Below are positions 1-64,000 of a DNA stretch of 64,000 nucleotides, one piece after another. This DNA is from an uncultured Oscillibacter sp. (GTDB taxonomy: Bacteria > Bacillota > Clostridia > Oscillospirales > Oscillospiraceae). The stretch's first letter is position 1. Each line of letters opens with the position of its first letter. A model generated the notes under the pieces. The model was given only the letters and a program-made list of their open reading frames with translations. It ran no database searches and was not told where the DNA came from. The stretch spans positions 62,001 to 126,000 of the forward strand of contig CANPTW010000002.1 in the NCBI GenBank assembly GCA_947577075.1, in the 5' to 3' direction. A program made the position numbers and the translations under genes.

Positions 1-1395
1 GACGCCGGCGATGTTCCGGGCCAGGCAGGGGACCTGCACCAGGCCGGCCACGGGGTCGCAGATCAGGCCGAGGAAGCACTGGAGCCCCATGGAGGCGGCG
101 TCGCAGGCCTCCTGGGCGGTGCCGCCCATCAGCTGGACCAGCCCCGCCGCCGCCATGGCGGTGCCGCAGGCGATCTCGGCCTGGCAGCCGTGGGTGCCTC
201 CGGCGAACTCGTTGCCGTCCACCATCATCAAAACGCCGGCAATTCCGGCGGTCATCAGGGCCTCATACAGGGCGTCGTCCGAGGCGTGCATCCGCTCCGC
301 CGCGGAGAGGAGCAGCCCCGGCACGATGCCGGAGGACCCTCCGGTGGGGACGCAGACGATTTTCCCGGTGGCGTTGCTGTGCTCCATGATGCCCAGGGCG
401 CTGGGAATGGCGTCGTCCAGCAGCCCCAGGGAGGGCATGCCCTCCCGGCCCACCCGGTTCTGGAGGAGGGCGGCCTTGGCGGAGACGATGCCGTCAAAGC
501 GCAGGTCGGGGCGGAAGCCTCCGGCGCGGGAATCCCGCATGATGGCGATGAGCATGTCCCCATAGCTGCGGATGCGCTCCTCGCTCCAGCCGCTGACGGC
601 GGCCTCGTAATCAATGGCGGCCCGGGCGGGGGAGCACTGCCTGCTCCGGCAGTACGCGACCATCTCCTCCGCCGACTCAAAGGGGGGCTTGCGGGAGACG
701 TCCGTAATGATGGGATGGATGGGCTTGACCACCCGGACCCGGGCCACGTCCTCCCTGGCGGTCAGGGCGGCCAGAAGGGCGGGGTCAACCGGGACGGCGG
801 TCTTGACGTTTACGATGGAATAAGACCCGCCGGTGACGCAGGCGGCGTCGTTGCATTTTTCCACCTGGGCGGCCAGCTCCCGGACCAGGGCGGAGGCGGC
901 CCCGCCGGAGGGGGCGTTCAGGAACACCAGGAGCTCGTAATTCATGCCCCGGATGTCCATGGGACAGTCGTCGATGTAGTGGATGCGGAAGGCGCCGCCC
1001 CCCACGGACTCGCCGATGACCGTGAGGCGGAAGCCGTCGTGGGCCGTCATGCGGACCCGGACCGTCTCCATGCCGCCCACGGTCAGGTCGTCCACCTCCG
1101 CGAAGGAGACGTCCATGCCGGCGTCCCGGGCTTTTTGATAGGCGTCGTTAAAGCCGGGGGTGTTTTGCTCCAGCCCCAGCAGGCCGTTGACAAAGGCCAC
1201 GTCGCTCTTCATCCCGTAAAGCGTGTTGGGGAAGGCGCCCTTGGTGTAGTACTCCACCACGGCTTTTGCAGGGACCTCGCCCAGCAGCTGCTGGCAGACC
1301 ATGCCGATGCGGACGGGGCCGCAGGTGTTGGAACTGGAGGGCCCCGGCGTGATGGGGGCCAGAGCGTGGTTGAAAATGCTGCTGTACTCTTTCAT
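1..1395 (-). CDS. L-serine dehydratase-like protein (fused beta/alpha, Fe-S dependent family), C-terminus off window
   Basis: Own minus-strand translation from ATG at 1395: MKEYSSIFNHALAPITPGPSSSNTCGPVRIG...GGTHGCQAEIACGTAMAAAGL...LICDPVAGLVQVPCLARNIAGV, matching SDH beta and alpha motifs. Open to the window edge, so absent from the ORF track. Confidence 0.85.
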   Translation of the reverse strand, partial: MKEYSSIFNHALAPITPGPSSSNTCGPVRIGMVCQQLLGEVPAKAVVEYYTKGAFPNTLYGMKSDVAFVNGLLGLEQNTPGFNDAYQKARDAGMDVSFAEVDDLTVGGMETVRVRMTAHDGFRLTVIGESVGGGAFRIHYIDDCPMDIRGMNYELLVFLNAPSGGAASALVRELAAQVEKCNDAACVTGGSYSIVNVKTAVPVDPALLAALTAREDVARVRVVKPIHPIITDVSRKPPFESAEEMVAYCRSRQCSPARAAIDYEAAVSGWSEERIRSYGDMLIAIMRDSRAGGFRPDLRFDGIVSAKAALLQNRVGREGMPSLGLLDDAIPSALGIMEHSNATGKIVCVPTGGSSGIVPGLLLSAAERMHASDDALYEALMTAGIAGVLMMVDGNEFAGGTHGCQAEIACGTAMAAAGLVQLMGGTAQEACDAASMGLQCFLGLICDPVAGLVQVPCLARNIAGV

Positions 1396-1480
1396 TTGTA
1401 AACCTCCAAAGTTTTGGAGCCCGCGCCGGCGGCGGAAGGAGGGCGGGGCCCGCCCCGGGGCCTTCCGCGGCCGCAGGCTC

Positions 1481-2833
1481 TTACATATAGCCCATCAGCC
1501 TGGGCAGGAACTCCGCCAGCGTGGGCCAGTAGGTGGTGACCAGCAGCGTGGGCAGCCAGGCGAAGAGGATGAGCAGGACCGTGGGCTTCAGCTCGTTTTT
1601 CACCTGGGAGCCGGTGATGCGGGCGGAGAGGTACAGCAGGGGAGCGGTGGGCGGCGTGATGTTGCCCATGCCGATGTTGACGCCCAGGATGGCCGCGAAG
1701 TGGAAGGGGGAGACGCCCAGGGCCGTCATGATGGGCAGCAGAATGGGCGTGAGCAGGATGGTGTTGGAGCAGTCGTCCATCAGCATGCCCATGATGACCA
1801 TGAAGAGGTTGATCATCAAAAGGATGACGATCCGGTTGCTGGAGATGGAGGTCAGCAGGCCCAGAATCAGGTCGGGCAGATTCTCCGTCATGTACAGGCG
1901 GCTGAGAATCTGGACGGTGAGCATCATGGCCATAATGACGCCGGAGGTCTTTCCGGCCTCGATCATCGCCACGCGGTAGCTCTCCATGTTGATTTTCTTG
2001 TAATAGAAGATGCCGATGGGGATGGCGTACACCACGGAGAGGGCGGCGGCCTCGGTGGCCGTCAGGAAGCCGCAGTAAATGCTCCCCAGAATGATAACGG
2101 GCATCATCAGGGCGGGGATGGCGCTCTCGCCGCTTTTCCGGCCCTTCTTCAGGGACTTCTCAGCGGCCTTCTGGGCCTTCTCGGCCTCCTGCCGCTGGGC
2201 GTTTTCGATGATGGTATCCGTGACGGAAACCCGCTCTCCGCCCACGCCCCGGCCGTAGAGGACGACGTTGACGATGCTGAGCAGAATCACCAGCATGATG
2301 CCGGGGACCACCGTGGCCAGGAAGCAGCCCAGGACCGAGGTGTTGCTGGCCCAGGCGAAGAGGATCATCAGCATGCTGGGGGGAATGAGGATGCCCAGCA
2401 CGCCGGAGCTAGCCACCAGCGCGCCGATCAGGCCGTCCGGGTATCCAGTGGCCCGCAGGCGGGGAGCCATGATGGAGCCGATGCAGGACACCGTGGCGGA
2501 GGAGGAGCCGGACACCGCGCCGAACACGGCGCAGGAAACCACGGTGACGATGCCCAGGCCGCCCTTCATGCGGCCCAGCTTGGACCGCTCCACGGCGCCC
2601 ACCAGCTTTTCGCCCAGGCCGCCGTTGTTGATGAGGGAGCCCGCCAGAACGAACAGCGGGATGGTCAGAAGCAGAACGGAGTTGATCTTGTTGTAGCCGT
2701 TGATCAGCAGCATCTGGGGGTCCGCGCCGGTGCCCAGGCAGATGACCACGGAGGACACCAGGAAGGCCAGGGGCACGGGGACCCCGATGACCATGATGAC
2801 AATGAGGATCAGCAGAGCGGAAGCAACTAACAT
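1481..2833 (-). CDS. dctM: TRAP transporter large permease (DctM)
   Basis: Hydrophobic ORF with DctM-type sequence (LAFLVSS...FVLAGSLINNGGL...GSSSATVSCIGSIMAP). Confidence 0.92.
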   Translation of the reverse strand: MLVASALLILIVIMVIGVPVPLAFLVSSVVICLGTGADPQMLLINGYNKINSVLLLTIPLFVLAGSLINNGGLGEKLVGAVERSKLGRMKGGLGIVTVVSCAVFGAVSGSSSATVSCIGSIMAPRLRATGYPDGLIGALVASSGVLGILIPPSMLMILFAWASNTSVLGCFLATVVPGIMLVILLSIVNVVLYGRGVGGERVSVTDTIIENAQRQEAEKAQKAAEKSLKKGRKSGESAIPALMMPVIILGSIYCGFLTATEAAALSVVYAIPIGIFYYKKINMESYRVAMIEAGKTSGVIMAMMLTVQILSRLYMTENLPDLILGLLTSISSNRIVILLMINLFMVIMGMLMDDCSNTILLTPILLPIMTALGVSPFHFAAILGVNIGMGNITPPTAPLLYLSARITGSQVKNELKPTVLLILFAWLPTLLVTTYWPTLAEFLPRLMGYM

Positions 2834-2836
2834 CGC

Positions 2837-3352
2837 TTATTCTCCCCCTTTCTCAGTCTGCGCTGCGCCGCCGGTGAGGCTGCGGATATTCCGCATCAGG
2901 TCCCGGATGAGGTACAGCACCCACAGGGCAAAGGACAGCAGGATGGGAATGGTGGAAATCACGATCGGCAGCTTGTAGGCGGAGGACTTGGCCCCCAGGC
3001 TCATCTGCCAGGACACGTAGTTGAAGCACCAATAGGTGAAAACCGCGCACATCACCACGGAGATCACGTTTTTGACGATGCCGGCCACGGCCCGGGCCTT
3101 GGGGTCCTCGGTAAACAGGGCCAGCATGTCCGCGCTGATATGGGTGTCCTCCCGGGAGGCGCAGGCCGATCCGACGAAATACAGCCAAAAGGCCACAAAC
3201 ATGGTCAGCTCCTCGGAGCCGAACCAGTCGATCTGGAGGAACCGGCAGGCGGCGTTGACCAGGATCATGGCCGTGATGGCCGTTCCGGTGATGACCAGGA
3301 TCCAGTTCTGCACCCGGTTCAGGGCCTGATCCGCTTTCTTCAGTAATTTCAT
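2837..3352 (-). CDS. dctQ: TRAP transporter small permease (DctQ)
   Basis: About 170 aa, four TM segments, directly upstream of dctM in the same operon. Confidence 0.88.
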   Translation of the reverse strand: MKLLKKADQALNRVQNWILVITGTAITAMILVNAACRFLQIDWFGSEELTMFVAFWLYFVGSACASREDTHISADMLALFTEDPKARAVAGIVKNVISVVMCAVFTYWCFNYVSWQMSLGAKSSAYKLPIVISTIPILLSFALWVLYLIRDLMRNIRSLTGGAAQTEKGGE

Positions 3353-3383
3353 AAAACCTCCGTTTCAATACCGTTTTGAAAAG

Positions 3384-3418
3384 GGACACTGTACCGTGGG
3401 AAACACGGTACAGTGTCC
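3384..3418 (-). other. Intercistronic perfect hairpin between dctP and dctQ
   Basis: GGACACTGTACCGTG (3384-3398) / CACGGTACAGTGTCC (3404-3418), 15-bp perfect stem, 5-nt loop. Confidence 0.9.
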
Positions 3419-3446
3419 AAAAGAGGGTAAATACCGTGTGCGTTGA

Positions 3447-4535
3447 TCAGCTCAGGCTTTCCTGCACAGCTTCCAGGAAGCCGTCGGGGTAGTTCTTCGC
3501 CAGCTGGGGCCACACGTTGGCGCGGCAGCTCTCGGCAAAGCCGGCCAGCTCCTCGTCCGTGAAGGTGACGACCTTGATGCCTTCGGCCTCCATTTTTCCC
3601 ATATATTCGTTGTTGGCGTCTTCGGCCATGGTGGCGGCCTTTTCACAGGTTTCCTTGATGATCTTGGTGATGGTTTCCTGGTCCTCGGCGGAGAAGGTAT
3701 CCCAGGTCTTCTGGCTGAAGAGGATCATGGTGGCTTCCTGGATATAGCGGTAGTCGTAGAACGCCTTGATCAGGTCCCGGAAGGTCATATAGTTGACCTG
3801 GGCGGTGCCGCCGGCAAGACCCGCCACAACGCCGGTCTGCATGGCGGTATAGGTGTCGGAATAGGGCATGGAGGACACGCGGAAGCCCATATCCTGCAGG
3901 CACAGGGAGTAAACGTCCATCATGGGAGAGCGGATGATGGCGCCCTTTTCAGCGTTGGGGGCGGCGTCGTTGGTCAGCTCCTGCATGGAGCCCACGCCGT
4001 TGAAGCCCTCGCAGAACACGCCGCCCAGGTGGATGCCCAGGTTGCCCAGGGCCTCGTTCAGCTGGCCGAACAGGAAGCCGTCCTCGTCGTAGACCTTCAG
4101 CAGCTCGTCGTAGGAGAAGGCCAGATAGGGCAGCATGGTGACGGAGACGCGGCTGTCATAGGTTTCCACGGGAGAGATGTGGGCCATGTCGATGGTGCCC
4201 ACCATCAGCTCGTCGAAGACGTTGGTATAGTCGCCCAAGGCGCTGTCGGAGTAGAGCTCGATTTTGATCCGGCCGTCGGTCTCCTCCTCAATGCGCTTGC
4301 ACATCTCCTGGTCCAGCTGGTTGGCGACGGTGTCGGAGGAGTGCTGGTTGGCCATTTTCAGGGTGACGGAATCGCCGGAGGCGCCGGAATCGCCGGAGTT
4401 CGAGCTGCCGGAATCACCGGAGGTGCTGGGGGTGGAGGGCTGGCTGCCGCCGTTATTTCCGCCGCAGGCGGACAGGGCAAACACCAGAGACAGGACCAGG
4501 AACAGGGACGCAAGCTTTTTCAACTTCTTGTTCAT
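3447..4535 (-). CDS. dctP: TRAP transporter substrate-binding lipoprotein (DctP)
   Basis: MNKKLKKLASLFLVLSLVFALSACGG lipobox; DctP-like body; RBS AAAAGGAG before ATG 4535. Confidence 0.92.
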   Translation of the reverse strand: MNKKLKKLASLFLVLSLVFALSACGGNNGGSQPSTPSTSGDSGSSNSGDSGASGDSVTLKMANQHSSDTVANQLDQEMCKRIEEETDGRIKIELYSDSALGDYTNVFDELMVGTIDMAHISPVETYDSRVSVTMLPYLAFSYDELLKVYDEDGFLFGQLNEALGNLGIHLGGVFCEGFNGVGSMQELTNDAAPNAEKGAIIRSPMMDVYSLCLQDMGFRVSSMPYSDTYTAMQTGVVAGLAGGTAQVNYMTFRDLIKAFYDYRYIQEATMILFSQKTWDTFSAEDQETITKIIKETCEKAATMAEDANNEYMGKMEAEGIKVVTFTDEELAGFAESCRANVWPQLAKNYPDGFLEAVQESLS

Positions 4536-4634
4536 AATGTTTCTCCTTTTCATCATCGTTTGTTCTTGCGGTAGTTTGTGCTTTTTTTGACATCTCCTTT
4601 CCTTTTTATTTGCAGGCCGCGCAGAGGGGCCTTA

Positions 4635-4788
4635 TGTAGTCAACGCAGCTGAAAAGAGGGGGGAACCCCTTCTTTTCAACCGGCGGACCCTTGGTCCGCC
4701 GGGGCGCAAAGCGCCCATGCGTTTCCTATGAGGTCAGGCGCCGCGCCGAAGGGAACCCGTTGGGTTCGGTTCAGCGGCGCCGACTATA
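4635..4788. repeat. Foldback repeat family A, copy 1 (MITE-like)
   Basis: TGTAGTCAACGCAGCTGAAAAG ... GCGGCGCCGACTATA; aligns across its length with 40206-40356; contains nested hairpins. Confidence 0.85.
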
Positions 4789-5140
4789 CCAGATCCTGGG
4801 TGGCCAGAACGTCCGCTCCGGTTCCGCAGAGATCGTGGATGACGACGCTTCCCATGGGAATGGGAGCCTGGGGATGGGTGGCGTAAATCTGGTTGGCACA
4901 GCGGAACAGCAGCTCCTTCGGGACCGGAGCGCTGGTTTTGACGCTGAGGGGCTTTTCCCGGTTGGCCGGGCGCATCAGGCAGGTCAGCACCCGCATGGGG
5001 GCCACGGCCTCCTGCCGGCCGTAAGCCTCGCCCCGCCGGCAGGAGGCGCCGGCCACGGAAACGGCCTGTCCCTCCGCCAGGGAAACCGTCAGGCGGCATC
5101 CCATGGGGCAGTTGATGCAGATGAATTGCTTTTCTTCCAT
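4784..5140 (-). CDS. DUF1667 domain-containing protein
   Basis: MEEKQFICINCPMGCRLTV...; 118 aa; adjacent to two FAD oxidoreductases as is typical for DUF1667. Confidence 0.85.
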   Translation of the reverse strand: MEEKQFICINCPMGCRLTVSLAEGQAVSVAGASCRRGEAYGRQEAVAPMRVLTCLMRPANREKPLSVKTSAPVPKELLFRCANQIYATHPQAPIPMGSVVIHDLCGTGADVLATQDLV

Positions 5141-5173
5141 AAGTTGTACTCCCCTTTCGACTCGGCGGACCGT

Positions 5174-6436
5174 TCAGCTGTTCTCCTCAATCTTCACGAC
5201 GGCCCCGGCGGCGTTTTGGAAAGCGGAGCGCTTTACCGTGAGCTCGCACATCTCGCCGGGGGTCAGCACGACGGCCTTCTTCCGGGCGGCCAGATCGCCG
5301 CCGATATAGGCGCAGGCCGCGCCGCCGGGATATTTCGCCCTGGGGCGGAACATCAGCTTCACCGTCTCGGAGGCCCCGGAGGGGCTGACGTATTGGGGAA
5401 CCAGGCCGCCGACGCCCTGGCCCTCCTCCACGGGGACGGCCCTGGAAAAGTCGCTGGGGGCCAATTCGCCAAGGACGTATCTGGCGGCGTTCCGCCCGGC
5501 GTCCTCGCTCTCCGCGCTGACATTGTCCACCAGGTCGTGAACGTGGAGCACATTGCCGCAGGCAAAGATACCGGGGACGGAGGTCTGCAGCGTGTCGTCC
5601 ACCACGGCCCCCTTGGTGGAGGGGGACATTTGAACGCCCGCGGCCTTGCTCAGCTCGTTTTCCGGGATCAGGCCCGCGGAGATCAGCAGGGTGTCGCAGG
5701 GAATCTCCCGCTCCGTCCCGGGGATGGGCTTGCGGTCGGGGCCCACCTTGGCCACGACGACGCTGGAAACCCGGCTCCGGCCCCGGATCTCGATGACGGT
5801 GCTGGAGAAGCTGAGGGGGATGTTGAAATCGTTGAGACACTGGGAGATGTTCCGGGTGAGGCCGCTGGAGAAGGGCATCAGCTCCACCACTTCCTTGACC
5901 TCGATGCCCTCCATGACGAACTGCCGGGCCATGATGAGCCCGATGTCGCCGGAGCCCAGGATGACGACCTGCTTCCCGGGGAGATAGCCCTCCAGATTCA
6001 AATAGCGCTGGGCGGCTCCGGCGGTGATGACGCCGGCGGGCCGCGTCCCGGGGATCATCAAGGCGCCCCTGGAGCGCTCCCGGCAGCCCATGGCCAGCAC
6101 GATGGCCTTGGCCTGGAGGTGGAACAGGCCCTCCTCCGGGTTCATGGCGGTGACCCGCTTGTCCGGCGTGACGTCCAGGACGAAGGTCCGCAGGAGATAG
6201 GGAATCTGCTTTTCCCGGATAACGGCGACGTTGCGGGCCGCGTATTCCGGTCCGGTGAGCTCCTCCTGATAGCGATGGAGGCCGAAGCCGTTGTGAATGC
6301 ACTGGCAGAGGATGCCGCCCAGGCGGTCGGAGCGCTCCAGAATCAGGATGTTCCGGACGCCCTGCTCGTAGGCGGCGGCCGCCGCCGCCATACCGGCGCT
6401 GCCTCCGCCGATGATCAATACGTCAACCTGTCTCAT
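5174..6436 (-). CDS. NAD(P)/FAD-dependent oxidoreductase (pyridine nucleotide-disulfide type)
   Basis: N-terminal VLIIGGGSAGMAAAAAAYEQG dinucleotide fold; ISAGLIPENELSKAAG. Confidence 0.9.
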   Translation of the reverse strand: MRQVDVLIIGGGSAGMAAAAAAYEQGVRNILILERSDRLGGILCQCIHNGFGLHRYQEELTGPEYAARNVAVIREKQIPYLLRTFVLDVTPDKRVTAMNPEEGLFHLQAKAIVLAMGCRERSRGALMIPGTRPAGVITAGAAQRYLNLEGYLPGKQVVILGSGDIGLIMARQFVMEGIEVKEVVELMPFSSGLTRNISQCLNDFNIPLSFSSTVIEIRGRSRVSSVVVAKVGPDRKPIPGTEREIPCDTLLISAGLIPENELSKAAGVQMSPSTKGAVVDDTLQTSVPGIFACGNVLHVHDLVDNVSAESEDAGRNAARYVLGELAPSDFSRAVPVEEGQGVGGLVPQYVSPSGASETVKLMFRPRAKYPGGAACAYIGGDLAARKKAVVLTPGEMCELTVKRSAFQNAAGAVVKIEENS

Positions 6437-7929
6437 GCCTGGGCCTCCTCAAAGCGGTGGGAGCAAGCCTCTCCCAGCAGGATATAGGAATCGCTTCCGG
6501 ACTGCGTGACCTCCAGGGGGGAGCAGCCCAGCTCTTCGCACAGGATCTCCACCACCCGGCTCTGGCAGAAGCCCCCCTGGCAGCGGCCCATGCCGGCCCT
6601 GGTCCGCATTTTCACCGCGCCCACGCTTCTGGCGCCCACGGGGCGGCGGATGGCGTCCCGGATTTCCGCCTCCGTCACCTGCTCGCAGCGGCAGACGATC
6701 TTGGCGTAATCCGGATTCTGCCGGATGGCCTCCGTGCGCTCCTCCTCGCTCATCTCCCGGAAGGGCTTGAGCACCTCCCGGCCGGGCCGGTAGTTCTCCT
6801 TTTCGGCGGGGGAGAGCTTCTCCACCACCAGCCTGGCCAGGTGCTCCCCGATGGCGGGGCCGGCGGTGAGGCCGGGGGACTCGATGCCGGCGGCGTTGAG
6901 GAAGCCGGGGGCGCCGGGGGCTTCCCCAATGATGTAGTCGTCCCGGTCCGGGTGGGGCCGGAGGCCGCCGTAAGCGTTGATCACGCCCTCCACCGGGAAG
7001 CTGGGGTATACGGCGCTGATGGGAAGGTATTTCCAGAAGACCTTGAAATAGTCCACGATGGCGTCGATGCTCCGGGCGGTGGTGGCCGCGTCGTCGGGGT
7101 CCGTATAGTCCACCGCGTCGCAGCCCAGGATGACGGTTCCGTCCACCGAGGGCATGATGCCCATGCCCTTGGTATGTCCGCCGGTGGGAAGGGCGGCGGG
7201 AGTCTGGGTGATGGTGGTGTCCACCCACTTGATGTATTCCCGGTCCATGATCAGATGGGCTCCGAAGCGGGGAATGATCCTGAACGTGTCTGTGGAAACC
7301 TGATTGTTCAGGCGGTCGGCATGGGTCCCGGCGCAGTTGAGAATCAGCCTGGTTTCAAAGACCCGGCCGTCTCCGGCCGTCAGCCGCCAGCCGCCCTCCA
7401 TGGGGACGATGGAGTCCGCCTCCGTGTTCAGGAAAAATTCCACGCCGTTCCGGGCCGCGTTCTCGCACATGGCGATGACCAGGGTGTAGGGGCAGACGAT
7501 GCCGCCGGAGGGACAGAAGAGGGCGCCCACGGCTCCCTCGCCCATGGCGGGCCAGCGCTCCAGCAGGGCCGCGCGGTCCAGAACCTGGGTGGGGACGCCG
7601 TTTTGGTTCCCCCGCTCATGGAGGCGGCGGACCTCCTCCATGTCCGCCTCCGAGACGGCGAGAATCATGGTCCCGCTGCGCTGGAAGGGAACCGCCAGCT
7701 CCTGGCAGAGCGCATCGAACATCCGGTTTCCCGCTACGTTGAACCGGGCCTTCAAAGAGCCGGGCTCCGGGTCAAAGCCGCCATGCACCATGGCGGAGTT
7801 TCCCCGGCTGGCCCCCGCGCAGACGTCGCTGCCCTTTTCCAGGACTGCGACCCGGAGCCGGTAGCGCGAAAGCGCCCTGGCCGCCGCTGCGCCGCAGACG
7901 CCGGCGCCGACGATCACTGCATCCCACAT
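6433..7929 (-). CDS. FAD-dependent oxidoreductase (GlpA/DAO family) with C-terminal BFD-like [2Fe-2S] domain
   Basis: MWDAVIVGAGVCGAAAARALSRY; C-terminal CRCEQVTEAEIRDAI...GRCQGGFC. Start chosen at ATG 7929. Confidence 0.9.
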   Translation of the reverse strand: MWDAVIVGAGVCGAAAARALSRYRLRVAVLEKGSDVCAGASRGNSAMVHGGFDPEPGSLKARFNVAGNRMFDALCQELAVPFQRSGTMILAVSEADMEEVRRLHERGNQNGVPTQVLDRAALLERWPAMGEGAVGALFCPSGGIVCPYTLVIAMCENAARNGVEFFLNTEADSIVPMEGGWRLTAGDGRVFETRLILNCAGTHADRLNNQVSTDTFRIIPRFGAHLIMDREYIKWVDTTITQTPAALPTGGHTKGMGIMPSVDGTVILGCDAVDYTDPDDAATTARSIDAIVDYFKVFWKYLPISAVYPSFPVEGVINAYGGLRPHPDRDDYIIGEAPGAPGFLNAAGIESPGLTAGPAIGEHLARLVVEKLSPAEKENYRPGREVLKPFREMSEEERTEAIRQNPDYAKIVCRCEQVTEAEIRDAIRRPVGARSVGAVKMRTRAGMGRCQGGFCQSRVVEILCEELGCSPLEVTQSGSDSYILLGEACSHRFEEAQA

Positions 7930-8481
7930 GAGTATCAATCCCCCTGAATTCATAGATTTTTGCGAATTCCGGGCATGGTGCCCGTGATGTTCACTAAGAA
8001 AACTCTTTGGGCAATTGTAAATTTGTGCAACATGCTTGTCAAACGGCAAACCGAGCGCCCGAAATTGCAGAAGAACAAAAAAGCTGGATTTGTTTTTCCA
8101 AGGAGGACAGTCTTGGGGGGAGACTTGAAAAATCAGTAGAAAATCGGCGGCTGTTTTTCTCCAATTAAACGAAGAGGTGATAAAAAATAGATGTTTTTGA
8201 GCGAATTACTCAAATAGCCTGGGTCTGCGCTCAGTCAACATAAAACAAAAAAAGAATCCTGTTTTCGGGCCGCTCCGCCGGGTTGGGAATGGGTACTTTC
8301 CTGATTTTCGGGGCGGAAGGCGGGGAAAAACGGAGAGTCCGAAAAATCTTTCGTTGAAGATTTCCCCGGGCTGGGCTATACTATAGACGTCAGACCTGAA
8401 AAGCGGCAGCGCTGCTTTTCAACAGCGGCCGCTGCGGCCGCAGGACGATTGCCGGGGAGAACAGAGGAGGAGGGAGCCGCC

Positions 8482-10701
8482 ATGTCGGAACGGGGAAAAT
8501 ACTGGTCGGCCTCCGTGCTGATGCGGCGGGGCTGGACCAACGAGCTGATCCGCGCGCTGCTTCCAAAGCCGGAGTATGTCCGGCTGGGCGGGCGCACCCT
8601 TCGGGCCTGGGACCGGGAGGATGTGCGGGCGGCGGAGAGCGATCCCCGGTTTGGCAAACGCTCCGCGGAGTCCGGAAAGCCCCGCGCCGCCGCGCCGGGA
8701 GCCAGGCATGCCTGCGCGCTGCTGGCCCAGGCGTGGGAGGACGCGGAGAGGGACGGCTCCGACGCCTGCCTTCTGGCGGAGCACTACCACAGAGCTCTTT
8801 TGGCCCGGATTCCCTCCATGGCCGAGGGCCGCCGGCTTCAGCCCGCCCAGGCCACGGCCTGGCTGAACGAGTTCCTGGCCCTGGAGGGGCACTGCGACGG
8901 CAAGCGCCTCCGGGGAGTGCTGAAAAATTTCCTCCGGGCCTCGGGCTGGCTGGGGGAATGCGCCCAGCACACGCTGGCCGGGGAGGTCCTGGCCCGGTAT
9001 CCCCGGGTGCTGCGCTCCGCCGCCGGGCAGGTGGCCGCGGAGTTCCGCGCCGCCCAGCCCGAGGCCGATCTTTCGGCCATGCTGGCGGCGAAGGACTTTC
9101 CGGCGTCTCAGCTGTTCAAGGAGGGGCTGGGGACCGTCTGGTCGGTCTGGTATGTTCCCCAGGCCATCCGCACCAGCCTCTCTCTGCTGACGGCCCTGAA
9201 TCCCAAGGACGAGTACCCGGAGGCCCGGGGGATGCGCCGCCATTTTGTGCTGCACCTGGGGGGCACCAATACGGGGAAGACCTATGCCGGCTTTCAGCGC
9301 CTGCGCCGGGCGGAGACGGGGGTGTATCTGGCGCCTCTGCGCCTGCTGGCGCTGGAGGCCCAGGAGACGCTGCTGGACGCGGGTGTGGACTGCGGTCTTT
9401 CCACCGGGGAGGAGGAGGACTTCCGGGAGGAGGACACCCACATGGCCGCCACCGCGGAAAAGCTGGATTTGAAGCGCCGCTATGACGTGGCGGTGATTGA
9501 CGAGTGCCAGATGATTGCCGACCACCAGCGGGGCTACGCCTGGACCCGGGCGATTCTGGGCGTTCTGGCCCCGGAGGTCCATCTCTGCGCCGCGGAGGAG
9601 GCCCGGGACCTGCTGATCCGCCTGATTGAGAGCTGCGGCGACAGCGTGGAGGTGGAGGTTCACCAGAGGAGAACGCCGCTGGTCTGCATGACCCGCACGG
9701 TGGATTACCACCGGGTTCAGCCCGGGGACGCGCTGATCACCTTCTCCAAGGTGGGCGTGCTCAGCGTGGCGGAGGATTTGCGCCAGAGCGGAAAGGAGCC
9801 GGCCATCATCTATGGCGCGCTGCCCTATTCCACCCGGCGCAGGCAGATGGAGGGCTTTTTAAAGGGGGAGATGGAATACGTCGTCTCCACCGACGCCATC
9901 GGCATGGGGCTGAATCTGCCCATCCGGCGGATTATCTTCATGGAGACGGAGAAGTTTGACGGCGTGGAGCGCCGGACCCTGAGGCCGGAGGAGATCAAGC
10001 AGATTGCGGGCCGGGCGGGCCGTCTGGGGATGTATCACAAGGGCTATGTGGGGGCCACCCAGGACCTGGGCACCATTCAGGCGGGCCTGGAGGCGGTGGT
10101 TCCGCCGCTGGAGTACGCCGTGGTGGGCTTCTCGGACCTGGTGCTCCAGGCGGACTTCGACCTGCTGGAGGTTCTCACGGAGTGGAACAAGATGCCCACG
10201 GCGGAGCCCTACCGCAAGCTGGATATCACCCGGTATATTGCCGTGATCTCCAAGATGCGGGAGATGGGCTTCCTTCTGTCGAAGGAGCAGGAGCTGCGGG
10301 CGGCCAACATACCCTTCGACGAGACGGAGGACGCCCTGCGGGAGCTGTTCTTCTCCTTCCTGCGCCGCTGGCAGCAGGGGGAGCCGATTGAGCAGCCCGG
10401 CCTTCCGGAGGGGGAGGACACCCTGCCGGAGCTGGAGCGGCATTACAGAAAGCTGGACCTCTACTTTTCCTTTGCCAAAGCCTTCGGCTGCCCGGTGGAC
10501 GAGGAGAAGCTCTATGACAGCCGGGAGCGGGTGGCCGACGCGATCAACGAGATTCTGCTGCACCGGCTGCGGGACAATATCCGCTTTTGCGACCGCTGCG
10601 GAAAAGCGCTGCCCCTGTATCACCGGGGGCGGCTGTGCGACGCCTGCTTCCGGAAGGAGCGGAGGCCCGCGGCGCGGAGCTGGGGGCGGAACCGTCCGTG
10701 A
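8482..10701 (+). CDS. Suv3-like superfamily 2 RNA helicase with N-terminal helical domain and C-terminal zinc-ribbon-like motif
   Basis: Walker A LGGTNTGKTYAGF, Walker B VIDECQM, motif VI QIAGRAGRLG, C-terminal CDRCGKALPLYHRGRLCDACF; RBS GGAGG before ATG 8482. Confidence 0.85.
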   Translation: MSERGKYWSASVLMRRGWTNELIRALLPKPEYVRLGGRTLRAWDREDVRAAESDPRFGKRSAESGKPRAAAPGARHACALLAQAWEDAERDGSDACLLAEHYHRALLARIPSMAEGRRLQPAQATAWLNEFLALEGHCDGKRLRGVLKNFLRASGWLGECAQHTLAGEVLARYPRVLRSAAGQVAAEFRAAQPEADLSAMLAAKDFPASQLFKEGLGTVWSVWYVPQAIRTSLSLLTALNPKDEYPEARGMRRHFVLHLGGTNTGKTYAGFQRLRRAETGVYLAPLRLLALEAQETLLDAGVDCGLSTGEEEDFREEDTHMAATAEKLDLKRRYDVAVIDECQMIADHQRGYAWTRAILGVLAPEVHLCAAEEARDLLIRLIESCGDSVEVEVHQRRTPLVCMTRTVDYHRVQPGDALITFSKVGVLSVAEDLRQSGKEPAIIYGALPYSTRRRQMEGFLKGEMEYVVSTDAIGMGLNLPIRRIIFMETEKFDGVERRTLRPEEIKQIAGRAGRLGMYHKGYVGATQDLGTIQAGLEAVVPPLEYAVVGFSDLVLQADFDLLEVLTEWNKMPTAEPYRKLDITRYIAVISKMREMGFLLSKEQELRAANIPFDETEDALRELFFSFLRRWQQGEPIEQPGLPEGEDTLPELERHYRKLDLYFSFAKAFGCPVDEEKLYDSRERVADAINEILLHRLRDNIRFCDRCGKALPLYHRGRLCDACFRKERRPAARSWGRNRP

Positions 10702-10759
10702 GGCGGCGGAAAGGAGCCGCCCCGCGGGGCAATGTCGTCCCGTTGGGCCGAAAAAGAAA

Positions 10760-10888
10760 AGCCCCCTTTGGAAAGGGACTTTCGCCGGAAGCGGGTGGGA
10801 TGGTCCGCAGGGGCTTCCTTCGATTGCGGGACGGGCCATGGAGGGAAGCCCCCGCGGCGGCTCCGCTCCGTCGAAGCCAAAGGGGGCT
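10760..10888. repeat. Nested foldback sequence downstream of the helicase
   Basis: Outer AGCCCCCTTTGG / CCAAAGGGGGCT; inner GCAGGGGCTTCC / GGAAGCCCCCGC. Confidence 0.75.
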
Positions 10889-11013
10889 GTGAGTGCCCTC
10901 CCGGCTTACCGGATGTTTTGAAACGCTTCCGGATAAGGGGAAAAAGAACCCCTGAAGGGTTCTTTCCGCGCCGATTCCCGTTTCCGGTTGCCCCGAACCG
11001 GGCTGAAACGAAA

Positions 11014-11043
11014 AGGAGCGAAGCCGTTTACGGCTTCGCTCCT
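11014..11043 (-). terminator. Terminator of the nan operon
   Basis: AGGAGCGAAGCCGT-TT-ACGGCTTCGCTCCT stem, followed by TTTTCG on the minus strand, just after nanA. Confidence 0.75.
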
Positions 11044-11050
11044 CGGTTGT

Positions 11051-11959
11051 TCAGCAATAGTTGGAAACGGCGGCCCGGATCATCTCGTGGGCCTGGACGA
11101 CCGCGTCCCGATCGCCCGGCTCCAGCGCCAGCAGGGGCGCCCGGACGCCGCCGATGTCGGGCCCGCCCTGAAGGCGGAGAATCTCCTTGATCACGGCGTA
11201 CATGTTCCCCTGGGCGGAGCACATCTTGTAAATGATCCGGCAGCACTCGTTCTGAATCTCCCGGCCCTTTTCCAGCTCTCCCGCGTGGAAGCAGCGGAAG
11301 ATCTCAAGATAGAGCTCCGGCATGGCGGCATAGGTTCCGCCGATGCCCCCGGCGGCTCCGGCGGCCAGGCCGCTGAGAAGCTGCTCATCCGGCCCGTTGA
11401 ACACCAGGGCTCCCTCGTCGTGCCACATCTGGATGTCCTGGACGGGCATGGAGGAGTTCTTCACCCCGATGACCCGGGGGTTCTTCAGCATCTCCTGGAG
11501 CAACGGCACGGTCAGGGCCACTCCCGCCAGCTGGGGGATGTTGTAGATGACGAAGTCCGTATTCGGCGCGGCCTCGGAGATGTCGTTCCAGTACTTGGCA
11601 ATGCCCTTGGGGGGCAGATGGAAGTAGATGGGGGGAATGGCGGCGATGGCGTCCACCCCCAGGCTCTCGGCGTGGGCCGCCAGCTCCCGGCTGTCGGCGG
11701 TGTTGTTGCAGGCCACATGGGCGATGACGGTCAGCTTGCCGCCCACCTCCGCCATGACGTTCTCCAGGGTTTCCTTCCGCTCCGCCACGCTCTGGTAAAT
11801 GCACTCGCCGGAGGAGCCGCCCACGTACAGCCCCTTGACGCCCTTGTCCAGCAGGAAGCTCGCCAGGGCCCGGACCGCCGGGGCGCTGACGCCGCCGTCC
11901 TTGTCATAGCAGGCGTAAAACGCGGGGAAGATCCCCTGGTATTTGGAAAGGTCTTTCAT
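11051..11959 (-). CDS. nanA: N-acetylneuraminate lyase / dihydrodipicolinate synthase family
   Basis: YVGGSSGECIYQSVAERKE, FVIYNIPQLAGV, VIGVKNSSMPVQD; linked to yhcH/nanQ, AGE epimerase and RpiR genes. Confidence 0.85.
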   Translation of the reverse strand: MKDLSKYQGIFPAFYACYDKDGGVSAPAVRALASFLLDKGVKGLYVGGSSGECIYQSVAERKETLENVMAEVGGKLTVIAHVACNNTADSRELAAHAESLGVDAIAAIPPIYFHLPPKGIAKYWNDISEAAPNTDFVIYNIPQLAGVALTVPLLQEMLKNPRVIGVKNSSMPVQDIQMWHDEGALVFNGPDEQLLSGLAAGAAGGIGGTYAAMPELYLEIFRCFHAGELEKGREIQNECCRIIYKMCSAQGNMYAVIKEILRLQGGPDIGGVRAPLLALEPGDRDAVVQAHEMIRAAVSNYC

Positions 11960-11969
11960 GTTGTCCCTC

Positions 11970-12425
11970 CTAGTCATAAATTTTCACCTTGAAGACCACC
12001 TTGCTCACCGTCTCCGGCCCGCCGAGCTGCATCTTGATGCGGTGGGCGTCGCCGGGGAAGACCACCAGGAAGTCCCCGGGGGCGAGGACCAGCCGATAGT
12101 CTCCCTCTCCCCGGTAGGCGTAAAAATCGTTGGCCTCCGTCCGGTCAAACTCGGCCAGCGCCTCCGGCGGGGCGATTTCCACACCCTCGGAGCCCTGCAC
12201 CATGATGTGAATGTCCAGATACTTCCTGTGGGCCTCGAAGAAGCTCTCCTCCTCCGGGACGGTTGCGTAGGTGAAGCGGGTGGCGTACACGTCGCCCCCC
12301 TTGAGCTCCACCCGCTCCGGGCCGACGCCGGCGAGAAACTCCGGCGTGATGTGCTCCAGCGCCAGGTCCAGATTGGGATGGATGCCCCGGTAGGCCGGAG
12401 CGTCCTTGTGTTTGGCGTAAATCAT
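11970..12425 (-). CDS. nanQ: YhcH/YjgK/YiaL family protein (sialic acid anomerase-type)
   Basis: MIYAKHKDAPAYRGIHPNLDLALEHI...YLDIHIMVQGSEGVEIAP...DFLVVFPGDAHRIK. Confidence 0.85.
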   Translation of the reverse strand: MIYAKHKDAPAYRGIHPNLDLALEHITPEFLAGVGPERVELKGGDVYATRFTYATVPEEESFFEAHRKYLDIHIMVQGSEGVEIAPPEALAEFDRTEANDFYAYRGEGDYRLVLAPGDFLVVFPGDAHRIKMQLGGPETVSKVVFKVKIYD

Positions 12426-12448
12426 CGTGTGTCCTCCCATTCAGCAGC

Positions 12449-12598
12449 ACTTTGCCGCCGTCGCTCCGGCTTGGTTCAACGCCAGGCAGTCAGAGCGTGT
12501 GAACGTTCGTTTGCCTGCGGCTCTCCTCCGGGGACGTACTCCACGAAGAGGTTCCGTTGCAAACTCGAGTGCCGTTACAGTCTTTCAAGAAAAGTAGG
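12449..12598 (-). repeat. Repeat family B, diverged/expanded copy 1
   Basis: Minus strand, 2 nt after the permease stop: TACTTTTCTTGAAAGACTGTAAC...GAACGTTCACACGCTCTGACTG...CCAAGCCGGAGCGACGGCGGCAA; aligns with 40422-40508 and 50265-50355. Confidence 0.65.
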
Positions 12599-13525
12599 TT
12601 AGCCCTTGACCGCGCCCATGGTGATGCCCTGGGTGAAGTACTTCTGGAAGATCAGGAAGACGATGATAATGGGGGCCGCCGCCAGGGTCGCGCCCGCCAT
12701 CAGGAGGCCGTTGTCGATGGAGGTTTCGGCCTGGAGGGTGGCGATGCCCAGGGGGATGGTGAAATTGCTGCCGCTGGCCAGCATGACCAGCTGCATGAAG
12801 TAGTCGTTCCAGCAGTTGATGAAGGTGAAGATCGCGAGAGCCCCGATGCCCGGCTTGATCATGGGCATGACCACGGTGGTGAAGGTCTTCAGCTCGCTGG
12901 CCCCGTCGATGCGGGTGGCCTCCAAAATTTCTCCCGGGATGCTCTCCGAAAACTGCTTCATCAAAAACACGCCGAAGGGCCAGCCCACGGTGGGGAAGAT
13001 CACCGCCCAAAGGCTGTCATACAGGTGCAGGGCGGACATCTCTTTCAGCAGCGGGATCAGAATGACCTGCTTGGGCAGGGCCATGGCGCAGACGATGAGG
13101 GAGAACAAAATGGCCCGGCCGTTGAAGCGCTTCTTCGCCAGGGCATAGCCCGCCATGGCGGCGGTGAGGCAGGTGAGGAGCATAGCCGCCACGCACATCA
13201 GCACCGCGTTGATGAGCCAGCGGATGGCGCCGGGAGCTTCCGGTCCGGCGGTGAGGAGGACCTTTTTCCCTCCGTTGAAGAAGCTGCCGAAGGGCAGGTA
13301 AACCTCCCACAGGGGGACGCTGCGCTGCTTCATCAGCTTGTCAAAGTTGTTCATCACCCATTCGGTGGGAACCCAGATGGGCTTGGTGGCGTTGATGTCC
13401 GCGCCGTTTTTGAAGGCGCCGGTGACGATCCAGTACAGCGGGAAGGTGAAGAGGAACGCCAGGACGACCAGGATAATCACGGAGACGATCTTATACGCGC
13501 GGCTGCGGCCGCTTTCGATTTTCAT
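12599..13525 (-). CDS. Carbohydrate ABC transporter permease (MalG type)
   Basis: EATRIDGASELKTFTTVVMPMIKPG EAA-loop motif; multiple TM segments. Confidence 0.92.
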   Translation of the reverse strand: MKIESGRSRAYKIVSVIILVVLAFLFTFPLYWIVTGAFKNGADINATKPIWVPTEWVMNNFDKLMKQRSVPLWEVYLPFGSFFNGGKKVLLTAGPEAPGAIRWLINAVLMCVAAMLLTCLTAAMAGYALAKKRFNGRAILFSLIVCAMALPKQVILIPLLKEMSALHLYDSLWAVIFPTVGWPFGVFLMKQFSESIPGEILEATRIDGASELKTFTTVVMPMIKPGIGALAIFTFINCWNDYFMQLVMLASGSNFTIPLGIATLQAETSIDNGLLMAGATLAAAPIIIVFLIFQKYFTQGITMGAVKG

Positions 13526-13537
13526 ACCAGCACCCCC

Positions 13538-14464
13538 TTACTTTTCTTTCGCCAGCTTGAACTGGAGGGCGGACAGGAGCCCGATGAAGATGGCCAGCAC
13601 CACGCCCATGGCGTTGGCGTAGCCGAAGTGTCCCGCCTGCTCCGTGAGCTTGAAGGCGGTCCAATAGATATGGTACATCACCGTATTGGTCCCCGCGCCG
13701 CCCTTGGTCAGCAGCTGGATCAGGGCGAAGCACTGGAAGGAGTTGATGGTGGTGATGACCAGGATATACAGGGTTGTGGGCATCATCTGGGCCCATTTCA
13801 CCTGCCAGAAAACCTGGAAGCTGTTGGCCCCGTCCACTTCGGCGGCCTCCACCAGGGTCTGGTCCACGTTGCCCAGGGCGGAGACGTACAGCACGATGGG
13901 CTGGCCCACGGAGGTGGTGAAGAGGATGAGGATGATGCACCAGAGGGCGTACCGGGAGTCGCCCAGCCAGTTGATGTTCTGATCAATGAGCCCCGCGCCC
14001 TTGAGGACGTGGTTGAAAATTCCGGTGTAGTTGTCGTACATCCACTTCCACACCACGGTGACGGCCACGGAGCCGGTGACCACGGGTAGGTAGAAGATGC
14101 AGCGGAAGGCGGACAGCACGGGCCCGCTGAGCTTGTAGATGGCGGAGGACACCCACAGGGAGAAGGCGCACACCGTCGGAACGCTGACGATGACGATGAT
14201 GAAGGTGTTTTTCAGCGCCTCCAGGAACGTCTCGTCCGCCATCAGCTTTGTGAAGTTGGAAAATCCGATGAAATTCCCGAACATGCTCTGGTCGTGCATG
14301 TTCGCGTCCGTGAGGCTTGTGACGATGCAGATAATCATGGGGATGACCACGAAGCCGATAAAGAAAATCAGGCTGGGCAGCAAAAAGAGATAGCCGGAGA
14401 TGTTCTCCCGGCGCTGAAGCGCGCGGCTCATGGTGGGTTTGGACTGTCTTGCCAAGGTCAACAC
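13538..14464 (-). CDS. Carbohydrate ABC transporter permease (MalF type)
   Basis: EAAEVDGANSFQVFWQVKWAQMMPT; multiple TM segments. Confidence 0.92.
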   Translation of the reverse strand: MLTLARQSKPTMSRALQRRENISGYLFLLPSLIFFIGFVVIPMIICIVTSLTDANMHDQSMFGNFIGFSNFTKLMADETFLEALKNTFIIVIVSVPTVCAFSLWVSSAIYKLSGPVLSAFRCIFYLPVVTGSVAVTVVWKWMYDNYTGIFNHVLKGAGLIDQNINWLGDSRYALWCIILILFTTSVGQPIVLYVSALGNVDQTLVEAAEVDGANSFQVFWQVKWAQMMPTTLYILVITTINSFQCFALIQLLTKGGAGTNTVMYHIYWTAFKLTEQAGHFGYANAMGVVLAIFIGLLSALQFKLAKEK

Positions 14465-14520
14465 TCCTTTACAGCTGGATTCGGAGCCCGGCGGGGCAGG
14501 AGAGCGGGACGAGAAAGACG

Positions 14521-14553
14521 CGCCCCTCTCCCGCCCTTTGCGGGAGAGGGGCG
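14521..14553 (-). other. Intercistronic hairpin between SBP and permease genes
   Basis: CGCCCCTCTCCCGC (14521-14534) / GCGGGAGAGGGGCG (14540-14553), 14-bp perfect stem. Confidence 0.9.
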
Positions 14554-14590
14554 AACCCTAGGTCTTTGATATGTTCTTTTTGGGAAACCG

Positions 14591-15955
14591 TCAGCCCGCG
14601 TTGGCGTTGGCGTTGGCCGCGTAGGTGGCTACGGTCTCCGCGATATCGGCTCCCTCGCCCACCTTCTGGAGCATGGTCCACCACTCGGTACGGGCGCCGG
14701 CCCAGCCCTTGGTGACCTGATAGTAGTCGCCCAGGTAAGGCATCAGAACCTGATACTGGTTCATGATCTCGTTGTCCGCCCAGATGCCGGAGAGGTCGGT
14801 GCCCTCGGCGGAGGAGCGGGCGGCAAAGTAGTTGGCGGTTTTTACCGCGTCCACCGTGTGCTCGGAGTCGCACATCCATTTGATGAAGGTTTTCGCATTG
14901 TCAATTTTGGCCTGGTCCCCGTTGTCGAAGATACCGAAGCCCCAGATGCCGCCCTGAAGGGCCGGCTTGCCGCTCTCAGAGGGGAAGCCCATGAAGACGA
15001 TCTCCTCGCCGGAGGCGGTGAGGCCCGCGCCGGTGTCGGCCTGGTTGGGGTTGAGCTGCTGGGCGATGTTCCAGCAGAAGGCCATTTTCAGGATGCCCTG
15101 ATAGAAGACCTTGATCTCGTCGCCGCCCTCAAGAGAGGCGTCGAAGGCGATGCCGGGCATGCTCTTGAGCTGTTCCAGAGCCTGGATGTTTTTGGGATCG
15201 TCCCAGGTGTACTGGTCGTGGGAGGCGGTGGCAAAGGTTCCGCCGTACAGGTTGTTGACGAGGGCGCGGGTACCCTGGTCGCCGCCCTGGCCCTTGCAGA
15301 ACACGGCGCCCACGGGAGCGTTGAAGTGGGCATACAGGGCGTCAACGGCCTTGATGAAGTTCTCGGTGGTCCAGGTGTGGTTCTCCAGATCCAGGTACTG
15401 GTCGGCCCCGGCCTCCTTGAAGGCGTCCAGGTTGACGGCCATGCAGTGGGCCGTGACCACCAGCGGGTACTCATAGACGGAGCCGTTGGGATGGGTGCAG
15501 GCCGTCATGGCCGCGGCATTGATCTCCCCCCGGTCCGTGTCGTCAAACATGTCGCTGAGGTCCACCAGGTAGCCCTTGTCGCCCCAGTTGGTCACCAGGC
15601 GCTCGGGACCTTCCATGATGAGGTCGGGGGCGCTCTTGGCGGTGATGGCGGAGTTCACTTTGTCATCGCCGTCGGCATAGGCCAGGTATTCCACTTTTAC
15701 CGCAATTCCGGTGTCCGCCGTGAAGGCGTCCGTAATGGCCTTAACCTTTTCCTCCTTGCCCCAGTCGCCGATGGGGTAGGTCCAAAGGGTAAGTTCGCCG
15801 CCGCCGGCGGCAGGCTCCGGGGTATCGGGGGTGTTGGGTTCGGTCTGCTGCTGGTCCTGGGCAGGGGTGGAACCCTGAGAGTCGTTGTTGCCTCCGCAGG
15901 CAACAAGGGCCATGACCATGGTCATGGCCAATACCAATGCAAGCAGCTTCTTCAT
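14591..15955 (-). CDS. ABC transporter substrate-binding lipoprotein (sugar, putative sialic acid)
   Basis: MKKLLALVLAMTMVMALVACGGN lipobox; extracellular SBP family 1 features; located in the nan cluster. Confidence 0.9.
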   Translation of the reverse strand: MKKLLALVLAMTMVMALVACGGNNDSQGSTPAQDQQQTEPNTPDTPEPAAGGGELTLWTYPIGDWGKEEKVKAITDAFTADTGIAVKVEYLAYADGDDKVNSAITAKSAPDLIMEGPERLVTNWGDKGYLVDLSDMFDDTDRGEINAAAMTACTHPNGSVYEYPLVVTAHCMAVNLDAFKEAGADQYLDLENHTWTTENFIKAVDALYAHFNAPVGAVFCKGQGGDQGTRALVNNLYGGTFATASHDQYTWDDPKNIQALEQLKSMPGIAFDASLEGGDEIKVFYQGILKMAFCWNIAQQLNPNQADTGAGLTASGEEIVFMGFPSESGKPALQGGIWGFGIFDNGDQAKIDNAKTFIKWMCDSEHTVDAVKTANYFAARSSAEGTDLSGIWADNEIMNQYQVLMPYLGDYYQVTKGWAGARTEWWTMLQKVGEGADIAETVATYAANANANAG

Positions 15956-16243
15956 CGCGAATCCTCCTTTTAATGTTTACAAAAAATAGACCGGCAAGCT
16001 CCGGCCCGCTGTGTAAATTATACAAGGGCTTCCTTCTTTTGTCAATTGAAATCGAAAGAATTTCTGCAAAGTTTGGATATTTAGGGATTGTTTCAAAAAT
16101 AATTTCGATTTTTGGTGAATTTACCACCAAAACTCGGAAGGAAACCTGAAAGTATGCCTTGACAAACTGGGAAAAGCTGTTAACGTATACAGTACAGGGT
16201 AAATTTCAGACCGGCTGAACGCAGACAGAAAGGAAGATGGACT

Positions 16244-16900
16244 ATGAAAAAGCACATCCTCTGCTTAGGTGATTCCAATACCCACGGCTATTGCGCCGAC
16301 CCCTCCGACTGCGCCGACGGCGGCGTCCGCTTCAATGAGGAGGAGCGCTGGACCTGCCTGCTGCAAAAGGCCCTGGGGCCCGCGTTCCTGGTGACGGAAG
16401 AGGGACTCAGCGGCCGGACCACGGTGTTTCCGGACCCCCTTCACGAGAGCATGGACGCGCTGGGGGTTCTTTACGCGCTCTTAAAAAGCCACGAGGTGAT
16501 TGACCTGCTGGTCATTATGCTGGGGACCAACGACACGAAGGAGCGCCTGGGGGTCAACGCCTCCTGCATTGCCATCGGTATGGAGCGGCTGGTCCGCAAG
16601 GCCCAGAGCGTGGACTGCTGGGGAGATCACGCCCCGAATATTCTGATTGTCTGCCCGCCGCCCATCCGGCCGGAGATGGAGGAGTCGGAGTGCGGCCAGC
16701 CCATGGGAAAAGGCTGCCTGGAGAAATCCCGGGAGCTGCCCGGGTACTATGAGAAGACCGCCGGGCTGGTGGGCGCCCATTACCTGAACGCGGCGGAATG
16801 TGAGTTCAACAGGGTGGACGGGATGCACCTGACCCGGAGGGGGCACGCCCAGCTGGCGGCGCTGCTGGCGGCGGCCGTGCCGGGGCTGCTGGCGGACTGA
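16244..16900 (+). CDS. SGNH/GDSL-family hydrolase
   Basis: ILCLGDSNTHG block I, GLSGRTT, MLGTNDTK, DGMHLTRRGHAQL. Confidence 0.88.
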   Translation: MKKHILCLGDSNTHGYCADPSDCADGGVRFNEEERWTCLLQKALGPAFLVTEEGLSGRTTVFPDPLHESMDALGVLYALLKSHEVIDLLVIMLGTNDTKERLGVNASCIAIGMERLVRKAQSVDCWGDHAPNILIVCPPPIRPEMEESECGQPMGKGCLEKSRELPGYYEKTAGLVGAHYLNAAECEFNRVDGMHLTRRGHAQLAALLAAAVPGLLAD

Positions 16901-16914
16901 AGGCCAAGACGAAT

Positions 16915-16950
16915 CCGAGGCCCGGAGCGGTTTTGCGCTCCGGGCCTCGG
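16915..16950. terminator. GC-rich bidirectional-type hairpin
   Basis: CCGAGGCCCGGAGCG / CGCTCCGGGCCTCGG, 15-bp perfect stem between convergent genes. Confidence 0.7.
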
Positions 16951-16998
16951 GTCTGCAGACGGCGCAGCGGAAGGGAAGCGTCCGCTGCGCCGTCCTTA

Positions 16999-17160
16999 GA
17001 AGCTGTACCAATCGGCGTCGGCACGCATCTTGACGGAAAATTTTCCGTCTGGACGGCGTCAGAAAAGCTTGAAATCCGTCAGGATTCCTGCGCTTTCCTT
17101 CCTAGCCAGACAAAAAATTTTCTCGCCAAGCTGCGCACCGCCCCCGATTGGTACAGCTTC
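16999..17160. repeat. Foldback element family C with 17-bp perfect terminal inverted repeats
   Basis: GAAGCTGTACCAATCGG ... CCGATTGGTACAGCTTC, flanked by TTA on both sides; inverted similarity extends imperfectly for about 50 nt; internal palindrome GACGGAAAATTTTCCGTC. Confidence 0.85.
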
Positions 17161-17799
17161 TTATTCTTCTGTGAGCTCCTCCGGAGCGGGTTCCGGGGAA
17201 TGCTGCTGGAAAATCCGCTCAAAGAACAGGGAGAGCAGCAGCACGGCGGTCACGGGCATGAACACCACCGGCCACCACCGCTCGATGCAGAACACGGCGG
17301 TCTGGGCCGTCAGCAGGACCGCCACAACGGTGCTGGGCAGGTGGGCGGCGGTCAGCTGGAGGGCCATGCGGAAAAGCCCCCCCACGCCGTAGTGGAACCG
17401 CCCCAGGAGGGGGAACAGCCAGCACAGGACCCCCGCCGGAAGGATCAGCGCGAAGTAATACGCGACATAGAGCACATAGGCCGCGCCCCCCAGGCGGGTG
17501 CCGTACCAGCGGACAATGGAATGCCCGCCCAGGAGCAGCAGCGCCAGCAGCCCCGCCAGCAGCCCCGCCAGCAGCCCCACCTTGAAATTCTGCCGGAAGG
17601 AGCGGAAGAAGCAGCCGAAGGCCCCGCTCTCCCGGCGGCGGACGCACTTGACCACGGTGTAATACAGCGCCGCCGTGGCCGGGCCGGCGGTGACGACGGG
17701 AAGGCAGAGAACGGCCCAGAAGATAGACAGCCCGCAGACGTCCACCAAGGTGCTCAGCCAGGCCCAAAGGCCCTTTTCAGGATTGAAGAACTCACCCAA
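17161..17799 (-). CDS. yesL: YesL family protein (DUF624)
   Basis: MGEFFNPEKGLWAWLSTLVDVCGLSIFWAVLCLPVVTAGPATAALYY. Confidence 0.85.
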   Translation of the reverse strand: MGEFFNPEKGLWAWLSTLVDVCGLSIFWAVLCLPVVTAGPATAALYYTVVKCVRRRESGAFGCFFRSFRQNFKVGLLAGLLAGLLALLLLGGHSIVRWYGTRLGGAAYVLYVAYYFALILPAGVLCWLFPLLGRFHYGVGGLFRMALQLTAAHLPSTVVAVLLTAQTAVFCIERWWPVVFMPVTAVLLLSLFFERIFQQHSPEPAPEELTEE

Positions 17800-17814
17800 G
17801 CGCCCATCCTCCCA

Positions 17815-18675
17815 TCATATGCATTTCTGTGTCAGCGCCTTGCCCACGGACCGGCGGCAGCGCTCCGCCTCCTCCGGGGTCCGGCGGATGAATTCGCTGA
17901 GGAGCACCTCCACCACATAGAGCTGGGCCACCAGGGCGGAGGTGGAGCCGAACTGGAACGGCTGCTCGTTGGGCCCGCAGAGGAGCACCACGTCGGCATA
18001 GGCGCTGGCGGGCGAATGGAGATACCGGGTCACCAGGATCAGCTTTGCCCTCCGGCTTTGGATCAGCTCCGCGGCCTCCAGAACCTCGTGGGTGGCGCCG
18101 GAATAGGAGAAGTAGAGCACCGCGTCCCCTTCCGACAGGGTGGAGAGGATTACCGTCTGCATGTGGGAATCCGGGATGGTTTTGAACTTGGGGGAGGTGG
18201 TGGAAAACTGGGCCCAGGCGGCCAGCGCCACCACGGAGTGGTTCCCCTGTCCCAGGCAGACTACCTGTCCCGCGTTCCGCAGCAGGTCCGCCGCCTGGGA
18301 TACCGAGGGCTCGGAGAGCATGTGATAGGCGCTGTTCAGCGCGTCCTGGGCGGCGGCGAGGACCTTGCACATCACGGCGGAGGGGGAGTCCTCCGCCGTG
18401 ATTTCGCTTCCCGGCGCGCCAAGAGCCGCCCGGGCGGGCAGAGCCGCCCGGGCCAGCTCCAGCTTGAAGTCGTTGAAGCCCGCCAGCTTCAGCTTCCGGC
18501 AGAACAGCGATACGGTGGACACCGCCACTCCGCACTGGCTGCTCAGGTCGGTGATGCTGATGTACTGGGTTTCCTCCTGGTGCTCCAGCACATAGTCGGC
18601 GATCTTCCGCTCCGACCTGGTGAAGTGCTCATACTCCTGGAGCATCAGCGCCACAATGTCCTTTTCCAACAGCAT
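17815..18675 (-). CDS. MurR/RpiR family transcriptional regulator
   Basis: MLLEKDIVALMLQEYEHFTRSERKIADYVLEH...SQCGVAVSTVSLFCRKLKLAGFNDFK HTH plus SIS domain. Start trimmed from the longer ORF. Confidence 0.9.
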   Translation of the reverse strand: MLLEKDIVALMLQEYEHFTRSERKIADYVLEHQEETQYISITDLSSQCGVAVSTVSLFCRKLKLAGFNDFKLELARAALPARAALGAPGSEITAEDSPSAVMCKVLAAAQDALNSAYHMLSEPSVSQAADLLRNAGQVVCLGQGNHSVVALAAWAQFSTTSPKFKTIPDSHMQTVILSTLSEGDAVLYFSYSGATHEVLEAAELIQSRRAKLILVTRYLHSPASAYADVVLLCGPNEQPFQFGSTSALVAQLYVVEVLLSEFIRRTPEEAERCRRSVGKALTQKCI

Positions 18676-18716
18676 CCCTCCTTTCCGGAAGCGTTCGGCG
18701 GCTGTGCGCGCAGGTC

Positions 18717-19919
18717 CTAAGCCCCCAGGATTTCGCCGATGGCCTGATCCACCAGGATCATGCTCCGGGGCAGGTGGAAGGGCCCCTTGAAGGTGCTTCC
18801 CTTGGTGGACGGCTCCGTGGGCAGGCCGTCCCGGCGGAGATAACCGTACCACTCGCCGTATTCGGGGTCGGCGAAGTGGGCCTTGCAGTAGTCCAGGGTT
18901 TTGTAGAACCAGTCCAGATACTTCTCCTCCCCGGTGTCCCGGTAGAGCATGACGGAGGAGATCAGGATCTCGTTGTGAGGCCACCAGAGCTTCATGTCGT
19001 GCTCGTAGGCCTCCGGGGGCTTGCCCAGGCAGTCGGTGAAGTACAGCAGGCCGCCGTACTCCTTGTCCCAGCCGGCCTCGATGGCCCAGTCGAACATCTG
19101 CGCCGCCTTTTGGATGAGGGATTTGTCCCCGGTCCGCTGGGCGTGCTCCAGCAGGAACCACACGCCCTCGATGTCGTGGCCGGGGTTGACGGTGCGGCCC
19201 TCGGTGTAGTAGAGCCGGGGGCTCCCGTCCACGTCCACGTTCTCCAGGGTGCACTTGAGGTCGGGCTTTACGTGGTATTTAAAGATGTCGTCCACGCACT
19301 GCCGGGCCCGCTCCTCGTAGAGGGCCTTCCGCTCCGGGTCCGTCCGCAGCAGCACGCCGGTGACGTTCAGGATGATCATGGGCGTGCCGAAGGCCCGGCC
19401 CGTCCGGGTTTCGGGGATGGTCTTGGGGCCCATGCCTACGGGATCGGGCCTGCCCTGGCTCAGGTCCCAGTAGAGGTCATAGCACTGCCGGGCCCGCTCC
19501 AGGCGGGACTTGTCCCCCGTGACGCCGTAGTACTCGGCGTTGGCGATGGCGCAGAAGGCCTCGGAGAAGTAGTAGCGCCGCTGGCGCAGGGGCTTGCCCT
19601 CCGCCGTGACGGTGAAGTACATCCGGTCGCCGCAGGCGTGGTTGAAGCAGTGGGCCTCCATGAAGTCCAGGCAGCTTTTGGACGCGTCCAGCCACTCCTG
19701 CTTGATCCCGTAGTTGTGGCACAGGAAGGCAAAGATCCAGCCGCAGCGGCCCTGCATCCAGACGCTCTTGTCCGTGGAATAAATCTCGCCCTTCCGGTCC
19801 AGGCAGGTGTAGACCCCGCCGTACTCCTTATCGATGCCGTGCTCCAGCCAAAAGGCGGCGGAGCGCTCCAGCTCTCCCCGGACCCAGGTCCGGGCTTCCA
19901 GCAGTTTTTGCCGGTCCAT
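18717..19919 (-). CDS. AGE family epimerase/isomerase (N-acylglucosamine 2-epimerase type)
   Basis: (alpha/alpha)6-type sequence: GRCGWIFAFL, GHDIEGVWFLLEHA, KLWWPHNEILIS. Confidence 0.88.
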   Translation of the reverse strand: MDRQKLLEARTWVRGELERSAAFWLEHGIDKEYGGVYTCLDRKGEIYSTDKSVWMQGRCGWIFAFLCHNYGIKQEWLDASKSCLDFMEAHCFNHACGDRMYFTVTAEGKPLRQRRYYFSEAFCAIANAEYYGVTGDKSRLERARQCYDLYWDLSQGRPDPVGMGPKTIPETRTGRAFGTPMIILNVTGVLLRTDPERKALYEERARQCVDDIFKYHVKPDLKCTLENVDVDGSPRLYYTEGRTVNPGHDIEGVWFLLEHAQRTGDKSLIQKAAQMFDWAIEAGWDKEYGGLLYFTDCLGKPPEAYEHDMKLWWPHNEILISSVMLYRDTGEEKYLDWFYKTLDYCKAHFADPEYGEWYGYLRRDGLPTEPSTKGSTFKGPFHLPRSMILVDQAIGEILGA

Positions 19920-19933
19920 ATGTCTCCCCCCTG

Positions 19934-21316
19934 TTATTGTTGAATCTCCGGCAGGCTGGCGGCGGCCATGGACTGGCCCACCCGGCGGAACTTCTCGTCG
20001 GGGAGCTCCGGGACGATCTTCCCGGCAAGCTCCGGATACTCGTCCGCCAGCACCTTCTTGGCGGTGTCCAGGATGAGGTCGCCGCCCTTGCCGCTCATGA
20101 CCCGGCCCAGCAGCAGCACGTGGCGGCAGCCGTACAGGTCGAAGTAATAGGCCAGGGTGTGGCCCAGGTACACGCCGATGGACTCGTAGACCTTGGCGGC
20201 CCGGGGGTCGTCCTCGGCCATGAGGGCCTGGACGGCCTTCAGCTTCTCAGCGGGGGAGGCGCTCTCGTCCAGCTGGATGCCCGCCCGGGGGGCCAGCTTG
20301 ATGACGCCGTCCTGGGAGAAGTACTTCACGCCGCAGCCGATGTCCCCGCTCCACTCGTCCCGCATGGCGCCGGGCTGGGCGTCCACGGGGACGAAGGCCA
20401 GCTCGTTGAGCCAGCCGGTGATCCGGCCCTCCTCGTCCACATACCCAACGGCCTCGCTGGTGCCCATGGCGATCCCCAGGACGCTGTTGTCGTTTAAGCT
20501 CATGGCCCCCGCCAGGGCGGAGACGTCTCCGTCGTTGATGACGCAGTAGGGCACGTCCCCGAAGGTGTCGTGGATGGCCCGGATGTAGATGTCCTTGACC
20601 TTTTCGTCGTAGATCTCCTTGGGGACCTTGAGGAAGAGGGAGGCGTTCATGGTCCGGTTGTTGATGAACACGCCGGCGGAGCTGACGCCCACCGCGTCCA
20701 CCCGGGGCATGTGCTCCGCGGCGGACTTCAGGGCGGAGACGATGCCGTCGTAGTGGTAATCCGGATCGGAGTTGGTCTTGGGGAACCAAACCACCTCCTC
20801 GGAATAGACCGTCTCGCCGTCGACGACGGCGGAAACCTTCCGGTCGGAGCCGCCGGCGTCGAAGCCGATGCGGCAGCCCTCCATATGGCCGCCGATGGCC
20901 TTGGGGGCGTCCTTGGCTTCGGGGACCTCGTCCACCAGGACGATTTCAAAGGGGTGCTCGAAGACGTCCGCCATGTAGTCCCAGTCGAACTCCTGCTGTC
21001 CTCCGGCGCAGTAGACGGATTTCAGGTACTCGCAGATTCCCGCGTCGCCGCTGACGTAGACCTTGAAGCCGCCCTTCATCCAGAGGATGGTCTTCACCAG
21101 GCGCTCGATGTAGTAGCAGTCCGCCTCCTTCATCTCCGGCGTGCCGTGGATGAAGGTATGGCAGGAGGCCATCTGGCCGTCCGCCCGCTCCACGGCGATG
21201 CCCACCGGCTTTTTCGCCGCGGCCAGAAAGGCGCGGTTGAACCGCATCAGGGGAATAAAGTCCGGGTCCAGGGAGGGCGTGTGCTTCAGCTCCACGTTGA
21301 TTCCAAATCGATCCAT
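19934..21316 (-). CDS. ROK-like sugar kinase with about 145-aa N-terminal extension
   Basis: IGFDAGGSDRKVSAVVDGE phosphate-1-like motif, VINDGDVSALAGA, LGIAMGTSEAVGYVD; 460 aa. Confidence 0.75.
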   Translation of the reverse strand: MDRFGINVELKHTPSLDPDFIPLMRFNRAFLAAAKKPVGIAVERADGQMASCHTFIHGTPEMKEADCYYIERLVKTILWMKGGFKVYVSGDAGICEYLKSVYCAGGQQEFDWDYMADVFEHPFEIVLVDEVPEAKDAPKAIGGHMEGCRIGFDAGGSDRKVSAVVDGETVYSEEVVWFPKTNSDPDYHYDGIVSALKSAAEHMPRVDAVGVSSAGVFINNRTMNASLFLKVPKEIYDEKVKDIYIRAIHDTFGDVPYCVINDGDVSALAGAMSLNDNSVLGIAMGTSEAVGYVDEEGRITGWLNELAFVPVDAQPGAMRDEWSGDIGCGVKYFSQDGVIKLAPRAGIQLDESASPAEKLKAVQALMAEDDPRAAKVYESIGVYLGHTLAYYFDLYGCRHVLLLGRVMSGKGGDLILDTAKKVLADEYPELAGKIVPELPDEKFRRVGQSMAAASLPEIQQ

Positions 21317-21521
21317 AGCGATACTCCTTATCCGTTCATAAAATTTGTGGATGCGTCGCTGGGAAGAGGGGACCGGCGAAATACGCCATCCACTATATCA
21401 TAAATTGATCCGATATTCAATCCTTTGCCGGCTCACCCGGGAAAAGAAGCTCCCGGTCCGTGCGCCCCGGGAGGGAAGGAGCGCCGCTTTTCGACCGGGA
21501 CCTTCGAAAAACGGCGCTTCC

Positions 21522-24500
21522 TCACACCGGAGATGGAGCTGTGGAGTCCTGCCGGTAGAACTGGTTGGAGTGGAGCAGCTTCTCCTTCTGCACGGAGGTC
21601 AGGCTGTCGGTGATATCCTTGATGAAGACGTAGAAGAGGCGGTGCTCCTCGCCCCACTTGGAGGTTTCCAGGTGTCCGCAGTCGTCCAGCCAGCGGACCT
21701 GGCCGTCCCGGCGGATGATCCGGTACTGCACATAGTCCATGTTTCCGGCGGAATTGCGGATCTGGTGCTCGATTTCCCATTCCACCCGGTCCAGGTCCTC
21801 CGGGTGGACCATGCCCCGGAAGGAGCAGCCCACCAGCTCCATCAGCTCCGTCATGGACTGGCAGCCAAAGATGTCCATCACCGCCGGATTGGCGTACAGG
21901 ATGCGCTCGTCTTCCACGGCGCGGTAGATGAAGAAGGCGTCGGACATGCTGGCCAGGGATTCGGCCATGCGGGCCTGCCGGCGTTCCTCCTCCTCCTTGA
22001 TGATGTTGTCAATGCTCCGGATGGTGATGACGGCGGTTTTGGGCTTCCCGTTTTCCCGCTCGCTGATGGTCACGCTGGTCAGGCACCACTCGTCCGGGGT
22101 GTCCGGGCCCCTCCGGCGGTAGCGGAAGTCCACGGAATTCTGCGTGGCCAGGGCGGTCTGCAGATGCTCCAGGGACAGGAATTCCCGCACGTTTTCCTCG
22201 TTATAGGGCAGAATCCTGCCCGTGCCGAAGTGCCGCTCCACCATGGCGGCGTAGTCGCCCCGCTCCAGAAGGAGCGAGTCGTCGGGGTAGATCATCCGGC
22301 AGTAATTGTTCCGCAGCTGAAGATGGTAAACCTCCCGATAGGCCAGCACCATGCTGTTGAACGCGCCCTCATAGAGCTGCATGTGCGTCACGTCCCGCAG
22401 CAGACAGGCCACGTATCCGTACTCATGCTGAAAGAGGGTCAGCTGGAGATAGTGGCTGGAAACGGAGCTGTAGACGTAATGGTTCAGCGTTTCCCCCAGG
22501 AACGCCGCATGGTAGGCCTTCCGCAGCAGCTCCTCATAATTATCCTCAAAGGCCCGCAGGATGAGATGCCGGATGCGCTTGTAGTCGCTGCCGCACATCC
22601 GCTCCATTTCCCGGTTCACATAGACGATTTCATAATCGACGGGCTCTCCCGCCGAATCCAGCGAGACTTTGGAGAGTCCGAAGCCGCAGGGCAGAGCGCC
22701 GTAGTGCTGTTCCAGCTGCTTGAGCTCCCCGTCGTCCAGCTCCGCCGTGAGCTGTTCGGTCCGGGCCTGCTCCCTCCGCCGCTCCTGCAGGGAGGAGATA
22801 TCCGTCAGCGAGAGGAAGAACAGCCTGTGCTCCTCCTTTTCCTGGAGGAAGAAGACCCGCGCATGGACCCACAATACATTCCCGTCCACCCGCAGATAGT
22901 GGAGATTTCCCTCCGCGGCGGCGGGGCGGCGCTCATAGGCCTGCTCAAAGAGCTCCAGGAAGACCGGCCGGTCGTCGTCCCGGACGCTGTTCCAGATCTT
23001 CCGGCTCAATTCCTTGTTGGTGGCCGCGTCCAGGCCGGAGAGGCGGTAGTACTGTTCATTGACCCGGGTGATCTCGACCTGCTGGCCGGAGACGTCGTAG
23101 ATAGCGGCGGGGCCCAGGATATTGTTGATCATGCTATCGGTGAACAGCTTGCCGTCCATCAGCTCCCGGACATGGAAGGACTCCACCTGTTTGCAGTGCA
23201 GCCCGGTGAAATCCAGCCGCCGCTCGTCCGCCAGGAGGGTTTCAAACTGGTCGATGGGCAGGGGCTTGTAATAGTAATAGCCCTGGGTATAGCGGCAGCC
23301 CATGTGCCGCAGGACGTCCTCCTGCCGCTGGGTCTCCACGCCCTCCACGATGATGGGCAGCCCCATCAGCCGGGCCATATTGACGATGGACTCCAGGATG
23401 CCGATGCCCTTTTGCTCCTCCTCCTCCGTAATTTCCAGGAACCGCATGTCGATTTTGATCACGTCCACGGGAACGCTTTTCAGCATGTTCAAAGAGGAGT
23501 AGCCGCTGCCGAAGTCGTCCATCATAACAAGAAATCCGCCCTCTCGCAAACGGTCCACCGTATCGTTGATCATGGCGTCTTCCTCGGCATAGGCGCTCTC
23601 GGTGATTTCCGTCTTGACGTACTTGGCGGGCAGATTGTATTTTTTCAGAAGCCGGTCCAGATAGGCGGGCACGTCCATGGACATGATGTCGATGCGGGAG
23701 ATGTTAATGGAAATGGGCACGGGCTGATAGCCCCGGTCGATCCAGCTCCGCAGCCACCGGCAGACCTTCTCCCAGACCTGCTGATCCAAAAGGTAGATTC
23801 CGCCGCTGCGCTCCAGGACCGGAACGAAGAGGCCGGGGGGAATCAGGCCCTTGGTCTTGTGCTGCCAGCGCACCAGGGACTCCGCCCCCACCACCTTCCC
23901 CGTGTTGATGTCGCACTGGGGCTGGACAAAAAAGGTGAACTCGTCCCGCTTCAGGGCGCCGTTGACCTCCTCCAGAAGCCGCATTTCCTCCACCAGGCCG
24001 CTGTCCATGGCGGGGGAGTAGCGGACGGTGTGGTTCCGGGGAGTGGCATAGGACAGGGCCAGGGTCGCCCGGTCGCAGAAGATCTCCGGCGGAAGGGAGG
24101 GATCGTCAATAAGGCTGACGCCGAAAACAGGGACCACGCCCACGGCGCCCCCCATCTGGGTGATGCCGGTCAGGATATCCTCCCGGAGCTTCGCGGCCAA
24201 GCCGTCGCTGCAGGGCATGATGATGCAAAAATTGTCCCCTTCGAAATATCCGGTGACGCCGCCGTACTGTGCCCGGATGGCCTCCAGGCAGTCCGCGATG
24301 TAGCGCAGAAGCCGGTTGCCCGCATCCCGGCCGTGGAACTGGTTGAACAGCCGGAAATGCAGAATGTCAATTGCCGCCATGCACCAGCCGCCGGGCTCCG
24401 CCTGGGGAATAAACTGCCTGGCGCGGGCCATGAAGCCCTGCGGAAAGAACAGCCCGGTCAGCCCGTGCTTGGTCTGGCTTTCCAGATTTTGGCTGGAAAT

Positions 24501-24524
24501 CGCGGTCAAAGTGTCATGATCCAT
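21522..24524 (-). CDS. Degenerate GGDEF - EAL phosphodiesterase - PAS repeat protein (c-di-GMP signalling)
   Basis: GYFEGDNFCI at the GGDEF position; EAL residues GAESLVRWQ, ISINISR, MDDFGSGYSSL, VIKIDMRF, VEGVET; C-terminal PAS/PAC segments. Start at ATG 24524 with GGAGG RBS. Confidence 0.88.
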   Translation of the reverse strand: MDHDTLTAISSQNLESQTKHGLTGLFFPQGFMARARQFIPQAEPGGWCMAAIDILHFRLFNQFHGRDAGNRLLRYIADCLEAIRAQYGGVTGYFEGDNFCIIMPCSDGLAAKLREDILTGITQMGGAVGVVPVFGVSLIDDPSLPPEIFCDRATLALSYATPRNHTVRYSPAMDSGLVEEMRLLEEVNGALKRDEFTFFVQPQCDINTGKVVGAESLVRWQHKTKGLIPPGLFVPVLERSGGIYLLDQQVWEKVCRWLRSWIDRGYQPVPISINISRIDIMSMDVPAYLDRLLKKYNLPAKYVKTEITESAYAEEDAMINDTVDRLREGGFLVMMDDFGSGYSSLNMLKSVPVDVIKIDMRFLEITEEEEQKGIGILESIVNMARLMGLPIIVEGVETQRQEDVLRHMGCRYTQGYYYYKPLPIDQFETLLADERRLDFTGLHCKQVESFHVRELMDGKLFTDSMINNILGPAAIYDVSGQQVEITRVNEQYYRLSGLDAATNKELSRKIWNSVRDDDRPVFLELFEQAYERRPAAAEGNLHYLRVDGNVLWVHARVFFLQEKEEHRLFFLSLTDISSLQERRREQARTEQLTAELDDGELKQLEQHYGALPCGFGLSKVSLDSAGEPVDYEIVYVNREMERMCGSDYKRIRHLILRAFEDNYEELLRKAYHAAFLGETLNHYVYSSVSSHYLQLTLFQHEYGYVACLLRDVTHMQLYEGAFNSMVLAYREVYHLQLRNNYCRMIYPDDSLLLERGDYAAMVERHFGTGRILPYNEENVREFLSLEHLQTALATQNSVDFRYRRRGPDTPDEWCLTSVTISERENGKPKTAVITIRSIDNIIKEEEERRQARMAESLASMSDAFFIYRAVEDERILYANPAVMDIFGCQSMTELMELVGCSFRGMVHPEDLDRVEWEIEHQIRNSAGNMDYVQYRIIRRDGQVRWLDDCGHLETSKWGEEHRLFYVFIKDITDSLTSVQKEKLLHSNQFYRQDSTAPSPV

Positions 24525-24732
24525 ATTCGCGCCTCCATGTTTCCTGGACCGCGAACGGTCCGCCGTACCAATGTATAACCTGCCCCCATTGGATAAAAAT
24601 ACCATATTATAGGCCCGGTGTCAAGACACTTTCGTGGATTTCCCCCAATTTGCAGCAAATCGGGATGCAGGCAGACGAACCGAGCCGGCATTTTACCGGC
24701 CGGGGGCGGTCCTCGGCATAGCGGAACGGCGG

Positions 24733-24777
24733 CCGGCGTCCCGCAGCATGAGAGAGCGGGAATGCCGGCCGCCGTTT
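24733..24777 (-). terminator. Terminator downstream of the GH13 gene
   Basis: ACGGCGGCCGGC...TCCCGC/GCGGGA...GCCGGCCGCCGT inverted repeat. Confidence 0.65.
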
Positions 24778-26076
24778 TTATCGGCGCTCCGTCCGGAGGC
24801 TTTCAAAGATGATCGGCCTGCCCTGGCAGCGGATCCTGCCGAACTTGACCTCTACGCCGCTTCCGTCGGCCAGATTTTCATACCGTCCGTCCGGCGCGTC
24901 CACCGCCACCGGGGCGCAGGCGCCCTTCAAGCTGAAGACCCCCGTAAGCTGCCGCTCCCCGGAGCGGTGAACCGCGTACAGGATGTCCCCCGCCAGGGCG
25001 CGGACCTGATAGGCGCTGTCCGTGAGCAGGGGGTTCCGCTTCAGGGCGGCCAGCCGCCGCAGCTGCTCCGCCCGGTCCGGTCCGGAGGACCAGTCCACGG
25101 GGTCCCGGTCAAACAGGGACGGGAGATGTGCGCAGCTCTGTTCCTGCCCAGCGTAGAGCAGGGTCATCCCCTTTTGGAAATAGAGGAAGGCCGTCCAGTT
25201 CAGAAGGGCCGTCTCATCGGGAATCACGAACGCCGCCCGAAGCTGGTCGTGGTTTTCCAGATAGCGGAGCTTGACGTAATTGTCCGGATAGATGGTTTCC
25301 TGCCGGCTGAGGGCGGCGGCGTAGGCGCTCAGGGGAAGCGTCCCCTCCAAATACTGCTGGAAGCAGGAAAACACGTCGTACTCATAGCCGGCGTCAAAGG
25401 CCTGGAAAAGCTCCGAATCGGACAGGGCGGGAATGCCCTCCGCCCGGGCGCCGGAGACGAAGCCCGGCTCCACCGACTCGCAGAGCCAGAAGCAGCCGGG
25501 GCGGACGGCTTCCACCTCCGCCCTGGCCCGCAGCCAGAACTCCAGGGGCACCAGGGAGGCCACGTCGCACCGGAACCCGTCCACCATGGAGGCCCAGTAT
25601 TTCAGCGTGTCGATCTGGTAATCCCACAGCTCCGGATGGGAGTAATCCAGGTCCGCAACGTCGGACCAGTCGCCGACCCGATTGCCCAGGCTGCCGTCCG
25701 GCCGGCGGTAAAACCACTCCGGATGGTGCTCCGCCAGCCAGGAGTCCGGGGAGGTGTGGTTGTACACCACGTCGATGATGCACCGCATGCCCAGCCGGTG
25801 AATTTGGTCCACCAGCCGCCGGAAGTCCTCCAGCGTGCCGAATTCCGGGTTGACGGCCCGGTAGTCGGAGATGGCGTAGGGGCTGCCCAGGGAGCCCTTC
25901 CGGGCCTTGGCCCCCACGGGGTGGATGGGCAGCAGCCAGATCATGTCCGCCCCCAGCCCCTTGATCCGTTCCAGGTCCCGGCGGAGGGCCTCGAAGGTGC
26001 CCTCGGCGCTGTAGTTGCGGACGTACACCGAGTAGAGAATCTGATTGCGGTAGTCCTTTTTCGTATTCTTGGCCAT
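24778..26076 (-). CDS. Glycoside hydrolase family 13 alpha-amylase-type protein
   Basis: LGADMIWLLPIHPVG, IIDVVYNHTS, VDGFRCDVASLVP, ENHDQ. Confidence 0.9.
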   Translation of the reverse strand: MAKNTKKDYRNQILYSVYVRNYSAEGTFEALRRDLERIKGLGADMIWLLPIHPVGAKARKGSLGSPYAISDYRAVNPEFGTLEDFRRLVDQIHRLGMRCIIDVVYNHTSPDSWLAEHHPEWFYRRPDGSLGNRVGDWSDVADLDYSHPELWDYQIDTLKYWASMVDGFRCDVASLVPLEFWLRARAEVEAVRPGCFWLCESVEPGFVSGARAEGIPALSDSELFQAFDAGYEYDVFSCFQQYLEGTLPLSAYAAALSRQETIYPDNYVKLRYLENHDQLRAAFVIPDETALLNWTAFLYFQKGMTLLYAGQEQSCAHLPSLFDRDPVDWSSGPDRAEQLRRLAALKRNPLLTDSAYQVRALAGDILYAVHRSGERQLTGVFSLKGACAPVAVDAPDGRYENLADGSGVEVKFGRIRCQGRPIIFESLRTERR

Positions 26077-26095
26077 AAAAACCGTTCCTCCTGTT

Positions 26096-27598
26096 TCACA
26101 CGGGCCGGCCGGAAGGGCCGGGAAGCCGCTGGTACACCTGCATTTCCCGGTACAGCCGCCGGGACAGCCGCCTGCCGAAGGTTCCCGGAAGGGCGCGCCA
26201 CTGCCAGTTGCCCCCCAGGGTGGAGGGGATGTTCATCCGGGCCTCGCTGCCCAGGCCCAGCAGGTCCTGGAACTGCACCACCGCCAGATCGGCGGGGGAG
26301 GCCCAGAGGGAGCGCATCATGCCCCAGTGGTAGCCCTCCCGCTTGTTCAGACGGAGGTAGGCCTTGGCGAAATCCACGTCCTGCTTGGGGGCGGAGGCCA
26401 TCCAGCCCTGAATGGTGTCGTTGTCATGGGTGCCGGTATAGGCCACGCAGCGGGCGGGATAGCGGTGGGGCAGATAGTCGCCGACGCCGTCCCGGCTGTC
26501 GAAGGCGAACTCCAGCACCTTCATGCCGGGGTAGCCGGAGTCCCGGAGGAGCCTGCACACCGAGGGGGTGAGGAAGCCCAGGTCCTCGGCGATGATCTCC
26601 TTTTCCCCCAGGGCCCGGTTCACCGCCTGGAAGAAGCCGATGCCGGGGCCGGGCCGCCAGGTTCCGTTCCGGGCGGTGGGTTCGCCGTAGGGGATGGCGT
26701 AATAGGAGTCGAAGCCCCGGAAGTGGTCGATGCGCAGAATGTCATAGAGCCGGAACTGGAAGGAGATGCGGCGCAGCCACCAGGCGTAGCCGTCCCCCCT
26801 CATCCGCTCCCAGTCGAACAGGGGATTGCCCCACAGCTGCCCGTCGGGGGCGAAGCCGTCGGGGGGGCAGCCCGCCACCTCGGTGGGCAGGCCCTCCCCG
26901 TCCAGCTGGAACTGCTCCGGGCTGGCCCAGACGTCGGCGCTGTCGCCGGAGACATAGATGGGCAGATCCCCGATGATGGACAGCCCCAGGCCGTTGGCGT
27001 GCCGCTTCAGCGCCCTCCATTGGCGGAAAAAGAGGTACTGAACCCCCTTCCAGAAGGAGATCTCCTCCGCCAGCTCCTTCCGGGCGCGGGCCAGGGCGCC
27101 GGGCCTGCGCAGCCGCAGGTCCTCGGGCCACTGGGACCAGGGGGCTCCGCCGTGCCGGTCCTTCAGGGCCATGAACAGGGCATAGTCCTCCAGCCAGTCC
27201 GCCTGTTCCCCGCAGAAGGCGGGGAAATCGGGTTCCCCCCGGGCCAGCAGCCGGCCGCAGGCCATGCGGAGCACGCCGAAACGGGCGGCGTACATCCGCC
27301 CATAGTCCACCCGCTCGGGATCGTCCCCCCAATCGAGGGACCGGAATTCACCGCCGTCCAGCAGCCCCTCCTCCGCCAGGAGGTCCAGGTCGATGAAGTA
27401 GGGGTTTCCGGCAAAGGAGGAGAAGGACTGATAGGGGGAGTCCCCGTAGCTTGTGGGGCCCACGGGCAGAAGCTGCCAGCAGCTCTGGCCGCCCGCGGCC
27501 AGGAAATCCGCGAATTTCCACGCTTCCTTTCCCAAGGTGCCGATGCCGTAAGGGGAGGGAAGGGAGGAAATGGGCATCAGGATGCCGGATCTTCTCAC
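26096..27598 (-). CDS. malQ: 4-alpha-glucanotransferase
   Basis: SLPSPYGIGTLGKEAWKFADFLAAGGQSCWQLLPVGPTSYGDSPYQSFSSFAGNPYFIDLD. Confidence 0.95.
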   Translation of the reverse strand: MRRSGILMPISSLPSPYGIGTLGKEAWKFADFLAAGGQSCWQLLPVGPTSYGDSPYQSFSSFAGNPYFIDLDLLAEEGLLDGGEFRSLDWGDDPERVDYGRMYAARFGVLRMACGRLLARGEPDFPAFCGEQADWLEDYALFMALKDRHGGAPWSQWPEDLRLRRPGALARARKELAEEISFWKGVQYLFFRQWRALKRHANGLGLSIIGDLPIYVSGDSADVWASPEQFQLDGEGLPTEVAGCPPDGFAPDGQLWGNPLFDWERMRGDGYAWWLRRISFQFRLYDILRIDHFRGFDSYYAIPYGEPTARNGTWRPGPGIGFFQAVNRALGEKEIIAEDLGFLTPSVCRLLRDSGYPGMKVLEFAFDSRDGVGDYLPHRYPARCVAYTGTHDNDTIQGWMASAPKQDVDFAKAYLRLNKREGYHWGMMRSLWASPADLAVVQFQDLLGLGSEARMNIPSTLGGNWQWRALPGTFGRRLSRRLYREMQVYQRLPGPSGRPV

Positions 27599-27681
27599 GT
27601 TGGAATCACCTTCCTAATCGGAGCCCGTTTTTGACGGGGACCGGAGTGAAGTAAAGGGCCGCCCTCCGGCGGCCCTTGCGG

Positions 27682-28689
27682 TCAGGAAAGCCGGGCTACG
27701 CTCTCGCCCTGAATGAGCCGGAAGGGGACCAGCTCGTGGACGGGGCGGCCGCCCAGGACGATGGCCCGCAGCAGCGTGTCCACCCCCCGCTCGGCCAGCC
27801 GCTGGGTGTCCTGCTGGACCGTGGTCAGCCGGGGGAGGGAATACTGCCCGATGACGATGCCGTCATAGCCCACCACGGAAATGTCCTCCGGCACCCGCCG
27901 CCCCATGTCCCGCAGGGCCCGGATGGCCCCCAGGGCCATCACGTCGCTGATGGCGAAAATGGCGGTGAGACGGGGGCAGCGCGCCAGCAGCTTCTGCGTG
28001 GCGGCGTAAGCCTCCGGCATGGAATAGCGGCAGGGCTCGCACTGCCGGTCCACGTCGAAGGGCAGCCCCAGGCGGCGGCAGGCATCCCGGCAGCCGGTGA
28101 GGCGGCTGTAGCTGATCTGGGAGCAGGACCAGTTTCCGCCCAGGAACCCGATGTGCCGGTGGCCCTGTCCGGCCAGCAGCTGGACGACCTGCTCCGCGGC
28201 CTCGCCGTCGTCGGTGGTAAAGGAGGACAGGTTGCCGAAGCCCAGCTCCCGGGCGCTGTTGGTCAGCAGCACGCAGGGGGCGGCGATGGGGGCGAAACCC
28301 GCCTTGAAGAGGTCCAGGTCCCCCCCCAGGAAGATGATCCCCCGGGGGCGGCGCTCCCGGTGGAGCTGGAGGGCGTAGGCCACCTCGTTGGCGTCCTCGT
28401 ACAGGTAGTAGACGGCGGCGTCCTGCCCCGCGTCCAGCAGAAGGGCCTGGAGCTTTTCCACCAGGTCGGCGAAGAGCATGTTCATGGTCCCTTTGACAAT
28501 GACGGCAATGCTGCTCCCGCTTTGCTGCTTCAGGTGCTTGGCGTTGTTGTTGGGCTGGAAGCCCTGGGCCTCCACCACGGCCAGCACCTTCTGCCGGGTC
28601 TCCTCGCTGACGTCGGGGTGGTCGTTCAGCACCCGGGACACGGTGGACACACCGCACCCGGAGAGCCGGGCAATATCTTTGATGGTCAT
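27682..28689 (-). CDS. LacI family transcriptional regulator
   Basis: MTIKDIARLSGCGVSTVSRVLNDHPDVSEETRQKVLAVVE HTH. Start trimmed to ATG 28689. Confidence 0.95.
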   Translation of the reverse strand: MTIKDIARLSGCGVSTVSRVLNDHPDVSEETRQKVLAVVEAQGFQPNNNAKHLKQQSGSSIAVIVKGTMNMLFADLVEKLQALLLDAGQDAAVYYLYEDANEVAYALQLHRERRPRGIIFLGGDLDLFKAGFAPIAAPCVLLTNSARELGFGNLSSFTTDDGEAAEQVVQLLAGQGHRHIGFLGGNWSCSQISYSRLTGCRDACRRLGLPFDVDRQCEPCRYSMPEAYAATQKLLARCPRLTAIFAISDVMALGAIRALRDMGRRVPEDISVVGYDGIVIGQYSLPRLTTVQQDTQRLAERGVDTLLRAIVLGGRPVHELVPFRLIQGESVARLS

Positions 28690-28805
28690 ACCGCGTCCCC
28701 TCTTTCTCGGCAGCTTGAAATCTGGGAAATCATAGCACATTTTAACCGGCGGCGCAAGGCTTTTTGGAAAGGTTATGCCTTTAACCAGAACCTTTCCGCC
28801 GGAGA

Positions 28806-29663
28806 TTATCCCTTTACGGCGCCGGCGGCCACACCCTTGATGATGTGCTTCTGGCAGGTGAGATAGAAGACGACGACGGGGATGATGCTCAAAAGGATCA
28901 GCGCCATGGTGGCGCCCAGGTCCACGGTGCCGTAGCTGCCCTTGAGATACTGGATATGGATGGGGATGGTGCGGTATTTGTTGATGTCCAGCACCAGGTA
29001 GGGAAGCAGGTAATCGTTCCAGACCCACATGATTTCCAGGATGCCCACGGAGATCATGGTGGGCTTCAGCATGGGCAGCACCACAGAGAAGAAGACCCGC
29101 AGGGGACCGCACCCGTCGATGGCGGCGGCCTCCTCAATCTCCAGGGGAATGGACTTGACGAAGCCCACGAACATGAAGATGGCCAGCCCCGCGCCGAAGC
29201 CCAGGTATACCACCGGGATGGTCCAGGGGGTGTTCAGGTGGAGCTTATCCGCCGTTTTGGAAAGGGTGAACATGACCATCTGGAAGGGGACCACCATGGA
29301 GAAGACGCACAAGAAGTAGAGCAGCTTGCAGAAGGCGGAATTCACCCTGGCGATGTACCAGGCGGCCATGGAGGTGCACAGGAGAATCAGGAAGGTGGAG
29401 GCCAGGGTAATGACCACGCTGTAAAGCACGCTCTTGGCAAAGGGGTAGTTGCCGAAGGTCATGCCCTTGATGAAGTTCTCGAACCCGGCCCACATCTCCC
29501 CGGAGGGCAGGGCGAAGGTGTCGGTCTTGACAAAGGTGTTGAGCTTGAAGGAGTTGACCACCACCGTGAGAACGGGCAGCACGTAGATCACGCAGATCAC
29601 GGCCAGAGTCACCGACAGGATGGTCTTCCGGCGGCGCTCGGCGGAAAGGGTTTTGGCATTCAT
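28806..29663 (-). CDS. Carbohydrate ABC transporter permease (MalG type)
   Basis: EEAAAIDGCGPLRVFFSVVLPMLKPT EAA motif. Confidence 0.92.
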   Translation of the reverse strand: MNAKTLSAERRRKTILSVTLAVICVIYVLPVLTVVVNSFKLNTFVKTDTFALPSGEMWAGFENFIKGMTFGNYPFAKSVLYSVVITLASTFLILLCTSMAAWYIARVNSAFCKLLYFLCVFSMVVPFQMVMFTLSKTADKLHLNTPWTIPVVYLGFGAGLAIFMFVGFVKSIPLEIEEAAAIDGCGPLRVFFSVVLPMLKPTMISVGILEIMWVWNDYLLPYLVLDINKYRTIPIHIQYLKGSYGTVDLGATMALILLSIIPVVVFYLTCQKHIIKGVAAGAVKG

Positions 29664-30568
29664 TACTGCTGTACCTCCTTTTTGCGGGTGTAGCCCAGCT
29701 GGGCCAGGCCCAGTCCGGCGACCAGGATGAAGAAGATAACCGCCTTGGCCTGGGCCACGCCCTGGGAGGAGGAGCTGGAGCCGTAGAAGGTGTTGTAGAT
29801 GTTCAGCGCCAGCATCTCCGTGGTCTTGACGGTGGTCCCGCCGGGCTGGATGACAAAGGGCTGCCCGTTGGTCAGGGCCAGGTTCTGGTCGAAGAGCTTG
29901 AAGCCGTTGGTCAGGGAGAGGAACATGCAGATGGTGATGGAGGGCATCACGTTGGGAATGGTCACCTTGAACAGGGTCTGCCAGCGGGTGGCGCCGTCAA
30001 TCCGGGCGGCCTCCAGCATCTCCCCCGGGACGTTCTGGAGGCCCGCAATGTAGATGATCATCATATAGCCGATCTGCTGCCAGCACATGAGGATGATGAG
30101 CCCCCAGAAGCCGTATTTGCTCTCCAGCAGGATGGAGGTGCTCCAGCGGCTGAGAATGCCGTCGAAGATCATGGACCAGATGTAGCCCAGGACGATGCCG
30201 CCGATGAGATTTGGCATGAAGAAAACGGTGCGGAACAGGTTGCTGCCCTGGATGCCCTGGGTCAGGGCATAGGCCACGGCGAAGGCCAGCACGTTGATGA
30301 GCACCACGGACACCACGGCAAAGAGGGCGGTGTACCAAAAGGCGTGGCGGAAGGAGACGTCCTGGAAGGCCTTGACATAGTTCCCCAGACCGATGAACTG
30401 GGCGTTGGAGATGGTTTTAAACTTGCACATGGACAGCCAGATGCCCTGGAAGAAGGGCCAGACAAAGCCGATGATGAAGGCGATGACCACCGGCCCCAGA
30501 AACAGCGGCGCCCAGCGCCGGGTGGAGGTCCGGATGGAATTGCTGTTGGTGAGCTTTTTCGTTTTCAA
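29663..30568 (-). CDS. Carbohydrate ABC transporter permease (MalF type)
   Basis: EAARIDGATRWQTLFKVTIPNVMPS EAA motif; TTG start at 30568 with GGGAG upstream. Confidence 0.9.
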   Translation of the reverse strand: MKTKKLTNSNSIRTSTRRWAPLFLGPVVIAFIIGFVWPFFQGIWLSMCKFKTISNAQFIGLGNYVKAFQDVSFRHAFWYTALFAVVSVVLINVLAFAVAYALTQGIQGSNLFRTVFFMPNLIGGIVLGYIWSMIFDGILSRWSTSILLESKYGFWGLIILMCWQQIGYMMIIYIAGLQNVPGEMLEAARIDGATRWQTLFKVTIPNVMPSITICMFLSLTNGFKLFDQNLALTNGQPFVIQPGGTTVKTTEMLALNIYNTFYGSSSSSQGVAQAKAVIFFILVAGLGLAQLGYTRKKEVQQ

Positions 30569-30598
30569 AATATCAACTCCCAATCAGATTCGGGGGGG

Positions 30599-30689
30599 CG
30601 GATATCGTTCGCTCACCGGAGCCGTGGGCGAACGATGTCCGTCTCCATGGATGGGTCCGGACAGGCAGGGCGGGCGTTCCCGCCCGCCC
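30599..30689 (-). other. Two intercistronic hairpins between SBP and permease genes
   Basis: CGGATATCGTTCGC/GCGAACGATGTCCG (30599-30641) and GGGCGGGCG-TTCC-CGCCCGCCC (30668-30689). Confidence 0.8.
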
Positions 30690-30730
30690 CGCCTGCTTCC
30701 GCGCTCCGGAAAGGGGGAACGCGGATGCTT

Positions 30731-32053
30731 TTAGCCGTTGGCGTTTTGATACTGCACGGCCCAGCCGTCCACGAAGGCGGTGCGGACCTGCTCCCAGTTG
30801 GCGGCGGACTGGTCGGCGTTGTACTGGTTCAGCGCGGCCACCAGGGCGGCGCGGTAGTCGTCCACGTTGGGCTGGAAGTTGGTGGCCCAGTTCATCACAT
30901 AGCAGCCGTCGGCGGTATAGGCGTCGGCAGCGGCCAGGAAGCCGTTGGTGGATTCGGCGGCCTGCTTATAGGGCATGACGCCGAAGGTGTCCACCAGCTT
31001 GCGGGAGGCGTCGGGATCGGTGACGCACCAGACCATGAAGTCCATGGTGGCCTGCTGATCCTCTTCCGAGGCCTGGCAGTTGATGGCCCAGCAGTTTTCG
31101 GTGCCGCAGTTCAGGCCGGCCTTTTCCTCGCCGGAAACGCCGCAGTAGTAAGGAATCATGGTGGCGTTGGGGACCTGCTCCTTCAAGCCCTCGTACTCCC
31201 AGGAGCCCTGGACCTGGAACGCGGCCTTGCCGGAGCGGAACTCCTCGCTGGCGTCATGGCCGCCGGTGGCCAGCTCCTTGGGGTCGGTCAGGCTGTTGTT
31301 GATGCACAGGTCGTAGAGATTCTTGAAGTTGTCCAGGTATTTTCCGGTAATGGTGGCGGGGCACTCGGTCCAGGTTTCGCCCTCCTGCTCATAATAGTAC
31401 TCCAGGTTGGCCATGTGGCCGGTGAAGCGCCAGGAGGAGGAGCCGTCCATGTCGCAGGAGGTGAAGGCGTCGAAGCCCAGCTCCCCGGCGCGGCTGTGGA
31501 TGTCCTCGGCCACGGCCTTGAGCCCGTCGAAGTTTTTGATCTCATCCATGGAGTGGCCGGCTTGCTCCACCAGGTCGGGGTTGACAATGATGCCGTAGCA
31601 CTCATAGCAGTAGCCGATGGAAACCAGCTTCCCGTCCTCGGCATAGAGGTTGTAAGCGTCGGTGCTCAGTTCGTTGGCAATGGGGGTTCCGGTGAGGTCC
31701 AGGGCGTAGTCCTGCCAGTCCTTGACGCCCGCGGTGTTGCCGATGACGAAGAGGGTGGGAGGCGCGCTCTTGTCCATCTCGGAGATGAGGGTCTGGCTGT
31801 AGGTTCCGGAGGCGGCGGTAACCACCTGGACGGGCACGCCGGTCTTTTCGGTATAGGTGGCGGCGATATCCTGGAGAACCTCGTCGGATTCGGGCTTGAA
31901 GTTCAGCCAGTAGACGCGGCCGGAGGCGCCGGAAGCGCCGCCGTTTTCGGAAGAGGAGCCGCTGTCCGCAGCCGGAGCGTCTCCGCCGCCGCAGGCGGCC
32001 AGGGACAGCGCCATCACGGCGCAAAGGAGCAGAGCCAAGAGTCGTTTCTTCAT
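30731..32053 (-). CDS. ABC transporter substrate-binding lipoprotein (maltodextrin-like)
   Basis: MKKRLLALLLCAVMALSLAACGGG lipobox; upstream of two permeases. Confidence 0.9.
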   Translation of the reverse strand: MKKRLLALLLCAVMALSLAACGGGDAPAADSGSSSENGGASGASGRVYWLNFKPESDEVLQDIAATYTEKTGVPVQVVTAASGTYSQTLISEMDKSAPPTLFVIGNTAGVKDWQDYALDLTGTPIANELSTDAYNLYAEDGKLVSIGYCYECYGIIVNPDLVEQAGHSMDEIKNFDGLKAVAEDIHSRAGELGFDAFTSCDMDGSSSWRFTGHMANLEYYYEQEGETWTECPATITGKYLDNFKNLYDLCINNSLTDPKELATGGHDASEEFRSGKAAFQVQGSWEYEGLKEQVPNATMIPYYCGVSGEEKAGLNCGTENCWAINCQASEEDQQATMDFMVWCVTDPDASRKLVDTFGVMPYKQAAESTNGFLAAADAYTADGCYVMNWATNFQPNVDDYRAALVAALNQYNADQSAANWEQVRTAFVDGWAVQYQNANG

Positions 32054-32089
32054 TTCATAATCCTCCTGATAGTATTTGTTCGCCAGAGT

Positions 32090-32132
32090 TGGGAACGCTT
32101 CCGGAACCGTTATTGGTAACGTTTCCAGAACC
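32090..32132. promoter_or_regulatory. Two putative LacI-family operators upstream of the SBP gene
   Basis: GGGAACGCTTCCGG and TGGTAACGTTTCCA, both resembling palindromic LacI/CcpA-type sites. Confidence 0.55.
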
Positions 32133-32508
32133 CATGCACTTATCATAGCAACAATTGGGAAAGGATGCAAGGAAAACTTGAGCGGCAAGAAAAAAATTGG
32201 AGGGCTGCTAAAAAATATTTCCCATTTTTGGGGAAAAGCGCCAAGTAATTCCGGGGTGGGCCCGGCAGGAGCCGCGGCCCGGCGGGCGTCCGCCCCGCCG
32301 CAAGGCGTTTCCGGCGGCGTTTCCACCGCCCGGCCGCTTTGCCGTTCCCCACTGCTCTTTTTGGCGCCATTTGGGGAAAACACCGGGCCGCGCCGGAAGG
32401 CCCCGCCTGGAAAAACCCGGCCGCATCAATTTTATAAAACAGAAAAATAAATCTTGACTTTCATAAAGTTAATGTTTATATTTAATATTATGAAAGGAGG
32501 CCGTGCCT

Positions 32509-32808
32509 ATGACCACTGTGCCCCCCTGGATGGCGGACCTGGACGAACAGGATTTGACCTTTGTGAAGCGCTTCCTTCTGGCCTCCGGCTCCCTGAAGGA
32601 GGTGGCCGCCCAGTACGGCGTCAGCTATCCCACGGTGCGCCTGCGCCTGGACCGGCTGATACAGAAGATACGCCTCAGCGACACGGCGGAGGCGGACCCC
32701 TACGTCGCCCTGGTGAAGCGCCTGGCGGTGGACGACAAGCTGGACTTCGACACCGCGAAGATATTGATTGCGGCCTACAGGGAGGCCCGGAACGAGAATG
32801 GAGGTTGA
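32509..32808 (+). CDS. DUF2089 family small HTH-like protein
   Basis: LDEQDLTFVKRFLLASGSLKEVAAQYGVSYPTVRLRLDRLIQKI; RBS GGAGG. Confidence 0.8.
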   Translation: MTTVPPWMADLDEQDLTFVKRFLLASGSLKEVAAQYGVSYPTVRLRLDRLIQKIRLSDTAEADPYVALVKRLAVDDKLDFDTAKILIAAYREARNENGG

Positions 32809-32811
32809 GAG

Positions 32812-33138
32812 ATGGCCGTTTTGACTAAGGGAATGATTGTGTTGTTGGTGTTTACGCTGGTGGTCCTTGCGGGAGGGATTTTCCTGCAAATCTTCCTCTC
32901 CAAGCGGGAGAGCCGCTGGCCGGGCCTGGTCCTGCCGCTGCTGACGTTTTTGTGGTCCCTGCTGGGCCCGCTGAACGTCATGGACACCGGCAGCGTGTCC
33001 CGGAATGTCCTGCTGGTGCTGGTGACCCTGCTGGCGGGGAACATCCCCACGCTGCTTCTGCTGGCGATTTACTGGGCGGTCCGGGAGAAACGGCGGGTGC
33101 GGGACCAGATCGACAAAATGAAAATTGACGAGCTGTAA
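32812..33138 (+). CDS. Small membrane protein of unknown function
   Basis: 108 aa, three hydrophobic segments; 4 nt after the DUF2089 gene. Confidence 0.7.
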   Translation: MAVLTKGMIVLLVFTLVVLAGGIFLQIFLSKRESRWPGLVLPLLTFLWSLLGPLNVMDTGSVSRNVLLVLVTLLAGNIPTLLLLAIYWAVREKRRVRDQIDKMKIDEL

Positions 33139-33144
33139 GGCGCA

Positions 33145-33173
33145 GAGGCTCCCCTCCGGGGAGTCTTTTTTCC
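33145..33173 (+). terminator. Rho-independent terminator
   Basis: GGCTCCCCTCCGGGGAGTCTTTTTT. Confidence 0.8.
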
Positions 33174-33244
33174 GGAAAGCCGCTGTCAGGCCAAGTTCCT
33201 CCGGCATAGCCTGAGCATGTAAAAATCTTTGGGAGGGCAGACCG

Positions 33245-34309
33245 ATGGCACAAGTGACCAACTTTTTTGCGGGCGCCAACAGCGGCGAGGGATTTCGGAA
33301 CCTGTTTTCGGAGATCGCGGACGTGGAGAATACATATGATTTCATGGTGTTGAAGGGCGGTCCCGGCGTGGGGAAAAATACCTTCATGCGGGAGATCGGC
33401 CGGACCATGGAGGAGGCGGGAAGGGCGGTGGAGTACCTCTGGTGCTCCGGGGACCCGGATTCCCTGGACGGCGTGGTGATTCCGGAGCTCCGCTGCGCCA
33501 TAGCGGACGGCACCTCGCCCCACGTCATCGAACCCCAATATCCCGCCGCCGTGGACCGCTACGTGGACCTGGGCCGGTTTTACGACCTCACCGCCGCCAA
33601 GGCCTCCGCGGAGGAAGTGAAGTCCCGCACCCGGGCCTATAAGGCGGCCTATGTCCGGGCCTACCACAGCCTCAAGGCCGCCCGGCAGGTGGAGCTGGAT
33701 GCGGTGGCCTCAATGGGCCGGGATTTTGACGGCGAACGCCTGGAGCGCCGGGTCAAGGGAATCATCAGCCGGGAGCTCCGGGCCAGGGGGGACCAGCAGG
33801 GGCGGACCGCCCGCCGTTTTCTGGGAAGCATCACCCACAAGGGCTGCGTCTGGCGCTTTGACAGCGTGGACGTTCTCTGCCCCCGGGTTTATGAATTTGC
33901 CGACACCTGGGAGCTGGCGGGACCGGCCTTTGCCCGCCTCCATGCGGCGGCGGCGGAAAAGGGATGGGACACCGTCGCCTGCCTCTCGCCGGAGGACCCG
34001 GAGCGCATCGAGCACCTGCTGATCCCCGGCCTGGGGCTGGCGTTTGTCACCTCCTGCCCCGGGATGGACTATGGGAAAAAGCCCTATCGCCGGGTCCGGC
34101 TGGACGCCATGGCGGAAACGGAGGGCAGGGCCCGCCTGCGCTTCCAGACCCGCATGGTGGCGCTGCTCCGGGAAGAGGCGGTGGACGCGCTGAAGGAGGC
34201 CAAGCGGAACCACGACGCCCTGGAGGCGGTGTATAATCCCTACGTCGACTTCGACGGCGTCCGGGCCCTGGCGGCCCTGGAGGCGGGGAGGCTCCTGAGC
34301 TACGGCTGA
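33245..34309 (+). CDS. P-loop ATPase-like protein (PRK06851-type)
   Basis: LKGGPGVGKNTFMREIGRTME at the N-terminus; ACLSPEDPERIEHLLIPGLGLAFVTS in the second half. Confidence 0.65.
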   Translation: MAQVTNFFAGANSGEGFRNLFSEIADVENTYDFMVLKGGPGVGKNTFMREIGRTMEEAGRAVEYLWCSGDPDSLDGVVIPELRCAIADGTSPHVIEPQYPAAVDRYVDLGRFYDLTAAKASAEEVKSRTRAYKAAYVRAYHSLKAARQVELDAVASMGRDFDGERLERRVKGIISRELRARGDQQGRTARRFLGSITHKGCVWRFDSVDVLCPRVYEFADTWELAGPAFARLHAAAAEKGWDTVACLSPEDPERIEHLLIPGLGLAFVTSCPGMDYGKKPYRRVRLDAMAETEGRARLRFQTRMVALLREEAVDALKEAKRNHDALEAVYNPYVDFDGVRALAALEAGRLLSYG

Positions 34310-34409
34310 CACGCCGGGCGCGGGGGCCTGAGCGCCCCGGCCCTGCGGGAGGGAGGAAGACGCCGTAAAAGGGAAAGCCCGCCGGGACCGGCGGGCTTTC
34401 CCCTTCTGC

Positions 34410-35795
34410 TCAGTTTAAAAAGTCCTTCAGTTTCTTGCTTCGGGAGGGATGGCGGAGCTTTCGCAGGGCCTTGGCCTCGATCTGCCGGATGCGCTCCCTG
34501 GTGACGTTGAATTCCTTGCCTACCTCCTCCAGGGTCCGGGTCCGGCCGTCCTCGATGCCGAAGCGGAGCTTCAGCACCTTTTCCTCCCGGGGGGTCAGGG
34601 TGGACAGCACGTCCATCAGCTGTTCCTTCAAAAGAGTGAAGGACGCGGCCTCGGAGGGCTCCGACGCGCCCTCGTCCGGGATGAAGTCCCCCAGATGGCT
34701 GTCCTCCTCCTCGCCGATGGGCGTCTCCAGGGACACGGGCTCCTGGGCGATCTTCATGATCTCCCGCACCTTGTCCACGGGCATGTTCATCTCGGCGGCG
34801 ATCTCGTTGGGGGAGGGGTCGTGGCCCAGCTCCTGAAGGAGCTGGCGGCTGACCCGGATGACCTTGTTGATGGTTTCCACCATGTGGACGGGAATCCGGA
34901 TGGTCCGGGCCTGGTCGGCGATGGCCCGGGTGATGGCCTGGCGGATCCACCAGGTGGCGTAGGTGGAGAATTTGAAGCCCTTGGTGCAGTCGAACTTCTC
35001 CACGGCCTTGATGAGGCCCAGGTTGCCCTCCTGAATCAGGTCCAGGAACAGCATCCCCCGGCCCACATAGCGCTTGGCGATGGAGACTACCAGCCGGAGA
35101 TTGGCTTCCGCCAGCTTCTGCTTGGCGGTTTCGCCGGCCCGGTACTGCCGTTTCAGCGCGGCTTCCTCTTCGGCGTCCACAGGCTCCCCGGCCTCCCGGC
35201 GGCGGCGGAGCTCCGCCAGCTTTTCTCCCGCCTCGTTTCCGGCGGACATGGCCTGGGCCAGGTTGACCTCTTCCTCCGGGGTCAGCAGGGCCACCTTGCC
35301 GATCTCTTTCAAATACATGCGGACGGGGTCGTCGATGGAAAAGCTGTTGACCAGGGTGTTGGGGTCCACCAGCTCCTCTTCCTCCATCCCCGCGATCTCC
35401 TCGGCGGCGGGGCCCTCCTCCGGGAGCTCGGGGAGCAGGTCCTCCTCGGCGCTGATGTCGATGTTCAGCGCCTCCAGGGAGTCATAGAGCTGGTCCATCT
35501 GCTCGCCTTCCAGGTTCAGGTCGTCCACGGCCTCCATCAGCTCGGCGGACTCCACCTTGCCCTTCTTCTTGCTTTTGGCCAGCAGCTCCCGGAGCTTTTC
35601 GTTGTTGATGAGCCAGGCGGCGGCGGGGAGGGCGGCCACCTGCTTGTCGTCCAGGCGGACGATGCCGGCCTTCTTGGCCTCCTCGTCGGTCAGGACGCGG
35701 GGGGCGCCCCCGTCTGCCGCTTCGGTTCCGGCGGCGGGAAGCGCGTCCGTCTGGCGGCCGGGCTCCTTCTGGGTCAAATCCTGTTTATTAGACAT
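34410..35795 (-). CDS. rpoD: RNA polymerase primary sigma factor RpoD/SigA
   Basis: [46 protein letters not shown] and [36 protein letters not shown]. Confidence 0.98.
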
Positions 35796-37569
35796 TCCGT
35801 TTTTCTCCCTTTTTGTCTTTGTATTTTTCTGCCGCCGCCAACAGGAGGTCCGGCTTTCTGCCGGAGCGCTTCGCAGCCTCCCCCTGTATGACGCGTATGT
35901 AATCCGCCAGGGCCTGCCGTCCGTTCCGGACGGATTCCGGCTGCTGGCAGAGGGCGGTGACATGGTTCATTTCCTCCGCCGTCAGCTCTCCGGCGAGAGC
36001 GGGGAGGGCCGCGCCCCGTCCCTCGGTCCGGGCCTTCCACAAGAGGGTGAAGACCCTTCCCAGCAGGGGGGAGGAGAAGTCACTCTCCTGCAGGGGCGGT
36101 TCCGGGGGAAAGAGGCTGTCGTCCAGCAGCAGCAGCCGGAGGACGCCCTCCTCCGCCCGGGCGGAGCGCAGGTTTTCATAGCGCAGGGCCCGGTCCCTGG
36201 GCTGGAGCTGCGCGGCGGGATTCAGGCTCTTGCGGAGCTCCGCCCGGTTCTCCTTGCGCACCTTCTGCTTCCGGGCCCGCTCCACGTCGAGCTTGACGGC
36301 GTCGATGGTGATGCGGGCGGCCTCGGCGGCCCGGGCGGCGTAAATCTCCCGCTCCGCCTTGTTTGGAAGGGTGGCCAGGAAGCTGCTGACCTCCTCGCTG
36401 TAGGAAACCCGCTGCTCGTCGCTGCTCAGGTCGTACTTTCCGGCAATCTGGGCCATGCGGAACTCCACGCCGGTCTCGCTGCCGCCGAGCAGGCGCTCGA
36501 AGGCGGCGGGACCCTCGTTTTTGATGAAATCGTCGGCGTCCTGCTTCACCAGCTCCCCGTCCTCGGTCCGCCGCCGGGGAAGCTGGAGGACCTTGACCGA
36601 GAACTCGGAGCCGTTCAGAAGCTGCAGCGCCCGCTCCGTGGCGATTTTCCCGGCGTTGTCGTTGTCGTAGCAGAGCACCAGCTCCTTGGTGAACCGGGAG
36701 AGGAGGCGGATCTGCTCCGTCGTCAGGGCGGTGCCCATAGAGGCCACCGCGTTGTCAAAGCCCGCCTGGTGGAGGGTAACGATGTCCAGGTTCCCCTCGC
36801 AGAGGATGATGTTGGGCCGCTTGGTCTTTTTCGCCAGGTTCAGCCCGTAGAGACAGCGGCGCTTGCTGTACACCGGAGTCTCGGAGGAGTTCATATACTT
36901 GGGCTCGGACTTGTCCAGCACCCGGCTGCCGAAGGCCACCACGTCCCCCCGGGTGTCGACGACGGGAAGCATGAGGCGGTTTCGGAACTTGTCGTAAAAC
37001 CCGCCCCGCTTGTTGTCCACGATGAGCCCCGCGGTCAGCAGCTCCGACTTGCTGTAGCCCTTGGCGGTCATCTCGTTCAAAAGCACGTCCCAGGCGTCCG
37101 GAGAGGCCCCCATGCCGAACTTGACCGCGGTGCTTTTATGAATCTGCCGCCGCTCCAGATATTCCCGGACGGCGCCGCCCTCGGGCTGCTGGAGAAGACG
37201 GTGATAGAACCGGGCGGCGTCCCGGTTCAGATCCAAAAGCCGCTGGCGGCGGCGCCCGGCCTCCCGGTCGCCCTCTTCCGCCGGCATCTCCAGTCCCGCC
37301 CGCTTGGCCAGAAAGCGCACCGCGTCGAGAAAGGGGAGGTTCTCCTCCTCCATGATGAAGTTGATGACGCCGCCGCCCCGCTTGCAGCCGAAGCAGTAGT
37401 ATATCTGCTTGTCCGGCGAAACGGAGAAGGAGCCGGTTTTCTCACTGTGGAAGGGACAGAGGCCGAAGAGGTTGGAGCCCCTGCGGGTCAGCTGGACGTA
37501 GCTGCTCACCACGTCCACAATGTCGCACCGGGCCACCAGCTCGTCCATAAAATTCTGCGGTAAGGCCAA
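35788..37569 (-). CDS. dnaG: DNA primase
   Basis: [25 protein letters not shown] zinc motif; [14 protein letters not shown] toprim; overlaps rpoD by 8 nt. Confidence 0.97.
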
Positions 37570-37791
37570 GCGTTTGTCCCCTCCTTTCGGTCAGTTTAGC
37601 CAAAATATGCTTCGGTCATACCGAAAAAGTGAGAAACACGGCTGAGTCGGTATTCTGGCGATGCTTTTATATACGCCGCGGCTTCCGGATTTCCTCTTTT
37701 TTTCCGGATTTTTTTGAAAACTTTCGGGAAGGGCTTTACAGGCCGGGGAGAAGCGCTTAAAATAGGAGGGAACAAAGGAAGGAGGACCGCC

Positions 37792-38391
37792 ATGCCCATT
37801 GAATTGTGGACGGCCCGGATGGAGCGCCCCCTGTCGGACCCGGAGCGGGAGGCGATCCTGCCGCTGCTGCCCCCCGCCCGGAGGGAGCGCCTTTTGCGGA
37901 CCCTGGAAACGGAGAAGCAGCGGGAGCCCCTCTGCGCGTATCTGATCCTCTGCCTGGCCCTGCGGCAGAAGTGCGGCTGGAAGAGCCTGCCGGAGGTGGC
38001 CCTTGGCCGGCTGGGCAAGCCCTATTTTCCGGGGCACCCGGACGTGCATTTCAACCTCAGCCACTCCAGCGGCGCGGTGCTGGTGGGCATTTCGGATCAG
38101 GAGATCGGCGTGGACATCGAGCGCATCCGCCCGGTGGGGCAGAGGATGATGGTCCGCCTGGCCCATGTGAGCACGGAAGAGGCGTTTTTCCAGAGCTGGG
38201 TCCGGCGGGAGGCCCGGGCCAAGCGCAGCGGAAACGGCGTGGGCACCATCATGCGTTCCGAGTCCCCCCTTCAGCCGGGGGAGTACTATTATGAGCTGGA
38301 CGCCTTCCCCGGCTATGCCGCGGGCGTCGCCACCCGCAGCAAGGAGCTGCCGGGGAAGCTTCACCGCTATTCGCTGGACGATATGCTCTGA
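37792..38391 (+). CDS. 4'-phosphopantetheinyl transferase superfamily (Sfp type)
   Basis: FNLSHSSGAVLVGISDQEIGVDIERI and WVRREARAK. Start at MPIELW (37792). Confidence 0.85.
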   Translation: MPIELWTARMERPLSDPEREAILPLLPPARRERLLRTLETEKQREPLCAYLILCLALRQKCGWKSLPEVALGRLGKPYFPGHPDVHFNLSHSSGAVLVGISDQEIGVDIERIRPVGQRMMVRLAHVSTEEAFFQSWVRREARAKRSGNGVGTIMRSESPLQPGEYYYELDAFPGYAAGVATRSKELPGKLHRYSLDDML

Positions 38392-38511
38392 AAACGGAAG
38401 GACGGGCAGGGAGACATTTCCCCGCCCGTTTTTTTGCGTTTCCCCGCAACCGGACGCCCCCGTTTTCCGACTATATAGGTGAAAGCGGCTTTCACAAGGA
38501 GGGGACGTTTC

Positions 38512-39066
38512 ATGGAGGACAAGGACATCGTCGCGTTGTACTGGGCGCGGTCGGAGGAGGCCATCCGCCGGACGGCGGAGAAATACGGGGCCTACTGCGG
38601 ACAGATCATCCGCCGGGTGCTGGGGGACGGCCGGGACGCGGAGGAGTGCCTCAGCGACACATGGCTTGGCGCCTGGAACGCCATGCCGCCCCAAAGGCCC
38701 GCGCGCCTTCCGCCCTTCCTGGGGCGCATTGCCCGGAACACGGCCCTGGACCGCTACGACTACAACGCCGCCCGGCGCCGCGGCGGCGGCTTTGAGGCGG
38801 TGCTGGAGGAGCTGGCGGACTGCGTGGGCGGAACGCCCCTGGAGGAGGACTTTGATCTCCGCCGCCTGGGGGAGGCCATCTCCGGCTTTCTGGACGGCGC
38901 CTCTCCGGCGGCCCGGCTGGTGTTCCTCCGGCGGTACTGGTACTGCGACGGCGTGGCGGAGATCGCTGCCGGGACGGGGTTCAGCGTGTCCAAGGTGAAA
39001 TCCCTGCTCCACCGGACCCGGAAGGGGCTTAAGGAGCATCTCAGGAAGGAGGGTTACGACCTGTGA
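38512..39066 (+). CDS. RNA polymerase sigma-70 factor, ECF-like
   Basis: DAEECLSDTWLGAWNAMPP (region 2) and VAEIAAGTGFSVSKVKSLLHRTRKGLKEHL (region 4). Confidence 0.9.
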   Translation: MEDKDIVALYWARSEEAIRRTAEKYGAYCGQIIRRVLGDGRDAEECLSDTWLGAWNAMPPQRPARLPPFLGRIARNTALDRYDYNAARRRGGGFEAVLEELADCVGGTPLEEDFDLRRLGEAISGFLDGASPAARLVFLRRYWYCDGVAEIAAGTGFSVSKVKSLLHRTRKGLKEHLRKEGYDL

Positions 39067-40223
39067 CAAGAGAAGAACTCTTCCGCGCCGTGGGAGAGGT
39101 CCGGGAGGACCAGATCGAGGCGGCGGAAATCGTGAAAAAGCAGATTCACCCCTGGCGGCGCTTCGGCGCGCTGGCGGCGTGTCTGGCGCTGATCGTGACG
39201 GTGACCGCGGCGGCTGTCCCGGAAATCAGGGGCCAGCTTCAATGGGCGGCCATTGTAAAAAGCTTCAATCCCGCCGTCGAGGTGGACGAGGACCCTGACA
39301 GCTGGAAAGCGGTTGTACAGCCCTTCGGCCCCCGGGGGGATTCCGGCGGCGGAGCGGCGGCGGGGGGCCTGGACGGCTCCGACTACCGGACGGACAACCC
39401 AAACCGGCCCACCCATCCCGACTATTCCACCGGCGTGGAAATCGGCCAGCTGCCCGGCCCCGGAACCGGCGAAAGCATGATCGGCCTGTCGGCCTGCCTG
39501 GCCTGGCTGTCCCCGGAGGAGATTTTCGCCCAGGATACGGCCATCTTCCGGGGAACCGTCCGGGAGCTGCAATACTTCGTTACCGAGCCGGGATATGGAA
39601 ACATGGAGACGTATTATACCCGGGCCATTGTGGAGGTCACGGACTCCATCCGGGGAAATGTGACGGCAGGGGAGACGTACAGCCTCCTCTGGCTGGGGGC
39701 CAAGGGCTACATGTCCACTTCCATCTCCGGCCCGCTGGAAAATCTGGACGTGGGCGGAGAGGCGATCTTCATGCCCATTCCCACGGACCGGGAAACCGGA
39801 TGGAGGGAGGGGGACAGCTGCTTCTGCTACGCCGACCTGGCGGAGTTCTACCTGGGGGAAGGACAGCGCTATGTCTTCGCGGACACGGCGGATGGCCTGG
39901 AATTTGACCGGGGCGCCTACGCAGATATTGCGGAAGCGGAAACCCTGGATGAGGTAGCGGCCTATATCCGGGAGCAGATCGGGGAAGAGGAGCTTCCCCG
40001 GCGGGTTATCATCGGGGAAGAGGACGTACAGGAACCGGGGACCGGCGGACGTGACTTCGCGGAGGGGACGGAGCAGACCCGGCCCGCCTCCGAGCCCGCC
40101 GCGCCCCAGGCGGCCCCGTCGAGGACGGAGAACGCCGGGCCCGCTGTATCCGGTCCCAACGGCGCCCGGGAACTGCCCGGCGGCGCTTATGTGGGAGATG
40201 AAAGATATAGTCAACGCAGTTGA
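39063..40223 (+). CDS. Putative anti-sigma/membrane-anchored protein paired with the ECF sigma factor
   Basis: Overlaps the ECF gene by 4 nt; N-terminal cytoplasmic segment, a TM segment (FGALAACLALIVTVTAAAV) and an extracellular domain. Confidence 0.7.
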   Translation: MTREELFRAVGEVREDQIEAAEIVKKQIHPWRRFGALAACLALIVTVTAAAVPEIRGQLQWAAIVKSFNPAVEVDEDPDSWKAVVQPFGPRGDSGGGAAAGGLDGSDYRTDNPNRPTHPDYSTGVEIGQLPGPGTGESMIGLSACLAWLSPEEIFAQDTAIFRGTVRELQYFVTEPGYGNMETYYTRAIVEVTDSIRGNVTAGETYSLLWLGAKGYMSTSISGPLENLDVGGEAIFMPIPTDRETGWREGDSCFCYADLAEFYLGEGQRYVFADTADGLEFDRGAYADIAEAETLDEVAAYIREQIGEEELPRRVIIGEEDVQEPGTGGRDFAEGTEQTRPASEPAAPQAAPSRTENAGPAVSGPNGARELPGGAYVGDERYSQRS

Positions 40224-40356
40224 AAAGAAGCATACACTTCTTTTCAACCGGCGGGCCATAGGCCCGCCGGGGCGCAAAGCGCCTGTGCGTTTCCTATGAA
40301 GGCAAGCACCGTATGGAAAAGAAACCTTTGGACTCTTTTCAACTGTGCTGACTATA
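40206..40356. repeat. Foldback repeat family A, copy 2 (MITE-like)
   Basis: TATAGTCAACGCAGTTGAAAAG ... CTTTTCAACTGTGCTGACTATA; flanked by AAGA on both sides (40202-40205, 40357-40360). Confidence 0.88.
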
Positions 40357-40378
40357 AAGACTAATTGGAGAATATAAA

Positions 40379-40411
40379 AACCCGGGCAGGGAGGGACCCC
40401 TGCCCGGGTTT
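40379..40411. terminator. Bidirectional terminator
   Basis: AACCCGGGCAGG...CCTGCCCGGGTTT between convergent genes. Confidence 0.8.
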
Positions 40412-40421
40412 CGCAATTCTA

Positions 40422-40508
40422 GGTTGCCGTCGCTTCAGCTTGGAAAAGTACCGGACCATTAGAGCGCGTTAAAGTTCTTTTGGTTACTTTTCTTTCAAGA
40501 AAAGTAAC
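40422..40508 (-). repeat. Repeat family B, copy 2
   Basis: Minus strand: GTTACTTTTCTTGAAAGAAAAGTAACCAAAAGAACTTTAACGCGCTCTAATGG...CCAAGCTGAAGCGACGGCAACC, directly after the HIT gene stop. Confidence 0.8.
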
Positions 40509-40847
40509 TTAGCCCGGGGGCCAGGTCATGTCCCGGCCGGAGAGCACATGAAAGTGCAGGTGGAAGACGCTCTGGCCCGCCTGCTCCCCGATGTTGGAGA
40601 CGACGCGGTAGCTTTCCAGCCCCAGTTCCCCGGCCAGCCTGGCGATGACCTCAAAGATGTGGGCCACCACGCCGCTGTTGTCCGCCGTCACCTCGGAGAC
40701 GGACCCGATGTGGGCCTTGGGGATCACCAGGAAGTGGGTGGGGGCCTGCGGGGCGATGTCGTGGAAGGCATAGCAGACCTCGTCCTCATAGACCTTGCCG
40801 CTGGGGATTTCTCCGGCGGCGATTTTGCAGAATAGGCAGTCGGACAT
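40509..40847 (-). CDS. HIT family protein
   Basis: CLFCKIAAGEIPS...FLVIPKAHIGS...SVFHLHFHVLSGRDM; histidine triad HLHFHV. Confidence 0.95.
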   Translation of the reverse strand: MSDCLFCKIAAGEIPSGKVYEDEVCYAFHDIAPQAPTHFLVIPKAHIGSVSEVTADNSGVVAHIFEVIARLAGELGLESYRVVSNIGEQAGQSVFHLHFHVLSGRDMTWPPG

Positions 40848-40874
40848 GAAAAAACCTCCTTTGATAAAATGGGG

Positions 40875-41048
40875 TCAGACAAATTGGTTCCGCTCCGGGC
40901 TGTATTGGTAGTTCAGCCCCGCCAGAGTCCCTCTCAGGACCTCCTCGTCCACGTCCAGAGCGGCGCAGAGCTCGGTGAGGCTGGGGTACTCGTCCCGGAG
41001 CTTGGTGTTGACGAAGCTCAGGAGGATTGCGGGGTCCTTCGGTATCAT
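40875..41048 (-). CDS. DUF4250 domain-containing protein (57 aa, below the ORF-track cutoff)
   Basis: Own translation: MIPKDPAILLSFVNTKLRDEYPSLTELCAALDVDEEVLRGTLAGLNYQYSPERNQFV. Confidence 0.85.
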   Translation of the reverse strand: MIPKDPAILLSFVNTKLRDEYPSLTELCAALDVDEEVLRGTLAGLNYQYSPERNQFV

Positions 41049-41099
41049 AGGCCGGAATCCCTCCCTTTCAGCCGGGGCGCGGGCTTGCGGGGCATCCGC

Positions 41100-41648
41100 T
41101 TATGCCTCGGGGGGCTCCAGCCCCAGAACGTCATAATATTCCGCGGAAAAGCGGAGGACCGCCGGATCAAAGTCCCGCTGCAGGGCCTTGACCTTCTCAA
41201 AGGGGTCCCGGGGTTCCAGGCCGAAGGCGGCGGCGGCGGCGGCCAGGGCGGCGTCCTTGGACGCGAAGAACTCCGGCATAGCTCCGCTTTCCCTGGCGGC
41301 GCGGTCCTCCGCCAGGAGCCTGCGGAACTGCTCCTCCGTCATCCACCGGATCTGGCTCAGGGGGTTGGCGTCCCGGCAGTACAGCAGAAAGGAGAGAAAT
41401 TCCCGGAAATCCGCCCCCACCGGCAGGACGAAGGTCCCCGCTTCCCCCATGGCGGGGTCCACGCAGAAGACCCGCTGGTCCCCCGGCAGGAGGATGAAGT
41501 GCACGCCGTCGCAGCCGAGGGAGCCGATATGCTCCGCTCCCTCCGGGGTGCAGAAATAAGGCGTGAACGCGCCGGCCCGGTCCAGGCCGAGGGACGAACC
41601 GTCAAGCTCCAGCGCCCGGAAGCGGTCCAGGTCCTCCCGGGTGCTCAC
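41100..41648 (-). CDS. Hypothetical protein
   Basis: 182-aa ORF, no clear shadow competitor; 4-nt overlap with the upstream cupin gene. Confidence 0.65.
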   Translation of the reverse strand: MSTREDLDRFRALELDGSSLGLDRAGAFTPYFCTPEGAEHIGSLGCDGVHFILLPGDQRVFCVDPAMGEAGTFVLPVGADFREFLSFLLYCRDANPLSQIRWMTEEQFRRLLAEDRAARESGAMPEFFASKDAALAAAAAAFGLEPRDPFEKVKALQRDFDPAVLRFSAEYYDVLGLEPPEA

Positions 41649-41983
41649 TGCTCCGTCACCACGGCGAAGAAGCGCAGATCCTCGCCGCCCTCGGGGCTGT
41701 CGTTCATCAGGCTGTGGGCGTGGCCCTTGGGGCAGTAGTGGCAGCTCCCGGCCTCCAGGGGCTCGCAGCCGTCGTCATAAAGGATTTTTCCCTTCCCGGA
41801 GAGGATATAGATGATCTCGCTTCCGGTCTCGTGGGTGTGCATGCCGATGGTGGCCCCGGGGATCAGCCGGCCCCGCATGATCTTGTTCAGCGGGTCGCTG
41901 TATATCCGCATGCGGGCCTCCTTCTCGCCGCCCCGCATGTGGGGGATGACCTGGGGCTCCATCTTGTCGAATTCGATCAGCAT
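41645..41983 (-). CDS. Cupin domain-containing protein
   Basis: IPGATIGMHTHETGSEIIYILSGKGKILYDDG...GSCHYCPKGHAHSL. Confidence 0.9.
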   Translation of the reverse strand: MLIEFDKMEPQVIPHMRGGEKEARMRIYSDPLNKIMRGRLIPGATIGMHTHETGSEIIYILSGKGKILYDDGCEPLEAGSCHYCPKGHAHSLMNDSPEGGEDLRFFAVVTEQ

Positions 41984-41997
41984 GGTTTCCGCTCCTT

Positions 41998-44643
41998 TCA
42001 GTTCAGTTTCCCGGCCACGAAATCATCCACCATGGCCAGGGCGTCGTCCAGCTTCAAAACGTCGGTGCCGCCGCCCATGGCGCTGTCCGGCTTGCCGCCG
42101 CCTTTTCCCCCGCAGACGGGGGCGATGGCCTTGATGATATCTCCGGCTTTGACCCCCCGGGCAACGGCCTCCTTGCCGCAGACCGCCTGGAAGGTGATTT
42201 TCCCGTCGTTGACGGAGGCCATGACGCCCACCACGCCGGGTTCCTTGTCCCGGAGGAAATCGCCCATCTTCCGCAGGGCGCCCGCGTCCAGGCCGTCCCG
42301 CTGGGCGGTGAGGACCTTGAGGCCCTTCACGTCCTTGGCGCTCATCAGGAAATTCCGGGCCTCGCCCAGGGAGGCCTCGGCCTTGAACTTGTCCAGGGCC
42401 TGGCGGAGCTCCTTCATCTCGGCGGTCTGCTGCTCGATGCGGCTTTCCAGCTCGCCGGGGGTGGTCTTCAGCAGTTGGGCGGCGTGGAAGAGCATCTGCT
42501 GGTTCCGGTTCACCGTCTCCAGAGTCAGCTTGCCCACGGTGGCCTCGATGCGCCGCACGCCGGAGGCCACGGAGCCCTCGGACTTGATGCGGAAGGGCCC
42601 GGCCTTGGCGGTGTTGTCCAGGTGGGTGCCGCCGCAGAATTCCATGGAGAAATCGCCCATTTCCACGACCCGGACCACGTCGCCGTACTTCTCGCCGAAC
42701 ATGGCCACCGCGCCCTTGCGCTTGGCCTCCTCAATGGGCAGAACCTCCGTCACAACGGGCAGGCCCTCCAGAATGGCGTCGTTCACCAGCCGGTCGATCT
42801 CGCTGAGCTGCTCCGGGGTGATGGCCTCGAAGTGGGTGAAGTCAAAGCGGATGCGGTCTGGCTCCACCAGGGAGCCCGCCTGGTGCACGTGGTCCCCCAG
42901 GACCTTTTTCAATGCCGCGTCCAGCAGGTGGGTGGCGCTGTGGGCCCGGCGGACGGCCTTGCGGCGCTGGCCGTCGATGGTGGCGGAGACGGCCTGCCCG
43001 ACCTTCAGCTCGCCGCTCTTCAGAACGCCGGTGTGGAGGAACTTTCCGCCCTTGTTCTTCTGCACGTCCCGGACCTCAAAGACGCAGTTCTCCCCGGCGG
43101 AGATCACGCCGTGGTCCGCCACCTGGCCGCCCATCTCGGCGTAGAAGGTGGTCTGGTCCAGCACCAGCGTGGCTTCGGCCCCGGAGACGATCTCCTCCCG
43201 GAGCTCGCCCTCCACCACGATGGCCAGGAGCTTCGCCTCCACGGTCTCCTTGTCGTAGCCCACGAACTCCGTGGCGGGCACGTCGCTGCCGAACTCGATG
43301 CCGGCCCAGCCCAGGTCGCCCAGGGCCTCCCGGGCCTTCCGCGCCCGGACCCGCTGCTCTTCCATCAGCCGGCTGAAGCCCTCCCGGTCCACGGTCATGC
43401 CCTCTTCCTCCACCATCTCCACGGTCAGGTCGATGGGGAAGCCGAAGGTGTCGTAGAGCTTGAAGGCGTCCGCGCCGGAGAAGACGGTCTCGCCCCGCTG
43501 CTTGTGGGCGGAGAGGAGGTCGCTGTAGATCCGCATTCCGCCGTCGATGGTCTTGGCGAAGTTCTCCTCCTCCGTGCGGATGACCTTGGTGATATAGCCC
43601 TGCTTCTCCCGGAGGTCGGGATAGGCGGACTCGTTTTCTTGGACCACCGTGTCCACCACGTCGAAGAGGAAGGGCTTCTCCACCCCCAGCAGCCGCCCGT
43701 GGCGGGCCGCCCGGCGGAGGAGGCGGCGGAGCACGTAGCCCCGGCCCTCGTTGCTGGGGAGCACGCCGTCGCAGATCATCATGACGGAGGAGCGGATGTG
43801 GTCCGTGATGACCCGGAGGCTCACGTCGGTCTTGTGGCTCTCCTTATAGTGGGCCCCGGTGATTTCGGAGACTTTATTGGTAATGTTCATGACGGTGTCC
43901 ACGTCGAAGAGGGAGCCCACATTCTGGCACACGCAGGCCAGCCGCTCCAGGCCCATGCCCGTGTCGATGTTTTTGTTTTTCATCTCCTCGTAGTGCCCTT
44001 CTCCGTCGTTGACGAACTGAGAGAAGACGTTGTTCCAGACCTCGATATACCGGTCGCAGTCGCAGCCCACGGTGCAGCCGGGCTTTCCGCAGCCGTGCTC
44101 GGCACCCCGGTCGTAGTAGACCTCGGAGCAGGGGCCGCAGGGGCCCGCGCCGTGCTCCCAGAAGTTGTCCTCCTTGCCGAAGCGGAAGATGCGCTCCGCG
44201 GGGATGCCGATGTCCTTGTTCCAGATTTCAAAGGCCTCGTCGTCGTCCAGGTAGATGGAGGGATAGAGCCGGTCCTCCTCCAGGCCCACCACCTTGGTCA
44301 AAAACTCCCAGCAGTAGGGGATGGCGTCCTTTTTAAAGTAGTCGCCGAAGGAGAAGTTGCCCAGCATCTCAAAGTAGGTGCCGTGGCGGTCGGTCTTGCC
44401 GATGTTCTCGATGTCGCCGGTGCGGATGCACTTCTGGCAGGTGCAGACCCGGTCCCGGGGGGGCTCCTCCTCCCGGGTGAACCAGGTTTTCATGGGGGCC
44501 ATGCCGCTGTTGATGAGCAGGAGGCTGGCGTCGTTGGCGGGGGGGATCAGGGAAAAGCTGGGCAGGCGGAGATGGCCCTTGCTCTCGAAGTAGCTGAGGA
44601 ACATCTCCCGCAGCTCGTTCAGGCCGTGGTAGGGGTGTGACAT
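41998..44643 (-). CDS. alaS: Alanyl-tRNA synthetase
   Basis: MSHPYHGLNELREMFLSYFESKGHLRLPSFSLIPPANDASLLLINSGMAPMKTWF...CGGTHLDNTAKAG. Confidence 0.98.
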   Translation of the reverse strand: MSHPYHGLNELREMFLSYFESKGHLRLPSFSLIPPANDASLLLINSGMAPMKTWFTREEEPPRDRVCTCQKCIRTGDIENIGKTDRHGTYFEMLGNFSFGDYFKKDAIPYCWEFLTKVVGLEEDRLYPSIYLDDDEAFEIWNKDIGIPAERIFRFGKEDNFWEHGAGPCGPCSEVYYDRGAEHGCGKPGCTVGCDCDRYIEVWNNVFSQFVNDGEGHYEEMKNKNIDTGMGLERLACVCQNVGSLFDVDTVMNITNKVSEITGAHYKESHKTDVSLRVITDHIRSSVMMICDGVLPSNEGRGYVLRRLLRRAARHGRLLGVEKPFLFDVVDTVVQENESAYPDLREKQGYITKVIRTEEENFAKTIDGGMRIYSDLLSAHKQRGETVFSGADAFKLYDTFGFPIDLTVEMVEEEGMTVDREGFSRLMEEQRVRARKAREALGDLGWAGIEFGSDVPATEFVGYDKETVEAKLLAIVVEGELREEIVSGAEATLVLDQTTFYAEMGGQVADHGVISAGENCVFEVRDVQKNKGGKFLHTGVLKSGELKVGQAVSATIDGQRRKAVRRAHSATHLLDAALKKVLGDHVHQAGSLVEPDRIRFDFTHFEAITPEQLSEIDRLVNDAILEGLPVVTEVLPIEEAKRKGAVAMFGEKYGDVVRVVEMGDFSMEFCGGTHLDNTAKAGPFRIKSEGSVASGVRRIEATVGKLTLETVNRNQQMLFHAAQLLKTTPGELESRIEQQTAEMKELRQALDKFKAEASLGEARNFLMSAKDVKGLKVLTAQRDGLDAGALRKMGDFLRDKEPGVVGVMASVNDGKITFQAVCGKEAVARGVKAGDIIKAIAPVCGGKGGGKPDSAMGGGTDVLKLDDALAMVDDFVAGKLN

Positions 44644-44674
44644 GGGTATTACCTCCTGAAATAATACTTTTGAA

Positions 44675-45100
44675 TTATTCAATGACAATTTTGTACTCGG
44701 AACCGCCGCCCTCCGGGTCGTCCGCCTCGCAGGGCACGGCGTAGAATCGTTTGCCGATCAGGGTGCGCAGGTTTCGGATATCCTGAATGTCGCCGGAGCC
44801 GAATTCCTGGTAACAAGCTGTCGCGCTGGCTTGGTTCAGCTCGTCATAGAAGTCGGTGACATAGACGGAGTAGTTATCCAGAATGTCTTCAAAGGGGACC
44901 TGGGTGATATCCTGGGGGCAGCCGCCCTCCTCGCCGTAACACTCCGGCTCCATCTCAAAGGACAGGGAGGTGACATAGATGTCTTCCTGGCCGAATCCGG
45001 GCTGCCAGTAGGGGTTTCTGCCCAAATAAATGCCCTCTTCTGCCATCTGGTACTCCGGCCCGCTGTATTTTTCCGGCGTATAGTTTTGGAAATTCTTCAT
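44675..45100 (-). CDS. Hypothetical acidic protein between the T-box leader and alaS
   Basis: 141-aa ORF with conventional start MKNFQNYTPEKYSG and upstream AGGAGG-like RBS (GAAAGGAGGCGCAGT). Confidence 0.75.
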   Translation of the reverse strand: MKNFQNYTPEKYSGPEYQMAEEGIYLGRNPYWQPGFGQEDIYVTSLSFEMEPECYGEEGGCPQDITQVPFEDILDNYSVYVTDFYDELNQASATACYQEFGSGDIQDIRNLRTLIGKRFYAVPCEADDPEGGGSEYKIVIE

Positions 45101-45124
45101 ACTGCGCCTCCTTTCTGAACAAAA

Positions 45125-45346
45125 AAACCCCTGACAACGTCAGGGGCGAAGGTTTCTTCGCGGTACCACCCTAATTATCCCCCGGTACAGGGAACATCTT
45201 GAGCCATCCGGTAACGGGGATGAGCCGTTCCGCTCTTCGCGGACCGCTCCAAAGTGGCGGCCTTGCGGCGTGGACGAGGGGCTTTCACCGTCCCCCTCTC
45301 GCTGAGGAACCGTCTCGCAGGGCTGGCTTTTTCACGGCGTTTGCCA
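45125..45346 (-). ncRNA. T-box riboswitch leader (alaS operon)
   Basis: Minus strand: AGGGTGGTACCGCG antiterminator signature, GGTGAAAGCC stem-I-like sequence, terminator CCCCTGACGTTGTCAGGGGTTTTTTT (45121-45146). Confidence 0.92.
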
Positions 45347-45360
45347 TTGTGAACAGAGAT

Positions 45361-45388
45361 ATTATATCGTTTCCGCGGAATTTGTCAA
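45361..45388 (-). promoter_or_regulatory. Sigma-A promoter of the T-box/alaS operon
   Basis: TTGACA (45388-45383), 16-nt spacer, TATAAT (45366-45361). Confidence 0.85.
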
Positions 45389-45585
45389 GACGGTTTTTGC
45401 CCTTTTCTCCGCTTTTCAGCCGGAGTTTTCTTCCGCCCTTTTACCAGGACGCACTCGCCGGTCCGGATGCACTCCCCGCAGCCGATGCAGGGCGTGCTTC
45501 CGCTCTTATCGCCGTAGAGAAACCCGCAGATGACCGCCGGGACCAAGAGAACGCCGATCAAAAACAGCCAGCCGTACCATGCCAT
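45385..45585 (-). CDS. Small membrane protein with ferredoxin-like Cys cluster
   Basis: MAWYGWLFLIGVLLVPAVICGFLYG...CIGCGECIRTGECVLVKG. Confidence 0.65.
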   Translation of the reverse strand: MAWYGWLFLIGVLLVPAVICGFLYGDKSGSTPCIGCGECIRTGECVLVKGRKKTPAEKRRKGQKPS

Positions 45586-45611
45586 GTCTTACGCCCCCTT
45601 TTTATATTATT

Positions 45612-46067
45612 TTACAGGGAAAAAGGCGGCTTTGTCAGTGGCATCTGCAACAGTCTAAGCCCCAATAGGGGAAGAAGCGCCTCCGCCGGGCCGGGGAGAG
45701 CGGGAAGGGGAAACTCCTGGGGCTCGATGGTCCCGCCGTCCGGCCGGGGCAGGGCCCGCTGGACGCAGAGCACCGGCGAGGCCAGGCTGGAGAGGGTCAG
45801 GCTGTCCCTGGGGGAGAGGCCGTAGGAAATCACCGTTTCCGCCCGGACCTGGGCCGGGAGGGCGGGAAGGTCCCCGGGAACCAGCAGGAGGCGGCAGACG
45901 ATTTTGCCGCCTTCCCGGCGGTCCGCCATCGCCCGGCAGCCCTCCGGCGTCAGGGCCAGCAGAGGCCAGATGTGCTCCGCCAGCTCCGCGCCCCGCCGGA
46001 TTCCGCGGCTCCCGGGCGGCAGCAGCTGCGCCCACGCTGTGGGGCAGTCGTAGATTGCGGCGTCCAT
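45612..46067 (-). CDS. Hypothetical protein
   Basis: MDAAIYDCPTAWAQLLPPGSRGIRRGAELAEHIWPLLALTPEGCRAMADRREGGKIVCRLLLVPGD; start trimmed to ATG 46067. Confidence 0.6.
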   Translation of the reverse strand: MDAAIYDCPTAWAQLLPPGSRGIRRGAELAEHIWPLLALTPEGCRAMADRREGGKIVCRLLLVPGDLPALPAQVRAETVISYGLSPRDSLTLSSLASPVLCVQRALPRPDGGTIEPQEFPLPALPGPAEALLPLLGLRLLQMPLTKPPFSL

Positions 46068-46329
46068 CCCATCCCTCCAGCCGGGGCGGCGCCGCCCCGG
46101 AGTTTTGGGCCCGCTGGCGGGCCCGACGGAAAATAGTTTCCGCAGAGGCCGGAATTCCATGCAAAATTTTCTCGTCTTTTTCCCGGGAGTGTGGTACAAT
46201 AGCCCACGGGCAGAAACGAAAATCCCGGGTTCCCCGGGGCCGCTTGGAGCATCTTTCCATTGCGGACGGACAGGCGGCCCGCGAGGGGAGCTTCTCCTCT
46301 GGGCCGGGGACGAACAGGGAGGTGAGGGC

Positions 46330-46863
46330 TTGGATTTTTGGGGCCACTTGAAAACGGTTCACCGCCACCGCGCCCTGGTGCGGAAGCACTGCTTCCGCCT
46401 GGGACTTTACTGGCAGGGGCTGACCCATGATCTCTCGAAATACGCCCCGGTGGAGTTCTGGCCGGGGGTAAAGTACTTCCAGGGGGACCACAGCCCCAAC
46501 GACCAGCAGCGCCGGGAGGAGGGCTGCAGCGCCGCCTGGCTCCACCACAAGGGGCGGAACAAGCACCATTTTGAATATTGGACCGACTATCAGCAGGACG
46601 GCAGCGGCATCGGCGGCGTGGAGATGCCGCCTAAATATGTGGCGGAGATGTTCTGCGACCGGCTGGCGGCCAGCAAGGTATACAAGGGCGGGAACTTTGA
46701 CCCCGGGGACCCCTATAAGTTCTTTGAGCGGGGGAAGGGGCGGCGGCTGCTGCTCCACCCGGCCACGGCGGCTCTGCTGGAACGGATTTTGGTTATGCTC
46801 CGGGACGAGGGGGAGGACGCGGCCTTCGCGTTTGTCCGCCGGGAGGTTTTGGGAAAAAAGTAG
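46330..46863 (+). CDS. DUF5662 family protein
   Basis: LDFWGHLKTVHRHRALVRKHCFRLGLYWQGLTHDLSKYAPVEFW...PPKYVAEMFCDRLAASKVY; TTG start with GGAGGTGAGGG upstream. Confidence 0.8.
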   Translation: MDFWGHLKTVHRHRALVRKHCFRLGLYWQGLTHDLSKYAPVEFWPGVKYFQGDHSPNDQQRREEGCSAAWLHHKGRNKHHFEYWTDYQQDGSGIGGVEMPPKYVAEMFCDRLAASKVYKGGNFDPGDPYKFFERGKGRRLLLHPATAALLERILVMLRDEGEDAAFAFVRREVLGKK

Positions 46864-46875
46864 GAGGGATACGGT

Positions 46876-47403
46876 ATGGAAGAGCGTGGAATTCGGGGAC
46901 TTCTGCAGCCCGGGGAGCGTCTGCTGTGGGAGGGAGCGCCGGAGCGGGGAATCCGGCTCCAGCGTTCGGACTGGTATACCATTCCGTTCAGCCTCCTTTG
47001 GTGCGGGATGCTCTGCGTCGTCATAGGGCCGCAGCTTCGCATGGTGACGGTCCTGCCGCTTTTTGGACTGATCTATATTCCCTTTATTCTGGCGGGGCTC
47101 TACCTGCTGGCCGGGCGCTTTTTCTTCCGGGCCTGGCGGCTGGCGGGGGCGCGCTATGCCGTGACGGACAAGCGGGTGATTCTCGTCGGCCGCCGGGAAA
47201 CCCTCTTTTTGATGTATGGCCAGATTCCCCTTCTGCAGAAGGAAATCCGCCGGAGCGGCGTGGGAACCGTCTGGTTCCGGCAGCCCGCCTATTACGGAAG
47301 CGGAAACCACCGCCGCCGGGTTCCTGGCGTGGGCTTTGAGGAGATCGCCGAGGCGGAGCGGGTCTATCGGCTGATCGAGGGGCAGATGATGAACCGGGAT
47401 TGA
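46876..47403 (+). CDS. Bacterial PH-domain-like membrane protein
   Basis: LLQPGERLLWEGAPERG; TM segments; YAVTDKRVILVGRR. Confidence 0.75.
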   Translation: MEERGIRGLLQPGERLLWEGAPERGIRLQRSDWYTIPFSLLWCGMLCVVIGPQLRMVTVLPLFGLIYIPFILAGLYLLAGRFFFRAWRLAGARYAVTDKRVILVGRRETLFLMYGQIPLLQKEIRRSGVGTVWFRQPAYYGSGNHRRRVPGVGFEEIAEAERVYRLIEGQMMNRD

Positions 47404-47513
47404 AGACGGGAGAACTCTCTCCCGGGTTCCTCCCGCCGGCCTGCCGAAACCGTGGAAGGAATCAAATGCTTGCAATTGGGCGGGAAACCCGGAAAGGGTT
47501 TCCCGCCCGCACG

Positions 47514-48317
47514 CTATTTGATGTTTGCCCCGAAAAAGGCCAGCAGCTTCAGAAGCGGCGTCCAGAGCTTGGGATGGTGCTCCAGAAGGAAGGACTCCAC
47601 CTCGGCCTGGGTCAGGCCGTCTCCCCAGAGCAGAAGGTGCCGGCCCGCCGCGTCATAGCCCACGGCGGTTTCCCCCACCGCCGCCACGCCCACGGCGATT
47701 TTCCCGCCCAGCGCCGCCACGCCCCCGGCGTACCAGAGGCCCAAAGCCACGGGGCCGAAGGCCAGCAGGCCCACGGCCACCGGCCCCAGCGCCGCCAGTC
47801 CGAAGGCCAGGCAGCCTATGGAGAGGAGCCCTGCCGATATCAAGCCGAGGCTGAACAGCCCCGCGCTCATAAGCCCCAGGGAGACGATTCCAACGGCGAT
47901 GTTGCCGATGGCGACGACGCCCCGGGCCACATCCTGCGCGCGCGCCGGACGCCCATAGAGGCGGAACCGGATGGAAACCAGCGGCAGTCCGAAGATCCTG
48001 GTTTTGCTGTCGTAGGCATAGCCCCGGAAGTAACTGGAAATCTCCTCTACCTGCTCCTCCAGCCTCGCCGTGGAAGGGGCCGGGGGTTCGGCGGGACGTT
48101 CCGGCTCCTCCAGGCGGTCTTTTACCAGATAGTCCACGCTCACGCCGAAGAGGTCCGACAGGGCCACCAGCTTGGAGAGCTCCGGCGCCGCCGCGCCGCT
48201 CTCCCACTTGCTGACGGACTGCCGGGTTACCCCCAGCCGGTCCGCCAGCTGCTCCTGGGACAGCCCCTCCCGGCGGCGGAGCTCCAGCAGTTTTTCTGAG
48301 AATGTCTTCATACGCAT
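47514..48317 (-). CDS. XRE-family HTH regulator with C-terminal period-5 glycine repeat region
   Basis: FSEKLLELRRREGLSQEQLADRLGVTRQSVSKWESG; C-terminal VAIGNIAVGIVSLGLMSAGLFSLGLISAGLLSIG.... Confidence 0.85.
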   Translation of the reverse strand: MRMKTFSEKLLELRRREGLSQEQLADRLGVTRQSVSKWESGAAAPELSKLVALSDLFGVSVDYLVKDRLEEPERPAEPPAPSTARLEEQVEEISSYFRGYAYDSKTRIFGLPLVSIRFRLYGRPARAQDVARGVVAIGNIAVGIVSLGLMSAGLFSLGLISAGLLSIGCLAFGLAALGPVAVGLLAFGPVALGLWYAGGVAALGGKIAVGVAAVGETAVGYDAAGRHLLLWGDGLTQAEVESFLLEHHPKLWTPLLKLLAFFGANIK

Positions 48318-48914
48318 GCTCTCCCTTGTTTGAGGATGGGCGGAAAGCCGGACAGGGACGCCGGTTCCCGCGGGTGTTTTCCGATCTTCCCGTAGACTTT
48401 AGCCTGTCCCGCCGGAAAACGCAAGAACGCGGCGGGTGGAACTTTGTCAACCGCCGGTTGCGCCCCTCTTTTTTCGGGGAAAACGAGGCGTGCTCCGATG
48501 TGGAGGCCGGATTTCCGCCGCGCTCCCTTGAGGATGGGAGGCGAAATTTTGCCGAAGCCCTTCGAAAGCCTCCGGGAGCGGGGGGATACGGCCAAGGCGG
48601 CGGAAACGAATCCGATGAATCCCTTTCCGCCCTGCCGCTTATAACAGGGGGTTTTCACAGGCATTATACGTGTTTGGGGGCAAAAGTCAAGGATTGGGAG
48701 GCGTTTCCCCTTGATCGGGAGCCGTTTTCCCCGCGCCCGTCCCGGCCCGTTGTCAGAATGCACAAAGGTTTTCCGGCATTTTTTGAAATATCGGAAAAAA
48801 TTCAGCGGAGAATTGAAATTCCGCCCTTGTTTATTTTCCTGTCAAATGTTACACTAAAGACAACACCCCGCAGGGGTTTCGAAGGTACCCTATGTTTTAA
48901 GGAGGATGTTTGCT

Positions 48915-50264
48915 ATGAACGCCTATCTTTCCAGTGTGATCGAGCATGTGAAGACCCGGCACGCAGGCGAGCCGGAGTTCGTCCAGACGGTGGAGGAGGT
49001 TTTCTCCTCCCTGGAGCCCGTCATCGAAAAGCACCCGGAATATGAAAAAGCCGATCTGCTGACCCGCATGGTGGAGCCGGAGCGGATGTTTACCTTCCGG
49101 GTCTGCTGGATGGCGGACGACGGGACCTGGCACACGAATATCGGCTACCGCTGCCAGTTCAACGGGGCCATCGGCCCTTACAAGGGCGGCCTCCGGTTCC
49201 AGAAGAACGTGTATCCCGGCATCATCAAGTTCCTGGGCTTTGAGCAGGTCTTCAAGAACAGCCTGACCGGCCTGCCCATCGGCGGCGGCAAGGGCGGCAG
49301 TGACTTTGACCCCGCCGGGAAGTCCGACGCGGAGATTATGCGCTTCTGCCAGAGCTTCATGCAGGCGCTGTACCGCTATATCGGGCCCGACGTGGACGTG
49401 CCCGCCGGGGACATGGGCGTGGGAGCCAAGGAGATCGGCTATCTGTACGGGGAGTACCGCCGCCTGAAAGGCGCCTTTGAAAACGGCGTGCTGACCGGCA
49501 AGGGCTTCAGCTACGGCGGCAGCCTGATCCGGCCCGAGGCCACGGGCTTCGGCGCGGTGTACTATCTGGAGAATGTCCTCAAGCATGAGGGAGAGGACCT
49601 GAAGGGCAAGACCATTGCCTGCGCGGGCTTCGGCAATGTGACCTGGGGCATCTGCAAAAAGGCCACGGAGCTGGGGGCGAAGGTGGTGACCCTCTCCGGC
49701 CCCGACGGCTATGTCTACGATCCCGACGGCGTGACCACGGCGGAGAAGATCGAGTACCTGGTGGAGATGCGGAACAGCGGGCGGAACCGGGTGCAGGACT
49801 ACGCGGACAAATTCGGCGTGGAGTTCCACGCGGGCGAGAAGCCCTGGGGCGTGAAGGTGGATGTGGTGATGCCCTCCGCCATGCAGAACGACGTTCACAT
49901 GGAGCAGGCGAAGCAAATCGCCGCCAACGGGGTAAAATATTATATTGAGGTGGCGAACATGCCCACCACCAACGACGCCCTGAAATTCCTGATGGAGCAG
50001 CCCGGCGTGATCGTGGCCCCCAGCAAGGCCGTCAACGCCGGCGGCGTGGCCACCTCCGCCCTGGAAATGGCCCAGAACAGCGAACGGCTGGTGTGGACCG
50101 AGGAGGAGGTCGACAAGCAGCTCCACCAGATTATGGACACCATCTACAGCATGAGCGTGGAGGCCGCCGAGAAATACGGCCTGGGGTACAATCTGGTGGC
50201 GGGCGCCAACATCGCGGGCTTCCAGAGAGTGGCCGACGCCATGATGGCCCAGGGCGTCTTCTGA
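48915..50264 (+). CDS. gdhA: NADP-specific glutamate dehydrogenase
   Basis: GPYKGGLRFQKNVYPGIIKFLGFEQVFKNSLTGLPIGGGKGGSDFDPAGKSDAE; RBS AAGGAGG before ATG 48915. Confidence 0.97.
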   Translation: MNAYLSSVIEHVKTRHAGEPEFVQTVEEVFSSLEPVIEKHPEYEKADLLTRMVEPERMFTFRVCWMADDGTWHTNIGYRCQFNGAIGPYKGGLRFQKNVYPGIIKFLGFEQVFKNSLTGLPIGGGKGGSDFDPAGKSDAEIMRFCQSFMQALYRYIGPDVDVPAGDMGVGAKEIGYLYGEYRRLKGAFENGVLTGKGFSYGGSLIRPEATGFGAVYYLENVLKHEGEDLKGKTIACAGFGNVTWGICKKATELGAKVVTLSGPDGYVYDPDGVTTAEKIEYLVEMRNSGRNRVQDYADKFGVEFHAGEKPWGVKVDVVMPSAMQNDVHMEQAKQIAANGVKYYIEVANMPTTNDALKFLMEQPGVIVAPSKAVNAGGVATSALEMAQNSERLVWTEEEVDKQLHQIMDTIYSMSVEAAEKYGLGYNLVAGANIAGFQRVADAMMAQGVF

Positions 50265-50355
50265 TTTACTTTTTCTCGAGAGAAAAAGCAGGCAAAAAGA
50301 GCTTTCGCTCGCTCTGAATGTCTGGAGTTTGACTGGGCTGAAGCGACGGCAACCG
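50265..50355 (+). repeat. Repeat family B, copy 3
   Basis: TTTACTTTTTCTCGAGAGAAAAAGCAGGCAAAAAGAGCTTTCGCTCGCTCTGAATG...GGGCTGAAGCGACGGCAACC, directly after the gdhA stop. Confidence 0.8.
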
Positions 50356-50394
50356 GGATCACACTTGACATGAAAAAAGCGGCCGGCCGATGTC

Positions 50395-50817
50395 TTATCG
50401 GTCGGCGCTTTTCTTATAGGTCAGGTAGCCCTCCAGGATAAGAGAGGCCGCCACGGCGTCTACGGTTTTTTTCCGCTGTTTGGCGTTCTTTCCGGCGTTG
50501 AAGAGGATCTGGTGGGCGTCGATGGTGGTGCGGCGCTCGTCCCAGAGGACGACCGGCAGGCCGGAGCGCTCCCGCAGCAGCTCCGCCAGGGCCTCGGCCT
50601 TCTCGGCCCGGGGGCCCCGGGTGCCGTCCATGTTTCGGGGATGGCCCAGCACCAGCTCTTCCGCGCCATGCTCCCGGGCCAGGGCGGCGATCTGTTCCGC
50701 CACCGCCTCCGGGCGATAGGCGGTGATGGTGGTGGTGAAGCCCGTCAGGAGCCCGGTGGGGTCGGAGATGGCGACGCCGGTGTGGGCGTCCCCGTAGTCG
50801 ATGGCCATGATGCGCAT
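50395..50817 (-). CDS. ruvX: Putative Holliday junction resolvase RuvX/YqgF
   Basis: MRIMAIDYGDAHTGVAISDP...LGHPRNMDGTRGPRAEKAEAL...LWDERRTTIDAHQIL. Confidence 0.95.
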   Translation of the reverse strand: MRIMAIDYGDAHTGVAISDPTGLLTGFTTTITAYRPEAVAEQIAALAREHGAEELVLGHPRNMDGTRGPRAEKAEALAELLRERSGLPVVLWDERRTTIDAHQILFNAGKNAKQRKKTVDAVAASLILEGYLTYKKSADR

Positions 50818-50932
50818 GGCGGGACCTTCTTTCCGCGGTTTGAGCCGCTTTGGTTTGATGCGTCTTGGCGGAGAAAGGAAACGAGGCCATGGCGGAGGGC
50901 CATGGCCTCGTTTGAATTTGCAGGCGGGCCGA

Positions 50933-51304
50933 TTACTTCAGTTCGACCTTGCCGCCGACTTCCTCGATCTGCTTCTTCAGGGCCTCGGCGTCGTCCTTGG
51001 AAGCGCCTTCCTTGATGGTGGCGGGAGCGCCCTCGACCGTGGCCTTGGCCTCGGCCAGGCCCTGGCCGGTGATCTCGCGGACAACCTTGATGACCTTGAT
51101 CTTGGAAGCGGCGTCGAAGCCGGTCAGGACCACGTCAAACTCGGTCTTCTCCTCGGCGGCGGGAGCGGCGCCGCCGGCGGCGGGAGCGGCCATGGCGGCG
51201 GCAGAGACGCCGAACTCCTCTTCCAGGGCGTGGACGAGCTCGCTGAGCTCCAGAACGGTCAGGGCCTTGATCTCTTCGATCATGGCGGTAACTTTCTCAG
51301 ACAT
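50933..51304 (-). CDS. rplL: 50S ribosomal protein L7/L12
   Basis: [73 protein letters not shown]. Confidence 0.98.
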
Positions 51305-51353
51305 TGTATGGAACCTCCTGATAGTAAATTTTTATGGTAGGTTGAGGGGCCGC

Positions 51354-51890
51354 TTACTCGGCGGCGGGGGCTTCTTCGGCGGCCTCGGCGGGCGCGCCCT
51401 GCTTCTCGGCAATCTGCTTGAGGACCACGGCCAGGCCGGTGATGGGAGCCAGCATGGTGCCCAGGACCTGGGCCTGCAGGACGGGCAGAGCGGGAATCGC
51501 GGCCAGGGACTTGATGGTGTCCAGGCTCACGGGTTTGCCGTCCATGAAGCCGCCTTTGATCTCGAACTTGTCGTTCAGCTTTTTGGCGTAGTCGTTCATG
51601 ATCCGGGCGGGGGCCACAGGATCGTCGTTGCACAGGGCCAGGGAAGTGGTGCCGTTGAGCAGATCGTCCAGGTCGTTGAGGCCGGTGTTGTTGAAGGCAA
51701 AGCGGAGCAGCGTGTTCTTGACGACGGCGTAGTCCACTGCATTTTCACGGCACTCCCGGCGCAGGGCGGTGTCCTCTTCGACGGTGATGCCCTTGTAGTC
51801 CACGATGACGCCTGCGGTGGCCTTCTGGATCTTGTCGGTCAGCTCGGCGACGATGGCCTGCTTCTCGGATAAGACTTTCGCGTTAGGCAT
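51354..51890 (-). CDS. rplJ: 50S ribosomal protein L10
   Basis: MPNAKVLSEKQAIVAELTDKIQKATAGVIVDYKGITVEED; start at ATG 51890. Confidence 0.96.
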   Translation of the reverse strand: MPNAKVLSEKQAIVAELTDKIQKATAGVIVDYKGITVEEDTALRRECRENAVDYAVVKNTLLRFAFNNTGLNDLDDLLNGTTSLALCNDDPVAPARIMNDYAKKLNDKFEIKGGFMDGKPVSLDTIKSLAAIPALPVLQAQVLGTMLAPITGLAVVLKQIAEKQGAPAEAAEEAPAAE

Positions 51891-51904
51891 GGTAGTTTTC
51901 ACCT

Positions 51905-52045
51905 CCATAGGAATGGGAATGTGCGTTCTAAAAAAAGGAACGCCCCGGTGCCCGGAAAGACACAAGGACGCATAGCAAATCAAAATTTGCCGCCCTCGGC
52001 AGGACTTACGGGCGGAACCCACCTGCTGTCTTTGGAACGCGACTA
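51905..52045 (-). ncRNA. Ribosomal protein L10 leader
   Basis: Structured leader directly upstream of rplJ (GCAGGTGGGTTCCGCCC...GGGCACCGGGGCGTTCC); position and sequence style match L10 leaders. Confidence 0.7.
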
Positions 52046-52184
52046 TTATTATATACAGGACCCGGCAAAAAGTCAAGCGCTGATTTTCATTTTTCTGTGG
52101 TTTCCGGAAAATATTTCCCAGGACCCGGCCGAACAGGGGAGAATCGAAAAGGGGGGACGTCAGTCCCCCCTTGTAAGTTGGTGG

Positions 52185-52877
52185 TCAGACCAGCTTAGCG
52201 GTATTCATCCGCACGCCCGGCCCCATGGTGGAGGCGGCGACGCAGCTGCGGATATACTGGCCCTTGGCCGCGGCGGGCTTGGCCTTGACAATGGCGCCCA
52301 TCAGGGTGTTGTAGTTCTCCGTCAGCTTCTCGGGGCCGAAGGAGACCTTGCCGATGGGGCAGTGGATGATGTTGGTCTTGTCCAGGCGGTACTCGATCTT
52401 ACCGGCCTTGACCTCCTGCACGGCCTTGGCCACGTCGGGGGTCACGGTGCCCGCCTTGGGGGAGGGCATCAGGCCCTTGGGGCCCAGCACCTTACCGAGA
52501 CGGCCCACCACACCCATCATGTCGGGGCTGGCGACCACCACGTCAAAGTCAAACCAGTTTTCCTTCTGGATCTTCTCCACCAGATCCATCTCGCCCACGT
52601 AGTCGGCTCCGGCGGCCTTGGCGGCCTCGGCCTTGTCGCCCTTGGCGAACACCAGCACCCGGACGGTCTTGCCGGTGCCGTGGGGCAGGACGATGGCGCC
52701 GCGGACCTGCTGGTCGGCGTGCCGGGAGTCGACGCCCAGCTTCACATGAAGCTCGACGGTTTCGTCAAATTTGGCGGTAGCGGTCTTGCAGACCAGGGCC
52801 AGGCCCTCGGCGGGCTCATACTGGGTGTTCCGGTCGATCTGCTTGGCGCTGTCCTGATATTTTTTGCCTCTAAACAC
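52185..52877 (-). CDS. rplA: 50S ribosomal protein L1
   Basis: [56 protein letters not shown]. Confidence 0.98.
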
Positions 52878-53049
52878 TGTTACTTCCTCCTCATAGTGGT
52901 TCTTCGGAATGGAATCCTCCCACTGTATGGAGCGGCGATCCGGCCGCTCGTGTGATATTACTTCCGGGCGGAAAGCCCGGAGGCAATATATGCCGTCTTT
53001 TGCGGCTGCCGCCGGAACCGGCGGCGGGCAAAACGGCTCCCATCAAATG

Positions 53050-53082
53050 TATTATTTCCGAATTTCCAATTCGGAAATAATA
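53050..53082 (-). other. AT-rich perfect hairpin between rplK and rplA
   Basis: TATTATTTCCGAATT-TCC-AATTCGGAAATAATA, 15-bp stem, starting 4 nt after the rplK stop. Confidence 0.9.
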
Positions 53083-53086
53083 TCGG

Positions 53087-53512
53087 TCAGTCGCCGACGA
53101 TAACGCCCATGGACCGGCAGGTTCCGGCGATCATGCTCATGGCGGACTCGAGATTGGCGGCGTTCAGGTCCCGCATTTTGATCTCGGCGATCTTTTGGAT
53201 GCTGGCCTTGGAGATGGTGGCCACCTTGGTCTTGTTGGGAACGCCGGAGCCGGACTCGATGCTGCATTCCTTTTTGATCAGCACCGCCGCCGGAGGCGTC
53301 TTGGTGATGAAGGAGAAGGAACGGTCCGCATACACGGTGATGACGACGGGGATGATCATGCCCACGTCGTTTTTGGTGCGTTCATTGAACTCCTTGGTAA
53401 AGGCGGCGATGTTCACGCCGTGCTGGCCCAGAGCGGGGCCGACGGGGGGAGCGGGCGTCGCCTTGCCCGCGGGGATCTGCAGCTTTACATAACCAGTAAT
53501 CTTCTGTGCCAT
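53087..53512 (-). CDS. rplK: 50S ribosomal protein L11
   Basis: [46 protein letters not shown]; start at ATG 53512. Confidence 0.98.
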
Positions 53513-53590
53513 GGAGCGGCACCTCCTACGATTTAAAATGTGGTTCGGCGGGACGGTTTCCGTCCCTCCCACCTGCGCCGAAAGGCGCGA

Positions 53591-54116
53591 TCAGTTCTGG
53601 ACTTCTACCTGATCCAGCTCCAAGTCCACCGGGGTTTCCCGGCCGAACATGGAAACCATGACGCTGACCCGGTTCTTCTCCGGCTCGATCTCCTCGACCA
53701 CGCCGGTGAAGCTGGCCAGCGGGCCGTCCATAATCCGCACGTGGTCGCCCAAGCCGTACTTGACGACGATTTCGTGCTTCTCCATTCCCATGGCCAGGAC
53801 CTCTTCCTCCGTCAGGGGGATGGCCTTGTTGGCGGTGCCCACAAAACCGGTGACGCCCCGGACGTTCCGCACCAGGTGCCAGGTCTCGTCCGTCATGATC
53901 ATCTTGATCAGCACGTAGCCGGGGAAGACCTTCCGGGCCACTTCCTTGGAAGCGCCGCTCTCGGTGATCTCCGTCACGTTCTCCATGGGGATTTCGATCC
54001 GAAGGATCATGTCCTCCATGTTCCGCCCGGCGACAAACTTCTCAATGCTGGTCTTGACGGCGTTTTCATAGCCGGAGTAGGTATGGACGACATACCATTT
54101 CGCGCTGTCTGCCATC
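53591..54116 (-). CDS. nusG: Transcription termination/antitermination protein NusG
   Basis: [28 protein letters not shown]...[30 protein letters not shown]. Confidence 0.97.
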
Positions 54117-54125
54117 TTCGCTGCC

Positions 54126-54344
54126 TCAGGCGCCAAAGACGCTCAGGATCATCTGAACCAGGGAGACCGACACAAAGTCGAACACCCAGATAAACACGCC
54201 GATGAGCGCGGAGCACAGCAGCACGGTGCCCGTATTCTTCACAACCGTCTGCCTGTTGGGCCAAACAACCTTCTTCAGTTCGCTTTTCATTTCGCGGAAC
54301 CAAAGGCCGCGATCCTTCTTTTTCGCTTCTGCCATCCTTATCAA
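54126..54344 (-). CDS. secE: Preprotein translocase subunit SecE
   Basis: FREMKSELKKVVWPNRQTVVKNTGTVLLCSALIGVFIWVFD; start may be 54335 or TTG 54344. Confidence 0.92.
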   Translation of the reverse strand: MIRMAEAKKKDRGLWFREMKSELKKVVWPNRQTVVKNTGTVLLCSALIGVFIWVFDFVSVSLVQMILSVFGA

Positions 54345-54360
54345 TACGCCCTTTCCTCAA

Positions 54361-54510
54361 TTATTTGGTTTCGCTGTGGAGCGTGTGCTTCCGGCAGAAA
54401 CGGCAATACTTGTTCAGCTCCAGCTTGTCCGGTGTGTTTTTCTTGTTCTTCATGGTATTGTAGTTTCTCTGCTTGCACTCGTTGCATCTCAGGGTCACTT
54501 TGACTCGCAT
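54361..54510 (-). CDS. rpmG: 50S ribosomal protein L33 (below the ORF-track cutoff)
   Basis: Own translation: [49 protein letters not shown]. Confidence 0.95.
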
Positions 54511-54790
54511 TGTTTCGGCACCTCCTTATATTGACCTTCCTCCGGGGAAGGCCGACTGCCTCCCTGCCGGGGCCTGATTCTCGCGGCTTGAAAAGCGAAA
54601 AAGCGCACAACAAAAAAGCCCCGCTCACAGGTAAGGCTCAGTATAGCACAGGACCGCCGGCTGGTCAACACTTTTTTCCTTTTTTGCGCCTCTTTTTTGC
54701 CCGGGGCCGGATTGCGGACCGGGGAACGGGGGCGGGAGCCTCCTCCGGCGGGAAGCCCCCGGGGAATTCTTCCCCGGGGGCTCCTTGACG

Positions 54791-56290
54791 TTAGGACTGG
54801 TCTTTGGCCCAGGCGACGGCGCAGCGCACCGCCCTGGCCCAGCCGTTTAAAAGGGCCTGCCGCCGGTCCGGGGAGACGGCGGGGACGAAGGTCCGCTCAC
54901 AGGCCCAGTTGCCCCGGATCTCCTCCGTCCCCGTCCAGAAGCCCGCGGCCAGCCCCGCCAGGTAGGCCGCCCCCAGGGCGGTGGTTTCGATGCACCGGGG
55001 CCGCTGGATGCGGATGTCCGACAGGTCCGCCTGGAACTGCATGAGGAAGCTGTTGGCGCTGGCCCCGCCGTCCACCTTGAGGGCGGCCAGGGACAGGCCC
55101 GACTCCTCCTTCATGGCGGCGAGGAGGTCGTTGGTCTGATAGGCCAGGGACTCCGTCACGGCCCGGATGAAATGGGCCCTGGTGACGCCCCGGGTCAGCC
55201 CCACGATGGTGCCCCGGGCATAGGGCTCCCAGTAGGGGGCCCCAAGGCCGGCGAAGGCCGGAACCACATAGACGCCCCCGGCGTCCTCCAGCGAGGAGCA
55301 GACGGCCTCGGTCTCGGCGGCGCTCTCCAGCAGCTTCAGCTCGTCCCGGAGCCACTGAATGGCGGCTCCCGCGATGAAAATGCTGCCTTCCAAAGCGTAG
55401 CGGGGCCGGCGGTCCGGGCTGGCGGCGAGGGTGGTGATGAGCCCCCGCTCCGAGCGGACGGCCTCCGCCCCGGTGTTCATCAGGAGGAAGCCCCCGGTGC
55501 CATAGGTGCTCTTCACATCGCCGGGAGCGAAGCCGCATTGGCCGAAGAGGGCGGCCTGCTGGTCCCCGGCGGCGGCGGCGATGGGAATGGAGCCGCCGAA
55601 CTTTCCCGTGGCGCCGTAAACGCAGCTGCTGGGCAGCACCTGGGGCAGCATGGAGGCGGGGATGCGGAAGTAGTCCAGCAGCTCCTGGTCCCACTGGAGC
55701 TTGTGGATGTCAAAGAGCATGGTTCGGGAGGCGTTGGTATAGTCCGTGGCGTGGACCCGCCCCTCGGTGAGGTTCCAGATGAGCCAGGAATCCACGGTGC
55801 CGAACCGGAGCTCGCCCCGTTCCGCCCGCTCCCTGGCCCCGGGGACGTTGTCCAGAATCCATTCCAGCTTGCTGGCGGAGAAATAGGCGTCGGGAATGAG
55901 GCCGGTCTTCTTCCGGACGGTTTCCTCCAGCCCGTCCCGGCGGAGCCGCTGGATGCGGTCCGCCGTCCGGCGGCACTGCCAGACGATGGCGTTGCACACG
56001 GGCTTTCCGGTGGCGGCGTCCCAGACCACGGTGGTTTCCCGCTGGTTGGTAATGCCGATGGCGGCGATTTCACCGGCCTCCGCGCCGATTTTCTGCATGG
56101 CCTCCATGGTGACGCCCATCTGGGTGGACCAGATTTCCCTGGGGTCGTGCTCCACCCAGCCGGGCCGGGGGTAGATCTGGGGAAATTCTTTTTGGACCAC
56201 GCTGCAGACCTCCCCCCTCCGGTCGAAGAGGATGCAGCGGGAGCTGGTGGTGCCCTGGTCCATGGCGATTACATACGTTTTCTCCTTCAC
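54791..56290 (-). CDS. glpK: Glycerol kinase
   Basis: [22 protein letters not shown]...[13 protein letters not shown]...[27 protein letters not shown]. Confidence 0.96.
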
Positions 56291-56314
56291 GTCCGCGCCT
56301 CCTGTGCCGGGTGG

Positions 56315-57247
56315 TCAGGCGGGAAGGGCGCTTTTGAAGAAGCCGAGGATATCCGCCTCCACCTCGTCCCTGAGGCCGCTGTAGTTGTGAATCTCGTGGC
56401 GGTAGCCGTCATAGAGCTTTGTGACGACCTTATGGCCGGAGTCCTCCAGCCAGGCGGAGACCTGCTTTACGCCCCGGCCGTACTGGCCCACGGGGTCCTC
56501 GCTTCCGGCGATGTTGAAGACGGGCAGGTCCCCGGGCACCTTTTCCGCCCAGGCCGGGCCGGTGATGAAGTCAATCATCTGACAGAAATAGAGGAAGGAC
56601 TGATTGCTGGTGGGCCGGGAAAAGGCGTCCAGGGGGTCCAGGGCGTGGTCCGCCTGGACATAGGGGTCGGAGCAGATCCACTCGTTGCCGAACTTCACGC
56701 CCTCGGTGCACCGCTCGCACATCCAGCCCAGCAGGGCCCCGGCGGCAGTGGGGTCGGACTCGCCGCCCTTTCCGGCGTCCACGGCGGCTTGCAGCATGGC
56801 CATGCCCTGGTCCAGGCCGGGGAAAACGCCGCTGGTGCCGCAGAGGGTGACGGCGGAAAGCTCGTCTCCGTAAGCGGCCATGTAGTCCCGGGCGATGAAG
56901 GAGCCCATGCTGTGGCCGTAGAGGAAATAGGGAAGGCCGGGGTATTGCTCCTTGACCAGCTTCGTTAGGGTGTGCTCGTCCTCCATCATGGTGTGGGGGC
57001 CCTTGTCCCCCCAGTCGCCCCAGGAGTCGTTGACGACGGCGGTCCTTCCGTGCCCCACATGGTCGTCCGCGGCCACGATGAATCCGGCGTCCAGGAATTT
57101 GACAATCATGTGGAGATAGCGCCGGGAGTGCTCCCCAAAGCCGTGGACCAGCTGGATAACGCCCACGGGCTTGGCGGCGGGGACATAGATCCACCCCTGG
57201 ACCTGGTCCCGCTGGTTGAAGGACGGAAAGCTGATTTCGTGCAGCAT
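56315..57247 (-). CDS. Alpha/beta hydrolase (monoacylglycerol lipase/lysophospholipase-like)
   Basis: VIQLVHGFGEHSRRY, LYGHSMGSFIARDY (GHSMG nucleophile elbow), YDGYRHEIHN. Confidence 0.88.
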   Translation of the reverse strand: MLHEISFPSFNQRDQVQGWIYVPAAKPVGVIQLVHGFGEHSRRYLHMIVKFLDAGFIVAADDHVGHGRTAVVNDSWGDWGDKGPHTMMEDEHTLTKLVKEQYPGLPYFLYGHSMGSFIARDYMAAYGDELSAVTLCGTSGVFPGLDQGMAMLQAAVDAGKGGESDPTAAGALLGWMCERCTEGVKFGNEWICSDPYVQADHALDPLDAFSRPTSNQSFLYFCQMIDFITGPAWAEKVPGDLPVFNIAGSEDPVGQYGRGVKQVSAWLEDSGHKVVTKLYDGYRHEIHNYSGLRDEVEADILGFFKSALPA

Positions 57248-57313
57248 GGCGGTTCCTCCTGTTCCGGGCGCAAAGGGCGCCCCGGTGATTGAAGATGGGG
57301 AAAAATAGGAAAT

Positions 57314-57473
57314 TAGAGCAGTTCTCTAAAATAATGAGAAAAAAGGAAGCGAGGGCGGGAATTGCAGGGCAAGGCGGAGGACGCAGGCGGGCTGGCGCCC
57401 GTCAAGGACGACAACGCGGCCATGCAATTTCCGAACGGCTGAACTTTTCTCAGTATTTTTGAGAAGTGCTCTA
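57314..57473. repeat. Foldback element family E
   Basis: TAGAGCAGTTCTCTAAAATAATGAGAAAA ... TTTTCTCAGTATTTTTGAGAAGTGCTCTA; inner GGAATTGCA / TGCAATTTCC. Confidence 0.8.
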
Positions 57474-57570
57474 AATCAAGTATACCGTGCTTCCCCGCCG
57501 CTGTCAACCAAAAGCGGGCGGGAGCTTTTCGGCCGGAAGCGGTTTTTTCCGGAAAGGGGCTTGCCATTCG

Positions 57571-57621
57571 GAGAAAAATCCGCTATGATATTCATAAAGC
57601 CTTTATAAAACAAACGAAGGA
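57571..57621 (+). promoter_or_regulatory. Promoter and palindromic operator for the ROK regulator
   Basis: TTGCCA-17 nt-TATGAT, then TTCATAAAGCCTTTATAAAA straddling the predicted transcription start. Confidence 0.6.
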
Positions 57622-57627
57622 TGAAGC

Positions 57628-58749
57628 ATGATGACCACATCTCCCACCAACAATATGGACGTGAAGCGGCGGAACCGGGTGAACACGCTGCGCTGCATCC
57701 TCGCCAGCGACCGGGTTTCCCAGATGGAGCTGACCCAGCGGCTGGCGCTGAGCTGGCCCACCATTCTCCAGAATGTCAAGGAGCTGGCCGGGATGGGCCT
57801 GGTCCGGGAGGACGGCGTGTACGCCTCCACCGGGGGCCGGAAGGCCAGGGCCTACGCCCCTGTTCGGGATGCCCGGGCCGCCGTGGGGGTGAACCTGACC
57901 CGGGACCATGTGGACGTGGTGCTGGCGGACCTGGGGGGGAACGTCCTGGCCCGGGCCCGGGGGGCCCTTCGCTTCTCCGCGGAGGACATCTATTTTAAGT
58001 ATCTGGGGGGCCTGATTCAGCGCTTCGTGGACGCGAACGGCGGGCCGGACCGGGTCCTGGGGGTGGGGCTGGCCCTCCCCGGGGCGGTGGACGAGGCGCG
58101 GGGGCTCCTCCGGGAGTCCCGGCTCCTGGGCCTTAAAAATACGAGCCTCAGCCTGTTTACCCGGCAGATTTCCTGGCCCTGCCGCTGCCTGAACGACGCC
58201 CATGCCGCCGGACTGGCGGAGGCCGCCGGCACTTCCGGGGACATGGTGTACCTGTCCCTTGGGGACACGGTGGGCGGGGCCGTCCTTCGGGAGGGGCGGC
58301 TGTGTCTGGGGGACCACCTCCGGGCGGGGGAGTTCGGGCACATGACGCTGGTTCCCGGGGGGCTCCGGTGCCGCTGCGGGAAGCTGGGGTGTCTGGACGC
58401 CTACTGCTCCGCCAGGGTGCTGTCCGACCGGGCGGACGGAAGCCTTCCCGCGTTTTTCGACGGCCTGCGCTCCGGTGACCCGGAGAAGCATGAGATCTGG
58501 CGGGAGTATTTGGAGCATCTGGCGGTGGCGGTAAACAACCTGCACGCCTGCTTTGACTGCGATGTGGTGGCGGGGGGCGACGTGGGCGCCTATCTGGAGG
58601 AGTTCGGGGAGCTGCTGCGGGCTCTGCTGGCGGAGCGGAGCAGCTTCGAGCCGGACACGGCTTATCTGAAGCCCTGCCGCCGCTCCCGGGAGGCCGCCGC
58701 CGTGGGCGCGGCCCTGACGCAGGTGGAGGATTTCTTCCGGTGCCTGTAA
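57628..58749 (+). CDS. ROK family transcriptional regulator
   Basis: N-terminal HTH (RNRVNTLRCILASDRVSQMELTQRLALSWPTILQNVKELAGMGLV); ROK domain with CRCGKLGCLDAYC zinc motif. Confidence 0.9.
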   Translation: MMTTSPTNNMDVKRRNRVNTLRCILASDRVSQMELTQRLALSWPTILQNVKELAGMGLVREDGVYASTGGRKARAYAPVRDARAAVGVNLTRDHVDVVLADLGGNVLARARGALRFSAEDIYFKYLGGLIQRFVDANGGPDRVLGVGLALPGAVDEARGLLRESRLLGLKNTSLSLFTRQISWPCRCLNDAHAAGLAEAAGTSGDMVYLSLGDTVGGAVLREGRLCLGDHLRAGEFGHMTLVPGGLRCRCGKLGCLDAYCSARVLSDRADGSLPAFFDGLRSGDPEKHEIWREYLEHLAVAVNNLHACFDCDVVAGGDVGAYLEEFGELLRALLAERSSFEPDTAYLKPCRRSREAAAVGAALTQVEDFFRCL

Positions 58750-58839
58750 GCGTAAGAGAGATGAAACGAGCGGGAGGAACCCGGTAAGGGCTCCTCCCGC
58801 CTGTTGTTCATTTGTGCGATTCCGGCAAGGGCCGGCCCC

Positions 58840-59505
58840 TCAATATCCGGTTTTCCCCCCGCCGGGCTGGCCGTAATTCCGGAAGCGCTCCATCACGTCG
58901 GCCATGGCCTCGTCGCTGAGGATATTGGGCGTACCCACGCACAGGGCCCGGTACTGGAGCTCCGCCACGTATTCCATCCCCTGGGCCAGGCTGTAGGCCC
59001 CGGCGATGTCCGCCCCGCAGGCCACCAGGCCGTGGTTCCCCAAAAGGACGGCGTTGGCGGCCCCGGCGGTCCGGACGGCGGCCTCCGCCAGCTCCATGCT
59101 GCCGAAGGGGTAATAGGGCGCGCAGGGAACCAGGGCGGCCCCGGCGTCGGCAATGGCGTAATGGACGGCCCGGAGGGGCCGGCCCAGGACGGCGAAGGTG
59201 GTGCAGTACATGGAATGGGTGTGAACCACGGCCCGGATTTGGGGCTTGCGCTTGTAAAAAAGGGCGTGGAGGGCCCACTCGCTGGAGGGCTTCCGGCTCC
59301 CCTCCACAATGTTGGCCTCCAGGTCGGCGACCACCACGTCTTCCGGCCGGGTGCTGAAATAGTCGATGCCGGAAGGGCTGATGGCCATCCGGCCGGTTTC
59401 CGGGTCATAGATGCTGATGTTCCCGCTGGTGCCGGTGCTGAGCCGGGCGGCGCTCATCTTTTTTCCGTATTCCACCACCAGTTCCCGTTCTTCCCGCATG
59501 AGCAT
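58840..59505 (-). CDS. Class II aldolase/adducin family protein (fuculose-1-phosphate aldolase-like)
   Basis: STGTSGNISIYDPETGRMAISPSGIDYFST...VVHTHSMYCTTFAVLGRPL...LLGNHGLVACG. Confidence 0.9.
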   Translation of the reverse strand: MLMREERELVVEYGKKMSAARLSTGTSGNISIYDPETGRMAISPSGIDYFSTRPEDVVVADLEANIVEGSRKPSSEWALHALFYKRKPQIRAVVHTHSMYCTTFAVLGRPLRAVHYAIADAGAALVPCAPYYPFGSMELAEAAVRTAGAANAVLLGNHGLVACGADIAGAYSLAQGMEYVAELQYRALCVGTPNILSDEAMADVMERFRNYGQPGGGKTGY

Positions 59506-59587
59506 AGGCAGACGCTCCTTTCCGTTTTGATCCGGTCCGGGGCTTTCCGCCGCCGGGCCGAATGGCCTTGGCCTGCTGCGCCGAACT

Positions 59588-60640
59588 TTAATAGTAAGCT
59601 TTGAAATCCGCGTCGAAATAGCGGTCCAGCAGATAGGGGACATAGACCCCCTTGTCCGTCACCACGCCGGAAATCAGGTGGGGCGGCGTCACGTCGAAGG
59701 AGGGGTAGATGGCCCGGACCTCCGGGACGGTGTTGGGGACGCCCCGGGAGACGAGGACCGGCCCGGGGTCCCGCTGCTCGATGACGATGTCCTTTACAGA
59801 CGCTTTGTCCCGGTCGGGAATGCCGGTGACGTAGTAGGGGACAGCGAAGTATTTGGCCAGGATGGCCATTTGAAAGGTGCCGATTTTATTGGCAATGTGG
59901 CCGTCCCGGGCAATGGTGTCGGCGGCGGAGGTGAAGAGGTCGATGTGCTCCCGCTCCATGGAATAGGCCGCCATATTGTCCGTGATGACCGTGGTGTCGA
60001 AGCCCGCCTGGGCAAAGCAGCTGGCGGTGAGCCGGGCCCCCTGAAGGAAGGGCCGGGTCTCGGCGCAGAAGACGCGGAAGGGCTTGTTTTCCCGGGCGGC
60101 GGCCTGGATGAGCGTTCCGATGATGGTTTCGCCGTAGCACTGGGTGAGGATGACGCCGTTCCGGGGGATCAGGCTCAGGAGATGCTCCCCCACGGTCCGC
60201 ATGGTTCCGTAGCGGCGCTGGAGGGACTCCACCGTCTGATCCACAATGGCGGCGACAGGGTCCCCGCCGGCGTCCAGGGCTGCCTCCGCCGCCGCGGCGC
60301 AGCGCTCCGTAATCTGGCCGTAGCGGTTGGCGGTGGTGGGCCGGGCGTGGGCCAGATCATGGGCGGCCCGGCGCAGAAAGGCCGTCTGTTCGGCCCGGGG
60401 CCTGTCCCGCACCTGGTGGGCCGCCAGCGCCATGCCCATGCCCACGGCGGTGTAGGGCCCGGCGCTTTGGGTCACCATATCCGCGATGGCCCGGACCACC
60501 TGCTGGTAAGTCTCGCAGACCTCGAAGCGGACCTGGGCGGGATAGACCCGGCGGTCCAGGATGCGGACTTTGCCATCTTCGTACCAGGCTACGTTCTCGT
60601 ACCGCAGGAGAAAGGGCATCCCCTGGTCCATGCGTTCCAT
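59588..60640 (-). CDS. MtnA-like isomerase (methylthioribose-1-P / 5-deoxyribose-1-P isomerase family)
   Basis: ILTQCYGETIIGTLIQAAARENKPFRVFCAETRPFLQGARLTASCFAQAGFDTTVITDN...IANKIGTFQMAILAKYFAVPYYV. Start trimmed to ATG 60640. Confidence 0.88.
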   Translation of the reverse strand: MERMDQGMPFLLRYENVAWYEDGKVRILDRRVYPAQVRFEVCETYQQVVRAIADMVTQSAGPYTAVGMGMALAAHQVRDRPRAEQTAFLRRAAHDLAHARPTTANRYGQITERCAAAAEAALDAGGDPVAAIVDQTVESLQRRYGTMRTVGEHLLSLIPRNGVILTQCYGETIIGTLIQAAARENKPFRVFCAETRPFLQGARLTASCFAQAGFDTTVITDNMAAYSMEREHIDLFTSAADTIARDGHIANKIGTFQMAILAKYFAVPYYVTGIPDRDKASVKDIVIEQRDPGPVLVSRGVPNTVPEVRAIYPSFDVTPPHLISGVVTDKGVYVPYLLDRYFDADFKAYY

Positions 60641-60831
60641 AGGCGGTTCCTCCTTTATGACGGGCCTGGGCGCGTTCCGGTATGCGCGCCCCGGCTTTTC
60701 CATCATTATAGTACAGCCGGAGGAAAAAGAAAAGGGGGATTGTTCCGCCGTGCCGCCGCTGCGGCCGGAGCCGGGGAAAGGGACCCTGGGCGGGGGCGTT
60801 CCGCCGTCGTTTGGAGAGGAGCCCCGCGGCG

Positions 60832-61425
60832 TCAGTGGGGCAGGACCAGGCTGACGCCGCACAGAGCCAGGGCGGCGGCGCAGCCGTAGTCCACGGCTTT
60901 GCGGTGGTTGGCGAAGAGCTTTTGCAGCGCCGCCCCGGCGAAGAGCCAGACCAGGTTTGCCAGCGGGCCGGTGAAGGGCAGAAACAGCCCCGCCGCCAGC
61001 AGAGCCCAGAAGGACCGGGTGTAGGGCAGAATGTAGGAGGCCAGAGCCATCAGGCAGAAGATCATGACCTTCACGTTGGTCAGCTGCACCAGAAGCCCGG
61101 TCCAGAAGCCGGGGGCGTCCGGGGCGCTTCCCTCCGGCCCGGAGGAGGAGCGGAGGGTGTGGAACGCCATCCAGAAGAGATAGCCCGCTCCCACCCAGGA
61201 GAGGAAGCCCACATAGCGGTCCAGCACCGCCCCCAGGAAGTAGGTGGCCAGCACCGCCCCCATGGACACCAGAAAGAAGCCGGTGAACAGCCCCCGCCAC
61301 TGGCGCAGGGCGGGGCCCCTTCCGTACCGCAGGGCGGTGGACAGCGAGCAGAGGTTGGCAGGGCCGGGGGTAATGGCGCCCACGTAACAGTAGAGCAGGA
61401 AGGAGGGAAGAAGAGATAGGGGCAT
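60832..61425 (-). CDS. LysE family translocator
   Basis: YVGAITPGPANLCSLSTALRYGRGPALRQWRGLFTGF; multiple TM segments. Confidence 0.88.
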   Translation of the reverse strand: MPLSLLPSFLLYCYVGAITPGPANLCSLSTALRYGRGPALRQWRGLFTGFFLVSMGAVLATYFLGAVLDRYVGFLSWVGAGYLFWMAFHTLRSSSGPEGSAPDAPGFWTGLLVQLTNVKVMIFCLMALASYILPYTRSFWALLAAGLFLPFTGPLANLVWLFAGAALQKLFANHRKAVDYGCAAALALCGVSLVLPH

Positions 61426-61706
61426 GACAGGCACCGTCCTTTGTTTGGGAATCTGCATTCACAGCCGCCGGGCGCTGCCTGGGCGGTCTTTTTCCCGCCG
61501 TATCCGCGTCGCCTTTCCCTGCAATCCGGCGGGATCGCCGCGGAAAAGACCCCTGCCCGCCGGGAAAAGTCCCCGCCGGTCCGGCATCCCCCGGTTCTGA
61601 ATACAGGTTCTGAGATGGCCCCATCATAACAGAAAGAATTCCATTTGAAAAGCGAAAGTTTTTGAAGTATACTATTAGAAAAATAAAAGGGTAAGGGGGA
61701 AGCGCT

Positions 61707-62585
61707 ATGGAACTGAAAAATCTCCGCACCTTTCAGACGGTGGTGGACCAGGGGAGCTATCAAAGGGCGGCGGAGCGGCTGGGGTACACCCAGTCCACCA
61801 TCACCGTGCAGATGCAGCAGCTGGAAGAGGAGCTGGGGGTTCCCCTGTTCGAACGGGTGGGCCGGCGCATGGTGCTGACGGAGGCGGGCGCCCGGGTCTT
61901 GCCCCAGGCCAGGGAGCTCCTGGCGGCGGCGGACCGTCTGCTGGAGTGCGGAAGGACGGGCCGGGTTCCGGCGGGGACCCTCCGGGTGGACCTGGCGGAG
62001 ACGCTGCTGTGCTACCGGATGCAGCCGGTGATCCGGGCCTTTCGGGAACGGGCCCCCCAGGTGCGGCTGGTAATCCGGGACTGCAACTGCATGCGCATTC
62101 CCATCAACGTGCGCACCGGGGACTGCGACCTGGGAGTGGGCTACGACATGGACTGGAACCGGGAGGCGCTGGAGGTGGAGTCCATGGGGAGCTATGAGAT
62201 CGTGCTTCTGGCCTCCCCGGATTTTGCGGAGCCGGACTTTACCACGCCGGGCCGGCGGAAGGCGGCCTCCCTGGTCACCGACGAGCCGGACAGCATTTTC
62301 CGCCGCCGCTTGGAGGCCTACCTCCGGCAGCGGGAAATTGAACTGGACGTGACGCTGGAGCTGTGGAGCATCGAGACGATCAAGCGCTGCGTGATGAGCA
62401 ATCTGGGCTTTACCTACCTGCCCCGCTTTGTGGCGGAGGAGGAGCTGGCGGACGGGCGGCTGGTGGAGCTGAAGGCCCCCATCTCCGGCGTTCCCGCCCC
62501 GGCGCTGTGCGCCTGGAGGAAGGGCCGGTGGGTCACCCCGGCCATGGAGCTGTTCCTGGAGCTGCTGCGAAAGGAGCTGAACTAG
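61707..62585 (+). CDS. LysR family transcriptional regulator
   Basis: MELKNLRTFQTVVDQGSYQRAAERLGYTQSTITVQMQQLEEELGVPLFERVGRRMVLTEAG. Confidence 0.95.
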   Translation: MELKNLRTFQTVVDQGSYQRAAERLGYTQSTITVQMQQLEEELGVPLFERVGRRMVLTEAGARVLPQARELLAAADRLLECGRTGRVPAGTLRVDLAETLLCYRMQPVIRAFRERAPQVRLVIRDCNCMRIPINVRTGDCDLGVGYDMDWNREALEVESMGSYEIVLLASPDFAEPDFTTPGRRKAASLVTDEPDSIFRRRLEAYLRQREIELDVTLELWSIETIKRCVMSNLGFTYLPRFVAEEELADGRLVELKAPISGVPAPALCAWRKGRWVTPAMELFLELLRKELN

Positions 62586-62746
62586 GGCCTGTTTACATAA
62601 GTCCAAACGCACGTCTTTCCGGCAAATTTTGTGGTCTGCGGCGTTAAAAATTTTTTGCTGGGCGTCAGCCCGCCCGCAAATGTTTGCCTTGCATCCGGCA
62701 AAAATTTCCTCGGAAATCCGCACATTTGGTTTATGTGAACCGATTC
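62586..62746. repeat. Foldback element family D
   Basis: GTTTACATAAGTCCAAACGCACGTCTTTCCGGCAAATTTT vs reverse complement GTTCACATAAACCAAATGTGCGGATTTCCGAGGAAATTTT. Confidence 0.75.
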
Positions 62747-62808
62747 TGGGATTTAAAACCGTGAAAGCGCCGGGGAGGGTCTTTGAAGGCTCGCCCCGGC
62801 GCTGCTTT

Positions 62809-62833
62809 GCCCCTTTTCAGGGGGCGTTTTTTT
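62809..62833 (+). terminator. Rho-independent terminator of the LysR gene
   Basis: GCCCCTTTTCAGGGGGCGTTTTTTT. Confidence 0.75.
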
Positions 62834-62883
62834 ATGCGCCCCGCTCCATGATCCCGCCCCTTCCTCCGGGAAAGCGCCGCCTC

Positions 62884-63162
62884 TTACCGCCTCCGCTTCC
62901 GCTCCGGGTGGGGGTCCCTCCGCTGGAAGGGCTTGTCGATTAAGATGATGTCGTCCCCGATGCGCTGGATGCAGTCCCAGGGGATATAATATTCCTCCCC
63001 CCGGCCGAAGAGGCCGAAAAACCGGGCCGGACCGTAGACCACGATGGCCGCCGCCTGTCCCTCCGGGACCTTGAGGTCCAGATCCGCGACCAGTCCCAGG
63101 CGGGCGCCGTCGTTGATATTGATGACCTCCTTCCGCCGGAGATCCCGAAACCGCAGCTGCAT
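62884..63162 (-). CDS. YlmC/YmxH family sporulation-associated PRC-barrel protein
   Basis: MQLRFRDLRRKEVININDGARLGLVADLDLKVPEGQ...FGRGEEYYIPWDCIQRIGDDIILID. Confidence 0.92.
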   Translation of the reverse strand: MQLRFRDLRRKEVININDGARLGLVADLDLKVPEGQAAAIVVYGPARFFGLFGRGEEYYIPWDCIQRIGDDIILIDKPFQRRDPHPERKRRR

Positions 63163-63342
63163 CGCCGTCACTCCCTTCCTGAGAAGAGGCTATGCGCTTC
63201 CCGGACTGTCCTATTCCGGTCAGAGGATTTGACAAAAGGTCCCAGTATAGGAAAAAACGCCTCCGGAGATACTGACTTTGCGGCGCTGAGAGGGGGAGGA
63301 CCCCGCCGCCGCGCGGTCACTACACACAAGGGGGCGGCTTTC

Positions 63343-64000
63343 ATGCAGGGAAAAGTTGAGATTGCGGGAGTCAATACCGCCAAGCTGAAAGTTCTGAAAA
63401 ACGAGGAGACCATGGCCCTTCTCCGACGGACCAAGGAGGGGGACCAGGAGGCCCGCCGCCAGCTGATCGAGGGGAACCTGCGGCTGGTGCTGTCGGTGAT
63501 TCAGCGCTTCTCCAACCGGGGAGAAAACGTGGACGACCTGTTCCAGGTGGGCTGCGTGGGGCTCATCAAGGCCATTGACAACTTTGACATCAGCCAGCCG
63601 GTGAAGTTTTCCACCTACGGCGTGCCCATGATCATCGGCGAGATCCGCCGCTACCTCCGGGACAACAGCGCCATCCGGGTGTCCCGCTCCATGCGGGACA
63701 CGGCCTACCGCGTCCTTCAGGTCCGGGAGAGGCTGATTTCCGAGACGCAGCGGGAACCCACGGTGGAGCAGATCGCCAAGGAGCTGGACATCCCCCGGGA
63801 GGACGTGGTCTTCGCCATGGACGCCATTGTGGACCCGGTGTCCCTCTATGAGCCGGTGTACTCCGACGGCGGGGACGCCCTCTGCGTCATGGACCAGGTC
63901 CGGGACACCCAGAACACCGACGAGCACTGGACGGACCGCATCGCACTGAAGGACGCGCTGAAGCGCCTGGACGACCGGGAGCGGCGCATTTTGTCCCTCC
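63343..64000 (+). CDS. sigG: Sporulation sigma factor SigG (3' end off window)
   Basis: Own translation: MQGKVEIAGVNTAKLKVLKNEETMALLRRTKEGDQEARRQLIEGNLRLVLSVIQRFSNRGENVDDLFQVGCVGLIKAIDNFDISQPVKFSTYGVPMIIGEIRRYLRDN.... Confidence 0.95.
   Translation, partial: MQGKVEIAGVNTAKLKVLKNEETMALLRRTKEGDQEARRQLIEGNLRLVLSVIQRFSNRGENVDDLFQVGCVGLIKAIDNFDISQPVKFSTYGVPMIIGEIRRYLRDNSAIRVSRSMRDTAYRVLQVRERLISETQREPTVEQIAKELDIPREDVVFAMDAIVDPVSLYEPVYSDGGDALCVMDQVRDTQNTDEHWTDRIALKDALKRLDDRERRILSL

Follow-up and report, generated by a model that had tools for sequence, protein, structure and literature searches.

A candidate IS630-type miniature element whose chain of hairpins covaries across Oscillibacter and related species

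Two folded segments in the window, a 64,000-nucleotide stretch of DNA from an uncultured gut Oscillibacter sp., very probably belong to a family of MITEs that is mobilized in trans by an IS630-type transposase, judging from copy number, terminal repeats, and insertion sites. The element appears to be unusual in that its chain of hairpins has seemingly been preserved by matched stem changes across many related species. We lean slightly toward selection on the folding of the DNA as the cause of this covariation, and such selection, acting during DNA propagation, fits better than an RNA or terminator function in the host. Taken as a whole, with most of the weight on the IS630-type MITE identity, we regard this explanation as probable.

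Copy 1 (positions 4635 to 4788, plus strand, 154 bp) and copy 2 (40206 to 40356, plus strand, 151 bp) were delimited by a search of the host's own genome, alignment with about 40 copies, and folding of the DNA. The first-pass annotation had aligned the two segments end to end, and this was reproduced with a mean column identity of 81% over 230 columns including flanks; the parts it had described, namely, hairpin 1, the second hairpin, GGCGC-AAA-GCGCC, the TGCGTTTCCTATGA block, and the terminal repeats, lay where it had placed them. Copy 2 is near the family consensus, and copy 1 is older and more diverged. The terminal inverted repeats (TIRs) are about 22 to 23 bp long. In copy 2, the left repeat (40206 to 40228, plus strand), an exact TIR match, is 91% complementary to the right repeat (40334 to 40356), which reads TATAGTCAGCACAGTTGAAAAGA on the minus strand and was located by end-pattern match and inverted-repeat detection. 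The repeat is more decayed in copy 1, at 82% over 17 nt and with outermost bases TGTA rather than TATA; its left member, TGTAGTCAACGCAGCTGAAAAG (4635 to 4656, plus strand), has two mismatches to the end pattern TATAGTCARCRCAGTTGAAAAG, and its right member (4767 to 4788, minus strand) was read from the sequence.

Between these ends, all on the plus strand, inverted-repeat detection placed hairpin H1 at 4650 to 4678 in copy 1 (TGAAAAGAGGGGG/CCCCTTCTTTTCA) and at 40219 to 40248 in copy 2, and hairpin H2 at 4680 to 4702 (CCGGCGGACC/GGTCCGCCGG) and 40248 to 40270 (CCGGCGGGCC/GGCCCGCCGG). The A-T to G-C change in H2 that had been called compensatory, at alignment columns 50/59, was confirmed as one of 34 double-changed pairs in a 22-sequence alignment. 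Hairpin H3, GGCGC AAA GCGCC, follows at 4703 to 4715 (sequence and fold) and 40271 to 40283 (sequence). A middle junction, recognized as an inverted repeat and by covariation of its closing stem, occupies 4718 to 4739 in copy 1 (TGCGTTTCCTATGAGGTCAGGC) and 40286 to 40308 in copy 2 (TGCGTTTCCTATGAAGGCAAGCA). The 5' half of the junction in copy 1 pairs with the left end at 4637 to 4647, closing the left three-hairpin domain, and the junction part at 40286 to 40297 in copy 2 pairs with the left end at 40207 to 40218. Hairpin H6 of the right domain lies at 4744 to 4776 in copy 1 (inverted repeat and comparison with 192-bp copies) and at 40314 to 40342 in copy 2 (TGGAAAAGAAACC/GGACTCTTTTCAA; sequence, consensus fold, and DNA fold). 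Folded as single-stranded DNA, the copies gave z-scores of -7.98 (copy 1) and -8.47 (copy 2) against dinucleotide shuffles, and none of 200 shuffles was equally stable.

Copy 1 adjoins a DUF1667 gene on the minus strand (4784 to 5140; Pfam PF07892, E = 1.2e-22), the 3' end of which runs into the element; the TAG at 4784 to 4786 within the right repeat is the stop codon of this reading frame. Just 3' of copy 2, the sequence CCCGGGCAGGGAGGGACCCCTGCCCGGGTTT at 40382 to 40411 resembles an intrinsic terminator, and a nearby hairpin, GGTTACTTTTCTTTCAAGAAAAGTAAC (40482 to 40508), had no second exact copy among the collected loci.

The first-pass annotation had proposed a family of two copies. The family proved real and is larger, since searching the host assembly, which totals 2.79 Mb and is 83% complete, returned 40 matches, or about 40 copies of the element. 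The end pattern TATAGTCARCRCAGTTGAAAAG matched this assembly 91 times at up to three mismatches, and a reversed control pattern matched 0 times. Isolated TIR-like ends in the host genome were considered as ends of an autonomous element and rejected, as the majority belong to half-elements or fragments or lie where a contig stops. The usual genomic form is 192 bp long, and both window copies are of a short form lacking two further hairpins, H4 and H5. Lengths fall into classes of 55 to 57 bp (one hairpin), 95 to 112 bp (including monomers of 100 to 112 bp), 151 to 154 bp, and 179 to 198 bp; at 55 to 198 bp, the element is too short for a transposase gene and has no coding capacity. The 33 long host copies are 93 to 99.5% identical to the consensus, a sign of recent spread.

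A consensus fold derived from 22 diverse elements has two domains, each made of a closing stem around three hairpins, and in each closing stem an outer end is paired with the internal block TGCGTTTCCTATGAAGTC. Two closures of the ends compete: the outer ends may pair with each other, or each may pair with internal TGCGTTTCCTATGAAGTC. The internal block resembles two element ends with a common TA, TGACTATATAGTCA, which suggests that the long copies are inverted dimers. The dimer unit would consist of a good outer end, a TTGAAAAG hairpin, two GC-rich hairpins, and an inner end, and the dimer would have arisen through insertion of one unit into the TA adjoining another. The internal TGACTATATAGTCA junction may later have decayed to ..CCTATGAAGTC.., so that only the outer ends would remain for the transposase. 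The series from one hairpin to monomer to inverted dimer offers an unusually clear route for the growth of a small transposon. A second subfamily (12 sequences) has the same layout in largely different sequence, with H2 and H3 of the left domain partly recovered by alignment.

The insertion sites are those of a TA-targeting element. TA is present at both element ends, and tandem copies (loci L259 and L289) have exactly one TA in common. The site orthologous to locus L028 in genome G015 lacks the element and carries a single TA. The site orthologous to L030 lacks it in G005, G015, G033, G060, and G105; these L030 empty sites are too diverged for TA to be read, and base-level resolution was reached only for the empty L028 site in G015. 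The target duplication is thus apparently TA, as far as such site comparisons indicate. None of 39 host copies interrupts a predicted gene, and several supply the stop codon to a gene running into the terminal repeat. With gene calls from a simple custom hexamer scorer, flanking genes were divergent in 9 cases, convergent in 8, and tandem in 20. Replication-strand bias was not seen among host copies (17 of 34), a comparison for which the GC skew was too weak to be informative. The insertions at L004 and L011 have a common 17-bp left flank, GGCGGCGGCGCGGCCTT, as if it were a preferred target or an older repeat.

A plausible source of the transposase was found in other members of the Oscillospiraceae. 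An IS630-family transposon of 902 bp at locus L178 has ends TATAGT(A/C)A..CAGTTGAAAAG that match the element ends, with about 18 of 22 positions identical at the left end, and related copies at L103 and L218 end likewise. The L178 transposon has two reading frames, ORFA (HTH_Tnp_IS630) and, in the -1 frame, ORFB (DDE_3; NCBIfam IS630). A 310-bp segment at L189 (2922 to 3231) is an internal-deletion derivative of an L178-type transposon, plausibly a first step from IS to MITE. The first-pass annotation had seen no transposase near the element, correctly; neither a DDE_3 gene nor a close homologue was found anywhere in the host assembly (83% complete, fragmented), and the IS630 gene was also missing from most element-rich relatives searched. 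The link to a transposase is therefore drawn from ends and a target in common with transposons of other species, not from co-residence. IS630 copies of G034 were rejected as the partner, having unrelated ends CTAGAGCAATTCTCA; at loci L101, L107, L111, L115, and L117, that genome has another IS630 element, about 1008 bp long and recently active, to which these ends belong. IS630 elements of G072 and G003, with ends TATAGTAATCCTACTT and TATAGTTAGCSCACTTAAAAA, seemingly belong to the same lineage as the partner and were set aside as too distant. The earlier proposal of a non-autonomous element was borne out by the roughly 40 copies, the TIRs, the terminal TA, the element-free orthologous sites, and the IS630 transposons with matching ends in relatives. 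We propose that an IS630-family (Tc1/mariner-like, DDE_3) transposase would act in trans on the approximately 22-bp ends and insert the element at TA.

The stems of the element clearly covary. In the 22-sequence alignment, 34 of 72 pairs had changed on both sides against 13.6 in shuffles, and 115 double-change cells were counted against 30.6, figures that depend on relatedness (kept by the shuffle control) and on a structure taken from the same alignment and are therefore indicative rather than formal probabilities. Pairing held in 95.6% of cells and fell to 36 to 47% when partners were slid by 1 to 3 columns. The two closing stems alone, with arms about 70 nt apart, contributed 8 pairs and 20 cells with double changes, compared with 1.9 and 4.3 in shuffles, and the second subfamily likewise covaries. 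Further copies in the genome and in relatives, together with covariation above shuffles, were the observations on which the initial finding had been staked, and it withstood this check.

Within resident copies, private stem mutations mostly weaken or break pairs, while changes that separate one lineage from another are largely compensatory. Read most simply, this means that pairing counts as the element propagates and does not serve the host at individual sites. The selection on the folded form put forward in the first-pass annotation accordingly stood for propagating lineages, where covariation is strong, and not for each resident copy. The rate of private mutation did not differ significantly between stem and loop; private changes were somewhat rarer at stem sites than at TIR sites (p = 0.011 in the host genome, G000; p = 0.12 in G001), which could reflect some selection in place. 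In the proposed mechanism, hairpins and closing stems would stay paired in lineages that keep being copied, since folded DNA, as hairpins or cruciforms extruded upon strand separation, would help the element, perhaps by bringing its ends together or by keeping it inert while resident. Resident copies would afterwards decay roughly neutrally.

The alternative that survives best, although we consider it unlikely, is that mutation produced the matched arms as a by-product and the fold is unselected, perfect hairpins being regenerated at cruciforms through template switching or the correction of quasi-palindromes. Neighboring pairs changed jointly more often than expected of independent change (235 versus 154), so template switching may contribute, and young host copies carry two private compensatory changes (A18C/T39G and G48A/C60T) where a rough estimate of chance gives about 0.2. 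However, double changes are mostly of the transition type (40:21, versus 76:101 at unpaired sites; Fisher p = 0.003), which fits stepwise change through tolerated mispairs and argues against wholesale copying of arms. The long-range closing stems covary too, and most private stem changes stay uncorrected.

We give still less credence to a fold kept as RNA, that is, a co-transcribed regulatory, terminator, or mRNA-stabilizing module spread by transposition and then retained by the host. The fold is stable and strongly covarying, as a structured RNA would be, but folded DNA is equally expected to covary. Pneumococcal RUP and BOX elements are folded, and BOX is transcribed (PMC3049150). One-sided changes in long host copies showed a mild G.T excess (17 versus 7 cells, which are not independent), a weak hint of pairing as RNA; across the family, G.T and A.C in the sense strand did not differ significantly (50:41 in 22 sequences, p = 0.40; 147:132 in 79 copies), in counts that exclude an invariant T-G pair. 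The orientation of host copies relative to tandem flanking genes was 10:10, convergent 3' gene ends were not enriched among host copies, no T-tract follows the hairpins, and, as noted, private mutations mostly damage pairs. In Rfam, neither window copy had a match at the gathering threshold, and four other loci gave only chance-level matches (E up to 1). The mobile structured RNA or terminator module offered in the first-pass annotation as another possibility was thus not upheld, lacking significant strand asymmetry, orientation or 3'-end bias, T-tract, and Rfam match. The sole Rfam match in the window is a ribosomal protein L10 leader (RF00557) at 51928 to 52053 on the minus strand. A REP/BIME-like element that a Y1 (TnpA-REP/IS200) transposase moves in single-stranded form would share the many hairpins, the intergenic location, and the tandem and modular arrangements, but it is highly improbable here, as the present element is not a short single hairpin without TIR or TSD and has true 22-bp TIRs, is bounded by TA on each side, includes tandem copies with a common TA, and has ends in common with an IS630 DDE transposon.

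The proposed IS630-type MITE is closest in kind to RUP, of which it is a variant set apart by its length and GC content, by a dimeric layout in two domains, and by how deeply it covaries. One paper (PMC2229807) describes RUP, with IS630-Spn1, as an intergenic MITE of about 100 copies with TIRs matching the IS630 transposon and a TA target, and end matching to IS630 and the TA target are the same in the present family. The RUP transcript has a tight fold with the TIRs paired (PMC3049150), and a systematic stem-loop survey recovered no above-threshold shared structure for RUP (PMC2267715). RUP is 107 bp and AT-rich, whereas the element described here reaches 198 bp, is GC-rich, and is an apparent inverted dimer with a two-domain fold covarying across species. 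The same paper (PMC2229807) describes Correia/NEMIS of Neisseria as a short, folded, intergenic MITE with TIRs and TA at its termini, all features of the present element too; NEMIS differs in sequence and architecture and has a proposed role in RNase III mRNA processing, no counterpart of which was indicated here. It also describes Caulobacter CIR repeats as two folded arms joined by a linker, a layout that resembles our two-domain model, but the CIR repeats are about 110 bp with GANTC methylation sites and, in that account of them, no IS630 link is described, unlike the present element, which is linked to IS630 by its ends. BOX of Streptococcus pneumoniae is a modular composite MITE with a varying number of modules (PMC3049150); the present element is modular as well, and BOX has a different sequence and TIRs weakly similar to ISSpn2. 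We found no description of the present family in the open-licence literature.

Folding is commonly attributed to bacterial MITEs, but in the literature searched we found little published evidence of MITE pairing conserved by compensatory change. Strong covariation over many species and subfamilies makes the role of folding, in mobilization or for the host, directly testable. It also carries a warning for RNA discovery, as a covariation-based screen would label this family a structured RNA, and strand symmetry and random orientation indicate mobile DNA. More tentatively, and with less confidence than in the main explanation, an elaborate folded DNA form, with two three-hairpin domains produced by inverted dimerization, might itself be required for, or greatly favor, transposition of a DDE (IS630/mariner-type) MITE, its pairing covarying across hosts like that of an RNA.

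Related elements are present in many gut Oscillospiraceae of the host's genus. Matches occurred in 11 of 60 genomes of relatives (host counted), every one in the host's genus, and further carriers turned up among 86 congeners. Across 251 genomes from other genera of the family, G137 alone had full-length copies, and one further member of its genus gave a partial match. Named carriers are mostly MAGs labeled Oscillibacter, Dysosmobacter, or Oscillospiraceae, in an end-pattern scan in which some matches are IS630 ends and not the MITE. Phages and plasmids searched gave no match to the element. Two diverged copies with near-identical flanks (L035 and L052, on contigs C1 and C130 of G016) suggest a duplicated region or assembly variants. 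In a JAAWIL MAG (for example, L131, L152, L155, and L167), many contigs stop about 75 to 180 bp from the terminal repeat of the element; short-read assembly seems to fail there, and copy numbers are thus probably underestimated. A clean-ended solo monomer, about 100 bp long, was observed at positions 358 to 457 of L224, in an uncharacterized IMG/VR viral contig.
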